64,000 bases of DNA from Thermogutta terrifontis (GTDB lineage: Bacteria > Planctomycetota > Planctomycetia > Pirellulales > Thermoguttaceae): positions 4,609,206 through 4,673,205 of the forward strand of contig NZ_CP018477.1 of the NCBI RefSeq assembly GCF_002277955.1, in the 5' to 3' direction. Under the pieces are notes generated by a model, which did no database searches, was not told the origin of the DNA, and saw only the letters and a list, made by a program, of their open reading frames with translations. A program made the translations under genes and the position numbers. Below, piece after piece: positions 1-64,000 of this stretch. Every line of letters begins with the position of its first letter. Position 1 is the first letter of the stretch.

Positions 1-737
1 ACGACCGCCGCATGAAGACTCTCCGAGCTGTACATGGGGGCCGTGCACCCTTCCACATAATGACAGGACGCCCCTTCATCGACAATGATGAGCGTCCGCT
101 CAAACTGACCCATCTGCGCCGCGTTGATGCGGAAATAGGCCTGAAGCGGATACTCGACGTGGACTCCCGGCGGAACATAAATGAAGGACCCGCCAGACCA
201 CACCGCCGAGTTCAACGCGGCAAACTTGTTGTCCGTGGGTGGGATGACCGTCCCAAAATATTCGCGGACCAGGTCCGGATACTCGCGGACCGCTGTATCC
301 ATGTCCGTGAAGATCACTCCCCGCTTGGCAAGGTCTTCACGCAGCGACCCGTACACGACTTCGCTCTCGTACTGGGCCTTGACCCCCGCGAGGAATTTCT
401 TCTCGGCCTCGGGAATACCCAACCGGTCAAAGGTTTTCTTGATTTCTTCGGGCAATTCATCCCAGGAATGGCCCTGACGCTCGGTCGGTTTGATGTAGTA
501 GTAGATATCCTGGAAGTTCACATCGATGTGACCGCCCCAGGTGGGCATGGGCTTCGATTCGAAGATCTCCAGCGCTTTGAGGCGAAACTCCCGCATCCAC
601 TGGGGTTCGTTCTTGATCGCGGAAATCTCCGCGACGATGTCGCGATCGAGCCCCTTCCGGGCACGGTAAACGTATCGCTCTTCGGCGCGAAAATCGTATT
701 TATTGATTTCGCCGATGACGTCCACTTTGGTAGCCAT
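1..737 (-). CDS. sufB: Fe-S cluster assembly scaffold SufB (partial, 3' end outside window)
   Basis: The first 245 codons of SufB are present; the rest lies beyond the left edge. SufB is the scaffold subunit of the cytosolic SufBCD complex, on which [4Fe-4S] clusters are assembled. The start at 737 follows a good ribosome binding site (GGGAGGAG, about 6 bases upstream) and the protein opens [16 protein letters not shown]. The visible part carries typical SufB segments such as [18 protein letters not shown] and [19 protein letters not shown]. It lies 72 bases downstream of sufC on the same strand, so co-transcription with sufC is likely. The family assignment is from recognised sequence; the C-terminal half cannot be assessed. 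Confidence 0.95.
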
Positions 738-809
738 GAAATGCTCCTCCCAATCAGGAGAGTTGGCAGTTTGCTTGAGTTTCTATCTGAATGGTCACAA
801 TGGGGCTGC

Positions 810-1658
810 TTAAACCGCCTCTTTGCCGGCCATGGCGGCCTCTTCCGCTGCGATTTCGGGATACTTTTCCCGAAGCTGGTCATACCCTTCGCGATGGAGT
901 TTTTCCGCCAATTCGGGGCCACCCGTCTCGACAATCCGGCCGGCCAGCATCACGTGCGTGTAATCCGGCGGATTGTGTTCCAGAAGTCGCTCGTGATGGG
1001 TGATGATGAGCAGGCCCATCTGCCGGGCCCCGATTTCCGCAATACTCTGACTGGCAAGGCGCACGGCGTCCACGTCCAGGCCACTGTCTGTTTCGTCCAG
1101 GATGGCAAATTTGGGGCGAAGCAGCGCCATCTGCAGGATCTCCGCCCGCTTCATCTCACCCCCGGAAAAACCATCATTGACATATCGACGGGCAAATTCG
1201 GGATCCATGCGGAGCATTTCCATCTTTTCCCGCAATTCCTTGCGGAACTCCCGCATGGGGATCAGCTCTTCGCCTTCTTTCCGGTTTGGGTTGCGGATGT
1301 TGGAAACCGCATGCCGGAGGAAATCGGCCAATCGCACGCCGGGAATCGCCACAGGCCGCTGAAACGCCATAAACAGCCCACGACGCGCCCGTTCGTGCGG
1401 CTCCAGATGTGTGATATCCTCCCCATCCAGCTCGATCCGCCCCTGCGTGATTTCGTACCGGGGATGCCCCATGATCGCCAGCCCGAGGGTCGTTTTCCCC
1501 GACCCGTTGGGCCCCATCAGAGCGTGAATCTCTCCTCGCCGGATGGTCAAATTCACGCCCTTGAGAATTGGTTTCCCATCCACACTGACATGCAAATCAA
1601 TGACGGAAAGAGTTTCTGGGTTCATGTGCGGTCGTTTTTCTTTCGTTTCTGCAATCAC
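810..1658 (-). CDS. sufC: Fe-S assembly ATPase SufC
   Basis: ABC-type ATPase that powers the SufBCD scaffold. Visible motifs are the Walker A (GPNGSGKTT), an ABC signature variant ([13 protein letters not shown]), Walker B ([12 protein letters not shown]) and the switch histidine (ITHHERLL). Two starts are possible. A GTG at 1658 overlaps the nuoB stop as GTGA, with AGAAGG about 10 bases upstream, which suggests translational coupling. An ATG at 1625 ([11 protein letters not shown]) gives a length closer to the usual SufC of about 250 residues. I kept the longer form because of the coupling signature; the true start is open. The gene sits between nuoB and sufB, all on the minus strand. Confidence 0.95.
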
Positions 1659-2260
1659 GTTCCTGCAACCTTCTTCACCTGTTGATGACGGAATACGAGG
1701 GTTGATTCGGGGATATCGACGTAGCCGGTGTGTTGAGGAATCGGCAGCTTCTCAACATCTTCCGTGCCGGATGCCCTGCGGATTTTTTGCAGTTGAATCT
1801 TTTCCTGAAGCCGCATCAAACCTTCCAGGAGCGCTTCCGGCCGGGGAGGACACCCAGGCACATAAACATCCACGGGGACCACCAGATCGACGCCTTTAAC
1901 AACGTGGTAGCCATACTCAAAGTAGGGACCACCACCTAGCGTGCAGGCCCCCATGGCAATCACGTATTTCGGCTCCGGCATCATATCATAGAGCCGACGT
2001 ACGCGACTGGCCATCTTGAAAGTGACTGTTCCCGCCACGATCATCAAATCCGCCTGCCGTGGGGTGCCGCGAAATGCGCCCGCCCCAAATCGATCAATGT
2101 CATAGCGACTGGCACCGGTGGCCATCATCTCGATTGCGCAACAGGCCAGCCCGAATGTCAGCGGCCACAAGCTCCCCTGGCGGGCCCAGTTAATGGCCTG
2201 CTCCAGGCTCGTGATCACCAAACCGTCCTCAAATCGACCTTCAATCCACGGCTGCGTCAT
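1655..2260 (-). CDS. nuoB: NADH-quinone oxidoreductase subunit B-like protein (NuoB)
   Basis: A 201-residue protein of the complex I 20-kDa (NuoB/PSST) family, which carries the terminal N2 [4Fe-4S] cluster next to the quinone site. All four expected ligands are present: the tandem pair C40-C41 in [11 protein letters not shown]106 in GACTLGGG and C137 in [12 protein letters not shown]. The ATG at 2260 was preferred over a GTG at 2338 because the resulting length and N-terminus match the family; the GTG has no clear ribosome binding site. Its stop overlaps the sufC GTG. No other complex I gene is in the window, so a solitary nuoB inside a suf operon is unusual. It could be the complex I subunit or a paralog. 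Confidence 0.9.
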
Positions 2261-2390
2261 CTTTTTCTCAGTTCCTGGCTCTTCCCCGCTACTAATGACG
2301 GCTGCTTCCCACCATTCATGTGGAATCTTCCCCGGCACCGCCAGCCCAACCTGTTTACTATACTTGACGGCTCACTCACCGGTCCACCGT

Positions 2391-3140
2391 TCAAGTGTCC
2401 CCACAGACCACCTCGAACCGACACCGGTGACCGCCATCCCGGCGACACTCGGCCAGGTGGACCGACGTCCCTAAGAGCTCACTGAGCCAGAGACGCTCGA
2501 ATTCGCAGATTGACGGGTCCACTTCCGCCAGATCGGGATACGGACAGGCGGCAGCCACCAGCGACGGCGTCCTTTGGCCCGAACCGTTACCAGAATTGGG
2601 AGCGCCACTGAAGTTCGCCGTTACACCCCTTTCCTCAGAGGGTTCCGCGCCCCCAAACCCATTGTTACTCGCGTGGCTGTTGGCTGCGGACGCTGTTTCC
2701 CCCTCGATGACAAACGGCAGCCGCCGCTGTCCCAGGATACGCACGACGTCACTCATGCGTTCCGATGTCGTGAGCCCACTCATCTGGGGGAGGTACATTC
2801 GGGTGAGTTCCTCGGCTACCATGCTGATAATCCGTTGTTGGGTGGCGTCGTCGGGAAATCTGCGGATGGCATGCCACAATGCGCAGGCCAAATCCGCGTA
2901 GTTGGATCCAATCCGCAGTCGCCCCTTACCGGTGATTCGGTACACGTGTCTTGGTCGGCCGCGACCCTCCCGCTGGACGAATCGATCCACCAATCCCTCG
3001 GCCACCAGGCGTCCCAGCCGCTGTCGCACGGCCGTCGGGGTGACTGAGAAATGCCGCGCGAGCTGGGAGACCGTCGCCGGACCGGCAGTGCGGAGGTAAT
3101 CGAGAATGTCAATATCGGATTCCACAACGACACCACTCAT
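2391..3140 (-). CDS. sufR: SufR-like Fe-S-sensing winged-helix regulator
   Basis: A 249-residue regulator with an N-terminal winged helix (about residues 8-70; TVSQLARHFSVTPTAVRQRL then GRGRPRHVYRIT) and a C-terminal cysteine region. The region contains CPYPDL, SICEFE, AECRRD and HRCRFEVVC, the pattern by which SufR-type repressors hold an Fe-S cluster. The start at 3140 has a strong site (GGGGAGAG, 7 bases upstream); an upstream GTG at 3194 lacks one. It heads the nuoB-sufC-sufB run, as expected for an autoregulated suf repressor. Between the winged helix and the sensor is a low-complexity stretch rich in Asn, Ser and Gly (about residues 160-195). A homolog lies at 41089-41772. Confidence 0.85.
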   Translation of the reverse strand: MSGVVVESDIDILDYLRTAGPATVSQLARHFSVTPTAVRQRLGRLVAEGLVDRFVQREGRGRPRHVYRITGKGRLRIGSNYADLACALWHAIRRFPDDATQQRIISMVAEELTRMYLPQMSGLTTSERMSDVVRILGQRRLPFVIEGETASAANSHASNNGFGGAEPSEERGVTANFSGAPNSGNGSGQRTPSLVAAACPYPDLAEVDPSICEFERLWLSELLGTSVHLAECRRDGGHRCRFEVVCGDT

Positions 3141-3822
3141 GAATCTCTCCCCTGCGGGCAGCTTCAAAGGGCCGGACGATGCGGAGTGCGGCACCCGCCA
3201 GGTCGGTCCTGGAAACCCTGCCCATGGTTATCCTACGCTTTTGCGATATTTTAGGCAAGGAGAATTGCGAAAATTCCGTTAGCACCCTCACGCCGGGCTG
3301 GGCTGCGGTCCATTTGGGAGAAAAGTTGGGCCCTGGCGACTTGAGACTTCGACAACGAAGTAGGGTGCCGAAATCGGATGTTCCTTCAATGAAGCTTTTG
3401 ACGTTCAGGGCGGGATCAACGTGCAGGGGCTCTCCGCAAGCAGTAGATAGCTCTAATTACGTAACCGCCTTGTTGAGGCGCTGGTCCGCAACGGCAAGGC
3501 GGCCGGGTACGGTACTATTTACCACGCCAGCATTCTGATTGGTGTGGGGGAATTGGATTCCACAACGTTCAACTGTGGACGTGACAAGCATGTCCCTCCA
3601 CGCCAGATCCCGGTTCTCCACGAAGCGCCATGGCGATTCGCATCCCTTCCTCGCGGTAGAAAAAGGAATGACTCCGGAGTTGCGCTCTTGAGCCTCAGTT
3701 TTGGGTGAGGATAATGTAAATTCTTCCCTATGATAGCCCTTTTTTGTTATCCCTAAATTTGACCACTTGCTCGGCAGGACAATATCGCTGCCGGATTGTC
3801 AGTCGCCTGTAGAGGACTGTTC
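3141..3822. other. Divergent intergenic region between sufR and the sodium symporter
   Basis: No convincing gene is seen in these 680 bases; the short open frames lack ribosome binding sites and family features. The region must hold the promoters of both flanking transcripts. An imperfect palindrome, GAATT-N5-AATTC at 3262-3276, lies about 120 bases upstream of sufR and could be an operator for the repressor, but this is speculative. A run of six T at 3741-3746 is not preceded by a clear hairpin. Confidence 0.5.
3759..3788 (+). promoter_or_regulatory. Possible sigma-70 promoter of the symporter operon
   Basis: TTGACC at 3759-3764 is followed after 17-18 bases by ATATCG/TATCGC (3782-3788). 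The start codon is 35 bases further on. The -35 match is good and the -10 match weak, so this is only a candidate. Confidence 0.3.
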
Positions 3823-5466
3823 ATGCAACAGCGCACACAGCGAGAGACCTGGACAACCCGCCTGGGCGTCATTCTTGCGGTCACGGGAAGCGCCGTGGGG
3901 CTGGGAAATTTCCTGCGTTTTCCCGGGCTGGCTGCCCAGTACGGTGGCGGCGCATTCATGGTGGCCTATGTCTGTGCTTTTCTCTTTCTGGGCCTGCCCA
4001 TCGCGTTTGCCGAATGGGCCATGGGTCGGTACGGCGGCATGCACGGGCACAACTCCTCACCGGGTATTTATCGCGTCATCTGGAAGAATCGTATAGCACC
4101 GTACTTTGGGGTGCTGGCGATGATCGTCCCGGTAGGCATTTACATGTATTACGTGTACATCGAAAGCTGGTGTCTGGCCTACGCCACGCGCTACCTTCTG
4201 GGTGCGATGAACTTCGGGGCGGATGCCCAGCGGTACAAGCAGTTCTTCGAGCATTTTGTGGGATTGCATGCCCACGGAGAATCTCTTTCCACGCCTGGCG
4301 AAGGTTTGCTCGGATCGGCTGTGTTTTTTCTGGTCGTCTGCTTCATTCTCAACTTCATCCTCATCTATCGAGGACTGAGTAAAGGCATCGAGTGGTTCTG
4401 CCGCTGGGCGATGCCGGCCCTTGTGATCTGCGCGGTGATCGTCCTGATCCGCGTGCTCACGCTGGGAACACCCGATCCCGCTAAGCCCGACCAGAACGTC
4501 CTCAACGGCCTGGGTTACATGTGGAATCCCGTGAAAACCCCCGCCATGCTCGCCCCCGGAGAAGTACCCAAATCATTCTGGGAAGGACTCGCCGATCCCG
4601 AAATGTGGATGAAAGCCGCGGGTCAGATCTTTTTCTCGCTCTCTGTAGGGTTCGGCATCATCATCACCTACGCGAGCTATGTGAAGAAGGATGACGACAT
4701 TGCCCTGTCCAGCTTGACGGCCTGCGCAGGGAATGAATTCTGTGAAGTGGTGCTGGGCGGCCTGGTCACCGTTCCGGCAGCGTTTGTATTCCTCGGGCCT
4801 CAGATCGGCTCGCAATTGAGTAATCCCTTCGCCCTGGGATTTATGGCCCTTCCCAACGTGTTCAATCAGATGCCGGTGGGCCAGCTCTTCGGCTTTTTGT
4901 TCTTCTTCTTGCTTTTCCTTGCCGCGATCACCAGCTCGCTCTCCATGCTTCAACCGGCAGTGGCGCTGCTGGAAGAGGGCCTGGGGCTGAACCGCCGGGC
5001 GTCGGTTGCCGTCCTGGGGTTCATCACCGCCATCGGAGCGGCAGGAGTCGTTATCTTCTCCAAAGATTTCGTGGCCCTGGATACTCTCGACTTCTGGATC
5101 GGCACCTTCGCCATTTATTTGCTGGCCACCTTCCAGACGATTCTTTTCGGCTGGATCCTGGGAGTGGAAAAAGGCATGGCCGAGCTTCGCCGGGGAGCCG
5201 AGATCAAAATTCCCGAGTTTTACAAGTACATCATCAAGTATGTCACGCCGCTTTATCTTCTGGTGGTGTTCTTTCTCTGGTTGCGTCAAAACTTTGTGGT
5301 CACATCTCCGGAACAGAATCGTATCCGGCAGCTCTTTACCGATCCCGTCGTTGGGGGAATGGCTGTCTTCATCTTGGCCGTGGGAGTTCTTTTCGCCCTG
5401 TTGATCGCTCAGTCTGTGAAGAATTGGCGGCGGATCGAAGCCAGCCAGGAGGAGATCGTCATATGA
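3823..5466 (+). CDS. Sodium-dependent transporter, NSS (SNF) family
   Basis: A 547-residue polytopic membrane protein of the neurotransmitter:sodium symporter family, which imports amino acids or related solutes with Na+. The diagnostic TM1 segment SAVGLGNFLRFPGLAAQYGG is near the N-terminus and about 11-12 hydrophobic segments follow. The ATG at 3823 has AGAGGA 7 bases upstream; an in-frame start at 3796 has none. The stop overlaps the next start (ATGA), so the two are translationally coupled. The neighbour is a MetS-type small subunit, which suggests a MetPS-like methionine/alanine transporter. The substrate is inferred from that pairing only. Confidence 0.92.
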   Translation: MQQRTQRETWTTRLGVILAVTGSAVGLGNFLRFPGLAAQYGGGAFMVAYVCAFLFLGLPIAFAEWAMGRYGGMHGHNSSPGIYRVIWKNRIAPYFGVLAMIVPVGIYMYYVYIESWCLAYATRYLLGAMNFGADAQRYKQFFEHFVGLHAHGESLSTPGEGLLGSAVFFLVVCFILNFILIYRGLSKGIEWFCRWAMPALVICAVIVLIRVLTLGTPDPAKPDQNVLNGLGYMWNPVKTPAMLAPGEVPKSFWEGLADPEMWMKAAGQIFFSLSVGFGIIITYASYVKKDDDIALSSLTACAGNEFCEVVLGGLVTVPAAFVFLGPQIGSQLSNPFALGFMALPNVFNQMPVGQLFGFLFFFLLFLAAITSSLSMLQPAVALLEEGLGLNRRASVAVLGFITAIGAAGVVIFSKDFVALDTLDFWIGTFAIYLLATFQTILFGWILGVEKGMAELRRGAEIKIPEFYKYIIKYVTPLYLLVVFFLWLRQNFVVTSPEQNRIRQLFTDPVVGGMAVFILAVGVLFALLIAQSVKNWRRIEASQEEIVI

Positions 5467-5618
5467 CACTGGGGGGCTGGATCGTCATGCTGCTGTCGGT
5501 AGGGGGAGCCACCGCGCTCCTGGTCTGGTGCCTATACAAGGTGCTGACCACGCCAGGGAGCGAAGAGCATCTGCATGGCCAGGTGGATATTCACACTCCC
5601 GACATGGATGCTGAGTAA
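5463..5618 (+). CDS. MetS-family NSS transporter small subunit
   Basis: A 51-residue protein starting MTLGGWIVMLLSVGGATALL, with one transmembrane helix (about residues 5-27) and a short acidic, His-containing cytoplasmic tail. Size, single-helix topology and placement directly after an NSS transporter match the MetS small subunit, known from the Corynebacterium MetPS methionine transporter, where it is required for activity. The ATG overlaps the transporter stop by four bases (ATGA) and the site GGAGGAG lies about 8 bases upstream inside the preceding gene. The gene is short enough to be missed by routine calling. Confidence 0.82.
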   Translation: MTLGGWIVMLLSVGGATALLVWCLYKVLTTPGSEEHLHGQVDIHTPDMDAE

Positions 5619-5871
5619 TACCATCTTTTTAATTGACTTTTCGATCCCTATTGAGGCTCTCGGAAATCCGTGACCGGGCGCGGAAATTCGCGCTGTTAGA
5701 CCGGTTCACCTCGTCGGTTGGGCGGCGTTTTCTTTTCATAAACTTCGTTATATCAACAAGATACGACAGCATGCGGCTGCTTTTCGGTAAACGGTATCCT
5801 ATTTGCGTTATCGTCCCAGCGACAGAAAGCTGTGAATTGCAACTGTAAAAATTGCTGCACGGGGTGACTCA

Positions 5872-6447
5872 ATGGTCGGAACAACTCTAGAACTGCGAGG
5901 TTCGCCGTTCTTCCACGAGATTATTCGGGAAGTGCCCGGTGGCGAACGCATCGTCCGCTGCTTGCAATGCGGCACGTGTGGCGGAAGTTGCCCCAACGGG
6001 GCGGACATGGAATACACCCCCCGCACCATTTTCGCCATGATTGCCGCCAACGAGCGGGAGAAGGTCCTCAAAGCGAACACCATGTGGTTCTGCGTCTCCT
6101 GCTATTTCTGCGTCAGCCGCTGCCCGCAAAAGATCCCCATTACCGACATCATGTACGGACTCAAACGGATCGCCATCCGGGAGCGGATGTACCGCGATAC
6201 CGACGCGCCGGCTCTCGCCAAGACCTTTACGGATCTGCTGGACAAATACGGCCGGAGCTTCGAGCTGGGCCTGGCTAGCCGGTATTACCTGTTCAACCGG
6301 CCGCTGGCCATGCTCAAGATGGGGCCCCTTGGGTTGTCCATGTTTACCCGGGGAAGAATGGCCCTGTCCCCAACACGCATTAAGAACATCGATCAGCTTC
6401 AAGCCATCATTCGCAAAGCACGCGAACTCGGAGGGCATCAGTCGTGA
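5872..6447 (+). CDS. hdrC: Heterodisulfide reductase subunit C-like protein (HdrC)
   Basis: A 191-residue protein with two [4Fe-4S] motifs: CLQCGTCGGSCPNG (about residues 27-40) and CVSCYFCVSRCPQKIPI (about 78-94). In Hdr complexes HdrC passes electrons from HdrA to the catalytic HdrB. The ATG at 5872 has GGGGTGA a few bases upstream. Its stop overlaps the hdrB start (GTGA). The gene opens a six-gene same-strand run hdrC-hdrB-hdrA-mvhD-mvhG-mvhA. No heme-binding transmembrane HdrE partner is seen, so this is the soluble HdrABC type. Confidence 0.9.
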   Translation: MVGTTLELRGSPFFHEIIREVPGGERIVRCLQCGTCGGSCPNGADMEYTPRTIFAMIAANEREKVLKANTMWFCVSCYFCVSRCPQKIPITDIMYGLKRIAIRERMYRDTDAPALAKTFTDLLDKYGRSFELGLASRYYLFNRPLAMLKMGPLGLSMFTRGRMALSPTRIKNIDQLQAIIRKARELGGHQS

Positions 6448-7331
6448 GATACGCCTATTACCCTGGTTGTTCCCTGGAATGCTCCAGTGCCGCTTACGAC
6501 CTCTCCGTGCGGTCGGTGGCCGATCTTTTGGGTATCGAACTGCGGGAGATCGACGACTGGAACTGCTGCGGCGCTACCGAGTATTTCACGCAGGATGAAC
6601 TGACGGCCTGTGCCGTCATCGCCCGCAATCTGGCCCTTGTGGAGCCGGACCTCAAACAGGTGGTGGCCCCGTGTGCCGCCTGCTACCTCAATCTCCGGAA
6701 GGTGGACCAGATCATGCAGGAACACCCGGAGATGGAAAAGAAGATTAACACCTGTTTGGCTGCCGGGGGCCTGCATTATGATCCCGGTCGGGTTCGCGTC
6801 CGGCACTTGCTTGATCTGCTCTACACGGACATCGGCGAGACGGCCATCAAGGACAAAGTGGTTCAGCCCCTGAATGGCCTTCGCGTGGCGTGCTACTACG
6901 GATGTCAGATCGTCCGCCCCTACAACGGCTTTGATAATCCGGAGCAGCCCACCAAGCTGGACGAACTCATGAAGTGGCTGGGGGCCGAAACGGTTGATTT
7001 CCCGGTCAAGGCCCATTGTTGCGGTGGGCACATGACACAGATCAGCGAGCCGCAGGCGTTCGAGCTCATCCGTCGCCTGCTTCACAACGCTGCTGAATAC
7101 AAGGCGGACGTCATTGTCTGCATGTGCCCGATGTGCCAGCTCAATTTGGATGCCTATCAGAGCCGGGTCAACAGCTTCTTCGGCACAAACTACCAGATTC
7201 CTATCATCTTCTTCACCCAGCTTCTGGGAGTCGCCTTCGGTTTGGATTGGAAGAAGCTGGGCTTCGGCAAGGAGATCGTGCCGGCCGAACCGGTGCTCAA
7301 GAAGAAGCTCGCGGCCCCGGCCGCCACATGA
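6444..7331 (+). CDS. hdrB: Heterodisulfide reductase subunit B-like protein (HdrB), two CCG domains
   Basis: A 295-residue protein with two cysteine-rich CCG domains. Domain one has PGCSLEC, NCCGATEYF and APCAAC. Domain two has YYGCQIV, HCCGGHMTQ and CMCPMC. In structurally known HdrB these motifs hold two noncubane [4Fe-4S] clusters, the site of disulfide cleavage; the complete ligand sets argue for a working catalytic subunit. The GTG start overlaps the hdrC stop by four bases. The natural disulfide acceptor in a bacterium is unknown: CoM-S-S-CoB would not be expected. About 165 non-coding bases separate it from hdrA. Confidence 0.9.
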   Translation: MRYAYYPGCSLECSSAAYDLSVRSVADLLGIELREIDDWNCCGATEYFTQDELTACAVIARNLALVEPDLKQVVAPCAACYLNLRKVDQIMQEHPEMEKKINTCLAAGGLHYDPGRVRVRHLLDLLYTDIGETAIKDKVVQPLNGLRVACYYGCQIVRPYNGFDNPEQPTKLDELMKWLGAETVDFPVKAHCCGGHMTQISEPQAFELIRRLLHNAAEYKADVIVCMCPMCQLNLDAYQSRVNSFFGTNYQIPIIFFTQLLGVAFGLDWKKLGFGKEIVPAEPVLKKKLAAPAAT

Positions 7332-7408
7332 CCCCGAAAACGCGGTCGCTGGACGGTGAGGGACTTTCCGGGAGGGACAAAGCGGAACGGGAAATGGAAA
7401 AGATGCTG

Positions 7409-7433
7409 CCGACGCGAATCAGAGCCGCGTCGG
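7409..7433 (+). promoter_or_regulatory. Stem-loop in the hdrB-hdrA gap
   Basis: CCGACGCG (7409-7416) pairs perfectly with CGCGTCGG (7426-7433) across a 9-base loop. No T-run follows, so it is not a standard terminator. It may be an mRNA processing or stability element that sets different levels of HdrCB and HdrA-Mvh; this is inference. Confidence 0.35.
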
Positions 7434-7497
7434 AGAAAACTGAAGGAAGCCAACTCTGAAAATTAACAGCACACATCGATTTGAGGAGAGATTCCCC

Positions 7498-9522
7498 ATG
7501 GCCGAACGCGTGGGCGTTTATGTCTGCCACTGTGGAAGCAATATTGCGGGCATGGTGGATGTGGAAGAGGTGGCCCGGTGGGCCGGTGCCAACCTCAAAG
7601 ACGTCGTCGTCGCCCGGGATTACAAATTCATGTGTTCCTCTCTCGGTCAGGCGATGATCGAGGAGGACATCAAGAAGGAGGGACTGACCCGAGTGGTGGT
7701 GGCAGCCTGCTCGCCCCATCTGCATGAGAAAACTTTCCGCCGGGCGTGCGAGAACGCAGGCCTCAACCCCTATCTCTGCCAGATGACCAACATCCGTGAG
7801 CACGTTTCGTGGGTGTCCCGAGACCGCGCAAAGGCCACGGAAAAGGCCAAGGCCCTGGTGGCTGCCGCCGTCGAACGGGTCAAACGCCAGCAACCGCTGG
7901 AACCCTTCTTCGTGAAGGTCAACCCCGCCACGCTGGTCATCGGAGGTGGTATCGCGGGACTTCAGGCTACCCTGGAACTGGCCGACGCCGGTTATCCCGT
8001 GTATCTCGTGGAGCGCAGCCCCAGCATCGGCGGGCATATGGCCCAGTTCGATAAGACATTCCCCACGTTGGACTGCTCCGCGTGCATCCTGACACCGAAG
8101 ATGTCCGAGGTGGGACAGCACCCCAATGTGACACTCCTCACCTACTCCGAGGTAGAAGAGGTGAGCGGGTCGGTGGGGCATTTCCGCGTGAAGGTACGCA
8201 AAAAGGCCCGCTACGTGGACGAAGAGAAATGCACAGGCTGCGGTATCTGTGTGGAAAAATGCCCACGCAAAGTGGTGGACGAAGATTTCGAGGCGGGGCT
8301 CGGCTATCGCAAGGCCATTTACACTCCATTCCCCCAGGCCGTGCCGAGGATCCCCGTGATCGATGTCAATTCGTGCATCTACTTTGAGCGTCAGAAGTGC
8401 CGGGCGTGCGAAAAGCTCTGCCCCACCGGCGCTATTAAGTTCGATCAACAGGATGAGCTCCTGGAACTGGAAGTCGGCAACATCATCGTGGCCACCGGCT
8501 GGAAAATGTTCGACTGCCGGAGGATTCCGCAGTACGGCTACGGAAGGCTGGCTAACGTCTTCACCGCTTTAGAGTTTGAAAGGATCTGCAACGCGGCCGG
8601 TCCGACGGGAGGGAAGATTGTGCTTCGGGACGGGAAGACGGAACCCCAGTCGGTGGCCATTATTCATTGCGTGGGCAGCCGGGACTCCAACCACAACGAA
8701 TATTGCTCGGGTATCTGCTGCATGGCAGCACTAAAATTCGGGCACCTGGTGCTGGAGAAGACCAAAGCCGAAGTGTATTCCTTCTACATCGACATGCGGA
8801 CGAACCAGAAGGGATACGAGGAGTTCTATCATCGCCTGCTGGAAGAAGGGATGCATTTCGTCCGCGGAAAGGTCGCGGAGGTCACGGATGCTGCACGCCG
8901 ACCCGAAGAGGCAGGAAAGCTTATCATTCAGGTGGAAGATACTTTGATGGGGAAACAGCGTCGCATTCCCGTGGACATGGTCATTTTGATGGGGGCCCTG
9001 GAGCCCCAGGCGGACGCCAAGGAACTTGGCCTGAAACTGGGAATCTCGTGCAGTATGGCCGGTTGGTACACCGAGCGGCATCCCAAGCTCGATCCTGTGG
9101 CCACCATGACCGACGGCGTATTCGTGGCCGGTGCCTGCCAGGGACCGAAGGATATCCCGGCTTCGGTGGCGCAGGGTGCCGCTGCTGCCGCACGCGTGAT
9201 GGCCATGATCACCAAGGGCAACGTCATGATCGAGCCGGTTGTGGCCTCGATCAACGAGGAAAAATGCTCCGGCTGCCGAATCTGCAATAACCTGTGTCCG
9301 TACAACGCGATTGAATTCGACGAAGAAAAACAGGTCAGCCGGGTCATCACCGCAATGTGCAAAGGGTGCGGGACATGCGTGGCCGCGTGCCCTGCCGGCG
9401 CTATCACCGGCGCCCATTTCAGCAACGAACAGGTGTTTGCCGAGATCGAGGGAATTCTCTGGGATGCGATCCACGGAAACGGTGGCCAGGCCAAGCAGCA
9501 AGCGGAGGCGGTTTCCGTGTGA
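7498..9522 (+). CDS. hdrA: Heterodisulfide reductase subunit A-like flavoprotein (HdrA)
   Basis: A 674-residue iron-sulfur flavoprotein, the proposed site of flavin-based electron bifurcation. In order: an N-terminal domain with YVCHCGSNIAG; an FAD-binding Rossmann motif VIGGGIAGLQAT near residue 147; the HdrA hallmark PTLDCSACILTPKM; an inserted ferredoxin domain (CTGCGICVEKCP near 245, CRACEKLCPTGA near 302); and a C-terminal ferredoxin pair (CSGCRICNNLCP near 591, CKGCGTCVAACP near 621). The ATG has GAGGAGA upstream. Length and domain order agree with archaeal HdrA and with bacterial homologs from sulfate reducers and acetogens. Confidence 0.93.
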   Translation: MAERVGVYVCHCGSNIAGMVDVEEVARWAGANLKDVVVARDYKFMCSSLGQAMIEEDIKKEGLTRVVVAACSPHLHEKTFRRACENAGLNPYLCQMTNIREHVSWVSRDRAKATEKAKALVAAAVERVKRQQPLEPFFVKVNPATLVIGGGIAGLQATLELADAGYPVYLVERSPSIGGHMAQFDKTFPTLDCSACILTPKMSEVGQHPNVTLLTYSEVEEVSGSVGHFRVKVRKKARYVDEEKCTGCGICVEKCPRKVVDEDFEAGLGYRKAIYTPFPQAVPRIPVIDVNSCIYFERQKCRACEKLCPTGAIKFDQQDELLELEVGNIIVATGWKMFDCRRIPQYGYGRLANVFTALEFERICNAAGPTGGKIVLRDGKTEPQSVAIIHCVGSRDSNHNEYCSGICCMAALKFGHLVLEKTKAEVYSFYIDMRTNQKGYEEFYHRLLEEGMHFVRGKVAEVTDAARRPEEAGKLIIQVEDTLMGKQRRIPVDMVILMGALEPQADAKELGLKLGISCSMAGWYTERHPKLDPVATMTDGVFVAGACQGPKDIPASVAQGAAAAARVMAMITKGNVMIEPVVASINEEKCSGCRICNNLCPYNAIEFDEEKQVSRVITAMCKGCGTCVAACPAGAITGAHFSNEQVFAEIEGILWDAIHGNGGQAKQQAEAVSV

Positions 9523-9600
9523 ATTTGCGGGCGAGACGATCGTTGCGAATCAAACGGAAAATACTGAATTTATTTCGCCATATAGCAACAGGATTGAGCC

Positions 9601-10098
9601 ATGGCTGAGGAAACCTTCGAACCCAAAATTGTGGGCTTCCTGTGCAACTGGTGCTCGTACCGGGCGGCAGACCTGGCGGGCACGGCCAGAATTAAGTACT
9701 CGCCCAATGTGCGGATCATCCGCGTGATGTGCAGCGGGCGAGTGGACCCCGCGTTTGTGCTCAAGGCACTTTCCCTGGGAGCAGACGGCGTCATGATCGC
9801 TGGATGCCACCCCGGCGAGTGCCACTATATCGAACAGAATTACAAGGCCATGCGGCGCTACTACATGCTCAAGCACACGCTGAAGGCCCTCGGCCTGGAA
9901 GAAGATCGCATCCGGCTCGTGTGGGCCTCTGCTGCCGAGGGTCAGCAGCTTGCCGAGCATATCGACAAGTTTGTCGAAGACATCCGCAAGCTTGGCCCAC
10001 TGAACTGGCCCGCCAACTGGCAGGAAAACGGAGAGCGCCTGCATGCCGTTGAAGCCATTGCCAAAGAACACGAAGAATCGCTGGAGGTGCTTCCATGA
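9601..10098 (+). CDS. mvhD: F420-non-reducing hydrogenase iron-sulfur subunit D (MvhD)
   Basis: A 165-residue protein of the MvhD/DUF family. Characteristic segments are GFLCNWCSYRAADLAG, VRIIRVMCSGRVDP and GVMIAGCHPGECHYIEQNYKA, which contain the [2Fe-2S] cysteines. In the methanogen complex, MvhD links the hydrogenase (MvhAG) to HdrA. It lies between hdrA and the hydrogenase genes, exactly where a physical bridge would be encoded, and its stop overlaps the mvhG start (ATGA). The ATG has AGGATTGA upstream. Confidence 0.92.
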   Translation: MAEETFEPKIVGFLCNWCSYRAADLAGTARIKYSPNVRIIRVMCSGRVDPAFVLKALSLGADGVMIAGCHPGECHYIEQNYKAMRRYYMLKHTLKALGLEEDRIRLVWASAAEGQQLAEHIDKFVEDIRKLGPLNWPANWQENGERLHAVEAIAKEHEESLEVLP

Positions 10099-11087
10099 GT
10101 GACGGACAAGCCAAGGGAAAACTGGCGCTGTACTGGGCGGCGTCCTGCGGCGGATGTGAAATCGCCGTCCTCGCCATCGATGAAAAAATCCTCGAAGTGG
10201 CCAAGCACTTCGATATTGTTTTCTGGCCCTGCGCCACCGACGGAAAAGTCCGTGACGTGGAAAAGATGGAAGATGGTTCCATCGATGTCTGCCTGTTCAA
10301 CGGAGGCATCCGTACCAGCGAACAGGAATACATGGCCAAATTGCTCCGCCGTAAGTCCAAGGTCCTGGTGGCCTTTGGATCCTGTGCGATAGAGGGTTGC
10401 ATTCCCGGACTAGCCAATCTAAACACGCGGCAAGAGATTTTCCAGACTGTTTATGAGGACACCCCATCCACCGAAAATCCTCAGCACGTGACCCCCCAAC
10501 ACGTCACCGAGGTACCCGAGGGGAAGCTCTATTTGCCGATTTTTTACGACACGGTCTTCACCCTCGATCAGATTGTGGAGGTGGACTATTACCTGCCGGG
10601 CTGTCCCCCTGAAGCCGAACGCATCTGGGACGCCATCGTGGCAATCCTGGAGAACAAGCTCCCGCCTAAAGGCTCGGTCATCGGGGTGGACACAACAGTC
10701 TGCGATGAGTGCCCGCGCAAACGCACGGAAAAGAAGATCAAAAAGTTTTACCGCACCTGGCAGGTCATTCCTGACGAGGAAACCTGCCTGCTGGAACAGG
10801 GTATCATCTGCTGTGGCGTGGCAACCCGCGCCGGTTGCGGAGCGAAGTGCCCACGGGTCAACTCTCCCTGCATCGGTTGTTACGGGCCGAACACGGACGT
10901 GGTCGATTACGGCGCGCGGTTGATGGCGGCCCTGGCCTCCGTCATCGATTCCAACGACCCGGCAGAGATCCAGCGGATTATCGAAGAAGGGATTCCCGAT
11001 CCGGTTGGAACGTTTTACCGGTTCAGCCTGGCGCACAGTCTCCTGCGAAGGAAACGAAAACTGCCAGCGCCGAGTGCTGTCCAGTGA
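10095..11087 (+). CDS. mvhG: [NiFe]-hydrogenase small subunit, MvhG-like
   Basis: A 330-residue small subunit carrying Fe-S clusters between the NiFe site and MvhD. The proximal-cluster motif begins C18GGC21 in AASCGGCEIAV; later ligands are in FGSCAIEGCIPG and YYLPGCPPEAERIW. The C-terminal half has further cysteine groups (VCDECPRK, GIICCGVATRAGCGAKCPR, PCIGCYGPN), consistent with medial and distal clusters of group 3 enzymes. No Tat signal is present, so the enzyme should be cytoplasmic. The ATG overlaps the mvhD stop. It is about 100 bases from mvhA. Confidence 0.92.
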   Translation: MSDGQAKGKLALYWAASCGGCEIAVLAIDEKILEVAKHFDIVFWPCATDGKVRDVEKMEDGSIDVCLFNGGIRTSEQEYMAKLLRRKSKVLVAFGSCAIEGCIPGLANLNTRQEIFQTVYEDTPSTENPQHVTPQHVTEVPEGKLYLPIFYDTVFTLDQIVEVDYYLPGCPPEAERIWDAIVAILENKLPPKGSVIGVDTTVCDECPRKRTEKKIKKFYRTWQVIPDEETCLLEQGIICCGVATRAGCGAKCPRVNSPCIGCYGPNTDVVDYGARLMAALASVIDSNDPAEIQRIIEEGIPDPVGTFYRFSLAHSLLRRKRKLPAPSAVQ

Positions 11088-11184
11088 GTGATTGACCCAC
11101 CCGTTTCGGCGGAAGCCGAAACTATCAGGAATTAATAACCCAACATCGAGCACAGAACCTGAAAATAACCAGGTTGAGGAAGCC

Positions 11185-12651
11185 ATGAAACGGGTAACGA
11201 TTGATCCCATCACGCGGCTGGAAGGTCACGGCAAAATCGAGATCTTTCTCGATGAAAAGGGAGATGTGGCCAACGCCTATCTCCAGATCCCCGAGCTCCG
11301 CGGATTCGAGCGATTCTGCGTCGGTCGGCCGGTGGAGGAGATGCCCAACCTTACCGCCCGAATCTGCGGCGTCTGTCCCGAAGCGCACCACATGGCGGCC
11401 ACCAAGGCCCTGGATGCTGTTTTCCATGTGGACCCGCCCGAGACTGCTAAAAAACTCCGCGAACTGTTCTACAGCATTTTCTTCGCCACCGATCATACCA
11501 CCCACTTCTATGCCCTCGGCGGACCGGATTTCGTCGTCGGCCCGGATGCCCCCAAAGCTGAACGGAACATCCTGGGGGTGGTCAAGAAAGTGGGTCTGGA
11601 GATTGGCGGCCAGGTCATTAAGATGCGCCATGTGGGCCACAGTCTCATCCAAATGATCGGCGGACGCCGCGTGCATCCCAACTGGGGTCTGCCCGGCGGC
11701 GTCAGCAAGGGAATTACCGAAGAGCAGCGTCGCGAGATCGAAGCCGCCGGTCGCGAGGCCATCGAATTCGCCAAATTCAGCCTCGACCTCTTCGACAAAC
11801 TGGTCCTCAAAAACAGTGATTACGTCTCCCTGATTACCGGAGACGTGTATGTTCAGAAGACCTACTACATGGGGACCGTGGATGCGAATAACCATGTCAA
11901 TTTCTACGACGGTATGGTCCGCGTTGTGGGGCCCGACGGTAGGGAGCATGCCAAGTATCATCCCCGAGATTACCGCGAATATATCGCGGAAAGGGTCGAA
12001 CCCTGGTCCTATTTGAAATTCCCGTACCTCAAGAAAGTCGGTTGGAAGGGCTTTGTAGACGGACCCGACTCGGGCGTCTATCAGGCCACCCCGCTTTCCC
12101 GACTGAACGCCGCTGACGGCATGGCTACTCCGCTCGCGCAGAAGGAGTACCAGAGGTTCTACGAGGTCCTCGGTGGAAAACCTGTCCACCACACGCTGGC
12201 CACTCACTGGGCGCGGCTCATCGAGCTACTTTACGCGGCCGAGCGGTGGGTCGAATTGGCGTCTGACCCTGCCATCACAGGCAAGGATTATCGCGTCCTG
12301 CCCAAAGAGAAGCCCACCGAGGGTGTCGGTTGCGTGGAGGCCCCCCGCGGCACTCTCACCCACCATTATGTGACCGACGAGCGCGGTCTGGTGGTGAAGG
12401 CCAATCTCATTGTGGGCACCACCAACAACAACGCGTCGATCTGCATGGCCGTCCGTCGCGCCGCTCAGAAGCTCATCCACGGATTTGAGATTCGCGAAGG
12501 ACTGCTCAACCGTGTGGAAATGGCATTTCGATCCTACGACCCGTGTTTCGGTTGTGCCACCCACACGCTGCCCGGCCAGATGCCGCTGGAGGTGATCATT
12601 CGCAACGCAGACGGCGCGGTGCTGGAACGCCTCACCCAGTGCCTGGATTAA
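11185..12651 (+). CDS. mvhA: [NiFe]-hydrogenase large subunit, MvhA-like (group 3)
   Basis: A 488-residue catalytic subunit that oxidises H2. Both NiFe-binding motifs are intact: RICGVC (C61, C64) and DPCFGC (C454, C457). A C-terminal tail of about 28 residues follows the second motif and would be removed by a maturation protease, which is not in this window; nor are hyp genes. The ATG at 11185 (MKRVTIDPITRLEGHGK) has GAGGAA upstream and begins at the conserved family N-terminus; a longer frame from 11092 has no such support. It ends the hdr-mvh run, 60 bases before a hairpin terminator. Confidence 0.94.
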   Translation: MKRVTIDPITRLEGHGKIEIFLDEKGDVANAYLQIPELRGFERFCVGRPVEEMPNLTARICGVCPEAHHMAATKALDAVFHVDPPETAKKLRELFYSIFFATDHTTHFYALGGPDFVVGPDAPKAERNILGVVKKVGLEIGGQVIKMRHVGHSLIQMIGGRRVHPNWGLPGGVSKGITEEQRREIEAAGREAIEFAKFSLDLFDKLVLKNSDYVSLITGDVYVQKTYYMGTVDANNHVNFYDGMVRVVGPDGREHAKYHPRDYREYIAERVEPWSYLKFPYLKKVGWKGFVDGPDSGVYQATPLSRLNAADGMATPLAQKEYQRFYEVLGGKPVHHTLATHWARLIELLYAAERWVELASDPAITGKDYRVLPKEKPTEGVGCVEAPRGTLTHHYVTDERGLVVKANLIVGTTNNNASICMAVRRAAQKLIHGFEIREGLLNRVEMAFRSYDPCFGCATHTLPGQMPLEVIIRNADGAVLERLTQCLD

Positions 12652-12712
12652 ATCCTGTCGTTCCTTGATGTATTCATTCCGCCGCTCAGCGACGGAGAGT
12701 CCTCGAAACCAC

Positions 12713-12744
12713 GGGGAGGCCCACCGGCCTCCCCGATGGTTTTT
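12713..12744 (+). terminator. Terminator hairpin after the hdr-mvh operon
   Basis: GGGGAGGCC (12713-12721) pairs perfectly with GGCCTCCCC (12726-12734) around the loop CACC, followed by a short T-rich tail (GATGGTTTTTAT). The 9-bp GC-rich stem and position just after mvhA support an intrinsic terminator. Confidence 0.75.
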
Positions 12745-12959
12745 ATGAGACATCGTCACCTAGCACACTGACGCTTCGGTCGGGCACCGCAAACCGCTTA
12801 AGGTGCATCTCGTCTGATGAAAACGCGTTCTCCTCTCGGAAACAGAATCGCGTGACGGCGCTTACCGCGGTGCGGGTCAAACCACCAACGCCAATAGCGC
12901 AACACTATGATGTTATTCGTGCGCGTGTTTGCTCGTACTATCCTTTAGAAAACCACGAC

Positions 12960-12987
12960 TTGACATCGCACGCTCCGGTGGTAAACT
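12960..12987 (+). promoter_or_regulatory. Sigma-70-type promoter of the cas operon
   Basis: A perfect TTGACA (12960-12965) and TAAACT (12982-12987) are 16 bases apart. The expected transcription start lies only about 15 bases before the cas8 ATG at 13010, leaving room for its ribosome binding site GGAGGG. Confidence 0.55.
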
Positions 12988-13009
12988 GCAGATCAAAACG
13001 GAGGGACAC

Positions 13010-14620
13010 ATGATGGCCAAAAAGGGAACAAAAGTGGGCAGGTCTGGCAAAACACAAGGCTCGTCCAGGTCGACCTCCCAAACTGCGGTGTCAGCGGATC
13101 GTTTCGAACTCCGTGCCGATGTTTCGACGGGCAACTTCTGGTTCGATACCGGTCGCGTGATGCTTCTCAAGCTTTTCGGGGCAGGCACGCACGACGTCAA
13201 CACCGTTCTTCAGGAACTCGTCGATCGGTTAGTCGAGCCCACCGGCAATAAAGGGGAATACTTCGATAAGACCACAAACTCCCTCAAGGAATACGACAAG
13301 AAAAACTGGGTTTTCCCGACCAATCTTTTCATCAAGGCCAATCCCAGCCCGCCGAAGGAAAAACGCCTCATCAACGGCAAAGAGCAGCTGGTTTTCCTCG
13401 AGCCTCCCCAATATTCTCTCAAACTCGATCTCAAGAAAAAGAAGGATCGTTGTGACATTTGCGGCCAAGAGGCCCCCGTGACTGACGCCACCATGTGGAT
13501 GTTTCCCTTCGTGGTGGACCCGAGCAAGTTCGGCTGCTTCTACTCGGGAGCCAAACGCGGTCTCAAACTCTGCGCCTGCTGCGCCCTGGCGGGACTGGCC
13601 GGTTATCTGGGGTGGCTCTGGCGTGGCAGGCGAGATTGGCTCCATTTCTTTATATTCCACTCGGATATGCCGGAGCTCCGACGGCTCCATGAAGAGATAT
13701 TGGAACACTTAAAACTTAAAGGTCAAAGAAGTGGAAACTGCGAGTGCGCTTTCGAAGGTCCCTACATCCACGAAACGACACTCGGTCTTTTGCTCACACT
13801 TTTCCAGTACGTCCGGGAGTCTGACAAACTCCCTGAGGAATCGCGGCAATTGCTCAGCGAATTGCTTGGAGCGGAGACCCTCGCAGGTCCGCCGCCCATG
13901 CGACTTTACGCCGTGACCGGCAAGCCCGGCCAGGCGTTCAAAATGAATATGCTCTGCGAATTCTCCCAGCTCCATCGTCTGTTTCGGTTCTATGAAAAAT
14001 GGATAGAAATCATTCAGGGTTTAAACCTCAAAGACGACAAGCCCCACCAACGTCTGGAAAAAATCTTCGGGCAATTTTATGCCCGGCAGGGTCAAAAGTA
14101 CGAAACTCTGTGGCGGGACAAAATCGCCTGGGCGATTCTCGAGTTCTCTGACCCCACACCCTTCATCGAACAATTCCTCTTCGATGTGTGTGCCCGCGCT
14201 GAAGAATCGGACAGGCATTCCCGCGGGCTGCTTCACGGAACACTGAACGTGCTGATTCCCTATCTGGCGGAGGTCATGCAGATGGATGAGAAATTTCAAA
14301 AAGTCCTGGCCGGCTTTGGACATTCGCTCGGCACGAAGGCTTCCCAACAAAATGAGATGGGCCTGCTCTATGCCCTTCGTAACGCCAAGAATCCCGAGGA
14401 GTTCTATCGCGTCCTCAATGACGCCCAGTTCCGCCTGCAAATCACCGTGCCCGGTGATCTGCTCCGCATCGAGCGTCAGGAGCGCATCGCCGGTGTGCCC
14501 TGGGTTCGGGTGAAAACCCTCCTCGCCATCTATGCGATGAATGCCTATCTCCGCAAGGGGAAAGAAACGACTGAAGACGCTAATGATTCTGACTTGACCA
14601 CTCAGGAGGATAACGCATGA
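13010..14620 (+). CDS. cas8b: Type I-B Cascade large subunit Cas8b/Cst1
   Basis: A 536-residue protein matching the Cst1 (CXXC-CXXC) group of Cas8 large subunits, which recognise the PAM and recruit Cas3. The two zinc-type motifs are CDIC (about residue 147) and CACC (about 188), the second followed by ALAGLAGYLGWLW. The start ATGATG at 13010 has GGAGG 6 bases upstream; a frame extending to 12929 lacks support and would overlap the promoter. The gene leads the operon and its stop overlaps cas7 (ATGA). The N-terminus is Lys/Ser/Thr rich. The subtype call rests on this motif pair and on gene order; a profile search would fix it. Confidence 0.82.
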   Translation: MMAKKGTKVGRSGKTQGSSRSTSQTAVSADRFELRADVSTGNFWFDTGRVMLLKLFGAGTHDVNTVLQELVDRLVEPTGNKGEYFDKTTNSLKEYDKKNWVFPTNLFIKANPSPPKEKRLINGKEQLVFLEPPQYSLKLDLKKKKDRCDICGQEAPVTDATMWMFPFVVDPSKFGCFYSGAKRGLKLCACCALAGLAGYLGWLWRGRRDWLHFFIFHSDMPELRRLHEEILEHLKLKGQRSGNCECAFEGPYIHETTLGLLLTLFQYVRESDKLPEESRQLLSELLGAETLAGPPPMRLYAVTGKPGQAFKMNMLCEFSQLHRLFRFYEKWIEIIQGLNLKDDKPHQRLEKIFGQFYARQGQKYETLWRDKIAWAILEFSDPTPFIEQFLFDVCARAEESDRHSRGLLHGTLNVLIPYLAEVMQMDEKFQKVLAGFGHSLGTKASQQNEMGLLYALRNAKNPEEFYRVLNDAQFRLQITVPGDLLRIERQERIAGVPWVRVKTLLAIYAMNAYLRKGKETTEDANDSDLTTQEDNA

Positions 14621-15585
14621 GCAAGGCGATTGTCATTGGATACCTCACAAAGGTGTCGGCTGCCAACATCAACGCTTCCCATAACGAAGGGAACGTGATG
14701 GTCACCAAGAAAGTGACCCTGCCCGATGGAAGCACCCTGCCCTATATCTCCGGTCAGGCCCTGCGCCGGATGCTCCGTGATCGTCTGGAAGAGCTGGGAT
14801 ATCCGCTCTCGGAACCGTTCTGCCAGGTCAGCGGCCAGCAGGTGACGCCGCCGGTTCGTCCCTGGGAGTTTCCGGATGAGGATCTCTTCGGCTACCTCGA
14901 TCCGTCGGGCGGTTGGCGGCGGACTTCCCCTGTCCGCGTCTCGGCCGCCGTGGGTTTGTTCCCCTTCCAGGGCGATCGTGATCTCGGCACCCGCTCGTTC
15001 GAAAAGTTCGGACAAAAGATGGAAAGCGGCGGGAATATGTTCGAAACCGAACTTTACGCCAACCTGTTCAAAGGCAGCGTGCTCGTGGAGCTGGATCGGG
15101 TCGGTGTGTTCCGCAACCTGGAAGTGGACGTGAAAAAGGCCCCCACCCAACTCGAGGAAAGAAACTCAGGAAACGGACGCATCGAAAAAGTCCTGCCCGC
15201 TGAGGAGCGACGCAAGCGCCTCCAGGCCCTCCTGGAAGCCTTCAACATCCTCTGGGGTGGAGGCCGCACCGCCCGCATGCTGGCCGATCTCTCCCCCAAA
15301 TTCCTGGCCTATGCCCGTCTGTCCGTGAAACATCCCGTGTTTCTGGAAGCCCTTTCCGCCGAGTACGAAAACGGCAAATACCTCCTGCACACGGCGCCCA
15401 TCATCGCCGCACTCAAAAAGTTTGAAGGCCGCTGCGAAAAACTGATCTTCGGCCTGGAAGACGATGTCTTCGGAAATGCCGAAGAAGTCAAACAGACCCT
15501 CCAGAATTATGGCGAAGTGCTCAGCACGCACGAGGCAATCAACCAGGCCAAGAAAGATGTGGAAACGCTATGGAGCCAGTCCTGA
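14617..15585 (+). CDS. cas7: Type I-B Cascade backbone protein Cas7 (Cst2/DevR)
   Basis: A 322-residue RAMP protein that polymerises along the crRNA to form the Cascade backbone. The N-terminus MSKAIVIGYLTKVSAANINA followed by LPYISGQALRRMLRDRLEE is typical of the Cst2/DevR group, as are the interior FETELYANLFKGSVLVELDR and LSPKFLAYARL. It starts within the cas8 stop (ATGA) and overlaps the cas5 start by 16 bases, so the three Cascade genes are tightly coupled. Confidence 0.9.
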   Translation: MSKAIVIGYLTKVSAANINASHNEGNVMVTKKVTLPDGSTLPYISGQALRRMLRDRLEELGYPLSEPFCQVSGQQVTPPVRPWEFPDEDLFGYLDPSGGWRRTSPVRVSAAVGLFPFQGDRDLGTRSFEKFGQKMESGGNMFETELYANLFKGSVLVELDRVGVFRNLEVDVKKAPTQLEERNSGNGRIEKVLPAEERRKRLQALLEAFNILWGGGRTARMLADLSPKFLAYARLSVKHPVFLEALSAEYENGKYLLHTAPIIAALKKFEGRCEKLIFGLEDDVFGNAEEVKQTLQNYGEVLSTHEAINQAKKDVETLWSQS

Positions 15586-16304
15586 TCGTCAGTGTCTCGG
15601 CGCCGGTGGCCTCTTTCCGGCGACCGCTCGACCATAACTACCAGCGGACCCTCCCGCTTCCACCCCCGACCACCTTGCTGGGGATCGCCGGTGCGGCGCT
15701 CGGGCTGCCGGATCGCGAATTGTGGGATCCTCAAGCCGGATGGAGCGACTTGCGGGTCTCCACCTGGATGGACGAGCCGCCCGGCAAAGCCAGGGATATG
15801 TGGACCGTTCTCAAAATCATCAGCGGAAAACTCGGAGAGCGCTCGCCCTACTTTCGCGAACTCCTCTTTTACGTTCGTTACAAACTCGCCTACGGTGGAA
15901 CCACATCCCAGTTGGAGGAGCTCGCCAGGGCGTTTCGCGATCCCGTGTTTCCACTCTCCCTGGGCCGGGATGACGAGCTGATGTTTGTCGAGGACGTCAC
16001 GCTTTGCCACGCGGAAGCCGGCGACTCGGTCTTCGGCGGTACCGTCCTTCCCTGCGATATCCGCAAGATTCCCCGGCTCAAGCCCGCGCTGGCCCCGGGC
16101 ACGGCTTTCGAACCACCGCTCGTGGAACGCCTTCCCGTTTCCTTTGAAGTCGATAAAAAGGGCGTCCGCCATCCCCAAAAACTCCAGTTTTTCAGTTTCC
16201 TGCCGCCGGGCGTCCAAATAGAGGTTCCAAATCTCGCTCCTTTACAGTGCGCGGGGCAGAACTTCGTATGGCTCAACTCCTCGCCAAACCAGATACCCTC
16301 TTAA
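15570..16304 (+). CDS. cas5: Type I-B Cascade protein Cas5
   Basis: A 244-residue Cas5 that caps the 5' handle of the crRNA. The N-terminal strand and Gly region (VLIVSVSAPVASFRRPLDHN, then LPPPTTLLGIAGAALGL) are the usual Cas5 pattern in types I-A and I-B. It overlaps cas7 by 16 bases and cas3 by 37. The C-terminus (PNLAPLQCAGQNFVWL) ends in the standard Cas5 beta region. No catalytic residues are expected, since Cas6 does the processing here. Confidence 0.88.
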   Translation: MEPVLIVSVSAPVASFRRPLDHNYQRTLPLPPPTTLLGIAGAALGLPDRELWDPQAGWSDLRVSTWMDEPPGKARDMWTVLKIISGKLGERSPYFRELLFYVRYKLAYGGTTSQLEELARAFRDPVFPLSLGRDDELMFVEDVTLCHAEAGDSVFGGTVLPCDIRKIPRLKPALAPGTAFEPPLVERLPVSFEVDKKGVRHPQKLQFFSFLPPGVQIEVPNLAPLQCAGQNFVWLNSSPNQIPS

Positions 16305-18460
16305 TCGAACATCTCCGGGCAGTGGTTGATCTGGCGGTCCAGCTCGCCGACCGTCTTCAACTTTCCCCTCCGCTCAAAACCAAGGCCCTTCTGGCCGCGG
16401 CGCTCCATGACGTGGGGAAAGCCACCCCCGATTTCCAGGACTATCTCCTCGGAAAGACTTCCCACGCTTTTCCCCACGCCCTCACCGCCTTACCCTTCGC
16501 CCTGCTGGTGGAAAATGCCGTCAACCGTCACCTGGGCATCTCACTTCAGCAGTATGAAGCCACCGCTGCTGTCCTCTCGCATCATTCCCCCTTGTCACCA
16601 AATCTCTACAGAACGTACATAGACTGTCGGCCTCCCCAATTTCACCCGGATATCGAGACGCTCCTCTGTGACCTTGCCTCGCTTCTGACCAGCCTCGGCG
16701 TGCCGCTCAACGTTCCTCCCCACACTCTTCTCCAGCGAGCGCTGCTTTTCAATAATCCCGCTCACATCCTGGAAAGCCGCTACAAAATTGGCCAGGAAAT
16801 CAGATCCTTCCGCGGCATTTTACAAACTTCACCCGTGGAGAATTTCGCCCCCGTCAAGTGCGTTCTGCAGCTCGCCGACTGGCTCGCCTCCGCGGGCAAG
16901 GCTGATACCTCCTCCATCTGCCTTGACCGAACCGAGGAACTGGTCCGCCAGCACACGACCCGCCTTACCGGTTCGCTTCATCACTTTCAACAGGCCGCTG
17001 CCGCCAGCACTGCGCAGCCACTGCTCTGGCTTCGCGCCCCCACCGGCTCCGGCAAGACGGAAGCCCTCCTCCTCTGGGCCTCCAACGCGTCCCGGATCCT
17101 CTATCTTTTGCCCACCCAAGCCACCACCAACGCCATGTGGCGTCGGCTGCGCAGAATTTTCGGTGTTAACAACGTGGGACTCGCCCACGGGCGGGCTTCC
17201 TATTTTCTCCGCGAAGAGTCCGAAGAAGACCCCCGCGAGGCCCAACTTTTCGGCTCCGTCTTTGCCAAACCCGTTACCGTCGCCACACTCGACCAGTTCC
17301 TCCTCGCCCATCTCCACTGTCGGCACTGGGAAATCCGTCGCATCCTCGCCCAACACAGCGCCGTCATCCTCGATGAGATCCACGCCTATGAGCCGTACAC
17401 CCTCGGGTTGCTCCGCAGGGCCCTGGAAAAAGAGCCGCCACAGCGCCTCGCACTGGCCAGCGCCACCCTGCCCGATAGCCTCCTCCAGCTTTTCCCCACT
17501 GGCCAGCTCGTGGAAGCAGAACCGGAACTCTGGGCCAAACGGCGCCACCAGGTCGCCTGTACCTCGGGCACGCTGGTCGAAGACGGTGTCGATCACGCCC
17601 TTCGCCTCGCCGCGGAAGGACGTTCCGTCCTCATCGTCGCCAACACGGTCCGCGATGCCCAGCAGATCTTCCGCCGCCTGAAGCCCCAGTGCGACGATCG
17701 TCAGCTCACCCTTCTCCATTCCCGCTTCTGCCTTCGGGATCGTCGCCTCAAGGAAAAGCACATCACCAGCCCCAGCCCGGGATCCATCCTCGTCTCCACT
17801 CAGGTCGTCGAGGTCAGCCTGGACATCTCCTACGAGGCCATGCTCACCGAAATCGCCCCGCTGGACGCCCTTGTCCAGCGCCTTGGCCGCGTCAACCGCT
17901 ATGGCAGCAAGCCGCCCGCACCGGTGATAGTCTATCAGGCACCCTCCCAGGGGACCGAGCGGATCTATGGACGGCAGATCCTCGCCTGGAGCCACGAACT
18001 ACTCCAATCCCTTTCGCCCAGGCCCACCGACGCCGAACTGCGACAAATCGTCGCCCAGCTCTATGATCAAATCATCGCTTCTCCGGATTGGAACGACGAA
18101 ATCCAGGCCGGCGCTCAAACCGTGGACGAAATCCAGCACATGCTTGGCTGCTGCACCATCGATCTTTCCGATCCGGAACTGGCCGGCCGTTTCACCGCCC
18201 GACGCGGCACCATCTCCATCGACGTCCTCCCCGCCGAGTTCGTGGACGAAGCCTACCAACTCGTGGAGAAAAAGCGACACTCGCGGCTACCGGAACTTCT
18301 CGTCCCCGTTCCCATCCACTGGATCAAAATATTCCGCGACCACTTCACCCCCGACCGCGACCTCAACCTCCTCATCGCCAATCTCTGTTATTCCTTCGAC
18401 GAGGGACTCGTATTACCTGATGAAAGTTCTCCTCCATCAGGCGGAGTAATCATCGAATGA
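16268..18460 (+). CDS. cas3: CRISPR nuclease-helicase Cas3 (HD domain plus DExH helicase)
   Basis: A 730-residue fusion of the HD nuclease and superfamily 2 helicase that degrades targets marked by Cascade. HD domain: EHLRAVVDLA, then LHDVGKATPDFQDYL (HD near residue 47) and SHHSPLSP. Helicase: Walker A APTGSGKTEA (near 258), DEIHAYE (near 368), motif III SATLPDS, and motif VI QRLGRVNRYG (near 538). All metal and ATP residues expected for activity are visible. The ATG at 16268 was chosen; a GTG at 16247 is an alternative with no better ribosome binding site. The gene overlaps cas5 upstream and cas4 downstream (ATGA). Confidence 0.93.
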   Translation: MAQLLAKPDTLLIEHLRAVVDLAVQLADRLQLSPPLKTKALLAAALHDVGKATPDFQDYLLGKTSHAFPHALTALPFALLVENAVNRHLGISLQQYEATAAVLSHHSPLSPNLYRTYIDCRPPQFHPDIETLLCDLASLLTSLGVPLNVPPHTLLQRALLFNNPAHILESRYKIGQEIRSFRGILQTSPVENFAPVKCVLQLADWLASAGKADTSSICLDRTEELVRQHTTRLTGSLHHFQQAAAASTAQPLLWLRAPTGSGKTEALLLWASNASRILYLLPTQATTNAMWRRLRRIFGVNNVGLAHGRASYFLREESEEDPREAQLFGSVFAKPVTVATLDQFLLAHLHCRHWEIRRILAQHSAVILDEIHAYEPYTLGLLRRALEKEPPQRLALASATLPDSLLQLFPTGQLVEAEPELWAKRRHQVACTSGTLVEDGVDHALRLAAEGRSVLIVANTVRDAQQIFRRLKPQCDDRQLTLLHSRFCLRDRRLKEKHITSPSPGSILVSTQVVEVSLDISYEAMLTEIAPLDALVQRLGRVNRYGSKPPAPVIVYQAPSQGTERIYGRQILAWSHELLQSLSPRPTDAELRQIVAQLYDQIIASPDWNDEIQAGAQTVDEIQHMLGCCTIDLSDPELAGRFTARRGTISIDVLPAEFVDEAYQLVEKKRHSRLPELLVPVPIHWIKIFRDHFTPDRDLNLLIANLCYSFDEGLVLPDESSPPSGGVIIE

Positions 18461-19008
18461 CACGTCACATCACTGGCATAACGCCGCGAGCCCTCTCTGA
18501 GGAAGAACTGGACCTTCTCCGCGTCAACGGCACGAAGGTCAACTACTGGGCCATTTGCCCAAGAAAACTCTGGTTTTTCTCCAAGGGTATCACGATGGAA
18601 CACACTTTCGATCGCGTCGCCCTGGACCGTCTTTTGCATCGGGAAAGCTACCGCAACCTACCGCGACGCGACGTTCTCATTGACAACCTCATTCGCCTGG
18701 ATGTCCTGGAGGGCCAAGAAAAAGTCCTGGAAGTGAAATACTCCCGAAAATTCTCCGACGCCGCACGGCTCCAGGTGGCGTATTATCTGCTTTATCTCAA
18801 ACATCTGGGCGCCGGCGATCTGGTCGGCGAACTCCGCTTTCCCCGCGACCGCCGCCGCGAAGAAGTCCGCCTCACTCCCGACCTGGAGGCCAAGCTCGCC
18901 GAAGCCCTGCGGAATATTCGGGAAATTGAAAATTCACCCCGGCCCCCAGATGTGGCGTTTCAATCCTATTGCCTCCGTTGCGCGTACGCCGAGCTCTGCT
19001 GGGGATAA
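18457..19008 (+). CDS. cas4: CRISPR adaptation nuclease Cas4
   Basis: A 183-residue RecB-like Fe-S nuclease that trims prespacers and selects PAM ends. The cluster ligands are the N-terminal CPRKLWFF and the C-terminal group CLRCAYAELC. The nuclease core is seen as IDNLIRLDVLEG and VLEVKYSRKFSDAARLQVAYY, with the D-(E)xK residues and the QxxxY motif. It overlaps the cas3 stop and precedes cas1, as in many I-B operons where Cas4 works with Cas1-Cas2. Confidence 0.92.
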   Translation: MTRHITGITPRALSEEELDLLRVNGTKVNYWAICPRKLWFFSKGITMEHTFDRVALDRLLHRESYRNLPRRDVLIDNLIRLDVLEGQEKVLEVKYSRKFSDAARLQVAYYLLYLKHLGAGDLVGELRFPRDRRREEVRLTPDLEAKLAEALRNIREIENSPRPPDVAFQSYCLRCAYAELCWG

Positions 19009-19083
19009 GGAGATGCAAGCACCGAACGCAACCAACCGCCGAGCGATTTGATGGAAACACGTCTCGAACCGAGGACAAATGCA

Positions 19084-20094
19084 ATGGCCGAAACCTACTA
19101 CATCTTCCGCAGTGGACGACTCCGGCGAAAGCACAACACCCTTTATCTCGAATCTCCCTCAAACAACGGCGACAGCCAAAAACACCCTCTCCCCGTGGAG
19201 AATGTCCGCGACATCTACCTGTTCGGAGAAATCGATCTGAATACCAAGCTTCTCCGCTTTCTCGGCCAAAGACAGATCACCGCCCACTGCTTCAATTACC
19301 ACGGGTTTTATGTAGGCAGTTTCTATCCCCGCGAACGCAACGTGAGCGGCGATCTCCTCGTCCGCCAGGTCGAGGCTTTCCTCGATTCCAATCGCCGTTT
19401 ATTCCTTGCCCGTCAGTTTATCAAGGGCGCCCTTTTTCACATCCTGCACAACCTCCGCTATTACCAAAATCGCGGTAAAGACCTGGCCGACATCATCGCC
19501 ACCGTCGACGCCCTGGCCGCCCAGATTGACGACGCCCCCGATATTCCCTCCCTGATGGGCCTGGAAGGCCGGGCACGCGACACCTACTATCAGGCCTTCA
19601 CCCTCATCATGAATTTGCCCGAACCCTTTGAAAAACGTGTCCGCCGACCACCCAATAACCCCATCAATGCCCTCATTTCCTTCGGAAACACGATGCTCTA
19701 CACAGCGGTCCTCACAGAACTTTATGTCACCCAGCTCAACCCCACGATCAGTTACCTCCATGAACCCTCCACCCGCCGATTCTCTCTCGCCCTGGACCTC
19801 GCCGAAATCTTCAAACCGCTCATTGTGGACCGACTCATCTTCCGACTGTGGAACAAACGCATGATCACCGACAAGCACTTTGAATCCGTGGGCAACGCCC
19901 GGGGCGTCTATCTCAACGAAGAAGGCCGAAAAATCTGGGTCCGCGAATTCGAAAAACAACTCAGCGAAACCGTCCAGCACCGCAAACTCAAACGATCTGT
20001 CTCGTACCGCCGCCTCCTCCGCCTGGAGGCCTACAAACTCGTTCGCCACCTCCTGGATATGGAACCCTACGAATCCTTCAAAGCCTGGTGGTAA
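19084..20094 (+). CDS. cas1: CRISPR integrase Cas1
   Basis: A 336-residue Cas1 that, with Cas2, inserts new spacers at the leader end. The metal residues are E161 (LEGRARDTYYQAF), H226 (YLHEPSTRRFSLALDLAE) and E241 within the same segment. The N-terminus MAETYYIFRSGRLRRKHNTL starts at 19084 with GAGG about 9 bases upstream; earlier starts at 19048 would add residues not seen in the family. About 75 bases separate it from cas4. Confidence 0.95.
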   Translation: MAETYYIFRSGRLRRKHNTLYLESPSNNGDSQKHPLPVENVRDIYLFGEIDLNTKLLRFLGQRQITAHCFNYHGFYVGSFYPRERNVSGDLLVRQVEAFLDSNRRLFLARQFIKGALFHILHNLRYYQNRGKDLADIIATVDALAAQIDDAPDIPSLMGLEGRARDTYYQAFTLIMNLPEPFEKRVRRPPNNPINALISFGNTMLYTAVLTELYVTQLNPTISYLHEPSTRRFSLALDLAEIFKPLIVDRLIFRLWNKRMITDKHFESVGNARGVYLNEEGRKIWVREFEKQLSETVQHRKLKRSVSYRRLLRLEAYKLVRHLLDMEPYESFKAWW

Positions 20095-20096
20095 CC

Positions 20097-20360
20097 ATGT
20101 ACACTATTGTCGTTTATGATGTCGAACAGCGACGCGTCGGCAAAATTTGCCGCTACCTGCGACGCTATCTGAATTGGGTCCAGAACAGTGCTTTCGAAGG
20201 CGAACTCACGGAACATCAAATCGAAGAAATGACCGCCGGCCTCCGCCGTATCATCAATCGCGATCAGGACAGCGTCTATATCTACCAGATCCCGGAACGC
20301 CGATGGTGCACACGCCGTGTCGTTGGCGTGGAAAAAACCAACCTCGATACCGTCCTGTAG
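20097..20360 (+). CDS. cas2: CRISPR adaptation protein Cas2
   Basis: An 87-residue ferredoxin-fold protein, MYTIVVYDVEQRRVGKICRY, which bridges two Cas1 dimers. D8 in VVYDV is the conserved acidic residue. The ATG at 20097 lies two bases after the cas1 stop; an upstream in-frame start at 20088 overlaps cas1 and is less likely. The length and the C-terminal SVYIYQIPER strand are typical. Confidence 0.93.
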   Translation: MYTIVVYDVEQRRVGKICRYLRRYLNWVQNSAFEGELTEHQIEEMTAGLRRIINRDQDSVYIYQIPERRWCTRRVVGVEKTNLDTVL

Positions 20361-20383
20361 CCTGATCCAAAGGGGACCAAACC

Positions 20384-21127
20384 ATGCGGGTGCGCATCAC
20401 CTTTAACTCCCTGCAAAAGTCCATCCCCCTCCCCTGGCACTACCCCGCTCAGCTCCAAGGCCTCCTCTTCCGCTGGCTCCGCGCCAACGACCGCAAACTC
20501 GCCCGACTCCTCCACGACGTGGGATTCGTCTACCAGGGACACTCCTACAAACTCATCGTCTTCTCTCACCTCCGCGGCACATTTGCCAAGGCCGCAACCG
20601 ACAGCGTCTTTCTCGATCCCCCACTCCGCTGGTGGATTTCCTCTCCCCTCGACCCCATCGTGCAAAGCCTCGTGGGGGGACTCTTCGGCCGACCGTATGT
20701 CCGCCTGGGACAACAAACCCTCATCATCGAACGCGTCCAGGTCGAAGACCTCCCGGATTTCTCCCACCCAACCACCTTCTACACCCTCTCCCCCGTCGTG
20801 GTCTCCACATGCCAGGATGGCCCTGACGGTCCCCAGAAAATCTTCCTCTCCCCCGACCAACCCGATTTCGTCCGCGTCATCCGCGACAACCTCCAGCGCA
20901 AGGCCTCCCTGCTGGGGATCAATGCCCCGGCCAATTCTCTCGCCATTCAGCCCGGTCGCCTCCGCAGCCGCCTCTTCCAGCTCCATGGCGGCTCCATCCG
21001 CGGCTGGGAAGGGGAGTTCCTCCTGAGCGGCCCGCCCGAATTAATCCGCGTAGCCTACGAAGCCGGATTGGGTGAACGTAACGCCCAGGGCTTTGGGATG
21101 CTTGCCTGCCGGCAAAAAGCATTCTAA
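20384..21127 (+). CDS. cas6: CRISPR RNA endoribonuclease Cas6
   Basis: A 247-residue RAMP ribonuclease that cleaves the repeat to release crRNAs. The C-terminal glycine-rich loop is clear (AGLGERNAQGFGMLAC, about residues 226-241) and LLHDVGFVYQGHSYKLIVFS near residue 50 may contain the catalytic His. The position at the end of the operon, after cas2, differs from the common I-B order in which cas6 leads. It is 375 bases from the first repeat, with the leader between. Confidence 0.9.
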   Translation: MRVRITFNSLQKSIPLPWHYPAQLQGLLFRWLRANDRKLARLLHDVGFVYQGHSYKLIVFSHLRGTFAKAATDSVFLDPPLRWWISSPLDPIVQSLVGGLFGRPYVRLGQQTLIIERVQVEDLPDFSHPTTFYTLSPVVVSTCQDGPDGPQKIFLSPDQPDFVRVIRDNLQRKASLLGINAPANSLAIQPGRLRSRLFQLHGGSIRGWEGEFLLSGPPELIRVAYEAGLGERNAQGFGMLACRQKAF

Positions 21128-21367
21128 AAGCCCCCAGACCCCAGCAATTCGCCCCTTGGCGCTGCCATTCAGTAAGCGTCTCCTCCCTGACGTGGCGACA
21201 CGCCGGAGTGAGCCCCTCGGCCGAAATACCGATCTGATGGTCGGGCGTACCGTTTACCGGGTACCAGCCGGCGGGTGGGCCGGACTCGGCCCCTTTTCCC
21301 CTCACACGAGGGGTGAGCCTCACCAGCCCTTTTGTTCGATGTACCGCATACCATCCACTTGTGGGGG

Positions 21368-21396
21368 TTGACAGGGTTTGTGTCGGTTTGTACGCT
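21368..21396 (+). promoter_or_regulatory. Candidate array promoter in the leader
   Basis: Perfect TTGACA (21368-21373), 17-base spacing, then TACGCT (21391-21396). The predicted start is about 100 bases before the first repeat, suitable for pre-crRNA transcription. Confidence 0.5.
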
Positions 21397-21399
21397 TAG

Positions 21400-21447
21400 T
21401 TGCAGTCGATCTCCTGGGAATTTCGCACGACCGGCGATCGACTGCAA
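21400..21447. promoter_or_regulatory. 12-bp inverted repeat in the CRISPR leader
   Basis: TTGCAGTCGATC (21400-21411) and GATCGACTGCAA (21436-21447) are exact reverse complements 24 bases apart. A second small stem, GGAAAGCC (21469-21476) with GGCTTTCC (21488-21495), ends 8 bases before repeat 1. Possible roles are a regulator site overlapping the promoter start or an architectural site for spacer integration; neither is shown. Confidence 0.5.
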
Positions 21448-21502
21448 AACAGGGGGTGGAGGGAGGGTGGAAAGCCCGGAAAACATCGGCTTTCCGGGGA
21501 GG

Positions 21503-23976
21503 GTCTTAATCGAACCAAGTTGGGATTGAAACTTAAATCGCCCTTTTCAAAGGTTCCAATCTTACAATCAGTCTTAATCGAACCAAGTTGGGATTGAAAC
21601 AAGACATCAACACATGAATGTCAGGAGGATACAAAAATAAGTCTTAATCGAACCAAGTTGGGATTGAAACAGGTTTATTGTCAAGCGTGAAGGTTTATTT
21701 TTTTCCGTCTTAATCGAACCAAGTTGGGATTGAAACGCTTCTTTTTGCGATTCTTTCATGCTCTCGCTGGAATCATGTCTTAATCGAACCAAGTTGGGAT
21801 TGAAACCTCTCATCTGCGCGCTCCTTATGCTAGATGCCAAGTTCACGTCTTAATCGAACCAAGTTGGGATTGAAACTTTGGATGATCGAATCCGGTTTCC
21901 TGTTTCCTGTCTGCCAGGTCTTAATCGAACCAAGTTGGGATTGAAACGGCCTTCACACAACTGTTTGGTAGGCATCGCAACAACGTCTTAATCGAACCAA
22001 GTTGGGATTGAAACGAGGAATAATCCCCTTTAAAGAAGGATGCTGCATCCGTCTTAATCGAACCAAGTTGGGATTGAAACTTTTTTTTGCGCTCATCACG
22101 TGTCTCTTTCGCACTGTTGTCTTAATCGAACCAAGTTGGGATTGAAACCGGAGCATGAGCAAATAGCCGACCCTTCCAACGTTGACAGTCTTAATCGAAC
22201 CAAGTTGGGATTGAAACGGAAGTGAGCCACTACCTGGTCGAGGACTTGGTTCTCGACGTCTTAATCGAACCAAGTTGGGATTGAAACTTGTAATAGCGAA
22301 AAAGCCCCCGTCTTCGCCTCCAAAACCACGTCTTAATCGAACCAAGTTGGGATTGAAACCGTGTTGCGGATATGCTAGCATTCCTGAATATGCCCGTCTT
22401 AATCGAACCAAGTTGGGATTGAAACAGTTGCATTTTCACGCTCCACACGTGCGTGAAAATATCCAAGTCTTAATCGAACCAAGTTGGGATTGAAACCGGG
22501 ATACAGTGTGGACGGCACCGTCCGGGCACCGGGTCTTAATCGAACCAAGTTGGGATTGAAACGGATTATTTGGCGCCAACTGTTTGGCGCCAAATTTTTC
22601 GTCTTAATCGAACCAAGTTGGGATTGAAACACACGAACGACATGCGAGTTGATTCGTAGCAACGTGTCTTAATCGAACCAAGTTGGGATTGAAACGCAAA
22701 CTGCTGAACTGGCTAGTTGTCCCTGAGCTTGAGTCTTAATCGAACCAAGTTGGGATTGAAACTTGCTCTAGCTAACCACCAACACGCTGTACCTTGTACG
22801 TGTCTTAATCGAACCAAGTTGGGATTGAAACAACCATCCGTCCTGTAAATTTCTCCATCAAGCTTTTGTCTTAATCGAACCAAGTTGGGATTGAAACCAT
22901 AGCGCTCTGTGTGATGAGCTTATAAAAAAAGTTGTCTCAATCGAACCAAGTTGGGATTGAAACAACGATTGTTCGATATTGTGAGCAACGTCCAGGTGTG
23001 GTCTTAATCGAACCAAGTTGGGATTGAAACAGTCGCCAGGCTGAACAAGGAAAAGGTGGAAGCGACTGTCTTAATCGAACCAAGTTGGGATTGAAACCTC
23101 AAACTGCGATGCGCCGTCACGCAGCTTCGCGACAGCAGTCTTAATCGAACCAAGTTGGGATTGAAACGCAACGTTTGGGCTGCCGCGATCCCGCCCTGAG
23201 CTGCGTCTTAATCGAACCAAGTTGGGATTGAAACATAGATTCAGCTCCTCGCACGCGAACTCGATGAGCGGCTGTCTTAATCGAACCAAGTTGGGATTGA
23301 AACTTACAAGCGCCTCCCAGTCCTCGTCGTCCTTGACGAGGAAGTCTTAATCGAACCAAGTTGGGATTGAAACTTAAAATAGTAATAACGGGGTTTTTTG
23401 TTTCCCACACGTCTTAATCGAACCAAGTTGGGATTGAAACCGGGGCGGCTGCGCGGGCCGGCCGCGGCCTCCGGCTGTCTTAATCGAACCAAGTTGGGAT
23501 TGAAACACCGCCGACAGTACCGAATGTGGCTTCCTGGACACCGTCTTAATCGAACCAAGTTGGGATTGAAACTGTTAGAAAGTTCAGTTGGCTTCCCACC
23601 GTGCTTGAGTCTTAATCGAACCAAGTTGGGATTGAAACCTGCCACGGAAGCCAAGCCAAGTACATCTTCTCTGGGTCTTAATCGAACCAAGTTGGGATTG
23701 AAACTTTTAAGCACGAGCACAAGCTGGGGACTGGGTGCTTGAAGTCTTAATCGAACCAAGTTGGGATTGAAACCTGGAAAAGTGTATTACCACCAATGGC
23801 CTTTCCAGGTCTTAATCGAACCAAGTTGGGATTGAAACTAACTGAGAAACTATCATGATAGATAAGCAACAAGAAGTCTTAATCGAACCAAGTTGGGATT
23901 GAAACAGGGCCTGGCCGGGTTGGGCCTATCGCGGCCGAAGCCGCCAGTCTTAATCGAACCAAGTTGGGATTGAAAC
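21503..23976 (+). CRISPR. CRISPR array, 37 repeats of 30 bp, 36 spacers
   Basis: The 30-base repeat starts GTCTTAATCGAACCAAGTTG and ends GGATTGAAAC, the ATTGAAAC ending being usual for I-A/I-B repeats and giving an 8-base 5' handle. I located 37 copies, the first at 21503 and the last at 23947. Spacers are 35-42 bases long. All copies read in full appear identical except the one at 22934-22963, where the fifth base is C instead of T. Orientation and distance match the cas operon upstream. A truncated 38th copy lies beyond an insertion at 24194. No spacer origin could be assigned without a search. Confidence 0.98.
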
Positions 23977-23984
23977 GAGTTAAA

Positions 23985-24183
23985 AGCGAGTGGCGAGTAG
24001 CGAGTCGCGAGTAGTATTCCTGGTGTGCGTCGAACGGAGATGCGCAGCGCTCGTTAGTCGTGAGCCGTCAGATAGCTTGGAACTGAAAACAGAAAACAAT
24101 CGCGTTTGCGGAGACAATCGGCGGTCTACTGAAAAACCGATTGTCCACTTTCACCACTCGCCATTCGCCATTCGCTACTCGCC
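23985..24183. mobile_element. MITE-like heptad-repeat element in the distal CRISPR array
   Basis: About 199 bases sit between the last full repeat and a truncated repeat. Both ends are tandem heptads of the form (A/G/C)GCGA(G/A)T in opposite orientation: four units at 23985-24012 and four inverted at about 24155-24183. GGCGAGTAGCGA (23992-24003) has its exact complement at 24172-24183. Inside is a 9-bp hairpin, GACAATCGG (24113-24121) with CCGATTGTC (24137-24145). There is no coding frame. Inverted ends plus an internal palindrome are the structure of a small non-autonomous element; no target duplication is evident. Confidence 0.5.
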
Positions 24184-24193
24184 AAAACAAATA

Positions 24194-24214
24194 GAACCAA
24201 GTTGGGATTGAAAC
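24194..24214 (+). CRISPR. Truncated 38th CRISPR repeat
   Basis: The last 21 bases of the repeat are preserved exactly; the first nine are missing and replaced by other sequence. It is 217 bases from the last full repeat. Exact 15-base inverted copies of a heptad block flank it, CCATTCGCCATTCGC at 24161-24175 and its complement at 24225-24239. It marks the old trailer end of the array. Confidence 0.85.
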
Positions 24215-24223
24215 GAATAAAGG

Positions 24224-24253
24224 GGCGAATGGCGAATGGTGAATAGCGAATGG
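24224..24253. repeat. Tandem heptad repeat after the CRISPR remnant
   Basis: Four tandem units GGCGAAT, GGCGAAT, GGTGAAT, AGCGAAT follow the truncated repeat. They resemble the short tandem heptads (STRR-type) described in some cyanobacterial genomes; relationship to those is not established. Confidence 0.7.
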
Positions 24254-25128
24254 TAAGCATCGCGGCCGGGGACGCATAACGTCGATCAGAAGTTCATGCC
24301 CGGTGGGCGCCCGTTCTTTCTCGTCCACACTGCCGTTCCAACCCGATTCGAACTAGCCTTCCAAGTTGACGGTACGGGCAATTCATGAATTGCCCCTACT
24401 AGTGACCAGCTTCTGTGTTCGCGGCGAGACACCGCAAGCGCTAAGCTGGTGAAGGCTAAAGCCTTCACCAAAAAGCGGCGATGAATCGCCGCACTCCATG
24501 GAGTGCGGGGCTTTAGCCCCGCTTTCCGCGCGGGACTTCAGTCCCCCGGCAAAGGCAATGGATGATCCAACGTTAGTCGGCGGACCCGACAAGCGGGTCC
24601 CTCCGAGAGACCGTTCGGTGAGGCACGCTTGTCGTGCCCGGGGAATAACAATGGATAATCCAACATCATGAAGCGCACGTGACAGGCACGTCCCTCCGAG
24701 ACACGGACCTGACAAGCAGGTCCCTCCGAAAAAGCGGACCCGACGAGCGGGTCCCTCCGAGAAGCGGACCTGACAAGCGGGGCCATACGACGTTGTACGG
24801 GCAATTCATGAATTGACCCTACCGGCGGACAGCAGATGGTTAAGATACCTGTCGGGCATCACAGAAGGATGATCCATTCGGGCGAGCTTCGCTGAAGGCA
24901 TCCCAAAAAGCGAGAAAGTGCATGGAAATCCCATCCGCACGGTTGTGGAACGGACAGCACGGTGGGTCCAGTCCCAGAGTCACCATCTTCTTTTTCTTCC
25001 TCGGCAATTTGACACGACAATTGCCGTTCGGGGATTCTCCCCTATTATGAAAAAAGCACACCGGGCGCCCAGTAAACGGCGTTGGCCGCGATCTCGCACC
25101 TGTTCAATCCATAAATGGAGTGCTCATC
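24254..25128. other. Intergenic region after the CRISPR array
   Basis: No supportable gene is seen. The centre is the hairpin-repeat block at 24372-24822; frames crossing it are repeat shadows. The remainder (24823-25128) shows only the start-proximal region of the following gene. Confidence 0.6.
24372..24822. repeat. Hairpin-repeat block A
   Basis: A string of perfect stem-loops. In order: a palindrome around GGGCAATTCATGAATTGCCC (24376-24395); GGTGAAGGCT-AA-AGCCTTCACC split at 24448-24469; GCGGCGAT-GA-ATCGCCGC (24475-24492); GCACTCCATGGAGTGC (24491-24506); GCGGGGCT-TT-AGCCCCGC (24505-24522). Then come units of the ACAAG family at 24582-24600 (GGACCCG/CGGGTCC), 24622-24638 (inverted, CTTGT loop), about 24674-24692, 24705-24723 (GGACCTG/CAGGTCC), about 24736-24754 and about 24766-24784, most followed by CTCCGA. 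A diverged copy of the first palindrome closes the block. Confidence 0.9.
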
Positions 25129-25509
25129 ATGGTCGAACCGAATCAAACCCAGCGGAAGAACGCGGAATCGGCTGCCCCGAGCTGTTCGCCGTGTCGGGGC
25201 CAGCCCATAAGGTTGGAGTTATCCGAGGCCCAGGCCCTTCTGAATCAGCTTGATGGTTGGGAACTCGACGAGTCGGCCCAGCGGATTAAAAGGCAGTGGC
25301 GGATGGCGGATTTCGTTTCTGCCCTGAAATTTTTCAATCAGGTGGGAGAGATTGCTGAATCGCTGGACCATCATCCCGATTTGCATCTCGAGCGCTACCG
25401 CCACGTGCGGATTGAAATCTGGACACACTCCGCGGGAGGTTTAACGCAAGCCGACTTTCACCTGGCCAGCCGGATCGATGAACTCGCCCGCACGCTCGGG
25501 ATTTCGTGA
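25129..25509 (+). CDS. phhB: 4a-hydroxytetrahydrobiopterin dehydratase (pterin carbinolamine dehydratase)
   Basis: A 126-residue protein that dehydrates 4a-hydroxytetrahydrobiopterin, recycling the pterin cofactor of aromatic amino acid hydroxylases; many bacterial homologs may serve other pterin or molybdopterin roles. The active-site segment is complete: DHHPDLHLERYRHVRIEIWT followed by HSAGGLTQADFHLASRID. The N-terminus has a CSPC motif, seen in a subset of the family. The ATG at 25129 has GGAG 9 bases upstream. It stands alone; no phenylalanine hydroxylase gene is nearby. It converges on the large minus-strand gene that ends at 25555. Confidence 0.92.
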   Translation: MVEPNQTQRKNAESAAPSCSPCRGQPIRLELSEAQALLNQLDGWELDESAQRIKRQWRMADFVSALKFFNQVGEIAESLDHHPDLHLERYRHVRIEIWTHSAGGLTQADFHLASRIDELARTLGIS

Positions 25510-25554
25510 AGCCGTCTCCAAGTTCACCAGCCGGCCATCAGAGCGGCGGATCGG

Positions 25555-28362
25555 TCACTCCCGCGTTTCATTCGGGATCTTTGGACTGGAGCGTATGAAC
25601 TTCAGTGAGTCGAGGCGGATTTCCGCATTGGAGGTTGTGCACGGGTCGAGCCGTAGCTCCGTGACCATTCCACGCCATAGAGGATGTCCCGCAAGATCCA
25701 GGCGATAGGTGTGAAGCTGCCCATCCGTGACCACCTCGACTTTCGCGCTGGCCTCCTCGCGGAAGGGGGCATTGGGCGGACACCAGAAAATCTGCAGGAT
25801 GTCGCGAGCCTTCGGAGAGCGAATCGCCATTCGGATTTCCATCCCGGAAAACTCGCTTGCCCGCAGTTTGGTTGTCGTTTGCAGGGCTGGGTCATCGCTG
25901 GTGGATTGGGTAGTAAGGCAGCCCTCTTTCACGACAGGGGGTGTCAGTCCCATCATCGCCGACCAGCCTTCGGTGTCACCGGCTGTGACGAAGTCCCACT
26001 CGGTGCGAACCGGTGGTTCCTCCACAGTGGTGAATTCCGGCAACGGCAAGCCCACGTCCTCCGGACCGAAATTCCGTGGCGCGGGGCTGTCGGGACAGAA
26101 AACGCGGCGGATGGCTTCCAGGTGGCCGAATCCATATTTCTTGTGCGGTTCGCAGAAAGAACCCTCGCCAAACTCGTTCCAGGCCTCAACGAGGAGCACT
26201 TTGGGTTGACCCGTCTCATCCACAAATTGTTTGGCCTGGCGGAGGTGGGCCTCAAACGCTTCTGGCGTGCAATCAGTGAGGACGAGGGCCCGATCCCCGT
26301 GCCACGGACGGGAATCCCAGCCCGCACTCACAGGCGTGATCACCGGCATGAGTCCGGCCTCGGCAAGCGGCCGCCACCAGAGCGTGTTGTAGTTTCGCGC
26401 GACTTCGGCAAAGGGCACCCAACTTCGGCCCTCGATCCCGCATGAAGGCCAGTTGTACCCGGTGACGGCATCAAATCCCATCTCCTTCATTTCCTTGAGG
26501 ACGCCGGGGGTGCCGCATCCCGCCACAAGAATCTTCCCCACGCCCGCCTCCTCCGTCATGCGGTGCCACAGATCGATGGCCTGACGCGTTCCCTCGATCC
26601 CCAAGTCCCGTTTGAGGGAATGAACAGAAAAGATCACGAGCAACGGCCGGCCGTCAATTTTAAAATATTCGGGACGCCGGAAATAATTTTCTATCCAGTA
26701 TTGGCACACGCGTCGGTTATCCTCCGCGCTGTGTTCACCGGGACCGAAGTGATTCGCCCAGAGCAGGCAAAACTTGAGAAGGTTGCGATACCGGGATTGG
26801 AGGTAGCCGTCATGAAGGGCATGATTGAGCCGCTGCTCTCCCTGTCGCCAGTACCAGTCGTAACAGAAAAAAGTGATCCCGTGTTCCACGGCCCACTTGA
26901 TTTGCCAGTCGATCACCTCGGGGAGTCCTTCTCGGTAAAAGCCTAGCACCGGCCGGCGTTCAGGAAACGTCACCAGCGGAAGCCACGAGGCTGGACGCCC
27001 CCAACCGGGAAAATAGTAAACGCCCACTTCATATGGCCCACGGATCGGCTGCGGGGGCGGAACGTATTCCGCTTTCGGAAGGTGCAGCTCCGGCAGAAAC
27101 GTCTCCACGCACTCTGATTGCAGCGCAACGGGGTGGGTGACGAGAAGTTTCAGCCGGCACTCGCCTTCGCGATGGCTCTTCACCCGCCAGACAAGTGATC
27201 GCATATCGCCGTAGTCGATAGGTCCAGTCGCCTGTTCTGCGGATGCAGGTTCTGTAAGCTCCACACCATCAGGAAGGATAAGTTTGGCGCGAACGGCAGG
27301 GACCATTTCACCGCCGCGGTTGGTGATCTGGGCGACAACGTCGCATGTCTGTCCCACCCGGGGGAGTGCCGATTTGATGAAAAAGTTTCTTATTTCCAGG
27401 TCGGCGGGTCCCGCTGGTTCCTCAGTCAGCTTAAACCATCTGATGCGGAGATGGACGGGCTTCTCGGCGGTCGCTTCGAGCCCCAGGTAAACGATGGGTG
27501 GTTGCCAGCCTTTGGCGCCGGCGAGCGGGACATTGTAAACCCGCGGGGCCTTTCCCGGAGTTAAAGGAAACTCCTGCGACTGAAGGCCGTTGACTTTGCC
27601 CGATGCCCAGATCAGCCGAGCCATCCCTGGCTCCTCCACAGCCATCTGGAATGCGGCGAAGGCCATCACCTCGGTAACCTCGACGGGCGGCGCGACCAGA
27701 CGGGAACCGGGTGGCAGAACGACGTGAAGTCCGTCCTCATCCACCCACAATTTGCCGTCACCCTCAATGCTCCAGCCCGCCGGGTTGTCGCGGAAGGTCC
27801 AATCGGGAGCGACCGGTTGTGCCCTTGAACCGAGTTCAATAATGTGAATAAAGTCGATGCGATATTCCGCGGGCTCCTGGCCCCCTTGCAGACCGGGAAG
27901 ATCAAACCGCAGACGCAGGAGTTGCCCCTCGGCCTGCCAGAATGGACGAACGCGGTAGGTATGCCAACCGGCGCTGACGTGAAACGGGGTGTGTTTTTCG
28001 GGGGAAAAACCGCCATATTGCGTTTTGGTGGTGTTGGTCCAGAAGAACTCGGCGGTTCCATCGCGTGGGGCCCACAACCGAATTTCGATGACCTGAGTGG
28101 GGGTTGTCGCCAATGGCGGATCGAAAACCTCGTGGACGAGGATTGGATCCCAGTCCACCACTGTGGTGCGCAAGACGCCCTCTGCCACCTGCGTGTCCCG
28201 GAGATGCCCTCCCGGGCTCCAGCCCTGCAGATTGCCCGGCTCATCGAAATTCCATTCCCGCAACACCTCCTCGCCATTCGCGGCAGAAACTCCCGAAGCA
28301 ATAACCAAACTTCCCAGCGAAAGGATCGTGAAAAGCCAGCGCGCACACCGAACTGCCATCAT
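25555..28362 (-). CDS. Secreted WbsX / GH99-like domain protein
   Basis: A 935-residue exported protein. Tandem ATGs at 28362 and 28359 follow GGAG; the first is preferred. A signal peptide is clear (RWLFTILSLGSLVIASGVSA, cleavage near residue 30). Residues about 35-300 form two beta-rich, carbohydrate-binding-like domains with EVLREWNFDEPGNLQGW and PDWTFRDNPAGWSIEG. A CARF-like/DUF11-type beta domain follows near 325-420. The core (about 430-780) starts GPYEVGVYYFPGWGRPASWL and contains FFCYDWYW, LLVIFSVHSL, GYNWPS and LLVEAWNEFGEGSF, resembling the GH99-like WbsX family. A third beta domain (TEWDFVTAGDTEGWSAMMG) ends the protein. A role in glycan or mannan breakdown is likely but inferred. 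Confidence 0.72.
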   Translation of the reverse strand: MMAVRCARWLFTILSLGSLVIASGVSAANGEEVLREWNFDEPGNLQGWSPGGHLRDTQVAEGVLRTTVVDWDPILVHEVFDPPLATTPTQVIEIRLWAPRDGTAEFFWTNTTKTQYGGFSPEKHTPFHVSAGWHTYRVRPFWQAEGQLLRLRFDLPGLQGGQEPAEYRIDFIHIIELGSRAQPVAPDWTFRDNPAGWSIEGDGKLWVDEDGLHVVLPPGSRLVAPPVEVTEVMAFAAFQMAVEEPGMARLIWASGKVNGLQSQEFPLTPGKAPRVYNVPLAGAKGWQPPIVYLGLEATAEKPVHLRIRWFKLTEEPAGPADLEIRNFFIKSALPRVGQTCDVVAQITNRGGEMVPAVRAKLILPDGVELTEPASAEQATGPIDYGDMRSLVWRVKSHREGECRLKLLVTHPVALQSECVETFLPELHLPKAEYVPPPQPIRGPYEVGVYYFPGWGRPASWLPLVTFPERRPVLGFYREGLPEVIDWQIKWAVEHGITFFCYDWYWRQGEQRLNHALHDGYLQSRYRNLLKFCLLWANHFGPGEHSAEDNRRVCQYWIENYFRRPEYFKIDGRPLLVIFSVHSLKRDLGIEGTRQAIDLWHRMTEEAGVGKILVAGCGTPGVLKEMKEMGFDAVTGYNWPSCGIEGRSWVPFAEVARNYNTLWWRPLAEAGLMPVITPVSAGWDSRPWHGDRALVLTDCTPEAFEAHLRQAKQFVDETGQPKVLLVEAWNEFGEGSFCEPHKKYGFGHLEAIRRVFCPDSPAPRNFGPEDVGLPLPEFTTVEEPPVRTEWDFVTAGDTEGWSAMMGLTPPVVKEGCLTTQSTSDDPALQTTTKLRASEFSGMEIRMAIRSPKARDILQIFWCPPNAPFREEASAKVEVVTDGQLHTYRLDLAGHPLWRGMVTELRLDPCTTSNAEIRLDSLKFIRSSPKIPNETRE

Positions 28363-28812
28363 GGTGGAACTCCAAAGAAAAAGCCCGGGCTGTCTGCTCG
28401 GTGTTTTTGACAAAGAACATTCGGTTGCGCGGTCCCATTTTAACAGCATGGTTGCAGCGAGGCAAAGAATCGCGAAGAGGGGCGTCTTCCGCGGCGTTCG
28501 ACGAACCCCGGAGAGGCACGCTTGTCCGCCGGGTGAGAGGAAATGGATGATCCAACGTTACTCGGCAGACCTGACAAGCAGGTCCCTCCGAAGAAATCGT
28601 TCGGAGGGGCACGCTTGTCGTGCCCGGGGAATAACAATGGATAATCCAACATCAGGGAGCGGACGTGACAAGCACGTCCCTCCGACAAACGGACGTGACA
28701 GGCACGTCCCTCCGACAAGCGGACCTGACGAGCGGGTCCCTCGGAGAAACGGACCTGACAAGCAGGTCCCTCGGAAAGGCGGACGTGACACCTGAAGCTT
28801 TGCGTCGCGAGC
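28363..28812. other. Intergenic region holding hairpin block B
   Basis: No gene is seen between the WbsX-like gene and the small coiled-coil protein. Most of the space is the hairpin-repeat block at 28513-28790. A promoter for the WbsX-like gene should lie at 28363-28510 but I could not identify one. Confidence 0.55.
28513..28790. repeat. Hairpin-repeat block B
   Basis: Units of the ACAAG family: GGACGTG-ACAAG-CACGTCC (28661-28679), GGACGTG-ACAGG-CACGTCC (28691-28709), GGACCTG-ACGAG-CGGGTCC (28721-28739, with a G-T/U pair) and GGACCTG-ACAAG-CAGGTCC (28751-28769), plus one at about 28567-28585 and an inverted unit near 28608-28626. The block ends in a truncated unit at about 28781. A 46-base stretch (28609-28654) is identical to 24623-24668 in block A. 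Confidence 0.9.
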
Positions 28813-29073
28813 TCAAGCGTTCTGCCCAGGGATGGTCGCCCGCCTGGATACTTCCTTCTGTTCCTGTGCGGGATCCCCGGCGGCGTTTTTTCTCGCCCAG
28901 GTATTCAGAAGGGACGAAACACGCGATTCCAGCTCGTCGATCATCCGCAAGACTTCGTCATGGCGTTCGTCCAGCGATTCGAGAAGCCGTAATTGCTCAT
29001 CCACCGTCAGAGAGCCGCCAAGCTGCGCCAGAATGCCCTGCGAGCGCGACAGGGCCGTATTGGAACGAATCAT
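28813..29073 (-). CDS. Small coiled-coil protein of unknown function
   Basis: An 86-residue soluble protein, not recognised. Residues about 10-65 are predicted helical with heptad character (LTVDEQLRLLESLDERHDEV, then LRMIDELESRVSSLLNTW); the tail is polar and probably disordered. The ATG at 29073 (MIRSNTALS) has AAGGGGA upstream; an ATG at 29088 has no site. It lies between hairpin block B and the rpsU region and has no operon partner. Amino acid composition and the ribosome binding site suggest a real gene, but no function can be given. Confidence 0.55.
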   Translation of the reverse strand: MIRSNTALSRSQGILAQLGGSLTVDEQLRLLESLDERHDEVLRMIDELESRVSSLLNTWARKNAAGDPAQEQKEVSRRATIPGQNA

Positions 29074-29538
29074 GGGCGTCCCCTTCATCTCGGAGCCGTC
29101 TGGTGCTTCGTCTCGTCAGCAACGGTAAAAATCGTCAGGGGGAAAGTCCGATGATCGAAAGAGACACTGAAATTACGGTCATGCGGATTGAGAAAAATGC
29201 GCAAGCAACAAAAAATAGGAACATCATCGTCAGGTAACCCACAGATTGGCGGCATTTTTCCCCAAAGTCGAGGGAAGAATATTCGAGCGTATTCTCCTAG
29301 CGGGGCTGCTGGACAAGACCCTCGTGGGCGGCTACCATCAAAGCTGGATGTGGCTGGGGCGTAGCCCTCAAAAATGGTTCCCGCTCGACAAATGCCCACA
29401 AGGGGCCTTCTGTCCGGGATAAATAATTGATATGCGGGACGACCAGCGCTTGGTTGACCCGCTCTGGTGTTTTTCTGTGGTTTGGGATGGTTGCCAAAGG
29501 CTGTTGGTGTTCGTTTTTGATAGAAAGGAGGTTACCGG
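29074..29538. other. Intergenic region upstream of rpsU
   Basis: About 465 bases without a supportable gene. The strong ribosome binding site of rpsU (AAAGGAGG, 29524-29531) is at the end. TTGACC near 29453 could be a -35 element but has no good -10 partner. No tRNA or other RNA gene was recognised. Confidence 0.5.
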
Positions 29539-29739
29539 GTGGTCAAACTGATCCTGCGTGAAGGCGAGTCGATTCAAGAAGCTGTTCGTCGGTTTCGTAA
29601 GCTGGTAGAACGAGCGGGAATCAAAAGGGAGATGCGGCGCCGGGAATACTACGAAAAGCCCAGTGAAATCCGGCGCCGGGCACGGTTGCGGGCGGAGCGG
29701 CGTGCCCGCCGGGCGAGGATGCTCATGATGGGTCGGTGA
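29539..29739 (+). CDS. rpsU: 30S ribosomal protein S21
   Basis: A 66-residue, Arg-rich protein of the small ribosomal subunit. The N-terminal [20 protein letters not shown] and the following [20 protein letters not shown] are the standard S21 signature; the C-terminus is almost entirely Arg, Ala and Met. The GTG start at 29539 follows a near-perfect Shine-Dalgarno, AAAGGAGG, spaced 7 bases. It is monocistronic as far as can be seen, with a hairpin terminator downstream. Confidence 0.97.
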
Positions 29740-29820
29740 GTTACCTCGCCTGCCTCGCGAATAGCTGAGAATCGATACGATTTCACGCGGATCGGCGGCA
29801 TAACTGGTAACTTCGGCCGT

Positions 29821-29860
29821 CGGCGGGGGAATTTCTGCATTTCCCCGCCGCGTTCTGTTT
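29821..29860 (+). terminator. Terminator hairpin after rpsU
   Basis: CGGCGGGGGAA (29821-29831) pairs with TTCCCCGCCG (29841-29850), with one extra G and a 9-base loop; a T-rich tail (CGTTCTGTTT) follows. It is about 80 bases after the rpsU stop. Confidence 0.65.
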
Positions 29861-29947
29861 ATAATGGCAGTTGCCCTCTGGCTGTTATGCCGAATAGCGC
29901 TCGACTGACCCAATTTGCCAATTTTTCGCCAGCCTGACCCAGCGTTC

Positions 29948-32179
29948 ATGAATGCCTGTATTCGTTCGTGGAAGTGGCATATTCTCTTCTCCGCCGGTTG
30001 CCTGGCGCTTGCATTGTTTTACCCATCTGAGCTGCCTGCCCGTGAAGCCGGTGTCTCCAATCCTCAGCCGAGCCCGGCGGTCGTGGCGAATCTTGCCCCT
30101 TTTCCAGGCCAAGTGACGGTCCAGGATGCCACGGGGGAAGGTGTTTTAACGGCTATTTTTCCACCGCGGACGATGGCCACCCTCGTGCTCAGGGAAACGT
30201 GCCGGATTTCGGCGACCGGGCAGTTGCCACCGACCGCCACTTCGTCTCGATGCGAGGAAGTCATCGGTCCGGGCAGCCTGGGGATTCTGTACGTGGTGGG
30301 TCAGCCTGAAAAGCCAACGTTCCAGATGGCGGTGGTCACCCCTCAGAGTGACCCCTCTGCCCTCGCACGGGTTTTAACCACAGCCTCTTCGGCCCTCGAC
30401 CAGCAAGCGATGACCCAATTCATCACCGGCGGATACACGTCCCTGGGAGTTGTCTGGGAGCCAAATCTTCGCCCTCGGAAGCTCCTGGTGCCCGTCAAGA
30501 TTCTTGTGGACGACGAAGAGCCGGCGGCCCGACGGATATGGGAAGCTCGGCTTCGGGCACGCATTGCCGCGGTCAACGACATCCTTGGCCGATTCTGCCC
30601 GATCCAGCTAAACGTTGTCGCGGCAGAAACATGGCGATCAAATGACAAATTGGCCTCACTGGAGGACGGTTATCAGCAGTTCGTAACCACGGTGGATCCC
30701 CTCCCCGGCACGCTGGCGATTGGCTTTGCGTCCCAATGGGCGAGCCAGAAACAAGCGGCAACCTTGGGGACTTGCGCCGGGCCGTTCAGTCGCCACATCC
30801 TGCTCCGCGAACATGGCCCCGCAATCACAGAGACAGAGCGGGTGGAGATGCTTCTCCACGAACTGGGCCACGTGTTCGGTGCGGTCCATATCGCGGATAC
30901 GGATTCCCTCATGCGACCCAAATTGGAAAACCGCCGGGCACGGGATCGGCAATTCCTGTTAGGATTCGATCCTGTCAACACGCTCGTCATGAACATGGTG
31001 GCGGGTGAACTTCTCCAAAGGAAAACACGCTGGGAAGATTTCTCCGAGCACACCAGAGGCAGCCTCCTTTTCTGCTATCGCGCCCTGGTAGCGGCGGAGG
31101 AATCGGACGAGACCGCCTCACTCCTGATAGAACGGCTGGAGCAGGTGTCGCGCCAGCAGGCGCCTTTGGTGGCGGGCGTCGAACCCGGCCAAGCCACGGA
31201 CGATACTCCTTCCGGAGATCTGCGAGAGTCCTCCGATCAGCCCCCGACGAGGTCTCCGGCAGTTGATCTGGCTCACGGAGCTCCCGCGCCTGAACCGCCG
31301 GGAGAAACGAGATCTTCCATAAAGCCGGCGACGCCCGAAGCAACGGCGGGATTGGAAAGACCGACAACTCCTCAGGAACATCAATCCGGCAGGGAGGCAA
31401 GGGAAAAAACGGGCACTGCCTCCACGCCGCCAACAGGGTCGACCGATGTCTTTCCTCCGCCAGCCCCACCGGAAGAATCGCTGGCTGCCGCCCGCTGGGT
31501 GATCCAGGCTGTGGTGGCAGAATGGGATCCGGCGGCCGTACCGGTCAGTGGCCCTCGGCCGATGGGGGACGCTGTGATGGAGATGCTCGTTCGAAAAGCG
31601 GCGGAAGTGGCTCAGCAAATTCCTGCCCAAAGCGCCACGCAGCGCTCCGCGTTTCTGAGAGCCCTGGCAGTCCTCGTAGATGATTCGATTTTTCTGCGGG
31701 AGCAACCGGGGCTGGGAGTTGTCTGGGCGAAACTGGAGACTGAGGCAGAGCGACAGCGTCGGTTGGCGCGAATACCCCTGCCGACAATTGAAGGCCGACA
31801 CGACTGGGCCCAGCACTTCGGTGTGTCTGCGGCCTTGACTGACCTGTTGGGAGCAGGACCCGCTCGAAGCCTGGGCCTGGCCAAAGAATGGCGAGATGCA
31901 CAGGGGGACTCCGGTTTCAGTTTTACCGACCTCGCCGCGGATTACGCGGGTGTTGTCTTCGCCGAGGCAGTCCAGAGCGGGAGAATTTCCCTCGCGGAGT
32001 TGGCTGAGAACTTCACACTGCCGGCCTATGTCCCCCCGCTGTCACGGTATCCGGAGGAAATTTCCTTCCCGCGGATGATCCGCGAGTACGGCGGGTTTTT
32101 CGGCGAACGCACCCGGGCAATCGTCCGGGAAATCGAGGACGCCATCGGATCTCTCCCGGCTTACAGGAGAAGTCCGTGA
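29948..32179 (+). CDS. Secreted metzincin-like zinc metalloprotease
   Basis: A 743-residue exported protein. The N-terminus (WHILFSAGCLALALF) is a signal peptide or anchor. The zinc site HELGHVFGAVH begins at H304 and is followed by DTDSLMRP, where Met would form the metzincin Met-turn. Residues about 415-520 are a Pro/Glu/Thr/Ala-rich linker. The C-terminal region (about 520-740) is a helical domain I do not recognise. A TATAAT (29860-29865) 80 bases upstream is a candidate -10 element. The ATG at 29948 was chosen because it starts directly before the signal sequence. The substrate is unknown. The catalytic motif is certain; subfamily is not. Confidence 0.75.
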   Translation: MNACIRSWKWHILFSAGCLALALFYPSELPAREAGVSNPQPSPAVVANLAPFPGQVTVQDATGEGVLTAIFPPRTMATLVLRETCRISATGQLPPTATSSRCEEVIGPGSLGILYVVGQPEKPTFQMAVVTPQSDPSALARVLTTASSALDQQAMTQFITGGYTSLGVVWEPNLRPRKLLVPVKILVDDEEPAARRIWEARLRARIAAVNDILGRFCPIQLNVVAAETWRSNDKLASLEDGYQQFVTTVDPLPGTLAIGFASQWASQKQAATLGTCAGPFSRHILLREHGPAITETERVEMLLHELGHVFGAVHIADTDSLMRPKLENRRARDRQFLLGFDPVNTLVMNMVAGELLQRKTRWEDFSEHTRGSLLFCYRALVAAEESDETASLLIERLEQVSRQQAPLVAGVEPGQATDDTPSGDLRESSDQPPTRSPAVDLAHGAPAPEPPGETRSSIKPATPEATAGLERPTTPQEHQSGREAREKTGTASTPPTGSTDVFPPPAPPEESLAAARWVIQAVVAEWDPAAVPVSGPRPMGDAVMEMLVRKAAEVAQQIPAQSATQRSAFLRALAVLVDDSIFLREQPGLGVVWAKLETEAERQRRLARIPLPTIEGRHDWAQHFGVSAALTDLLGAGPARSLGLAKEWRDAQGDSGFSFTDLAADYAGVVFAEAVQSGRISLAELAENFTLPAYVPPLSRYPEEISFPRMIREYGGFFGERTRAIVREIEDAIGSLPAYRRSP

Positions 32180-32578
32180 GGACTTTTCCGCGGTTGTTTC
32201 CCGCAGCGGAACACACTCTTCGGTACCCCAACGCGAAGCGAGCATCCCACGTCCGTGTCATATCACCCCACCACATATACGTAGACCATCAGGGGGCCGC
32301 AGCCAAGCGTCTATACCATAGGAAGTGGGTATTAACCCACTGGATAGTGGTTGTGCAGGCTGCCATTCTGACACAGATTGCCGGTTAATGCGGAGAACCG
32401 TCCGGCGATCCGGTCAGATTTCCTGGTCGTAACATATTAATGAGAGACAAGTTACGACAGACATCGCGTTACTGCACCAATGGCACAAGGTTTGCTTGCA
32501 AGTGAATTTGGGAGGTTTCTGCAGGTTCCGAATGGTCCTTCGCAACGCGTAGTGAAAAACGGGTGGAGGCCACGCGGA
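32180..32578. other. Intergenic region after the metalloprotease
   Basis: No gene is assigned here. GTGGGT-ATTA-ACCCAC at 32325-32340 is a perfect 6-bp hairpin without a T-run. An open frame begins at 32480, but the ribosome binding site supports the later start used for the next gene. Confidence 0.5.
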
Positions 32579-32947
32579 ATGACTCCTGAACAGCGGCGAA
32601 CGATTCTGGTGACGAGGCGCTTACGGGAGGCTGCGGGCTACCTCGAATTGGGTCTGGTGGATCAGGCACTCCAGTGCCTGGAAATCGAGGATCTTGGCCC
32701 GTGGGAGGGGCCGGTCAGCATGTTCAAAGGGCAGATTCTGGCTTCTCAAGGCCGTTACCTGGATGCGGCAGCGGCCTTCGAGCGGGCCGCTCAGGTATTC
32801 CCACCTCCCCACGATCGCCTCGCCTGGTACACGCTCAGTCAGTGTCTCCGGCAGGCGGGAGACACCGTTCGCGCTATCCAGGTGCTGGGACGCGCCCGGG
32901 GCGCTTACCCGCGGCAGTACTTTTTCCCCACCGGAGGCGAAGTGTGA
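32579..32947 (+). CDS. Small TPR protein
   Basis: A 122-residue protein made of about three tetratricopeptide-like helical pairs: REAAGYLELGLVDQALQCLE, MFKGQILASQGRYLDAAAAF and AWYTLSQCLRQAGDTVRAIQ. It is soluble and probably a protein-binding scaffold. The ATG at 32579 has GGAGG 9 bases upstream; an ATG at 32480 would add 33 residues and has no site. It converges on nagA 16 bases away. The intrinsic terminator that fits this gene lies inside the nagA coding region. Confidence 0.7.
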   Translation: MTPEQRRTILVTRRLREAAGYLELGLVDQALQCLEIEDLGPWEGPVSMFKGQILASQGRYLDAAAAFERAAQVFPPPHDRLAWYTLSQCLRQAGDTVRAIQVLGRARGAYPRQYFFPTGGEV

Positions 32948-32963
32948 GGAGCACGACGTTCCC

Positions 32964-34232
32964 TTACCGCGGATAGCGTTCGCCCTGGAAATAAACTCGC
33001 TGAATTCTCAAAACCGGTTGATCTTCAATCCGAACCATGCCGCTTTCCACCCATGAAGCGGCTTTTTTTGTGCGCTCTGATCTCGGAAAAAGTTGGTCAT
33101 TGACGAGATCGTCAGTCAATTCAAAAAGGATGAACTCCGGGCATGCGCCCACCTGAAAAACGGCAGGCGGCAGCCCCAGCAGGGCTCGGGGATTGACCGA
33201 GGCCATCCGAAACGCGTCGGCCACAGTGCAACCGGTCAAACGGATGGCGTTGACGATCCCGGTAATGACGGGTTGCGCGGCACCCGCAAGGAGTTGCCGC
33301 TGCCCAGCCACTACAAGCCGTCCTTCGGGAAGCATTTCGACTTCCCCGAGAGGAGTCCGATAAATCCCTGCTGGCATACCGGCCAGAGCAGTTACATCGC
33401 TGACAAGAATGGACCTCGTGATCCCCTTGGCCCGAAGGGCCACAATCATAAAGTCTTGCGGCAGGTGGTGGCCATCGAAGATGAAGCTCGCCCAGAGCCG
33501 GTCCTCGGCAAGCTGATACCAAAGATAATTGGGATGCCTCGGCAGCATGAGGTGACAACCGTTCCCCAAATGCGTGCTGAGTTGAGCACCCGCCAACACT
33601 GCGTCTTCCAGTTGCCTAGCCGTTGCAGCGGTATGTCCGATGGCGACGATCACTCCGTTGGCCACGGCCCTTTCGATGAAAGGCACAGCTTCGGGATACT
33701 CGGGCGAAAGGGTGATCAAGCGGATGAGACCGGTGGCGGCTTCCTGCAACTGGCAGAACTCTTCCCAATCTGGCGGACGAACGTGTTCTCGGGGATGGGC
33801 GCCACGTGGGCCATCCTCGGGGCTGATGTAGGGGCCTTCCAGGTGGATGCCGGGAATCGCCCGGGCCAAAGGTGGATATTCGTTCACAGCCTGAGCGATG
33901 GTCCGAACGGCGTTGATCATTACTTCCCGACTGTGGGTGGTGATGGTCGGGAGAAACCGCGTCACGCCGGTCGTGAACATCTTTTCCGCCACGGCCCAGA
34001 CGTCTTCAGGCGAAACGTCGGGAGCCGTGAAATCATGGCCGCCGTAGCCGTTCACCTGAATGTCGCAGAGACCGGGGGCAATCCACGGTAACCGGTCATC
34101 CGATACTTCTCGGGACCCGGCGGTTTCGCGTTCCAGGGAGACGATGCGATCCTCCTTGATCGTGAGGGCCACGATGCCACCCGACACAACATCTCGCGCG
34201 ACAATCCGTTCGGTTGAATCTGCCATGCTCAT
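32964..34232 (-). CDS. nagA: N-acetylglucosamine-6-phosphate deacetylase-like amidohydrolase
   Basis: A 422-residue amidohydrolase. The N-terminal metal and barrel segment is PGLCDIQVNGYGGHDFTAPD, followed by TRFLPTITTH, GIHLEGPYISPEDGPRGAHP, AIGHTAATARQLEDAVLAGA and STHLGNGCHLMLPRHPN. The last differs from the HLFNAM pattern of enterobacterial NagA; together with SDVTALAGMPAG it marks a variant branch. NagA removes acetate from GlcNAc-6-P for amino-sugar catabolism or wall recycling. The start at 34232 (MSMADSTERIV) has no strong site; 34226 is an alternative. No nagB is nearby. Confidence 0.82.
   Translation of the reverse strand: MSMADSTERIVARDVVSGGIVALTIKEDRIVSLERETAGSREVSDDRLPWIAPGLCDIQVNGYGGHDFTAPDVSPEDVWAVAEKMFTTGVTRFLPTITTHSREVMINAVRTIAQAVNEYPPLARAIPGIHLEGPYISPEDGPRGAHPREHVRPPDWEEFCQLQEAATGLIRLITLSPEYPEAVPFIERAVANGVIVAIGHTAATARQLEDAVLAGAQLSTHLGNGCHLMLPRHPNYLWYQLAEDRLWASFIFDGHHLPQDFMIVALRAKGITRSILVSDVTALAGMPAGIYRTPLGEVEMLPEGRLVVAGQRQLLAGAAQPVITGIVNAIRLTGCTVADAFRMASVNPRALLGLPPAVFQVGACPEFILFELTDDLVNDQLFPRSERTKKAASWVESGMVRIEDQPVLRIQRVYFQGERYPR
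33039..33069 (+). terminator. Intrinsic terminator on the plus strand inside nagA
   Basis: GCCGCTT (33039-33045) pairs with AAGCGGC (33056-33062) across a 10-base loop, followed directly by seven T (33063-33069). It is the only strong plus-strand terminator after the TPR gene and lies within the 3' coding end of the opposing nagA gene. Confidence 0.7.
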
Positions 34233-34584
34233 GCGTTCATTCCATCCTGCTACAATCCCGGGTCAATGCTGGACAGGCGGTCGGTTCCTTCGGATGTAGA
34301 AAGCCAGGGTCATGGGACGCCGTCGAACGCGTCCATCCAATGGGCAAACGGAGGGTCGAATTCCACCCCGACCGGCCACCCGTCCTGCACACCGTTTGCA
34401 AGTCCTATCATTCACGCCCTATGGGAACAATGCAACGGGCTGATTTCCATGTTTTTATGGTAGCGAAGGGGGGATTGACTCGGTACAATGGCGGCCGGAT
34501 TCAAAGGATGCGGGGTCCCGATGCGGGGATTTAAAAGACGGTGAGGCGAAAGGCGGGAACTGGAACGAAACGGGAGGTTGCGTC
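34233..34584. other. Divergent intergenic region between nagA and the sugar isomerase
   Basis: No gene is seen. It must contain the promoters of nagA and of the plus-strand isomerase. TACAAT near 34485 is a candidate -10 on the plus strand, with no clear -35. Confidence 0.45.
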
Positions 34585-35436
34585 GTGATCGAGTTGGGAT
34601 TTCACACCGACAACTGGCGGCCGCTCAGCAAAAGCTTCGAATTCGCCGTGGAACGGGGTGCAGCCCTGGGACTGAAGCATGTGGAGTTTGCCGTCATCAA
34701 CGGTCAGGATTTCATCCAGGAGATGGGGTACGACCCCGCCATATCGCTTCAGAGTAATCCCCGGGCGTTGCGGCGATATCTGGAATCCAAGGGATTGTCT
34801 GTTTCGCAGATCGATGGATCTTACCCCCTCATGGGGCCCAAGGGCTCCGCTTTCGGAATTCACTACGTGCAGCAAACCATTCGATTCGCCGCCGAACTGG
34901 ACTGCCCCATTGTCGATACCACCGACGGCGCTGTGGAAATCCCCGGCCTTTCTCGTGAGGAAGTTTTTCGGATTACATGCGACAACTACCGCCAGTGTTT
35001 GAGCTGGGCGGAAGATTACAACGTCATCCTGGCAGTGGAGCCGCATGGTCCTTACACCAACGACCCTGAGTTTCTCCATCGCCTCTTCGATTATTTCCAG
35101 TCGGAGTATCTCCGATTCAATCTGGATACCGGCAACACTTTTATTGCCGGGCACGATCCCCTGGAGTTTTGCAAAGAATTTCGAACGTACCTCGTCCACT
35201 GCCACATCAAAGATGTGAGCGAGAGCCTGGCTGTTGCCGCTCGGGGTCACGACACAGGAATCGGCACGTCGTTCGTCCCGGTAGGCGGTGGTGTCAACGC
35301 CGAGAACATTAAACGCGTCATTCAGTACCTCAAGGAGACTAACTGGAGTGGCGTGATGTCCATCGAGTGTTACGGAACGGACGAGTTCATGCAAGCAAGT
35401 GTCGATTTTCTGCGTCCCCTCGTCGCAGATTCCTAA
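34585..35436 (+). CDS. Sugar phosphate isomerase/epimerase-type TIM-barrel protein
   Basis: A 283-residue protein of the AP-endonuclease-2/xylose isomerase-like fold. Metal-site segments include VEFAVINGQDF, DCPIVDTTDGA, ILAVEPHGPYTND, RFNLDTGNTFIAGHDP, LVHCHIKDVSES and VMSIECYG, which supply the usual Glu, Asp, His and Glu ligands. The GTG start follows GGGAGG 9 bases upstream. It is followed 94 bases later by a Tat-exported protein on the same strand. The substrate cannot be read from sequence; neighbours suggest sugar metabolism. Confidence 0.82.
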   Translation: MIELGFHTDNWRPLSKSFEFAVERGAALGLKHVEFAVINGQDFIQEMGYDPAISLQSNPRALRRYLESKGLSVSQIDGSYPLMGPKGSAFGIHYVQQTIRFAAELDCPIVDTTDGAVEIPGLSREEVFRITCDNYRQCLSWAEDYNVILAVEPHGPYTNDPEFLHRLFDYFQSEYLRFNLDTGNTFIAGHDPLEFCKEFRTYLVHCHIKDVSESLAVAARGHDTGIGTSFVPVGGGVNAENIKRVIQYLKETNWSGVMSIECYGTDEFMQASVDFLRPLVADS

Positions 35437-35530
35437 AAGCAAGAGCGATTCGACCGCCAAAAACGAGGATCTCCATCACAAGGCTGTTGTTCAATTTATC
35501 GCTGCCAGGATGAAAATTGGGAGGTGACGT

Positions 35531-36517
35531 ATGCTTGGTCCCATGAGTCGCCGGAGTTTTATGGGCCACGCGGTGATAGGAGCGGCGGGACTGTCACTGG
35601 CTGGTGCCGCAGCCGCGCGTGGCGATGAAACACTCCCGCCCCCTTCTTCGCTTGCTACCCTGCCGCGGGGCAAAATCAAAAACCTGGAAATCAGCCGACT
35701 CCTCCTCGGCGGTAACCTGCTCACGCATTTCACCCACAGCCGAGATCTACGTTACGTGTACAATCTTGCTCGGCACTACAACACGGATGCCAAAATCCTC
35801 GAGACGCTCGCCATTGCCGAGGCCCATGGGATCAACACGCTTGTTATTCACTATGCACCGGCGGCCATCGCGGTGCTCCAGGAGCACCGCAAGCGCGGCG
35901 GCAAAATGCAATGGATCATGTGCACCGCCCATGCCCTGGTGAGCGGTGGCATGGACGCTTTCAAGCAGCAGATCGATGCACTGGTGGAAGCCGGCGCCAA
36001 TGCGCTGTACATCTCGGGTCTGGAAGGCGATTTCGCCTGCGGATTTCTCAATGATGTGTGCGGGCCGGATGCCGATGAGCGCGTCGGTGCACCGCGAATG
36101 GAACTGCTCGCCCAGGCCCTGGAGTACGCTAAATCGCACCAATTGCCCGTGGGAATTGGAGCCCATCGCATGGGGGTTGTCGCAGACTGCGAGAAGGCCG
36201 GGCTACCAAACGACTTCTACGTTGTCACGTTCCACCGCCAGAATTACCCATCGGTGAAACTCTATTACGATTCCCGGTGGTGTTCCAAGCCCGAGGAACT
36301 CGCCGCCCTGATGCAGAACGTGGAGAAACCCTGGATTGCATTCAAAGTGATGGCGGCGGGGGCAATCCCACCAGAAGCCGCTTTTCGGTACGCGTTCGAA
36401 AACGGGGCGGATTTTGTCCTGGCCGGGATGTTCGACTTCGAAATCCCCGCTGATGTGGAGATTGCGAACAAAGTGTTGAGTGAGCTGAAAACCCGCTCCC
36501 GGCCCTGGCGTGCATGA
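35531..36517 (+). CDS. Tat-exported TIM-barrel-like protein of unknown function
   Basis: A 328-residue protein with a twin-arginine signal (SRRSFMGHAVIGAAGLSLAG), typical of planctomycete exported proteins. After it comes LEISRLLLGGNLLTHFTHSR and a pattern of alternating strands and helices (INTLVIHYAP, MQWIMCTAH, ALYISGLEG, PVGIGAHRMGVV, PWIAFKVMAAGAI, ADFVLAGMFDFEI). This resembles the aldo/keto reductase-like or related barrel families, but the AKR catalytic tetrad is not seen. The ATG at 35531 has GGGAGG upstream. It may form a transcription unit with the isomerase. Confidence 0.68.
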   Translation: MLGPMSRRSFMGHAVIGAAGLSLAGAAAARGDETLPPPSSLATLPRGKIKNLEISRLLLGGNLLTHFTHSRDLRYVYNLARHYNTDAKILETLAIAEAHGINTLVIHYAPAAIAVLQEHRKRGGKMQWIMCTAHALVSGGMDAFKQQIDALVEAGANALYISGLEGDFACGFLNDVCGPDADERVGAPRMELLAQALEYAKSHQLPVGIGAHRMGVVADCEKAGLPNDFYVVTFHRQNYPSVKLYYDSRWCSKPEELAALMQNVEKPWIAFKVMAAGAIPPEAAFRYAFENGADFVLAGMFDFEIPADVEIANKVLSELKTRSRPWRA

Positions 36518-36572
36518 TAGGCTGCTGGGACGAGCAACTCAGGTGTTTTTTCCAGGCAGGAAATAATCTCCA

Positions 36573-37277
36573 TCATGCCCCTGGGCCAGAGCCGCCCCGG
36601 GAGACTGTGGTGGGCGTTCGTGGAGGGACGATCTGGCCGTAGCCGTGATGGTATTTGTCGTACCATTTACGGGCTTCTTCGAGCGGAATTTCCAAAGGTT
36701 TACCGAGCTGGCAGGCAAGAAACGCTTTTTTGGCCACGTCTTCCAGGGCGATCGCAAGCTTCACGGCATCGATCGCGGTGGGACCCCACGTGAAGGCCCC
36801 GTGGTTTGCCAGCAGGATGGCCGGGGCCCGATTGCGATACCGAATGATCGCCTGGCCGATATTGTCCCCTTCATTGTCAACATACGGGGCACATGGGATT
36901 TCTGCCCCGAAGTAATCGGCAATTTCCGTGAGACACAGTGGGATCGGCCGTCCCACGGTGGCCCAGGCGGTGGCGTAGTCGCTGTGAGCATGGGCAATCC
37001 CTCCCACCCCCGGCATATTCCGGTAAATGTACAGGTGGTGCGGTAAATCGACGCTTGGCCGCAGGTGGCCGGAGAGGATTTTCCCCGTGATGAGATCCAC
37101 TTCCACGAGGTCCTCCGGTGTGAGGGTTTCGTAATCGACACCGGACGGCTTGATGACGAGCCGGCCTGTGCTGCGGTCCAGCCCGCTGACATTGCCCGAG
37201 TGCAAACACACCAGGCCATACTGTTGAAGCATCTTGTTGGCCCGGCACACTTCCTCGCGGAGTGATTCCAGCGACAT
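36573..37277 (-). CDS. araD: L-ribulose-5-phosphate 4-epimerase-like aldolase
   Basis: A 234-residue class II aldolase/epimerase that converts L-ribulose-5-P to D-xylulose-5-P. Motifs are LVCLHSGNVSGLDR, LVIKPSGVDYETLTPEDLV, VGGIAHAHSDYATAWA (zinc His pair) and LLANHGAFTWGPTAIDAVK, with the third zinc His in WYDKYHHGYGQ. It is 77 bases downstream of the ribulokinase gene on the same strand, so the pair probably forms an araBD operon. An L-arabinose isomerase (araA) is not in the window. The gene converges on the Tat protein 55 bases away. Confidence 0.9.
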   Translation of the reverse strand: MSLESLREEVCRANKMLQQYGLVCLHSGNVSGLDRSTGRLVIKPSGVDYETLTPEDLVEVDLITGKILSGHLRPSVDLPHHLYIYRNMPGVGGIAHAHSDYATAWATVGRPIPLCLTEIADYFGAEIPCAPYVDNEGDNIGQAIIRYRNRAPAILLANHGAFTWGPTAIDAVKLAIALEDVAKKAFLACQLGKPLEIPLEEARKWYDKYHHGYGQIVPPRTPTTVSRGGSGPGA

Positions 37278-37354
37278 GACACGATCTCCTACCCGCCATC
37301 CTGGGCGCTGTCACAAGCGGAGTCCCAGAAGGTCTTTTTTCGCCTACGATCTGA

Positions 37355-39055
37355 TCATACTTCTTTGCGGACTTCCTTCCGAATAGCAATGAGCGCTTTC
37401 ATGACATCGTACAGGGAGGTCTCGTAATGGGGCAAGCCGAACGCATCGTGCAGTTTGCGGTAAAGCTCGTAGAGGCGGGCATAAATAGCCGCGGCTGCTT
37501 TTCGGGGCCGATAAACTGTGGGCTTGACGCCCGTCATCCGTCGCTGAGCCTGCTCCACTGATTTGTAGACTCCTCCCACAACAGCTCCAAAAATCGCGGC
37601 GCCCAGAGCGCAGGTTTGCGCCGAGCGGCTAATCTTCATCGGACGGTTGCACACGTCGGCATAGACCTGCATGACGAACGGGTTTTTCTCGGCAATGCCC
37701 CCACAATTGATGACCTCTTTCACCGCTACACCGTATTCTTCAAATCGCTTGATAATCGTCAGCGCGCCGAATGCTGTGGCTTCCACCAGCGCGCGATATA
37801 CCTCGGGAGCGGTGGTCAAAAGTGTTTGACCGATCAGCAAACCGGTTAATAGAGGGTCCACCAGGATCGTGCGATTTCCGTTGTTCCAGTCCAGTGCCAG
37901 CAAGCCGCTCTCGCCGGGCAAAAGTTTTTCGGCCTCCCGCGTAAGCGCCGCGTGGGGATCGCCTTTGGCTGTATATTGCGCAGGAGTCAGGTACTTCACA
38001 AACCAGTTGAAAATGTCGCCCACCGCCGACTGCCCGGCCTCCAGACCATACATGCCGGGAACAATTGAATGCGGCACGATGCCGCACAGCCCGGGGATGT
38101 CGGGCAGGTCCTCATTCATCGGCACGACCATCATGTCACACGTGCTCGTCCCAATAATTTTGACGAGAGTTCCCGGCTTGATTCCCGCTCCCACCGCACC
38201 CATGTGCGCGTCGAACGCCCCCACGGCGACGGGAATTCCGGGCCGGAGTCCGACTTTCCGGGCAATCTCCGGAATAAGCTCTCCGGCCTTGCGGTCCGCG
38301 GGAAGCGCCTCTGGGGCATATCGCCGCCGAATTTTCACCAACTCCGGGTCGAGACTGGCCAAAAATTCCTCACTCGGCAGCCCTCCCCAAGCGGGATGAT
38401 ACATCGCCTTGTGACCGGCCGCACAGATCGAACGTGGAATCGTCTCTGGCTTCAGATTGCCGGTAAGCCAGCCGGGAATGAAATCGGCGAGTTCCACCCA
38501 CGAATAGGCCGCTTCAAACACCTCCGGACTGGTCCGACGACAGTGGAGGATCTTCGACCAGAACCACTCCGAACTATACGTACCACCGCACTTGGCAAGA
38601 TACGGAAGCCCCATTTGCCGGGCCTTCTCGGTAATCTCGGCCGCTTCAGCGTAGGAGGTGTGATCTTTCCACAGCCAGGCCTGTGCGGCAAGGTTCTTCG
38701 CAAATCGTTTTTGAAAGGCGAGAGGCCAACCGTTTTCATCCACAGGAATGGGCGTGGATCCCGTGGTGTCCACGCCGATCCCCACCACGTTCTCCGGCTC
38801 GAAACCGGCGCTTTTAGGAATGCTGCGAATGGCCGCCCGCACGCAGCGATAAAAGCCCTCGATATAATCAGCAGGATTCTGTCGGGCAAGATTGGGGTTC
38901 CTGGAATCCAGGAGGACTCCATGCTCGCCGCTGGGATATTCAAAAACCGCCGTTCCTACCTCTGTCCCGTCTTCCACATCCACCACCAATGCCCGTACGC
39001 TGTTGGTTCCGTAATCCACACCGATCGCGAACCGACGGGGTAATCGTTTGGCCAT
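37355..39055 (-). CDS. araB: Ribulokinase-like FGGY carbohydrate kinase
   Basis: A 566-residue FGGY kinase that phosphorylates L-ribulose. Visible are the N-terminal ATP-site strand AIGVDYGTNSVRALVVDVED, GVDTTGSTPIPVDENG, and FEEYGVAVKEVINCGGIAEKNP in the C-terminal domain; GAFDAHMGAVGAG contains the catalytic Asp. The length matches AraB (about 560) rather than xylulokinase (about 500). The ATG at 39055 follows GGAGGAG; a GTG at 39073 would overlap that site. It is upstream of araD on the same strand. A hairpin-repeat block lies upstream. Confidence 0.92.
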   Translation of the reverse strand: MAKRLPRRFAIGVDYGTNSVRALVVDVEDGTEVGTAVFEYPSGEHGVLLDSRNPNLARQNPADYIEGFYRCVRAAIRSIPKSAGFEPENVVGIGVDTTGSTPIPVDENGWPLAFQKRFAKNLAAQAWLWKDHTSYAEAAEITEKARQMGLPYLAKCGGTYSSEWFWSKILHCRRTSPEVFEAAYSWVELADFIPGWLTGNLKPETIPRSICAAGHKAMYHPAWGGLPSEEFLASLDPELVKIRRRYAPEALPADRKAGELIPEIARKVGLRPGIPVAVGAFDAHMGAVGAGIKPGTLVKIIGTSTCDMMVVPMNEDLPDIPGLCGIVPHSIVPGMYGLEAGQSAVGDIFNWFVKYLTPAQYTAKGDPHAALTREAEKLLPGESGLLALDWNNGNRTILVDPLLTGLLIGQTLLTTAPEVYRALVEATAFGALTIIKRFEEYGVAVKEVINCGGIAEKNPFVMQVYADVCNRPMKISRSAQTCALGAAIFGAVVGGVYKSVEQAQRRMTGVKPTVYRPRKAAAAIYARLYELYRKLHDAFGLPHYETSLYDVMKALIAIRKEVRKEV

Positions 39056-40000
39056 ATCGACAAGCTCCTCCACAAGTCCACAAGCAAGTGCCAGAACGCT
39101 ACGTGCTGCCTCGACTCACCCAGTTGCCAGAAGTCTCCGTCGATAACCCCGGCTACAAGATGTGTGTTGCTTCCTGACTCCACGAACAGCAAATTTCCCC
39201 ATAAACTACCCACGGGCAAGCGAATCCGCAACCGGGTGGGCGTTATGGCGGAGGAAGTCGGTCGGGAAGGGATGTGCTTGAGCAATAAAAGAGCGGACTC
39301 CCCATATGGAGTGCGGGGCTTTAGCCCCGCTGAAACGGAATCCATGATCGAACGTTGACAAACGGACCTGACAAGCAGGTCCCTCCGGAGCGTCGGAGGG
39401 GCACGCTTGTCGTGCCCGAGGAAAAGGGAATGGATGACCGAACGTCAAACGGCGGACCCGACAAGCGGGTCTCTCCGACGTTGTAGGGGCAATTCATGAA
39501 TTGCCCCTACCAGTGCGCTCTCGTGGTCGTGGCGAAACACCGCCAACGCCAAGGTTGTGAAGGCTAAAGCCTTCACTAAAAAGCGGCGATGAATCGCCGC
39601 ACTCCATAAAGTGCGGGACTTCGGTCCCCGCTGAAACGGAATCCATGATCGAACGTTGACAAACGGACCTGACAAGCAGGTCCCTCCGGAGATATGGACC
39701 TGACAAGCACGTCCCTCCGAGAAAAACGGACCCGACAGGCAGGTCCCTCCGAAGCGTCGGAGGGGCACGCTTCTCGTGCCCGAGAAAAAGGGAATGGATG
39801 ACCGAACGTCAAACGGCGGACCCGACAAGCGGGTCCCTCCAAACGTAGACGTGACAAGAATGTCCCTCTGGGAAAAGCGGACGGGGGCAAACGCATCCCT
39901 TCGAGGGCGGCCGACTAAAATGGCAGGGGCGACCGGCTGGTCGCCCCCAACTTGCGCCACGCTCTTGCAGGTCAAGCATGAAGTAAAGATACCCGGGTGT
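39056..40000. other. Intergenic region holding hairpin block C
   Basis: About 940 bases with no supportable gene; frames crossing it are repeat shadows. The block at 39290-39870 is described separately. The araB promoter should lie in 39056-39290 but was not identified. Confidence 0.6.
39290..39870. repeat. Hairpin-repeat block C
   Basis: The longest of the four blocks. It includes a perfect 28-bp palindrome at 39483-39510 (centre AATTCATGAATT), GCGGGGCT/AGCCCCGC near 39313-39330, GTGAAGGCT/AGCCTTCAC near 39557-39576, GCGGCGAT/ATCGCCGC near 39583-39600, and many ACAAG-family units, for example GGACCTG-ACAAG-CAGGTCC at 39364-39382 and GGACCCG-ACAAG-CGGGTCT at 39454-39472. Two composite segments are repeated within the block, near 39330-39390 and 39630-39690, and near 39427-39472 and 39791-39836. 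Some units combine half-stems from different classes. Confidence 0.9.
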
Positions 40001-40663
40001 TCATTCGTACTGGGCGAGAAGCTGCTTGAGTTCCTGTTTAGGGAGAAAACCCGTTATGCGTTCCACGGGCTTCCCGTCCTTAAACAGGATCAGCGTGGGG
40101 ATTGCTGACACACGGTACTGGGAAGCCAACCGCGGTTCTTCGTCCACATTGACTTTAACGATCTCCACGTGATCGATTTCCCTGGCCACTTCCTGGAGAA
40201 CAGGTGCGAGCATTCGACACGGCGGACACCAGTCCGCGTAAAAATCCACAAGCACTGGCTTTGTCGACTGAAGCACCCTGGATTGGAAGTCTGCCGTGGT
40301 CACGTGTTCAATCGTGTGGCTGCTGGAGAAAAACATACTTTTCACCTCCTTATTCTCTTTTGACGTTTCTTTCGCGTTTTCTGCTGTGGAACTTGCCTCA
40401 CTCCCCGAAGCCGTGTTCTGGGAAACGGAAACCCGATTTTCCGCTCCGCTTTCCGGCGTGGGGACGGACTCGTTCCTCTGCTCCATGGACCCATTACCTC
40501 CCTTCTGGCCGGGCGCGATCACGCCGCTCAAAAACCCCTGCGAACAACCCACCAGCACAACGAGTAGGAATAAAGAGGGGATAATGGTCCCCCAGTTCAC
40601 TACGGTTTTCGCACGGGAGCAGCGACCGCTCGGGAAGCCTGGCAATCCATTTCGCGACAGCAT
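40001..40663 (-). CDS. Thioredoxin with lipoprotein-type N-terminal extension
   Basis: The full frame encodes 220 residues: a hydrophobic signal with lipobox LVGC (Cys40), a polar Ser/Glu/Asn linker (about 55-108) and a thioredoxin domain with FYADWCPPCRMLAP and the cis-Pro segment VSAIPTLILF. The active site is WCPPC, where cytosolic thioredoxins usually have WCGPC. The start at 40663 has GGAG upstream. A second ATG at 40336 (MFFSSSHTIEHVTT) follows AAGGAGGTG by six bases, a near-ideal site, and would give a standard 111-residue soluble thioredoxin. Both products may be made: one anchored to a membrane, one cytosolic. Confidence 0.85.
   Translation of the reverse strand: MLSRNGLPGFPSGRCSRAKTVVNWGTIIPSLFLLVVLVGCSQGFLSGVIAPGQKGGNGSMEQRNESVPTPESGAENRVSVSQNTASGSEASSTAENAKETSKENKEVKSMFFSSSHTIEHVTTADFQSRVLQSTKPVLVDFYADWCPPCRMLAPVLQEVAREIDHVEIVKVNVDEEPRLASQYRVSAIPTLILFKDGKPVERITGFLPKQELKQLLAQYE
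40336..40351 (-). promoter_or_regulatory. Internal Shine-Dalgarno and start inside the thioredoxin gene
   Basis: On the minus strand AAGGAGGTG (40351-40343) stands six bases before ATG (40338-40336 region, first base 40336 read on the minus strand). It is the strongest ribosome binding site in the neighbourhood and lies exactly at the linker/domain boundary. Confidence 0.6.
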
Positions 40664-41088
40664 TGGGCAATCTCCGTCTCAATTCGAAATCCACCTTGGT
40701 GTGCACGTGCATCCGAATAATATAGACGGGCGGCCCCGCCGATTCGTTACATCGGGACGGGAAGATCCTTGGCCGGTGCAAACGGGGCGATGAAGCGGAT
40801 CCTGCCCCCGGGTAGCCTTGACGATACCCCCAGCGATGGGTGACAATAATAGTATCGAGGACCCACTTCTCCTGAGCGGTGGATGAACTAGGGCTTACGC
40901 GACGCTTCGGAACGTCGCTTCCGCTGGTTGTTTGCGCCTGCCGCACGAACTCTGAGTTGCAACTCTGCCCGTTTTAACCTTAACTCTGAAAGACAGCCAC
41001 GATGATTGAGAGGCCCGGCAAGAGGGGCTGAACAAACGTCAGCAGAAAGCGGAAGACGACTGACAACAAGTTACAGGGGGTCCTTTTT
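40664..41088. other. Divergent intergenic region between thioredoxin and SufR-like regulator
   Basis: No gene is seen. It contains the palindrome GAGTTGCAACTC (40954-40965), a candidate operator for the downstream regulator. Promoters for both directions should be here but were not resolved. Confidence 0.45.
40954..40965. promoter_or_regulatory. 12-bp palindrome upstream of the second SufR-like gene
   Basis: GAGTTGCAACTC is a perfect palindrome 124 bases before the regulator's start. As autoregulation is common in the family, it may be its binding site. It does not match the palindrome seen upstream of the first sufR. Confidence 0.3.
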
Positions 41089-41772
41089 ATGTGGCATACT
41101 TCCCATCTGGAGAAAGTGAACATCAGCCCGGCGAGCATGCGGGTGATCAAGCTGCTGGTGGGGAACTCCCCGAAAAGCGTGGCCGATCTCATCCGCGAAA
41201 TGAAGGTGACGCGAACCGCGGTGACCGAGCAGCTTAATGAGCTTGTCGCCGCCGGGTTGGTCGAGCGACAGATGCAGCGGCTTCCCGGACGAGGCCGACC
41301 TCGTCACGTCTACTCCGCGACTCCTGCGGCTCTGGCACTCCTTTTCGCACGCAACCAGGAACTCGTTCTGCCAGCAATCTGGCGGGCGATTCGCCAAATC
41401 GGCGGAGAAGAGTTGGTCAGGCAGGTCGTCGATCGAGTCAGCCGAGATCTGGCGAATCATTACCTGCGGCGTATCACCGGAGAAAAACCCGAAGATCGCC
41501 TCCGTCAACTTGTCAGCATCCTCCATGAAGAGGGCGTGCTGGCAGAAGTGCAGGAGGAAGACGGAAAAATTTATCTTCGACAGCGCAGTTGCCCCTATAT
41601 AATCATGTTTGAAGAAAATCGAACGGCCTGTCTGCTGGACCAGGAGATCATCTCGGAAGTCCTGGGCGCACCCATTCGTCAGGTGGCATGCCGCCACGAT
41701 GGGGCACCGTGTTGCGTGTTTGAGGTGGAAAAAAACTGGGCGCAAAAGGAGCGCCACACCGCTTCCCAGTGA
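41089..41772 (+). CDS. SufR-like winged-helix regulator with cysteine sensor
   Basis: A 227-residue paralog of the regulator at 2391-3140. The winged helix is seen in SVADLIREMKVTRTAVTEQL and RLPGRGRPRHVYSAT. The C-terminal sensor has RSCPYIIMF, TACLLDQEI, QVACRHD and APCCVFEVE, the spacing expected for an Fe-S cluster. The ATG at 41089 has a G-rich site upstream. It is followed 39 bases later by the octaheme cytochrome gene on the same strand, so it may sense Fe-S status, oxygen or NO and control that gene rather than suf. The target is inferred from position. Confidence 0.8.
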   Translation: MWHTSHLEKVNISPASMRVIKLLVGNSPKSVADLIREMKVTRTAVTEQLNELVAAGLVERQMQRLPGRGRPRHVYSATPAALALLFARNQELVLPAIWRAIRQIGGEELVRQVVDRVSRDLANHYLRRITGEKPEDRLRQLVSILHEEGVLAEVQEEDGKIYLRQRSCPYIIMFEENRTACLLDQEIISEVLGAPIRQVACRHDGAPCCVFEVEKNWAQKERHTASQ

Positions 41773-41811
41773 ACGTTGCAACTGATGCTCTCGCCGCCCT
41801 TGTAAACCACT

Positions 41812-44658
41812 GTGTTCAAACGTTCCCCCCGTCATAAGCCCGCATCGGACGCGAATCACCAGAAATCTTCTTCAGAGCACCGGCCTGGCGTAGTGGACCG
41901 GCAACCCTCTCAGACCAGACGAAACCGCGTTCGGTGGCGATCCGTCATCCTCGGGGCAGTGCTGCTCGTCATCGTGGCCGGAGCGGGATGGGTCTTTCTC
42001 GACTGGTGGATCGTGGTCCCGGAATCCGTCCAGGCCACCTACGTGGGGCGGCAAAGCTGCTGGAAATGCCACGAGCGGGAATGCACGCTCTGGGAAGGCT
42101 CCGATCACGACCTGGCCATGGACCACGCCACGGAGAAAACGGTCCTCGGCGATTTCAATAACGCGACCTTTACCCATATCGCGTTCAGCGACCTGCACAA
42201 ATTTTCGGATGACGAACTGCGCGCCATTCTTGCAAGAGTGGACGACAAGACGCTCGCCATCGCGCTTCAGCCTTACGAAGCCCATCACACGGCGGAGTCT
42301 TTTGCGCCGTATATTCCTCCTTCCGGCGAAGCATCCCGCAAGAAAATCCTCGCCGTGCTGGAACCCGCGCGAGCCAAGAAAATCGAAGAGCTTGTCCAGT
42401 GGTACCGCAGCTTTGCCCGTCCCTGCGATATCACGACCGCCCACCGCGCCCTCGGTGACGCAGCACGGGACCTCATACAGGCTGGCATTGTTCAGGCCCC
42501 GTGGGCTGTGACCAGTCAGTTTTTCCGCCGCGATGGCAAATATTATGTGGTCACTGACGATCGGGAGGGAAAGCTGCGGGAATTCCAGGTGGACTATGTT
42601 TTCGGCGTTTATCCGCTTCAGCAGTACCTGGTCACGTTTCCTGATGGCCGTGTGCAATGCCTGCCCCTTGCCTGGGATGTCAAATCGCGGCGGTGGTTTC
42701 ACCTTTATCCCAGCGACCCCGTGCCGTCGCAGGATCCGCTCCACTGGACGCGATCGCTCCAGAATTGGAATTACATGTGTGCGGAATGCCACACCACCAA
42801 TCTTCAGAAAAACTACGATCCCGACACCAACACTTATCGCACCACCTGGTCGGAGATCGATGTGAGTTGCGAGACCTGCCACGGACCGGCCAGCGTCCAC
42901 GTGCAGTTGGCCGAGTCCTGGAGTCTGTTCTGGGATCGCAAACGCGGCACCGGCCTGGCCGATCTGTCCCCCAAAGGATGCGACAATACGACCCTGGTGG
43001 ATAGTTGTGCACCGTGCCATGCGCGAAGACGACCGGTGGCCGCCAATTTCCAGCCGGGAAAGCCCTTTCTGGATTATTACGTGCCCGAATTCCTGGATGG
43101 AAATCTGTACTACGCGGATGGCCAAATCCTCGATGAAGATTACGAGTACGGGTCGTTCACCCAAAGCCTCATGTACAGAAAGGGCGTGAGATGTACGGAT
43201 TGTCATGATGCCCACACCGGCCGCATCAAATTCGCCGAAAAGGTGCCCCCTGGCGAAATCCGCCAGCCCTACGTGGACAATCGGCTGTGCGGTCAGTGCC
43301 ATCTGCCCAGCAAGTACGACACGCCCCAGCATCACCACCATCCCGACATCACAAAGCCGGGAAGTCGGTGCGTGGACTGCCATATGCCGGAAACGACATA
43401 CATGGTCGTGGATGCCCGCCGGGACCACAGCCTGCGGGTTCCCCGACCCGACCTCACCGTCACGCTGGGAATCCCCAACGCTTGCAACATCTGCCATCAG
43501 GATCCGGAAAAGGGGGAAACGCCCCAATGGGCGGCAGAATGGATCGAAAAATGGTACGGCCCGCGGAAAGACCCTGGGCATTTTGCCTATGCGTTCGACC
43601 GGGGTCGGAAACGTGATCCCAGCGCGATTATGGATCTGCTTGCCATAACGCGCCGCCAGGACCTCTCGGGAATGGTGCGAGCCAGCGCCGTTCTGCTCCT
43701 GGGAAATTACAGTCAGGATATCGTCCGCGGCGCCATCATGAGCGCGGCAAGCGACGCAGATCCACTCGTTCGACTGGCGGCCGCCCGGGCACTCCAGCAA
43801 CTGACCATCACCCGGGAAGATTTTCCCCGCGTCCAGCACCTCCTCCGAGATCCGCTCCGCTCAGTGAGGGTGGAATCGGTGCCCTGGGCAATCAACCTCT
43901 CCAGAGACATCTTTTCTGCTGCGGTGGCTACCGCATTCGATCGGGCGGTCCAGGAATATCGCATGAGTCAACAGATTGTCGGCGACCAACCCGGCGCCCA
44001 TATGAACCTTGCCCTCCTCGCGGAAGCCTTCGGCAATCCCCAGGAACAGGAGCGCGAATATCTGACGGCTCTGCGAATCGATCCCGATTTTCTCCCAGCG
44101 CGGAATAATCTGGCCATGTTTTACGCACGCCTTGGAGAGTTCGAAAAAGCTGAGCACCACTATCGCGAAGCCCTCCGCATTGCCCCTGATTTTGTGCCCG
44201 CCCGCGACAATCTTGCCCGCCTTTACTATCAAATGGGACGGTTGGAGGACGCCGAGAAAGAATTCCGGATTATTCTTGAAAAGTTTCCCGATCGGGGCGA
44301 TATTCACTATTCGTTGGGGCTCCTGCTAGCCGAACAACCAGGCCGAATGCTGGACGCCACCGCGGAATTGCTCGAAGCCGCACGACTTTTGCCGACTGAA
44401 CCTCGGGTTTTATACAACGCCGGCTTGGCATTGCAAAAAATTGGAAAACTAGAGCAGGCAGAAGAGTATCTCGCACGCGCTTATCGCCTGGGAACACCCA
44501 CGCCGGATCTGCTTCAGGCTTATGCCCTGTGCCTGGTGGAACTGAAACGCTGTGCCGCCGCTCGGTCGATCGCTGAGGAACTGCGTCAACGGTATCCGTC
44601 CCCGGAAGCGGACGTCTTCTATCGCCAGATTGTCGATCGCTGCTCCCACCTGCAATAA
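41812..44658 (+). CDS. Octaheme c-type cytochrome with C-terminal HEAT and TPR repeats
   Basis: A 948-residue exported multiheme protein. A single membrane anchor is at about residues 44-66 (VILGAVLLVIVAGAGWVFL). Eight CxxCH motifs follow: CWKCH near 83, CAECH 323, CETCH 353, CAPCH 399, CTDCH 461, CGQCH 493, CVDCH 520 and CNICH 558. The region after about 600 has a HEAT-like helical segment, then at least five TPR units (for example NNLAMFYARLGEFEKAEHHY and DNLARLYYQMGRLEDAEKEF). The start is a GTG at 41812 with no clear site; no earlier methionine fits. The function is unknown; redox transfer at the outer face of the membrane, with TPR-mediated docking, is inferred. Confidence 0.85.
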   Translation: MFKRSPRHKPASDANHQKSSSEHRPGVVDRQPSQTRRNRVRWRSVILGAVLLVIVAGAGWVFLDWWIVVPESVQATYVGRQSCWKCHERECTLWEGSDHDLAMDHATEKTVLGDFNNATFTHIAFSDLHKFSDDELRAILARVDDKTLAIALQPYEAHHTAESFAPYIPPSGEASRKKILAVLEPARAKKIEELVQWYRSFARPCDITTAHRALGDAARDLIQAGIVQAPWAVTSQFFRRDGKYYVVTDDREGKLREFQVDYVFGVYPLQQYLVTFPDGRVQCLPLAWDVKSRRWFHLYPSDPVPSQDPLHWTRSLQNWNYMCAECHTTNLQKNYDPDTNTYRTTWSEIDVSCETCHGPASVHVQLAESWSLFWDRKRGTGLADLSPKGCDNTTLVDSCAPCHARRRPVAANFQPGKPFLDYYVPEFLDGNLYYADGQILDEDYEYGSFTQSLMYRKGVRCTDCHDAHTGRIKFAEKVPPGEIRQPYVDNRLCGQCHLPSKYDTPQHHHHPDITKPGSRCVDCHMPETTYMVVDARRDHSLRVPRPDLTVTLGIPNACNICHQDPEKGETPQWAAEWIEKWYGPRKDPGHFAYAFDRGRKRDPSAIMDLLAITRRQDLSGMVRASAVLLLGNYSQDIVRGAIMSAASDADPLVRLAAARALQQLTITREDFPRVQHLLRDPLRSVRVESVPWAINLSRDIFSAAVATAFDRAVQEYRMSQQIVGDQPGAHMNLALLAEAFGNPQEQEREYLTALRIDPDFLPARNNLAMFYARLGEFEKAEHHYREALRIAPDFVPARDNLARLYYQMGRLEDAEKEFRIILEKFPDRGDIHYSLGLLLAEQPGRMLDATAELLEAARLLPTEPRVLYNAGLALQKIGKLEQAEEYLARAYRLGTPTPDLLQAYALCLVELKRCAAARSIAEELRQRYPSPEADVFYRQIVDRCSHLQ

Positions 44659-44800
44659 ATGGCCCGCTGGAAGTTGGTCCCAGTCAGACTGCCCCGTCGT
44701 CATGAGCCGCTCTTCCAAGACCGGCAAAAACTCTGCAACGAAAACACATGATTAAAAAGAATTGGAAAATACTTTAGTCGTAATTACAGTTAAATCGGGG

Positions 44801-45400
44801 TCAGTGACACGAGTAAATATTCTTCTCCGTAACAATCCAGTCCATGCGAATATCATGCGGAAGCATGGGAATTTCTTCCACGAGTTGCCATTCAAAAGCC
44901 AGCCCGACCTTGGGAACACGCGGTGAAAGTTGTTTGAGAAAGCGGTCGTAATACCCTTTTCCCCGTCCCAGCCGTCCGCCCCGACGATCGAAACCGAGTC
45001 CCGGTACAAGCACAACGTCCAGTTCCTCCGGTGTTGCCACGCGATCGACGGCCGTGCGAAACCACTCGGCAGGCTCCAAAATACCAAGCGTGCCGGGGAC
45101 GAGTTCGTCGAAGTTGCGGAATCGAAACAATCGGAGTTCCGTGCTCTCGCACCACGGGATCACAACGTTCTTGGCCTCGCGCCGCATTTCCTGGAGCAAC
45201 TCATGGGTGCACACCTCCCGCGGAAGGCTGACAAAGCACATGACCGTGTTCGCGGCCCGAAACGGCGGAAAGGATTTCAACTGGCTCACCACAAGCCGAG
45301 AAGCCGCCTCAATCCATTCTTGGGGGACGCTGGATTGCACGGCTCGCAGTCGTCGGCGAAGCTCCTGTTTCCTCGCCAGAATTTCTTGGAGTGGTTCCAT
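44801..45400 (-). CDS. 5-formyltetrahydrofolate cyclo-ligase
   Basis: A 199-residue enzyme that converts 5-formyl-THF to 5,10-methenyl-THF using ATP. The family signature is present: LDVVLVPGLGFDRRGGRLGR followed by GKGYYDRFL. The N-terminal RKQELRRRLRAVQSSVP and CFVSLPREVCTHELL also fit. The gene is single, convergent with the cytochrome gene and separated by 142 AT-rich bases in which I see no terminator. Confidence 0.93.
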   Translation of the reverse strand: MEPLQEILARKQELRRRLRAVQSSVPQEWIEAASRLVVSQLKSFPPFRAANTVMCFVSLPREVCTHELLQEMRREAKNVVIPWCESTELRLFRFRNFDELVPGTLGILEPAEWFRTAVDRVATPEELDVVLVPGLGFDRRGGRLGRGKGYYDRFLKQLSPRVPKVGLAFEWQLVEEIPMLPHDIRMDWIVTEKNIYSCH

Positions 45401-45604
45401 TTTTCAGTCGCTTTTATTTCGCTGCTGTTGTGCTTACTATGGCAGGGGTCTTGATAGCGAAATTTCTACCGCACGATACGGTGAGCGAATAGCCCCTCAA
45501 GTCCGTACCACCCTGGGGCCTCTCCCTTTCGCCGGATCGGGCAACGGCCTGGTTTCACCGGACCATGCACGAAACGTCTATCGCCAGAGGTGCCAGACTA
45601 ATTA

Positions 45605-48600
45605 TTAAATATAGTCCAGCAAGGTCATGCGGAAAATTCGTGCGGTAGCCTGAAGCGCGGCCTGATACGCCGATTGCTTGGCCACCAGCGAGGAAATCAC
45701 CTCTGCCAGATCGGCATCGTAATCCGAGGAAAGAGCTGTTTGAAGCTGGAGGTTTTCGTCTTCCAACCTCTGGGCAAGAATATCCAGGCCCTGCTGCTTG
45801 GCGCCCAGTTCCGCCCGGGCAAAATTCAGATTAAGAACAGACTGATCGAGTAAATCCACAGCCCGCTGGGCTTCGCTCACATCGTTCTCAATGAGAGCCC
45901 TGTGAAGCCGCACGAGGGCGGTGAAAATGCCCTCCGTTTCAAGTGGATGAACGTCCCGCCCGGTCAACCGTGCTCCCTCACCCCCGTCGACAGTCGGAGG
46001 ATTCTGAGGATCGGTCAGGGCCACGGTGCCGCTTCCGTCATTTCCATCCTGGCCATCGAGGACCATTTCAAACATCTGGGGTGCGACCGGATCGGCCTGA
46101 AAGAGCTGGATGAGTTCGCTGGCCGTGGTGACACCCGGCTGGATCTTAAATCGCAGTGTCTTTGAAGTGGGATCAAAACTGAAACTTGCCGGCGTGCCGC
46201 CAGAGTCCTCAACGATCACGCGATACCCGTTGGCTTCGGAAGTTGAGCCGCGCGTACGAATGATCAAATCGTTGTTGGTTCCCGGCGAATTGACCACGAC
46301 CTGACCACGACTTCCCGCGTTCGTGGCCGTACTCCTTTCGGCTCCGGGCGGAATCAGCCCCAAATCGATGGCGGCTGTGCTCAACTTTGTCCGTTCCACG
46401 GTAAGAACGCCGGGACCGACACTTTCATCCACCAATTCGATGCCATTGCCATATTTGGCCAGACGGGCAGTCAGCAAGGGTGGCTCGCCCGGTGCCCGCG
46501 GTGGATTACTCGGATGGTTATTAATTCGATCGATGATATCCTGGAGCGTCTGCGCGCCGGCGATATCAATTTCCAGCTTGACGCCGTCAGCCCGCGTGAT
46601 GACAAAATCGACACCCCCGGCGCTCCCGCCGCTCGTCTGTACCTCCCCAATACTCAACAGCCCGGAACCGTTATTCGCGCCGTTCTCGTCGGCAAGCCGG
46701 AGATCGAAATAATCCCGCGCGCCAGGCGTTGCGGCGAACAGCTCGACAATCTTTTGGGCGGTTGTACTCCCGGGAACTATCCCGATCGCGATCTCTTTTT
46801 GAACCGGGTCAAAACTGATCGTTTCTGAACCGGGCGGCCCACCTGTGTCGAAGAAACGCAGTTTGTATCCATTCCATTCCGCTCCCGGGACCCTGGCCTG
46901 CAATATCAAAGCGTTATTCGCGCCAATGGGATTAAAGATAACCTGCGCAGTTTGCCCTACCTCCTGATAATCGTGTACTCCGCGTCCAAAGTTCAGCTCG
47001 CTCAATCGGGTGGACCCGGTTAACGTGCGCACGCCCAGTTGGGTGGCTGTTTTCCCGCCATTCTCTCCAATCGCGAAATCGGCACCGCTGACCCGGGATC
47101 GGATATTGATCCCCCGTCCCGAGTTATTAATTTCAGCTATCAATCCATACTCGGGATTATTCAGTTTATTTATTACATCTTCAATTGTGTAGGCGTCTGA
47201 AAAGTCAACAACAAAGGTTCGCCCGCCATTGGTAATTTGCAGGCCCGAATTCCGGTCAAAATCCTCGCCGCTGCCCCCTTCTGTAACGGCAGCCCATTCG
47301 CCCGGTGGCGTGGGGAAAACCAACCCCTGGCCCGGAAATTCGCCCCGATCCGTGATATCCAGCAACGCATAGAAAGGAATCACACCGGCTGAATAAGCGT
47401 CATTGATCGCCGCGACAACATCCTCCGCTTTGGTGTGCGTTTCGTCGATGCGAATCGTGAGTTCTTTATTGACGGCGTCATATTCGATCAATTCGTTTCC
47501 CACGGTGACCAGGGGATCATCGACAAGGCGTATTTTCACGCCGTTTAAGGCGTCGCCGTTGCGGTCCGCCTCCAGAATGAGGTCGTTGTCACTTCCCTGA
47601 AAACGCAAAACGGCCCGCGCCGGTGTGCCCAGTAGATCGCTCAGCCGCGTCGTGTTCCTCAGACGCGGCTGAAGATCGCTACCCACAATTGGCGATGTTC
47701 CGACGCCGATCTCGCGAAAGATTCCCAGTTGCTTGGCCGTGGTCCCGCTGCCCACATCACGGATGGTCAGGTCGCCCGTGCTGGAGGCAAGCTGGATTTT
47801 TAAACCCGTGGCCGTCACCTCTACATTCAGGGGAATATTCGCCGCATTATGTTTAATAAGCAGCGCGACATCCCCAATTGTGTGCGCGCTGCTCAGATCG
47901 ACGATCGCTGTTGTGGTTCCATCAGAGATGGCGATGCTTCCCAGTGCGATACCCGCCCCGTTATGCAGGTCGCCAAGCGGTGTATCGAACCGCAACCGCG
48001 GACGGAGATCGGCGCTGCCCTGCACAACCTGAGAGACCGCGCCGAATATCGCACTGCCAGGAACATTGTTGTCGAATAAAAGATCCGTATCAACATAGGA
48101 TTTTAGGACACCCTCATTCCCCTGGTAGAGAATAAGGTTATTTCCAACCCGTGTAAATGGTCTTGTATCGGTGGCTGTGCCCGCAAAAAGATAGCGTCCG
48201 CGGAATTTTTGGTTGGCTGCATCCAAAAGCTGCTGAATGGCCTGCTGAATTTGCTGAGCCGCAGCTGCCCGCTGGGCGTCGGTGGCCGTCGTGCCGAGCA
48301 CGCCCAAGGCATTGGCTCGTGCCTCGGCCACAATTTCTGAAACCCGGCTGAGAGCCGTATCCGAAGCAGCCAGGTACGACTGCGTGGTGGCGAGATTGGA
48401 CTTGACCTGACTTTTCTGCTCCAGAAGTCTTTGCAGTTCGATGACCCGCAAAGAGGCAATCGGATCAGCACTGGGAACACTGAACCGATGGCCTGTGCTC
48501 AGTTGGGTCTGAAGTTCAAAAATATCCTTCTGATCCGCCTGCATCTGCTGCAGGAGACGCTGGCGGACGAATAAATCGGTGATTCGGGTGGTGGGAACAC

Positions 48601-48616
48601 CACTAACGCCGCTCAT
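45605..48616 (-). CDS. flgL: Flagellar hook-filament junction protein FlgL, expanded
   Basis: At 1003 residues this is about three times the size of enterobacterial FlgL. The N-terminal coiled-coil region (RITDLFVRQRLLQQMQADQK, QLSTGHRFSVPSADPIASLR) and C-terminal helix (NLNFARAELGAKQQGLDILA, then SLVAKQSAYQAALQAT) are those of the flagellin/FlgL family. The inserted middle consists of repeats: three related modules begin NDLILEADRNGDALNGVKIR, NNALILQARVPGAEWNGYKL and NNDLIIRTRGSTSEANGYRV, alternating with flagellin-hook IN-like motifs (TIEDVINKLNN, TLQDIIDRINN). It is the last gene of the minus-strand flagellar run, 84 bases after flgK. Confidence 0.88.
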   Translation of the reverse strand: MSGVSGVPTTRITDLFVRQRLLQQMQADQKDIFELQTQLSTGHRFSVPSADPIASLRVIELQRLLEQKSQVKSNLATTQSYLAASDTALSRVSEIVAEARANALGVLGTTATDAQRAAAAQQIQQAIQQLLDAANQKFRGRYLFAGTATDTRPFTRVGNNLILYQGNEGVLKSYVDTDLLFDNNVPGSAIFGAVSQVVQGSADLRPRLRFDTPLGDLHNGAGIALGSIAISDGTTTAIVDLSSAHTIGDVALLIKHNAANIPLNVEVTATGLKIQLASSTGDLTIRDVGSGTTAKQLGIFREIGVGTSPIVGSDLQPRLRNTTRLSDLLGTPARAVLRFQGSDNDLILEADRNGDALNGVKIRLVDDPLVTVGNELIEYDAVNKELTIRIDETHTKAEDVVAAINDAYSAGVIPFYALLDITDRGEFPGQGLVFPTPPGEWAAVTEGGSGEDFDRNSGLQITNGGRTFVVDFSDAYTIEDVINKLNNPEYGLIAEINNSGRGINIRSRVSGADFAIGENGGKTATQLGVRTLTGSTRLSELNFGRGVHDYQEVGQTAQVIFNPIGANNALILQARVPGAEWNGYKLRFFDTGGPPGSETISFDPVQKEIAIGIVPGSTTAQKIVELFAATPGARDYFDLRLADENGANNGSGLLSIGEVQTSGGSAGGVDFVITRADGVKLEIDIAGAQTLQDIIDRINNHPSNPPRAPGEPPLLTARLAKYGNGIELVDESVGPGVLTVERTKLSTAAIDLGLIPPGAERSTATNAGSRGQVVVNSPGTNNDLIIRTRGSTSEANGYRVIVEDSGGTPASFSFDPTSKTLRFKIQPGVTTASELIQLFQADPVAPQMFEMVLDGQDGNDGSGTVALTDPQNPPTVDGGEGARLTGRDVHPLETEGIFTALVRLHRALIENDVSEAQRAVDLLDQSVLNLNFARAELGAKQQGLDILAQRLEDENLQLQTALSSDYDADLAEVISSLVAKQSAYQAALQATARIFRMTLLDYI

Positions 48617-48700
48617 AAATGTGGTGCCCTGATGGCTATTCGAAAGTGTTTCCGGTACTATCCCGTACGTGAATATGACTCAGTACGCCATTAATCAGAT

Positions 48701-50398
48701 TTAAATACTCACCAGAATTTCAATCAAATCGTTGAGTGTTTTAATAAAACGGGCTGAGACCTGAAACTGTCGCTGGTAAGCAATCAATTTGACGACTTCC
48801 TCGTCGAGGTTGACGCCGCTAACGGCCAGTTTCTGACCTCGCAGCGTATTTTCGAAGGTTCTCGCCGAATCGGCCTCTGCTTTGGCGATCGCTGAGCCCT
48901 GCGTTACTTCGGCAACCATTCGATCATAAAGTTCGTGAAGGCTCAATCCGCCATAATCGTCCAGAGGTTTGTCACCGAATCCCGCAAGTTCTTCTGCGAG
49001 TTGAGTGTCCGCACCAATGCCCCCTCGACTTGCGGCGAACTTGCTCGGATCACTCGCCACCACAGGGTTGATGCCGATATTCCCGGCGTTGCTACCGGTG
49101 AAAAACGTGTTGATGCCCAGCCCCGCGAGCAGACCACTCGTGTCGTTGGCAAATGCGAAGACCTGATCGCTGGAGGTGGACCGGATCGTCAGCCTGCCGC
49201 CTGCATCGATCGATGCCGAGAGACCGTCTATGGCATTAATCTGGTCGGCAATATCCTGAAGTGTCGTCTTTGGAGTATGTCCCAATAAATCAACCCGAAT
49301 AGTGTACGTCCTTATTGTTCCTGTTTGTGTATTATACAACTGTATCTGGAACGAACCGTTGCGAGGGGGAAATGGCAAGCCGGCACTGTCCAGCGGGATA
49401 TCGCTGGCCACCACAGCGTTCGTGGAGGTGACCGTGGAAAACCCGGTGAGCCCCTGCCCACTGGAAAACAGCTGATTGAAGCCCGAGATGAGCGCGGCGC
49501 TGAACTCGTTGAGCTGGTCGAGAAAACCGCCGAGGATGCTGTCGCGCGCAACCAGAAGTCCATGCAACTCTCCGGAATTCACTTCCAGAGGCGAGTTCGT
49601 TTCGTCCAGGCGAATCTCGGAAATGGCAAGGCCGCGATCGCTCCGCCGAGCTACTGAGACCTGTCGGGCTGTGCCTTCATAGACCAGAAAGAAACCGCCG
49701 GAATAAACAGCGACGCCCCCACTCGGTTGTTCCTCAACGCGAATATCAATGAGGCTGGCCAGCTCTTCCAGGTCCTGCAGCCGCTGGTCCCGAAGACCCA
49801 CCGCGTCGCTCTGGGAAACGTCCCCACCCTCGGTCTCGGCAATGCGAATATTCAGTCGCCGAATATCCTCAATAAGTTTGTTGATGCGATCGGCAATATC
49901 GTCGACTCTGGAATTGAGGTCGGAGCGTACCTGATTAACACGTTCATAAAGACGCCGAATATTCTGTGTCAGGGTCTGTCCCTGGAGGACAGCTAGATTC
50001 CTGGCAGAGGTGCTCTCTGGCTGATTGAGGATCTCTGAGATACTGGCGAAAAAACGTGTGAGATCGCTGCTGAGGTCGGTTTCATTCAGCTCCCCGATGA
50101 GCCCCTCCAGTTGGTGGAACGTTTGTTCGCGGACTTCCGCTCCTGCCCGATCACTCACAGACGCCCGCAGTCGCTCTTCGAGAAAGTGATCGATTTTCTG
50201 AATGACGGCTGCCACCTCAACCCCGAGGCCCATGGGGAGCCCCCCCAGCTTCTGGATGGGCGCTGGCTTGAGGATAACCTCCTCCCGAATGTAACCGGGA
50301 GTTTCGGCGTTGGCGATGTTTTGGCCGGCCACCTGCAGGGCGATCTGGTCCGCCCGAAGGGTATTGCTGGCCATCCGAATGGCACTAAAAAGGGACAT
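48701..50398 (-). CDS. flgK: Flagellar hook-associated protein 1, FlgK
   Basis: A 565-residue junction protein joining hook and filament. The N-terminal SLFSAIRMASNTLRADQIAL with QVAGQNIANAETPGYIREEV is the rod/hook-family motif, and the C-terminal LDEEVVKLIAYQRQFQVSAR matches FlgK. The middle includes VNQVRSDLNSRVDDIADRIN and SGFNQLFSSGQGLTGF. It lies between flgN and flgL on the same strand, the usual order. Length is close to that of E. coli FlgK (547). Confidence 0.95.
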   Translation of the reverse strand: MSLFSAIRMASNTLRADQIALQVAGQNIANAETPGYIREEVILKPAPIQKLGGLPMGLGVEVAAVIQKIDHFLEERLRASVSDRAGAEVREQTFHQLEGLIGELNETDLSSDLTRFFASISEILNQPESTSARNLAVLQGQTLTQNIRRLYERVNQVRSDLNSRVDDIADRINKLIEDIRRLNIRIAETEGGDVSQSDAVGLRDQRLQDLEELASLIDIRVEEQPSGGVAVYSGGFFLVYEGTARQVSVARRSDRGLAISEIRLDETNSPLEVNSGELHGLLVARDSILGGFLDQLNEFSAALISGFNQLFSSGQGLTGFSTVTSTNAVVASDIPLDSAGLPFPPRNGSFQIQLYNTQTGTIRTYTIRVDLLGHTPKTTLQDIADQINAIDGLSASIDAGGRLTIRSTSSDQVFAFANDTSGLLAGLGINTFFTGSNAGNIGINPVVASDPSKFAASRGGIGADTQLAEELAGFGDKPLDDYGGLSLHELYDRMVAEVTQGSAIAKAEADSARTFENTLRGQKLAVSGVNLDEEVVKLIAYQRQFQVSARFIKTLNDLIEILVSI

Positions 50399-50444
50399 TG
50401 CGTCTTTCCTGTCTTACATCGCCTTTGCAGCCTGACTAAGATTC

Positions 50445-50933
50445 TCAAACTGATTGATCGAGCAAGCTCCCCTGCGGAGTCTCACAGACAGGTGTTCCCC
50501 TTTTTTCATATGTCGGCGCACGCTGGCCACCGGTCGCGATAATCTCTATCAATTGCGAAAGATGCATGAGAGCCCTTTGATTGAGCATCCAATTTGTAAG
50601 ATTGTGAATTTGCAGAAGACGCATATTATGGGCAGCTTCGGCAAGCCGGTTCGAGACGGCTCTGCTCACTCCCGCCGATTCCGCCAGCGTCCGTACATTG
50701 TCAGCGGAAAAGCCTTCCTGGCGGGCTTTATTCAGGAGTTCTCCCCGGCGATCCAAACACTGTTGAAGGCGCGACTGAATATATTCGCACCGGGGAACGA
50801 GTGCGGCCAGGCCTTCCGCATCAGCGTTGGCAAGGCAAGTTCGCTTTTCCCGAAGATACGTCAGCACCTGTTCCTGAATCGTGATCAACTCGTTGAGAAA
50901 GTCAGCCAGTTCACGCTCCCAAACTGTGCCCAT
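50445..50933 (-). CDS. flgN: Flagellar export chaperone FlgN-like protein
   Basis: A 162-residue helical protein matching the size and style of FlgN, the cytosolic chaperone of FlgK and FlgL. Its long helices (LADFLNELITIQEQVLTYLR and LVPRCEYIQSRLQQCLDRRG) form the expected coiled coil, and NLTNWMLNQRALMHLSQLIE fits the binding end. The ATG at 50933 has AAGGA 8 bases upstream; a longer frame from 51020 has no support. It is directly upstream of its two presumed clients. Assignment relies on context as well as sequence. Confidence 0.75.
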   Translation of the reverse strand: MGTVWERELADFLNELITIQEQVLTYLREKRTCLANADAEGLAALVPRCEYIQSRLQQCLDRRGELLNKARQEGFSADNVRTLAESAGVSRAVSNRLAEAAHNMRLLQIHNLTNWMLNQRALMHLSQLIEIIATGGQRAPTYEKRGTPVCETPQGSLLDQSV

Positions 50934-51150
50934 GTGAGTATCCTTACTCCAGTCCAATCCACATGGCATTCGTGATGGAAAACCCTGCTGCTGCGGCGAA
51001 TGTCCAAGGCGCCGACACAACGGCCATCAGCCGACACGGGATCGGCCCGTGAAGAAGCGCGGCCGCCAGTGGGCCCGCCTGCCAGATGCGATGTCCCCGT
51101 CTCCTCCTTTAGTGCCGCTTGGCTATCAATCTTCCTCTTAACTGACTATG

Positions 51151-51651
51151 TCACCGCAACGATTTTCGCTGGAGCTGGAACAGCTCGTACATCGGTCCGG
51201 CAAATCTGTCACCGGTTGCCTGGGCCAGTTTTTCCGCCACGGCCATGTCCAGATGCTGTTCGAAAATATCCTCCGCCAATCCTCCATGGAAGTATTTCGT
51301 TTTAGGCACGGATTTTCGCATTTCTTTAAGAAGCAGTCCGAAGAACGTTTGTCCCACAAATTGCTCAAAAACCTCCTTCAGTTTGGCTTCATCACCGTCC
51401 GGTATGTGCGAGATGGTGCCTTCCACATCGCCAGTCAGGTCCATTGGCCGATTTGCCAACTCAGTATTGACCTCGCTGAATTCGTTAGAGAGTCTGTGCG
51501 GAGAGAACTGGCTGTCCGACTGATTGGCCGCCCGCTCCAAAATCGCAGCAAACGTCTCTCCCTGGGAACGGAGGGCCTCCTGAGCCGCGACGCTGGCCGG
51601 AGTCCACGGAGTGGATAAGAGTGCCGGACGTGTCGAAACTGTATTCAACAT
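51151..51651 (-). CDS. flgJ: Rod-binding protein, FlgJ N-terminal type
   Basis: A 166-residue protein with the rod-binding domain of FlgJ: LKEVFEQFVGQTFFGLLLKE, MRKSVPKTKYFHGGLAEDIF and EQHLDMAVAEKLAQATG. It lacks the muramidase domain present in enterobacterial FlgJ, so a separate hydrolase must open the wall; single-domain forms are common outside gamma-proteobacteria. The ATG at 51651 (MLNTVSTRP) is preferred over 51702. It follows flgI with 43 bases between. Confidence 0.85.
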   Translation of the reverse strand: MLNTVSTRPALLSTPWTPASVAAQEALRSQGETFAAILERAANQSDSQFSPHRLSNEFSEVNTELANRPMDLTGDVEGTISHIPDGDEAKLKEVFEQFVGQTFFGLLLKEMRKSVPKTKYFHGGLAEDIFEQHLDMAVAEKLAQATGDRFAGPMYELFQLQRKSLR

Positions 51652-51694
51652 GATACTTCTTTCATTGATTTCGTGCTCAGTTAATTTACATGTT

Positions 51695-52747
51695 TTATTC
51701 AATAATCAGTCGGCCGCGTAATTTGCCGTTTTTCTCAAGCGATTTGATGATCTGGATGACATCCTGGGTGGGCGTATTGAGGGCATTGAGCGCGTCAATC
51801 AGAGTCTTGAGTTTGGTCGTTTGAGTCTGGCTCGAATCAAGGCCGACAAATTGAGCTCCACCTGCCTGAATAACCATGTTTTTATGGGTGATGACCACCG
51901 GCCCGACCTCCACATCCCCGCTCATAACGATACTTCCCGCCCGTTCATTGATAACAACTCGCGGCCCCAGCGGGACTTCCATCAGCGGCAGTTCCATAAT
52001 CTGGGAAACGAAGAGAACAGGATCATCCGCGTACTGGCGGGGGACGAGTACCTCGATCGTCACCTGGTTGATGGCCCGAGCAAGAGGCACGCCGCCACTC
52101 TGGACCGTCATGTGAGAGTTGATCAGTTCCACAATATCCTGAGCGACCTGAAAGTCAGCGTAGGGCGGTTCAATGACAAGGGTGATGCGTCCATCTTTTA
52201 CAAAAGGATTGAAGAAATCCGATTCCAGGCGACACCCACCGCTGATGCGGCCTACGGTGGGCGTTTCGGGATTGTCGATCGTGATGGGGCCTTCCGCCAG
52301 CGCATAGACTCGACGGTCACGCGGATCAGGACCGACAAGCGGGGTGAGAAAGAGCGTCCCGCCGGCGAGGCTTTTGCACGCTCCCACAGAATGAACCTGG
52401 CAATCAATCCGGTCTCCCTGGCGGGCACCAGCGGGAGGGACAGTGGCCGTCACCAGAACAAGGGCCACGTTTTTGGCATCCTTCAGCTCGGCCGGGCCGT
52501 TTTTGCCGAGGGGTGTTCCCATCATCTCGAGCGCCACGCTCATGCTTCGAATCGTGGGCAGGAAACTCCCGCCGTCGCCGGTTCCCCGCAGTCCCACCAC
52601 CAGTCCCAGCCCGTGCAAACTGTTATCTTCCTGACCTTTTACCCGACAGATTGTTTTTAACGGCACGGCGGCCAGACTCGCGGGCGCACCGCTTGCCAGT
52701 ATCAGGCTGAAGCATACGAGAAAGGCAAACCGCGGCAGGTTCATCAT
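51695..52747 (-). CDS. flgI: Flagellar P-ring protein FlgI
   Basis: A 350-residue periplasmic ring protein. After a signal peptide (FAFLVCFSLILASGAPASLA) comes the conserved start LKTICRVKGQEDNSLHGLGL and VVGLRGTGDGG, followed by GTLFLTPLVGPD and PRVVINERAGSIVMSGDVEV, all diagnostic for FlgI. The tandem ATG at 52747/52744 fits the signal peptide; an ATG at 52765 is slightly longer. It lies between flgH and flgJ. Confidence 0.95.
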   Translation of the reverse strand: MMNLPRFAFLVCFSLILASGAPASLAAVPLKTICRVKGQEDNSLHGLGLVVGLRGTGDGGSFLPTIRSMSVALEMMGTPLGKNGPAELKDAKNVALVLVTATVPPAGARQGDRIDCQVHSVGACKSLAGGTLFLTPLVGPDPRDRRVYALAEGPITIDNPETPTVGRISGGCRLESDFFNPFVKDGRITLVIEPPYADFQVAQDIVELINSHMTVQSGGVPLARAINQVTIEVLVPRQYADDPVLFVSQIMELPLMEVPLGPRVVINERAGSIVMSGDVEVGPVVITHKNMVIQAGGAQFVGLDSSQTQTTKLKTLIDALNALNTPTQDVIQIIKSLEKNGKLRGRLIIE

Positions 52748-52816
52748 ATCCGAAGGTCCTCGCATTCACACAGCCGCTGCTACTCCCCGTGCTGATGCCA
52801 ATTGGTTCACAGCGCT

Positions 52817-53482
52817 TCAAAACGGTTGATGCGTATCGAGCCATTTCAGGAGCCAGCCGCGACGGTATCCATCGCGGACGTGCCCGGCCTCCCGCTTGAC
52901 AATCCTCAGATCGGCAATGTTTTCGCTGAGCACCGTGTTATCCGGTAGGATGGACTTCGGCCAAACCGTGCCCGTGAGATAAATTTCCCAAATATCGTTA
53001 TTCACCTGGATGGTGCGTCGGCCTTCAATGACGAGGTTGCCGTTGGGACGAATATCCACGATTTCGCAGGCGACGCGAAGTTTTAAAGCCTCGCGACTTT
53101 GCAGTTCCGACTCGGCCCGATATTTGTTTTCCATAGAACCGCCGATAGTCGGATCCCCTTTACTTTGCGGATCGGGAATGAGTGACCAGCCCTTCAGAAG
53201 GATCCAGTCGGAGAGGACGAATTTGCCATTGGCGTTTTTTCGGCGGTCCATCTGGCCTTCCGCGATGACCTGTGTCTTTTCATCCACGACCACGGTGATC
53301 ACATCCCGCAGCTTCAGGGTTCTCTGTTCCGGGGGCGTTTGATAGGTCCAGGAAAGGCGGTCCAGCGTGGGCGGCGGCCCCTGGGAAGTTCCCAGCAGAC
53401 TGCTGGTTTGGGCGATGGCCATCGGACTGCCATTGAGCACCCATTCAAGGATGATTATAAGGGTTAATAAATGAATTCGCAT
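52817..53482 (-). CDS. flgH: Flagellar L-ring protein FlgH, without lipobox
   Basis: A 221-residue outer ring protein. The core motifs are present: LKLRDVITVVVDEKTQVIAE, LVIEGRRTIQVNNDIWEIYL and TGTVWPKSILPDNTVLSENI. The signal peptide (IHLLTLIIILEWVLNGSPMAIA) has no cysteine, so this FlgH cannot be a lipoprotein as it is in E. coli. The conserved C-terminal RREAGH-type segment is followed by RDGYRRGWLLKWLDTHQPF. The ATG at 53482 was chosen to place the signal peptide at the N-terminus. It is between flgA and flgI. Confidence 0.9.
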   Translation of the reverse strand: MRIHLLTLIIILEWVLNGSPMAIAQTSSLLGTSQGPPPTLDRLSWTYQTPPEQRTLKLRDVITVVVDEKTQVIAEGQMDRRKNANGKFVLSDWILLKGWSLIPDPQSKGDPTIGGSMENKYRAESELQSREALKLRVACEIVDIRPNGNLVIEGRRTIQVNNDIWEIYLTGTVWPKSILPDNTVLSENIADLRIVKREAGHVRDGYRRGWLLKWLDTHQPF

Positions 53483-53566
53483 AGTAAACTCAGTCGGAAT
53501 AATTACAGCACGATATAAATATCGCATCGCTTGTGAGTACTCTGCTCGGATGAAACGGTTGCGTGT

Positions 53567-54637
53567 TTACTGGCTCGCGTTAGCTGCCTGTGTGGAAGCG
53601 GCGTAGACCTCAACAAGCTGGTGATCCACGACTTTTCCGAGAATGGTTTTTCCCCGATTGTCCAGAGTTTCCACAGGCACGAGATGGCCGAGAACGCCGT
53701 CGTCTTTTGCACGGCCCAGCGTGCGTATCATCACCCCGGGGGCACGAACGGAAATCTGCACGACCTCCCCGCGTCTGATGAGGACGGGTTCACGAAGATT
53801 GGAAAGGGCGATGGGCCTGCCCGGCGCCACACCGGTGGTGAGTTGTCGGCCGAGGACATCTTCCAAACGCGTGGCGTATCCGGGGGCGGGCTCCACGTCG
53901 TCGGAAAGTCGGACGTCGTCGCGGGTGAGAACGGTATCCCTGGCGAGCGGCCGGGCTGCCACAACCACCAACAGACGCGGTTGCAGTTGCGTTTCGATCT
54001 GAATTGTCCGCACCCCGCCCGGTGCCCTGACAACCCCGGCAAATACGCGGCGATCGGGTGCCAGGGCCCGGTCGCGCTCAATCACCACGATGGCGTCGGC
54101 TGCCGCCAGCCAGCGCGCGTCTTCCGCGGTGAGTGAGAAGGACGGCTCGCACGGCGGGAGCTGGGGATACTGTGACTTCATGTATTCCTGGATGGCCTTT
54201 TTGAGCCGGGACTCTGCGCGTGCCTGGAGGGCGGGCGAAACTGGCGTCGCTGGACCAGATGAGCTAAGTACCCTGAGTGTGGCCTGAGGGCTGGTGACAA
54301 TGCGCACCTGGGGAGCACCCTGCCAAAGATGAACCGTCGTATCGATGCCCCGCAGTGCGAGAATTTCGCGGACATCCTGCTGAGACACGAATTTTACTTC
54401 CCCCAGGGGAGGAGCCGGAAACAGTTCGAGGCATGCCAGCGCGTTTCTGGTTGTTTCGTCACAGTCGGTGATCTCCGCAATCTGGCCCAGCAGCACAGGG
54501 CCGCCATGAGAGGTGTACTGAGGCTGAAACACGAACGTGGCAGCGAGAGCGGGCGCCCCCACCACGCCCAAGAACAGAACACAAAGGGGCAAACAAATCA
54601 GGTTGTGGAAACGATTATGGCGGCGCATGGAATGCAT
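53567..54637 (-). CDS. flgA: Flagellar P-ring assembly chaperone FlgA
   Basis: A 356-residue periplasmic protein with a signal peptide (NLICLPLCVLFLGVVGAPAL). The SAF domain in the C-terminal half (VVVAARPLARDTVLTRDDVR, then LGRQLTTGVAPGRPIALSNL) and the final FlgA region (EPVLIRRGEVVQISVRAPGV, HLVPVETLDNRGKTILGKVV) identify it. It is longer than E. coli FlgA (219) owing to an extended N-terminal part. It is encoded between flgG and flgH, whose ring partner FlgI it chaperones. Confidence 0.92.
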   Translation of the reverse strand: MHSMRRHNRFHNLICLPLCVLFLGVVGAPALAATFVFQPQYTSHGGPVLLGQIAEITDCDETTRNALACLELFPAPPLGEVKFVSQQDVREILALRGIDTTVHLWQGAPQVRIVTSPQATLRVLSSSGPATPVSPALQARAESRLKKAIQEYMKSQYPQLPPCEPSFSLTAEDARWLAAADAIVVIERDRALAPDRRVFAGVVRAPGGVRTIQIETQLQPRLLVVVAARPLARDTVLTRDDVRLSDDVEPAPGYATRLEDVLGRQLTTGVAPGRPIALSNLREPVLIRRGEVVQISVRAPGVMIRTLGRAKDDGVLGHLVPVETLDNRGKTILGKVVDHQLVEVYAASTQAANASQ

Positions 54638-54653
54638 GTCCCGTTTTCATCCT

Positions 54654-55457
54654 TCAGTAGCGGCGGAGATTGGAGACCAACTGCATCATCTGGTCACCAA
54701 CCTGAACAGCCTGGGAATTCATTTCGAAGGCCCGTTGCGTGGTGATCAGGTCGATGAGCTCACGAACCGGCTCGACGTTGGAGGCCTCCAGGGCGTTCTG
54801 ACGCAGGATGCCGAGGCCTTCCTGTCCGGGAGTGCCGGCCTGCGGCGGGCCGGAGGCATCGGTCTCGGCATAGAGATTTTCCCCCAATTTAAGGAGCCCT
54901 TCGGGATTGATGAAATTGACGAGCTGGATCTCACCCACAGGTGTCAATTGCGGGTTGTTCGGTTGCTGAACAAACACCCGCCCCTCCGGCGTGATGGTGA
55001 TCGCGGTGGCATCGTTGGGAATGACGATGGGCGGCTCCAGGAGCCGTCCGGTGTGGGCAGATCCCAGCACGAGGTTACCATTGGCATTGATGGAAAAGTT
55101 TCCGGCTCGGGTATAGTAAATCTGTCCCGAAGGATCGAGCACCTGGAAGAACCCCGCTCCTTCAATGGCGACGTCCAGCGGATTTGAAGTTTGCTGGAAC
55201 GCTCCCTGGCGAAACTCGGTTTGCACGCCGGAAAGCCGGGATCCAAGGCCAATCGAGATTCCGATCGGGGTGTACTGGCCGGAGCTATCCTCTGTGCCGG
55301 GAAAGACTTCGTGGCGATAAAAGAGGTCTTCAAAATTGGCGCGGTCGCGTTTGAAAGCAGTGGTCTCCACGTTGGCGAGATTGTTGGCGATGACATCGAG
55401 CTTTTTCTCCATCGCCAGCATGCCCGTCGCAGCGGAATACAGGGTTTGAACACTCAT
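54654..55457 (-). CDS. flgG: Distal rod protein FlgG
   Basis: A 267-residue rod protein, close to the usual 260. N-terminal SVQTLYSAATGMLAMEKKLD and VIANNLANVETTAFKRDRAN; mid FFQVLDPSGQIYYTRAGNFS; C-terminal EPVRELIDLITTQRAFEMNS. All are FlgG hallmarks. Its stop is 16 bases before flgA. It is preceded by an flgF-type gene on the same strand. Confidence 0.95.
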   Translation of the reverse strand: MSVQTLYSAATGMLAMEKKLDVIANNLANVETTAFKRDRANFEDLFYRHEVFPGTEDSSGQYTPIGISIGLGSRLSGVQTEFRQGAFQQTSNPLDVAIEGAGFFQVLDPSGQIYYTRAGNFSINANGNLVLGSAHTGRLLEPPIVIPNDATAITITPEGRVFVQQPNNPQLTPVGEIQLVNFINPEGLLKLGENLYAETDASGPPQAGTPGQEGLGILRQNALEASNVEPVRELIDLITTQRAFEMNSQAVQVGDQMMQLVSNLRRY

Positions 55458-55532
55458 GGTGACCCTCGCTTATGCCGTCATTTAGCCGCGGATGGTTGTC
55501 CTATTCGTTTTTCAATGCCTGTGAGTGGGCTC

Positions 55533-56294
55533 TCAGGCCGATCGAAGCACCCGATTGAACAGGGCTCCGAGCATTTGATCCTGAGTTTGAACCATGTTGA
55601 GATTGGCCTCCAAAAGCCGAGAGGCTTCCAAAAGTTCCACCATTGCGAGTGTCGGCTGGACGGCCGACATTTCCAGAAATCCCTGGGCGACCTGGCGTTC
55701 GGCCAGGGGAACAGGTTGGGGTGGCTGAGTCGTGCGGTAGAGGTTTTCACCCACCGGCACAAGGTCGTCCGCGGAAGCGGGCTTCATCACCGCGAGGTTT
55801 TGCACGACCCCAGCCTGACGGATCGTCCCCTCCCGGGTAACCTCCCAGGGCAACTGGGGATCGAGCGTGATCGGTTGGAGGTTATCATTGAGCACCGGAT
55901 ACTGCTGGACGCCAAACTGCGTTACGAGTTGCCCACGGCTGTTCAGAGAAAAGTTGCCTGCCCTCGTCAAAAGTACCTCGTTGTCCTTTTGGACGGCGAA
56001 GAAGCCGTCCCCGCGGATGGCAAAGTCGGTGGGACTTCCGGTCTGCTTGATGGGGCCGGGGGTCAAATCGGTTTTGGACACCGCGGGGAGAACTCCCCCG
56101 CTGAGATTCTCCATATCGGCGGCTCCGACACCCGACAGGCCGCGGGCAGCCGGTTCGGAATACCGGGCCTGGCAGATGGCCAGTTGGCGTTTGAATCCGA
56201 TGGTGTCCACGTTCGCGAGATTGTTGGCAATGACGTTGAGCCGATAATCCTGGGCGTGGGCACCTTCAGCGGAGAGATAGATACCGTAAATCAT
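55533..56294 (-). CDS. flgF: Flagellar rod/hook basal body protein, FlgF type
   Basis: A 253-residue rod-family protein beginning MIYGIYLSAEGAHAQDYRLN with VIANNLANVDTIGFKRQLAI, and with DFAIRGDGFFAVQKDNEVLL in the middle. It ends in LEASRLLEANLNMVQTQDQM. Its place before flgG and its length fit FlgF, the proximal rod protein. The ATG at 56294 is used, because the frame extending to 56438 adds non-conserved residues. It is the first gene of the minus-strand flagellar run; other rod and hook genes (flgB, flgC, flgE, fliE) are not in the window. Confidence 0.88.
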   Translation of the reverse strand: MIYGIYLSAEGAHAQDYRLNVIANNLANVDTIGFKRQLAICQARYSEPAARGLSGVGAADMENLSGGVLPAVSKTDLTPGPIKQTGSPTDFAIRGDGFFAVQKDNEVLLTRAGNFSLNSRGQLVTQFGVQQYPVLNDNLQPITLDPQLPWEVTREGTIRQAGVVQNLAVMKPASADDLVPVGENLYRTTQPPQPVPLAERQVAQGFLEMSAVQPTLAMVELLEASRLLEANLNMVQTQDQMLGALFNRVLRSA

Positions 56295-57147
56295 CGGAGT
56301 CGCCTGAGTCCTTTCGGGCACAGTCGCAGTTTCTGCTTCTGCGGTTACCCCTGCCGTGGTTCCGTGGGCGGACGGATCAGTGCAAACGCTGTGCCCAGCA
56401 TCAAAAGAGGTGACAACGAGCACAAATTGCTGCCACAACCTTCCATGAGATTACAACTTAGGAAACATTCCCACCACTAAACGCCAATCCGCAGAACCGA
56501 AGGAAACTTTGATGCATGCGCAGAATTTGCCGGTCCGTCGGCAGGATTCGCAGGGGTCCGCGACCGCGACCCGAGGTGAAATTGGGAAAGGTGGAGCCCC
56601 GAAAGCTGTTTCGCCCCGACATCCTGGTTTGCGGTGAGATTCGGGTAAGAGATCGCGAGCGGTTTTTAAGTCGGAGGAGCACGCTCGTCGTGCCCGGTGA
56701 AAGAGAATGGATGATCAATCATGGATGATCAATCGGTGTTCATCGGACCTGACAAGCAGGTCCCTCCAGAGAAACGGACGTGACAAGCAGGTCACTCCAG
56801 GAAAGGTCCCTCCGGAATTTTTTCGGAGGGGCACGCTCGTCGTACCCGGTGAAAGGCAATGGGGGATCGAACGTTAAAAAGTGGACCCGACAAGCGGGTC
56901 CCTCCGACGTCGTAGGGGCCATTCATGAATTGCCCCTACCGTTTAATCAGCGGAATATAGACCTGACAAGCAGGTCCCTCCGGGGAAACGGACGTGACAA
57001 GCACATCCCTCCGAATGCTCCGTCGCCAAAAGAGGTTGCAAGGCAAATGGCTTGTTGGAGGGACGCGTTCCGCGGCGGCCCACGCCTTCGCACGACGTCC
57101 GGTGGCCTTGAAAGAAGATTCAAGCGGCACCAGGCCGTCTGGGTCAC
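56295..57147. other. Intergenic region upstream of flgF, holding hairpin block D
   Basis: No supportable gene is present. The flagellar promoter should lie at 56295-56480; I did not recognise a sigma-28 or sigma-54 site. The block at 56671-57013 is described separately, and 57014-57147 shows nothing further. Confidence 0.55.
56671..57013. repeat. Hairpin-repeat block D
   Basis: ACAAG-family units include GGACCTG-ACAAG-CAGGTCC near 56746-56764, GGACCCG-ACAAG-CGGGTCC at 56883-56901 and GGACGTG-ACAAG-CACATCC near 56990-57008. Inverted units with CTCGT loops lie near 56679-56697 and 56829-56847. A diverged copy of the 28-bp palindrome is at about 56912-56939. One unit near 56775-56793 pairs imperfectly because its half-stems come from different classes. 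Confidence 0.88.
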
Positions 57148-58095
57148 TCAATCTTCTGCGGCGGGTTTTTCCGGATGGGCTCGAGCCATGCTCACGAGGC
57201 GGTCGGCCCCCTGGGCCTTCAGCAAAGCCCCAACCTTTTCACCGAGTCTTTTTGGTTCGGATATTTCACCTGAACAGGTGACCTCCAACTTTTCGGCTCC
57301 ATCCGGGGAAAGTACCCGTGCCGTGAGGAGGAGCCGACCTTGCACAACACGGGCCCATGCTGCGACCGGAGCGAGACATCCGGCAGCCAAAGTGGCCAGG
57401 ACCGTTCTCTCGGCAGTCACTTCGGCCGCGGTACGGGAATCATTGAGTCGGGCCAGGATCTCCAGAACATCGGGAGTCGATTCCGCAGCCTCGATCGCGA
57501 GGGCGCCCTGTCCCGGCGCCGGCAAAAGATAATCAGGGGTAAGGTTTTGAGTGGCCTCGCTCAGACGGCCCAGCCGAGCAAGTCCTGCCGCTGCCACCAC
57601 GATACCGTCAAAGTCCCCTTCCCGGAGCCTGCGAAGACGGGTATCCAGGTTTCCGCGAAGCGGCACAATCTGGAGGTCCGGACGATGAAAGAGAAGCTGC
57701 GCTGCTCGCCGTCTGCTTCCCGTACCGACAGTCGCACTCGGGGGCAGTTCCATGAGGCTGCGGCCATCCCGGGTGATGAGCGTGTCTGCCACCGGTCCGC
57801 GGGATGGAATGGCAGCGATTGTCAGGCCGGGCACGGGTCGGGTGGGCAAATCTTTCAGGCTATGGACGGCTAAATCGATTTCGCCCGCCAACAGGGCCTG
57901 CTGGATTTCCTTGGTGAACACCCCGGTGGTCCCCAGGGCTTCTACCGACCATTGCTGCTGGCGATCCCCACTGGTGGTGATGAGAACCAGTTCAGCCTCA
58001 ATTCCAAGCCGCTGGAGCTGCTCTCGAACCCATTCAGCTTGCCATCGGGCTAGTTGACTGCCGCGCGTGCCAATCCGCAGGCGTCTGGTGGTCAT
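57148..58095 (-). CDS. hemC: Hydroxymethylbilane synthase (porphobilinogen deaminase)
   Basis: A 315-residue enzyme that joins four porphobilinogens in heme synthesis. Signature segments are RIGTRGSQLARWQAEWV, AVHSLKDLPTRPVPGLTIAA, GTGSRRRAAQLL, PLRGNLDTRLRRL and LLPAPGQGALAIEA. The dipyrromethane-binding cysteine is in AAGCLAPVAAW. The start at 58095 opens at the conserved N-terminus. No other hem gene is adjacent. The gene is separated from the DUF502 gene upstream by 85 bases on the same strand. Confidence 0.96.
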   Translation of the reverse strand: MTTRRLRIGTRGSQLARWQAEWVREQLQRLGIEAELVLITTSGDRQQQWSVEALGTTGVFTKEIQQALLAGEIDLAVHSLKDLPTRPVPGLTIAAIPSRGPVADTLITRDGRSLMELPPSATVGTGSRRRAAQLLFHRPDLQIVPLRGNLDTRLRRLREGDFDGIVVAAAGLARLGRLSEATQNLTPDYLLPAPGQGALAIEAAESTPDVLEILARLNDSRTAAEVTAERTVLATLAAGCLAPVAAWARVVQGRLLLTARVLSPDGAEKLEVTCSGEISEPKRLGEKVGALLKAQGADRLVSMARAHPEKPAAED

Positions 58096-58180
58096 CGTCG
58101 TGGGAGTGCTTTCGTTGCAAAACGATGCACGAGGGGGGCTCAGTCCTACGCAAACCGGGAAATCTCAATCAGTTTCATGG

Positions 58181-59158
58181 TCATTCATTGTGCGCCGCGC
58201 TCGCGGCCGCAAGATCAACCGACTGAGACGACGAGGGTGGCGGAACAACGACGCCACAACTGACAATAAACTGAATGGCCTGGTCGATCGAAATCCCCAG
58301 GTCCACCGTGTCCTCTTCGGGAACATTCACGGTAAACCCGGTCATCGGCGCCGGAGAGGTGGGGATAAAGACGGTCAGGATCACTCGGCCAGTCTTTTTT
58401 CGAAGTTGATCGAAACTTTCGCTCGTGACCAGCCCGATCGACCAAATTCCCCGACGGGGCCATTCCACGGCCACCACGCGACTGAACTCCATCGACCGCT
58501 GGGCCAGCAGAAAGTCACTGACCTGTTTGACAGCGCCATACACGCTCCTCACAAATGGCAGGCTGACAAACAGAGCCTCGAACTGGGACCAAACCAGTCG
58601 CCCCATTCGGGCGGTGACAAATTTTCCCAAAAGATAGAGCACCAGAATGAGGAGCGCGATGAGGAACGGCAGCACAAGATGCGGTTTGAGGTACCGTAGC
58701 TCGATGTAAAGCTGGTAAGCGTCCACCGCCTGAGGGGGGATTTCCTCCTCGCCCACCTGTTCCCTCAAGTACTCAATTACTTCCTTGGGAATGTACTTTC
58801 CGCCCCTCATCCGTACGAATGTTTTCCCGTTCACGACAACTTCCCGGGCATCGTTCCTCAGCGAGGGAGGAAGGCTCTGCGCCGAGCGAATATCCGCCGT
58901 CGCAACAAAAATCGCATTCTGAATGCCTTTTTTGAGAGGAGAGAAGATGTAAGCATCAATGGTAGCCGCCACCCAAATGATGATGACCACCGTTAGAAGA
59001 GGAGGCAAAACTGTTGCGGCGCCGCGCCACACGGCTTTCCAAAATGGATCAAGCGGTCCCGGCGGCCGCTTTTTCGGCAGAAATTGCTCCACATTCAGTT
59101 CTGGCCTGGGCTGTCGAGCCTCAATATCGGGCAAGGGGTTGGTGTCATCATGACTCAT
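58181..59158 (-). CDS. DUF502 family membrane protein
   Basis: A 325-residue protein with two membrane segments, AATVLPPLLTVVIIIWVAAT (about residues 45-65) and LVLPFLIALLILVLYLLGKF (about 165-185). The C-terminal part contains PFVRSVYGAVKQVSDFLL and VFIPTSPAPMTGFTVNVPEE, the conserved DUF502 core. The ATG at 59158 has GAGGA 9 bases upstream; a frame extending to 59362 is unsupported. The function of the family is not established. The linker between the two membrane segments is about 95 residues, longer than in many homologs. Confidence 0.85.
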   Translation of the reverse strand: MSHDDTNPLPDIEARQPRPELNVEQFLPKKRPPGPLDPFWKAVWRGAATVLPPLLTVVIIIWVAATIDAYIFSPLKKGIQNAIFVATADIRSAQSLPPSLRNDAREVVVNGKTFVRMRGGKYIPKEVIEYLREQVGEEEIPPQAVDAYQLYIELRYLKPHLVLPFLIALLILVLYLLGKFVTARMGRLVWSQFEALFVSLPFVRSVYGAVKQVSDFLLAQRSMEFSRVVAVEWPRRGIWSIGLVTSESFDQLRKKTGRVILTVFIPTSPAPMTGFTVNVPEEDTVDLGISIDQAIQFIVSCGVVVPPPSSSQSVDLAAASAAHNE

Positions 59159-59922
59159 AGCGTCATTCCTCGCGGGATTTTCAAAAGTTGGCAAACGGTG
59201 GACTTCAATCAAAATCTTACAACGGAAGCGGAGTACCCGGATACGGGTCGGCGGAAAGGATAGGCGATTCAGTAAAAACTTCACAACCCTCACCCAGGGG
59301 GATAGAGACGGCGGTGCACTGGGTGGCCAACGCTCCGGCCTGACAACCGAACAGGGAAACATTGCTGAAAAGATAATAATTCAATCATTTTTTAGACTGA
59401 TCTTACACGCCAGTGGGCGTATCAACACCAACCGATATGGGGGCATTCTATTGGCGAGCGTCATTTCGCGGGGTAAATTGAATTGTTCTGAAAGCTACAA
59501 TCATAAGTGTATGGCCGCCCGTCAGCGGTGGGATTAGCCCCGCAGGTCGAGCGCAGCGCCGCGCGGGTTACATCTGCGCGATTCAGGTGGAAAAAACCGG
59601 GGGACGACTCCGGACCCGCAGATTGCAGAGCTTCGGCCGAATTGCTTACGGCAGAGCGATAGCAAACGCGAAAAAGGCCGGACGATGCGGAGCCAACTTT
59701 TACCGTGTCACGTCGGGCAACCCAACAGAAAGCCCCGGTGGAGAAGCAAGTGACATAACAACGGAGGTCAGGGGCTGGTGACGAGTGCGGAAAGTGACGC
59801 CCGATATTTTAGGGAATGAAAAGAAATACAGTCGGTTGATTTGAGAGAGACACGCTCCCAGAAAGACTTTTCTTTGAGGTGGCGTGTCTAATTGGTTTTC
59901 TGTCAACGAGGGACTGAATCAG
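59159..59922. other. Divergent intergenic region between the DUF502 gene and ptsN
   Basis: About 760 bases without a supportable gene. I looked for tRNAs and recognised none. The last 75 bases hold a long inverted repeat (59848-59889), listed separately. Confidence 0.5.
59848..59889 (+). promoter_or_regulatory. Stem-loop just upstream of the PTS EIIA gene
   Basis: AGACACGC (59848-59855) is the exact complement of GCGTGTCT (59882-59889); between them AGAAA and TTTCT can form an inner stem. It ends 33 bases before the EIIA start, so it could affect transcription or translation of the gene. Confidence 0.35.
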
Positions 59923-60405
59923 ATGAAATTCAGTGACTTTGTCGTGCGGGATGCGATCGTCACAGATCTCGATCCTGATGCTTCGAAGGAAGAGATCATC
60001 CGGCGGCTCTGCGAGGCCCTGTGTGATGCAGGGGCCTTGAGTCGAGAACACCTGGACGACATCGTGCGGGCATTAATCAAACGGGAAGAGCTGGGGACCA
60101 CCGGAATCGGGATGGGGGTGGCGGTTCCGCACACAAAGCATCCCAGCGTGGATAAATTGGTGGCTACCGTCGGCATCAGTCCGGACGGCGTGGATTTCGA
60201 TGCCCTTGACGGTGAAAAGGTACACGCCCTGTTCTTGCTGGTTTCCCCCACTGACCTGCCGGGGGATCACCTCCGGGCGCTCGAATACATCACACGGCAA
60301 CTCCACAACCCGACGTTTGCCCGATTTCTCAAACAGGCCAAAACCGCGGAAGACGTTTGGGTGCTTCTGGAGGAGGCGGACGCGGGGAAATACGCCAGCC
60401 ACTGA
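59923..60405 (+). CDS. ptsN: PTS EIIA-type protein (PtsN-like)
   Basis: A 160-residue EIIA domain of the fructose/nitrogen class. The phosphorylated histidine is H70 in GVAVPHTKHPSV; LFLLVSPTDLPGDHLRALEY is also typical. No EIIB or EIIC gene is nearby, so a regulatory role rather than sugar transport is likely. The ATG at 59923 (MKFSDFVVRD) has GAGGGA upstream; earlier starts would run into the stem-loop. It is followed by HPr and EI on the same strand, which could supply its phosphate. Confidence 0.88.
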   Translation: MKFSDFVVRDAIVTDLDPDASKEEIIRRLCEALCDAGALSREHLDDIVRALIKREELGTTGIGMGVAVPHTKHPSVDKLVATVGISPDGVDFDALDGEKVHALFLLVSPTDLPGDHLRALEYITRQLHNPTFARFLKQAKTAEDVWVLLEEADAGKYASH

Positions 60406-60650
60406 GGAGTTCAGCGTCAGGCAGGAAGTTTCAGCACAGGACGGTTTTGTGGCTTGCGTGACGGAAGGCGTTTCTCGCCGTCTTTTGGGCTTAGCAGTGT
60501 GGGGAAGCCCCGCCAACCTCATTCCAACTTGAAGCGATGCTCTTGGGACTGGCGGATACGCGGAGGGTCGGAGGGCGAGTGGAATCAGCCTGGGGCAGTA
60601 CCGAAGTTGAGTGGTTCGACAAGTTCATGAACGTGGGTGAGTTGTCCAGA

Positions 60651-60998
60651 ATGAGCGAGCAAACAGGTCCTTTGCGGCGACGTGTGACGATTCGGAACCG
60701 TGCCGGGCTGCATGCCCGGGCGGCCAGCCTCGTCCGCGATACGGTCCTCAAGCACCGATGTCGTGTCACGTTGATCAAAGCGGAGGATCCATCAGCTTCG
60801 CTCAACGGGGCTCCTCGGGCCGATGGCACAAGTGTCATTGAGATGCTCAGTCTGGGGGCCATGGAGGGAGAACCGTTGATTATTGAAGCGGAGGGTGAAG
60901 AGGCTCCACAGGTTCTGGATGCCCTCGAGCGGCTTGTCGAATGCAAGTTCTGGGAGGATGATTTCGCACCTGAATCGCAGCAGACCTTTCCGGGGTAG
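60651..60998 (+). CDS. ptsH: Phosphocarrier protein HPr
   Basis: A 115-residue HPr. The active histidine is H21 in IRNRAGLHARAASLVRD, and the regulatory Ser region is GTSVIEMLSLGAMEGEPL, where Ser is the site used by HPr kinase in organisms that have it. It is longer than E. coli HPr (85) because of N- and C-terminal tails. The start is uncertain: ATGs at 60627 and 60651 are both possible and neither has a strong site. It is 85 bases before ptsI. Confidence 0.9.
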   Translation: MSEQTGPLRRRVTIRNRAGLHARAASLVRDTVLKHRCRVTLIKAEDPSASLNGAPRADGTSVIEMLSLGAMEGEPLIIEAEGEEAPQVLDALERLVECKFWEDDFAPESQQTFPG

Positions 60999-61083
60999 GA
61001 ACGAATCCCCCGTCGCGGTCATCCACAGATGATTAGAGGAGCGCCGTGAAGCCAGCCCCAATCGACAGCCCAGAGACGGAACC

Positions 61084-62832
61084 ATGATGCGTTTGCAGGG
61101 AATAGCGGTATCTCCGGGGATAGCCATCGGAAAGGCGGTGGTGATTGGGCAGGACAGTTTCAGTATCCCGCGGGAGTACGTCGAGGCAGACGCTGTCGAG
61201 CAGGAGGTGGCACGATTTCGAGAAGCCCTTCAGGTGGCCGCCCGGGAAATTGAAAACAATCGGGATCTGGTCACCCGGGAACTCGGCCCCAAATCGGGTG
61301 CGATCTTTCAGGCCCATCTGGAAATCCTGGAGGATCCCAAGATTCGCGAGGACGTCGAGTCGCTCATCCGCAACCGCCAGTATTCCTCAGAAAAAGCTGT
61401 CAGTCTTGTGTTGCGGCAATTCGCCGAGATGTTCCGGCGGTTGCCCAATCCGGTGATCGCCGATCGGGCCTATGACGTTCTGGACATCGAGCGGCATTTG
61501 TTGCGGGCCCTTCTCGGACAGCCCCATCGCAGTCTCTATCATCTGACGTCTCCAGCGGTCGTTCTGGCCAGGAATCTGACGCCCAGCGAAGTGGCCAATT
61601 TGGACCGAAAGATGGTCCGCGGCTTTGCCACGGAGCTTGGTGGACCGACCAGCCATACGGCCATCGTGGCCCAGGGCATGGGGATTCCGGCGGTGGTCGG
61701 AACGGGACCGTTTCTCACCGAGGTCTCCGGCGGCGATATCGTGATCGTCGATGGTGATCGCGGTATCGTCATCGTTCGCCCGGATGAATCCACCCTCCGT
61801 GAATATGAGGAAGAAGCCCGGGCTATCCGTGCATTCATCACGGAGCTAGAAAAGCTTCGGGACCTGCCGGCGGAGACGCTGGACGGCACACGGATTGAAA
61901 TCTACGGTAATATCGAGTTCCCGCACGAAGCGGCGCTTTGCCTGCAAAATGGAGCGGAAGGCATTGGGCTGTATCGCACCGAGTTTCTCTATCTCGGCCG
62001 GAACGATCTGCCCAGCGAAGAAGATCATTACCAGGCGTACTGCGAAGTCGTCCGGATTATGGGTGATCGGCCGGTCACTATCCGCACGTTCGATCTGGGG
62101 GCCGATAAAGTCCCGCTCCAACTGGGACTGGAAAAAGAAGCCAACCCCTGTCTGGGCTTGCGAAGTATACGTCTGGCGCTGCGGTATCTGCCCCTGTTTC
62201 AAACACAGTTGCGAGCCATTCTGAGGGCCAGCGTGTGTGGTAACGTGCAGATCATGTTCCCCATGATCAGCACGCTGGCCGAGCTTCGCCAGGCCAAACT
62301 CATGCTGGCGGAAGTGATGGAAGACCTGGCGGAGAGCCGGATTCCTTTCCGTCGGGACATTCCGCTGGGCATTATGGTGGAAGTTCCCTCCGTTGCCGTG
62401 ACCATTGACCGGTTCCTGGACGAAGTGGACTTCATCAGTCTGGGAACGAACGATTTGATTCAATACACCCTTGCGGTGGACCGCACCAACCGCAATGTGG
62501 TGAACATGTACAACGCCACTGAGCCCGCGGTGCTGCGGCTGATTCATCACGTGATCCAGGAGGCTTCGCGGAAAGGCGTGCCGGTCAGTTTGTGCGGCCA
62601 GATGAGCAGTCATCCGCTCCACACCATGCTGCTCATTGGGCTGGGATTGCGGAAGTTCAGTGTGGCCGCCCATTCCATCCTTGAAATCAAGAAGGTCTGC
62701 CGCAGCGTGACCGTCCAACAGTGTGAGGCCCTTGCGAAACGGGCTCTGGAAATGGATCATGCCCGCGATGTGCAGGCACTCCTTCGGGAGCAGTTGATCA
62801 AGTTGATCCCGGCGTTCAGTCGGATCATGTGA
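61084..62832 (+). CDS. ptsI: Phosphoenolpyruvate-protein phosphotransferase (Enzyme I)
   Basis: A 582-residue EI that takes phosphate from PEP and passes it to HPr. The phosphohistidine is H191 in GGPTSHTAIVAQGMGIPAVV; the PEP site has ALCLQNGAEGIGLYRTEFLY; the acid/base cysteine is C504 in VSLCGQMSSHP. These match E. coli positions closely (His189, Cys502). The start is ATGATG at 61084. It overlaps a GTG of the next frame at its stop. Together with EIIA and HPr it forms an incomplete, probably regulatory PTS. Confidence 0.96.
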   Translation: MMRLQGIAVSPGIAIGKAVVIGQDSFSIPREYVEADAVEQEVARFREALQVAAREIENNRDLVTRELGPKSGAIFQAHLEILEDPKIREDVESLIRNRQYSSEKAVSLVLRQFAEMFRRLPNPVIADRAYDVLDIERHLLRALLGQPHRSLYHLTSPAVVLARNLTPSEVANLDRKMVRGFATELGGPTSHTAIVAQGMGIPAVVGTGPFLTEVSGGDIVIVDGDRGIVIVRPDESTLREYEEEARAIRAFITELEKLRDLPAETLDGTRIEIYGNIEFPHEAALCLQNGAEGIGLYRTEFLYLGRNDLPSEEDHYQAYCEVVRIMGDRPVTIRTFDLGADKVPLQLGLEKEANPCLGLRSIRLALRYLPLFQTQLRAILRASVCGNVQIMFPMISTLAELRQAKLMLAEVMEDLAESRIPFRRDIPLGIMVEVPSVAVTIDRFLDEVDFISLGTNDLIQYTLAVDRTNRNVVNMYNATEPAVLRLIHHVIQEASRKGVPVSLCGQMSSHPLHTMLLIGLGLRKFSVAAHSILEIKKVCRSVTVQQCEALAKRALEMDHARDVQALLREQLIKLIPAFSRIM

Positions 62833-62870
62833 ACCTCATTCCTGAGTACGGCAACAGAACAGGTGGCGCT

Positions 62871-63863
62871 ATGAAGTCGCGATTGTTTCCTGCCTTGCAA
62901 CGGGAAGTGTCGGAAATCGGATTGGGTACGTGGCAATTGGGCGGCACGGAATGGGGGGACGTGCCCGAGGAGGAGGCCCTCAACACATTGGCGGCTGCCG
63001 CAGAGGCGGGTATCACCTTCATTGATACGGCCGACATCTACGGCCTGGGCCGCAGTGAATCGCTCATCGGACGCTTCTTGAAAGGCCGACCAGATCGCGA
63101 CCGTTTCATTGTGGCCACCAAACTGGGAAGGCATCCCGAACCGGGTTGGCCCGCCAACTTCACCAGGGAAGTCGTCCGCCGCCACACAGAGGATTCCCTC
63201 CGTCGCCTGGGCGTGGATGTCATCGATCTGACGCAAACCCACAGCCTCCCCCTGGAGGTCATGCGCGATACAGGCATTTTCGACTATCTGCGCGAACTGC
63301 GGGACGAGGGCAAAATACGGGCATACGGTGCCAGCGTAGAAAGCATGGAAGAGGCCCTCTTCTGTCTCAATGTTGAGGGAATGGCCTCTCTCCAGATCAT
63401 CTTTAACATCTTTCGGCAGAAGCCCATCGATGTCCTTTTCGACGAGGCCCAGAAACGGGGTGTGGCGCTGATCATTCGTCTGCCGCTGGCCAGCGGATTG
63501 CTGGCAGGGAAATTCACTCGGGATACCCAATTCGCCCCCAACGACCATCGGTTCTTTAATCGTGATGGCGAGAAGTTCAATGTGGGGGAGACGTTTGCGG
63601 GCCTGCCCTTTGAAAAAGGTCTCGAACTCGTCGAGCACATTCGACCATGGGTGCCCTCGGGAATGACCATGGCCCAGATGGCCTTGCGGTGGTGCCTGGA
63701 TTTTGATGCCGTGACCACCGTTATTCCCGGGGCAAAGCGTCCCGACCAGGCACGGAGCAATGCCGCGGCCAGTGATTTGATGCCGCTTCCTCCCATCCTC
63801 CACAACAGGCTGGGCCGTTTCTATGAGGCCCAGGTCGCCGCGCACATTCGGGGCAAGTACTGA
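62871..63863 (+). CDS. Aldo/keto reductase
   Basis: A 330-residue NADPH-dependent oxidoreductase with the (beta/alpha)8 fold. The catalytic tetrad is visible: Asp and Tyr in FIDTADIYGLGRSES, Lys in VATKLGRH and His in LTQTHSLP. The C-terminal cofactor region is TTVIPGAKRPDQARSNAAAS. The ATG at 62871 has AGGTGG 7 bases upstream; a GTG at 62829 overlapping the ptsI stop is an alternative with coupling. The substrate is unknown. The last 137 bases of the window after its stop show no feature. Confidence 0.9.
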   Translation: MKSRLFPALQREVSEIGLGTWQLGGTEWGDVPEEEALNTLAAAAEAGITFIDTADIYGLGRSESLIGRFLKGRPDRDRFIVATKLGRHPEPGWPANFTREVVRRHTEDSLRRLGVDVIDLTQTHSLPLEVMRDTGIFDYLRELRDEGKIRAYGASVESMEEALFCLNVEGMASLQIIFNIFRQKPIDVLFDEAQKRGVALIIRLPLASGLLAGKFTRDTQFAPNDHRFFNRDGEKFNVGETFAGLPFEKGLELVEHIRPWVPSGMTMAQMALRWCLDFDAVTTVIPGAKRPDQARSNAAASDLMPLPPILHNRLGRFYEAQVAAHIRGKY

Positions 63864-64000
63864 TATCACTTTTGCCGGTCACCTCGGCTCCGTCCAAGCA
63901 ATCAGCAGAAGCTTTTTTGACGCGGCGTGGTCCCCGGGGACACTGCAGTGAGTAGGTCCTCTTTTTGCGCTCCAGCGAAGCCGGATAAGATATGTAAACA

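Follow-up and report, generated by a model that had tools for sequence, protein, structure and literature searches.

The BIMEs of Escherichia coli are mosaic intergenic arrays of several hairpin types and fixed linkers. The arrays described here differ from them in having seven hairpin types in one array, and their sequence is unrelated. REPs in general are defined by a structural feature that they share: at its 5' foot the short hairpin carries a conserved tetranucleotide that does not pair (PMC6006769), and the guide GTAG is regarded as their hallmark. The GTAG-tagged REP superfamily, in which such a foot adjoins a stem of 6–9 bp, is present in planctomycetes and Verrucomicrobia (PMC3733652). 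In Pseudomonas fluorescens SBW25 the REPINs are extragenic inverted doublets with a defined spacer, the doublets are less diverged, tandem clusters occur, and the genome has a RAYT gene (PMC3116915). The E. coli enzyme, TnpA-REP (4er8), has the HUH motif and a catalytic Tyr, and its gene is flanked by REPs on both sides (PMC8266576, PMC6006769). Its contacts with GTAG have been described, and any substitution in GTAG abolished binding and cleavage (PMC8266576); the positions W94, Q95, H101 and R104, together with E100, have been named for GTAG recognition (PMC6006769).

The dispersed hairpins of the hot-spring bacterium Thermogutta terrifontis that are analysed here are like the SBW25 REPINs in all of the respects just listed, and, like the GTAG superfamily, they are short stem-loops with an unpaired tetranucleotide at one foot. 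They are unlike the SBW25 elements in their guide, which is GGAG and not the GTAG of described REPs, in the two feet of a doublet, which are non-identical (A with B, or A with E/H), and in that neither A nor B lies beside the RAYT gene. We consider it probable that they are a new GGAG-guided REPIN family that would owe its spread to a RAYT-type single-strand transposase, and most likely they are not a separate kind of element.

Hairpins of the window and their guide

The window (the whole stretch analysed, the 64,000 nucleotides at 4609206–4673205 of the T. terrifontis chromosome) contains 27 copies according to a covariance model of the hairpin, and hand-made rules gave nearly the same set. 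One copy lies at 3575–3601, five at 24580–24760, six at 28565–28775, eight at 39362–39842 and seven at 56671–57014. An earlier note on this DNA had reported at least twenty stem-loops in four intergenic blocks, with a 7-bp stem, a loop ACAAG (or ACGAG, ACAGG) and a tail CTCC(GA); the blocks and the anatomy are as it described, and the lone copy at 3575 is additional. The features are as follows; hairpins were placed by the covariance model unless another basis is given, and composite units, given without a strand, rest on sequence and the covariance model except where stated.

3575–3601, minus strand: lone degenerate A-type hairpin (28.8 bits)
24472–24498, minus strand: RAYT-type hairpin D (GGAGTGCGGCGAT..ATCGCCGC), from sequence; the same type adjoins the RAYT gene
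24500–24604: chimeric doublet, from sequence and the consensus of 80 such units; its order is GGAG-T-GCGGGGC... hairpin (type E), H hairpin, linker AATGGATGATCCAACGTT, inverted A hairpin, CTCC
24580–24606, minus strand (the REP strand): A-type hairpin (GGACCCG stem) with GGAG guide (45.2 bits, and hand-made rules)
24615–24641, plus strand: B-type hairpin (GGGCACG stem)
24617–24697: REPIN of B hairpin, 35-nt linker and inverted A hairpin, guides outward (spacing, consensus and covariance model)
24673–24699, minus strand: A-type hairpin (ACGTG stem, loop ACAGG)
24703–24729, minus strand: A-type hairpin (GGACCTG stem), tandem copy
24734–24760, minus strand: A-type hairpin (GGACCCG stem, loop ACGAG), tandem copy
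28565–28591, minus strand: A-type hairpin
28603–28683: REPIN of B (28601–28627, plus), 35-nt linker and A (28659–28685, minus), also from spacing
28689–28775, minus strand: three tandem A-type hairpins (28689–28715, 28719–28745, 28749–28775)
39308–39386: short E-A chimeric doublet, ending in the A-type hairpin 39362–39388
39395–39476: REPIN of B (39393–39419, plus), 36-nt linker and A (39452–39478, minus)
39663–39752, minus strand: three tandem A-type hairpins (39663–39689, 39694–39720, 39726–39752)
39759–39840: REPIN of B (39757–39783, plus), 36-nt linker and A (39816–39842, minus)
56671–56769: B-type hairpin (56671–56697, plus) and A at 56743–56769 (minus), with a longer linker of 49 nt
56774–56800, minus strand: degenerate A-type hairpin
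56825–56905: REPIN of B (56823–56849, plus), 35-nt linker and A (56881–56907, minus)
56957–57014, minus strand: two tandem A-type hairpins (56957–56983, 56988–57014)

The tail seen previously is correct as sequence, but it had been drawn on the strand complementary to the REP strand, where the guide looks like a tail: CTCCGA on the other strand is TCGGAG, immediately before the stem, as in C-GGAG-GGACCTG-CTTGT-CAGGTCC. The REP-strand consensus of the units is C-GGAG-GGRCNNG-CTTGT-CNNGYCC. When hairpins were chosen by stem and loop alone and the guide was ignored, GGAG preceded 451 of 481 (94%), and the outermost conserved bases are a C before GGAG (86–89%) and a G after the stem (85–89%). Divergence within a stem class is similar throughout, at 3.7% in the guide, 4–5% in the stem and 6.4% in the loop. 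The hairpins thus have the tetranucleotide at the 5' foot, the high copy number and the extragenic position of REPs in the broad sense. The tag GGAG is neither GTAG nor one of the variants listed for the superfamily (GYAG, GYRG, GTRG, GTMG and GTGG; PMC3733652), and it falls outside the described GTAG and CGTC groups. We found no description of GGAG-tagged REPs in the papers searched, and GGAG is absent from PMC3733652, PMC6006769 and PMC8266576; the REP predictor used in PMC6006769 requires GTAG or GTGG, so it would miss the whole GGAG group.

The first block of hairpins adjoins a CRISPR array (repeat GTTTCAATCCCAACTTGGTTCGATTAAGAC; about 21300–24250 and 19048–20091 of the window) that lies beside a cas1 gene (PF01867, 5e-92). 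The same arrays as the hairpins also hold the palindrome GTAGGGGCAATTCATGAATTGCCCCTAC, a double-foot GTAG-type repeat (24370–24400, 39480–39512 and 56913–56940), of which there are 192 copies in the chromosome stretches read.

Paired stem changes, doublets and arrays

Most copies have one of four stems: GGGCACG in type B, and GGACCTG, GGACCCG or GGACGTG in type A. That the inner stem bases change on both sides, as had been noticed, holds with the qualification that these are four discrete stems: three of the seven stem pairs show paired changes, with Watson-Crick pairs in 85–91% of 748 copies against 37–52% expected from the make-up of the columns. Covariation is strong at pairs 3, 5 and 6, pairs 1, 2, 4 and 7 hardly vary, and slid registers fail. 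Over 45 distinct copies (rows chosen with at least six pairs) the covariation score was 0.448, against a shuffled mean of 0.200, and none of 500 shuffles was as high. Subfamilies that differ by complementary stem residues are likewise known among published REPs (PMC3733652). Among copies that share a stem class, changes confined to one arm are far more frequent (446) than changes in both arms (27, with about 12 expected under independence), so the covariation amounts to about five paired substitutions in source lineages and not to copy-by-copy compensation. The pairing is therefore real, but the earlier view that paired change marks selection for the structure was too strong, since copies decay without compensation. 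Hairpin copies decay freely once made, and the structure matters for the sources.

Such a role of the structure in the sources is what copying by a hairpin-binding enzyme would lead one to expect, and quasi-palindrome correction could also give the pairing. Quasi-palindrome correction is known for imperfect palindromes: during replication a template switch in the hairpin rewrites one arm from the other, and the covariation would then be mutational, with no structural selection. Half-way hybrids at stem pair 6 are equal in both directions (T-G 41, C-A 40), with no preference for the wobble-compatible strand, and there are more two-sided Watson-Crick changes inside the classes (17) than the few that chance would give, both as this mechanism would have it. 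It covers the stem alone, however, and not the guide, the linker, the doublets, the copy number or the confinement to two species, and we regard it as quite unlikely to be the whole explanation; it may act together with transposition.

The arrangement of the copies agrees with the probable REPIN reading. They belong to mosaic arrays that also contain five other types of palindrome (C to H), and A and inverted B are 35 nt apart in 75/95 and 46/71 cases in the two orientations (121/166 together), while A and inverted H are 33 nt apart in 39/47 and 34/37. One homologous linker, with the core AATGGATGATCnAACGTT, is present in the consensus of 156 B-A and 80 E-H-A units. The outer ends of 49 strict E..A units are GGAG (48) and inverted CTCC (47), with a spacer of 59 nt in 44. 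Stem divergence is 0.44 for hairpins in doublets against 0.84 outside doublets (p = 1.2e-7) and 1.6 for isolated ones; lower divergence in doublets was the argument for REPINs as replicating units (PMC3116915). Two of the marks of REPINs are thus present in the Thermogutta hairpins, inverted doublets of preferred spacing and a lower divergence of these doublets than of other copies. Together with the guide, the extragenic position and the presence of a RAYT gene, the fixed linker of these doublets bears out the parallel with REP/BIME elements that the earlier note had drawn.

An 81-bp B-A unit with inverted ends and many dispersed copies could also be a non-autonomous MITE of an ordinary DDE transposon, with terminal inverted repeats CGGAGGG[A/G]C. 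Each end of the unit is nevertheless a hairpin whose guide stays unpaired at one side, an arrangement that REPs have and simple inverted repeats lack, and of the 306 genes no more than 600 bp from a copy just 2 have a paralogue of at least 75% identity, which makes this origin very improbable. We also looked for a whole transposon of which the copies could be parts and rejected it, as no gene recurs in their neighbourhood. The flanks of five isolated doublets and the array ends were compared for a target site, and gave modest common motifs (TCAGCCC, TTCCACGGCGTCC) and no clean site.

The RAYT gene and its clade

The genome has a single intact RAYT-type gene, C1:896451-897038 (minus strand, 195 aa, motif NHYH), the kind of Y1/RAYT transposase that the earlier note had suggested seeking. 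Its product scores 83 bits against NF047646 (cut-off 80), with NHYH and Y138 conserved, and matches E. coli TnpA-REP (4er8) with 8.4e-12 over 134 positions, the HUH motif and catalytic Tyr being aligned. As in E. coli, REPs flank the gene on both sides; here they carry GGAGT, being hairpins GGAG-T-GCGGCGAT.. (D) and GGAG-T-GCGGGGC.. (E), and E is also the other foot of the 80 chimeric units with A. Two observations count against this enzyme as the source of the family: no A or B hairpins lie within 8 kb of the gene, and A and B have no unpaired T after GGAG and a stem and loop unlike those of all RAYT-flanking hairpins seen. The argument for the resident RAYT as spreader is thus the common guide and the common E-linker-A unit, and neither adjacency nor an observed event. 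A second RAYT, C1:3676418-3676786, was rejected as the cognate enzyme; it is frameshifted and has an internal GTAG-type palindrome. The broken RAYT-like gene of region C1:3676213-3676894, outside the window, has as its internal GTAG double-foot palindrome GTAGGGGCACGGCATGCCGTGCCCCTAC.

The GGAG guide appears to be shared by relatives of this enzyme in several phyla. Among 80 RAYT orthologues, which span planctomycetes, Verrucomicrobia, Acidobacteria and other groups, 65 have GGAGTGC[G/T] within 500 nt of the gene (far control, 1.4–1.9 kb away, 3/54), and it is on both sides in 48/71. In a separate count with no preset motif, the tetranucleotide that most often preceded hairpins close to the RAYT gene was GGAG plus one base (28 loci). 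CGGAGT-GCGAGAG hairpins lie beside an orthologue of 53% identity in another genome of the family, and 9 of 41 genomes of the family have the GGAGT-GCGG type, in many cases as plus and minus pairs about 60–140 bp apart and, in one of them (G306), around a RAYT gene. In an alignment of the GGAGT-RAYT clade (n = 73; residue register taken from the 4er8 match, E. coli numbering) W94 is kept in 73/73, Q95 has become H in 55, H101 T or S in 70, and R104 T in 66. Unlike E. coli TnpA-REP, the T. terrifontis protein has H119, V124 and T127 in place of Q95, H101 and R104 (the V position is T in most of the clade), and two GTAG-flanked RAYTs of the same family retain Q, H and R.

These observations suggest how the hairpins might multiply. 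The replicating unit would be the doublet, composed of a B or E/H foot, the linker core and an inverted A, with guides at both outer ends. Where the region became single-stranded each foot would fold, and a RAYT-type HUH/Y1 transposase would bind guide and hairpin, cleave nearby and place the doublet, by copying or by moving it, in further intergenic sites that are single-stranded. Hairpins that stand alone or in tandem would be remnants, or would have arisen by recombination between repeats. The intact RAYT with its GGAGT-tagged E and D hairpins is the best candidate for the enzyme, and would then also serve the A and B feet. In a wider history to which we give about even chances, a RAYT clade of planctomycetes, Verrucomicrobia, Acidobacteria and others exchanged the GTAG guide for GGAG(T) while its guide-binding residues changed to match. 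In Thermogutta the REPs of this clade would then have yielded a new foot (GGAG without the spacer T, and a CTTGT loop), which would now form one of the ends of chimeric REPINs with two feet and have multiplied beyond the RAYT-flanking type. Should the GGAG rule prove to be linked to the residue changes, this would be a natural switch of guide specificity in a single-strand transposase of the HUH class; from the E-A and B-A units a single enzyme would be seen to accept two different feet, and a REP family would be seen to arise and multiply inside one genus.

Distribution in the genome and among relatives

The T. terrifontis R1 chromosome has 4,810,751 bp and a GC content of 57.34% (PMC5673643). 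Our chromosome counts cover 2.86 Mb of it, leaving out 4.20–4.81 Mb (except the window) and most of 1.2–3.0 Mb, and include 692 copies that depart from the template at most twice; the family amounts to roughly a thousand copies. There are 311 exact matches to GGAGGGACNNGCTTGTCNNGTCC in the genome and none to a reversed control pattern, which excludes chance; the loosest template gave 830 matches against 124 in the reversed genome. Fully 673 of the 692 copies (97%) are outside predicted CDS (gene calls made for the present analysis from a codon-pair score), although CDS makes up 82.5% of the sequence.

In a rival reading the hairpins would work at the RNA level, as 3' ends, terminators or stabilisers, and this would be why they spread or persist. 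Of 90 arrays between tandem genes, 61 have the A hairpin in the orientation of the genes (p = 0.001) and 59 are closer to the 3' end of the upstream gene (p = 0.004); a few copies of the window (24754–24736, 39746–39728) score as terminator-like. On the other hand, a T-run (at least five T in the 8 nt after the stem) follows only 61 of 692 copies on the REP strand and one on the other, and divergent regions are the most often occupied (21.5%, against 11.5% of tandem and 11.4% of convergent ones, uncorrected for length). The unpaired GGAG is conserved as well as the stem, the changes inside a stem class are overwhelmingly one-sided, no Rfam family matches in the window, and no known RNA or tRNA was matched there. 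As a family the hairpins thus lack the T-run and the placement at gene 3' ends of intrinsic terminators and show a mild 3'-end bias. We regard a transcript-level origin as unlikely, and of the role at transcript ends suggested earlier there is left the orientation and 3'-end bias, which may reflect a secondary effect on transcripts. Mobility alone does not explain the orientation bias relative to genes, and this counts against the REPIN reading, which we still think the probable one.

Among the relatives searched, the A family is present in two sister Thermogutta species only. With at most one mismatch the A pattern occurs 516 times in T. terrifontis and at least 264 times in the sister genome G357, so the idea that it is private to one genome is refuted. 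The pattern is absent from two other Thermogutta congeners, the covariance model found nothing in 38 other relatives, and no copy is present in samples, without G357, of 293 genomes of the phylum or 60 of the family. This narrow range beside the wide RAYT clade makes the A family look younger than the clade. No RAYT was detectable in G357 (96% complete), which counts against our preferred explanation; the genome is in 1120 contigs, so a repeat-flanked RAYT gene may be missing from the assembly. Arrays on both sides of a WbsX-like gene (window 25555–28449) are in the same places in G357, with other contents, and judging from this comparison the sites appear to be old, with rapid turnover. No empty site or excision of a doublet was seen; the single orthologous locus compared has arrays in both species.

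Along the chromosome stretches read, the density per Mb is 518 in 0–1.0 Mb, 438 in the window, 124 in 3.0–3.8 Mb, 58 in 1.2–3.0 Mb and 12.5 in 3.8–4.2 Mb. All hairpin types crowd in the first of these and in the window, are moderately frequent in 3.0–3.8 Mb and are nearly absent from 3.8–4.2 Mb. The stronger dnaA match is at 2.045 Mb, where hairpins are sparse, and the dense part is roughly opposite. A replication strand bias was considered and rejected (A has 268 plus and 237 minus copies, and GC skew gives no clear replichores). Array ends genome-wide have recurrent flank modules, GAGATTCAGCCCGGAGG beside A ends and TTCCACGGCGTCCGTCGAAC beside B ends, which may be further array parts or target sites.
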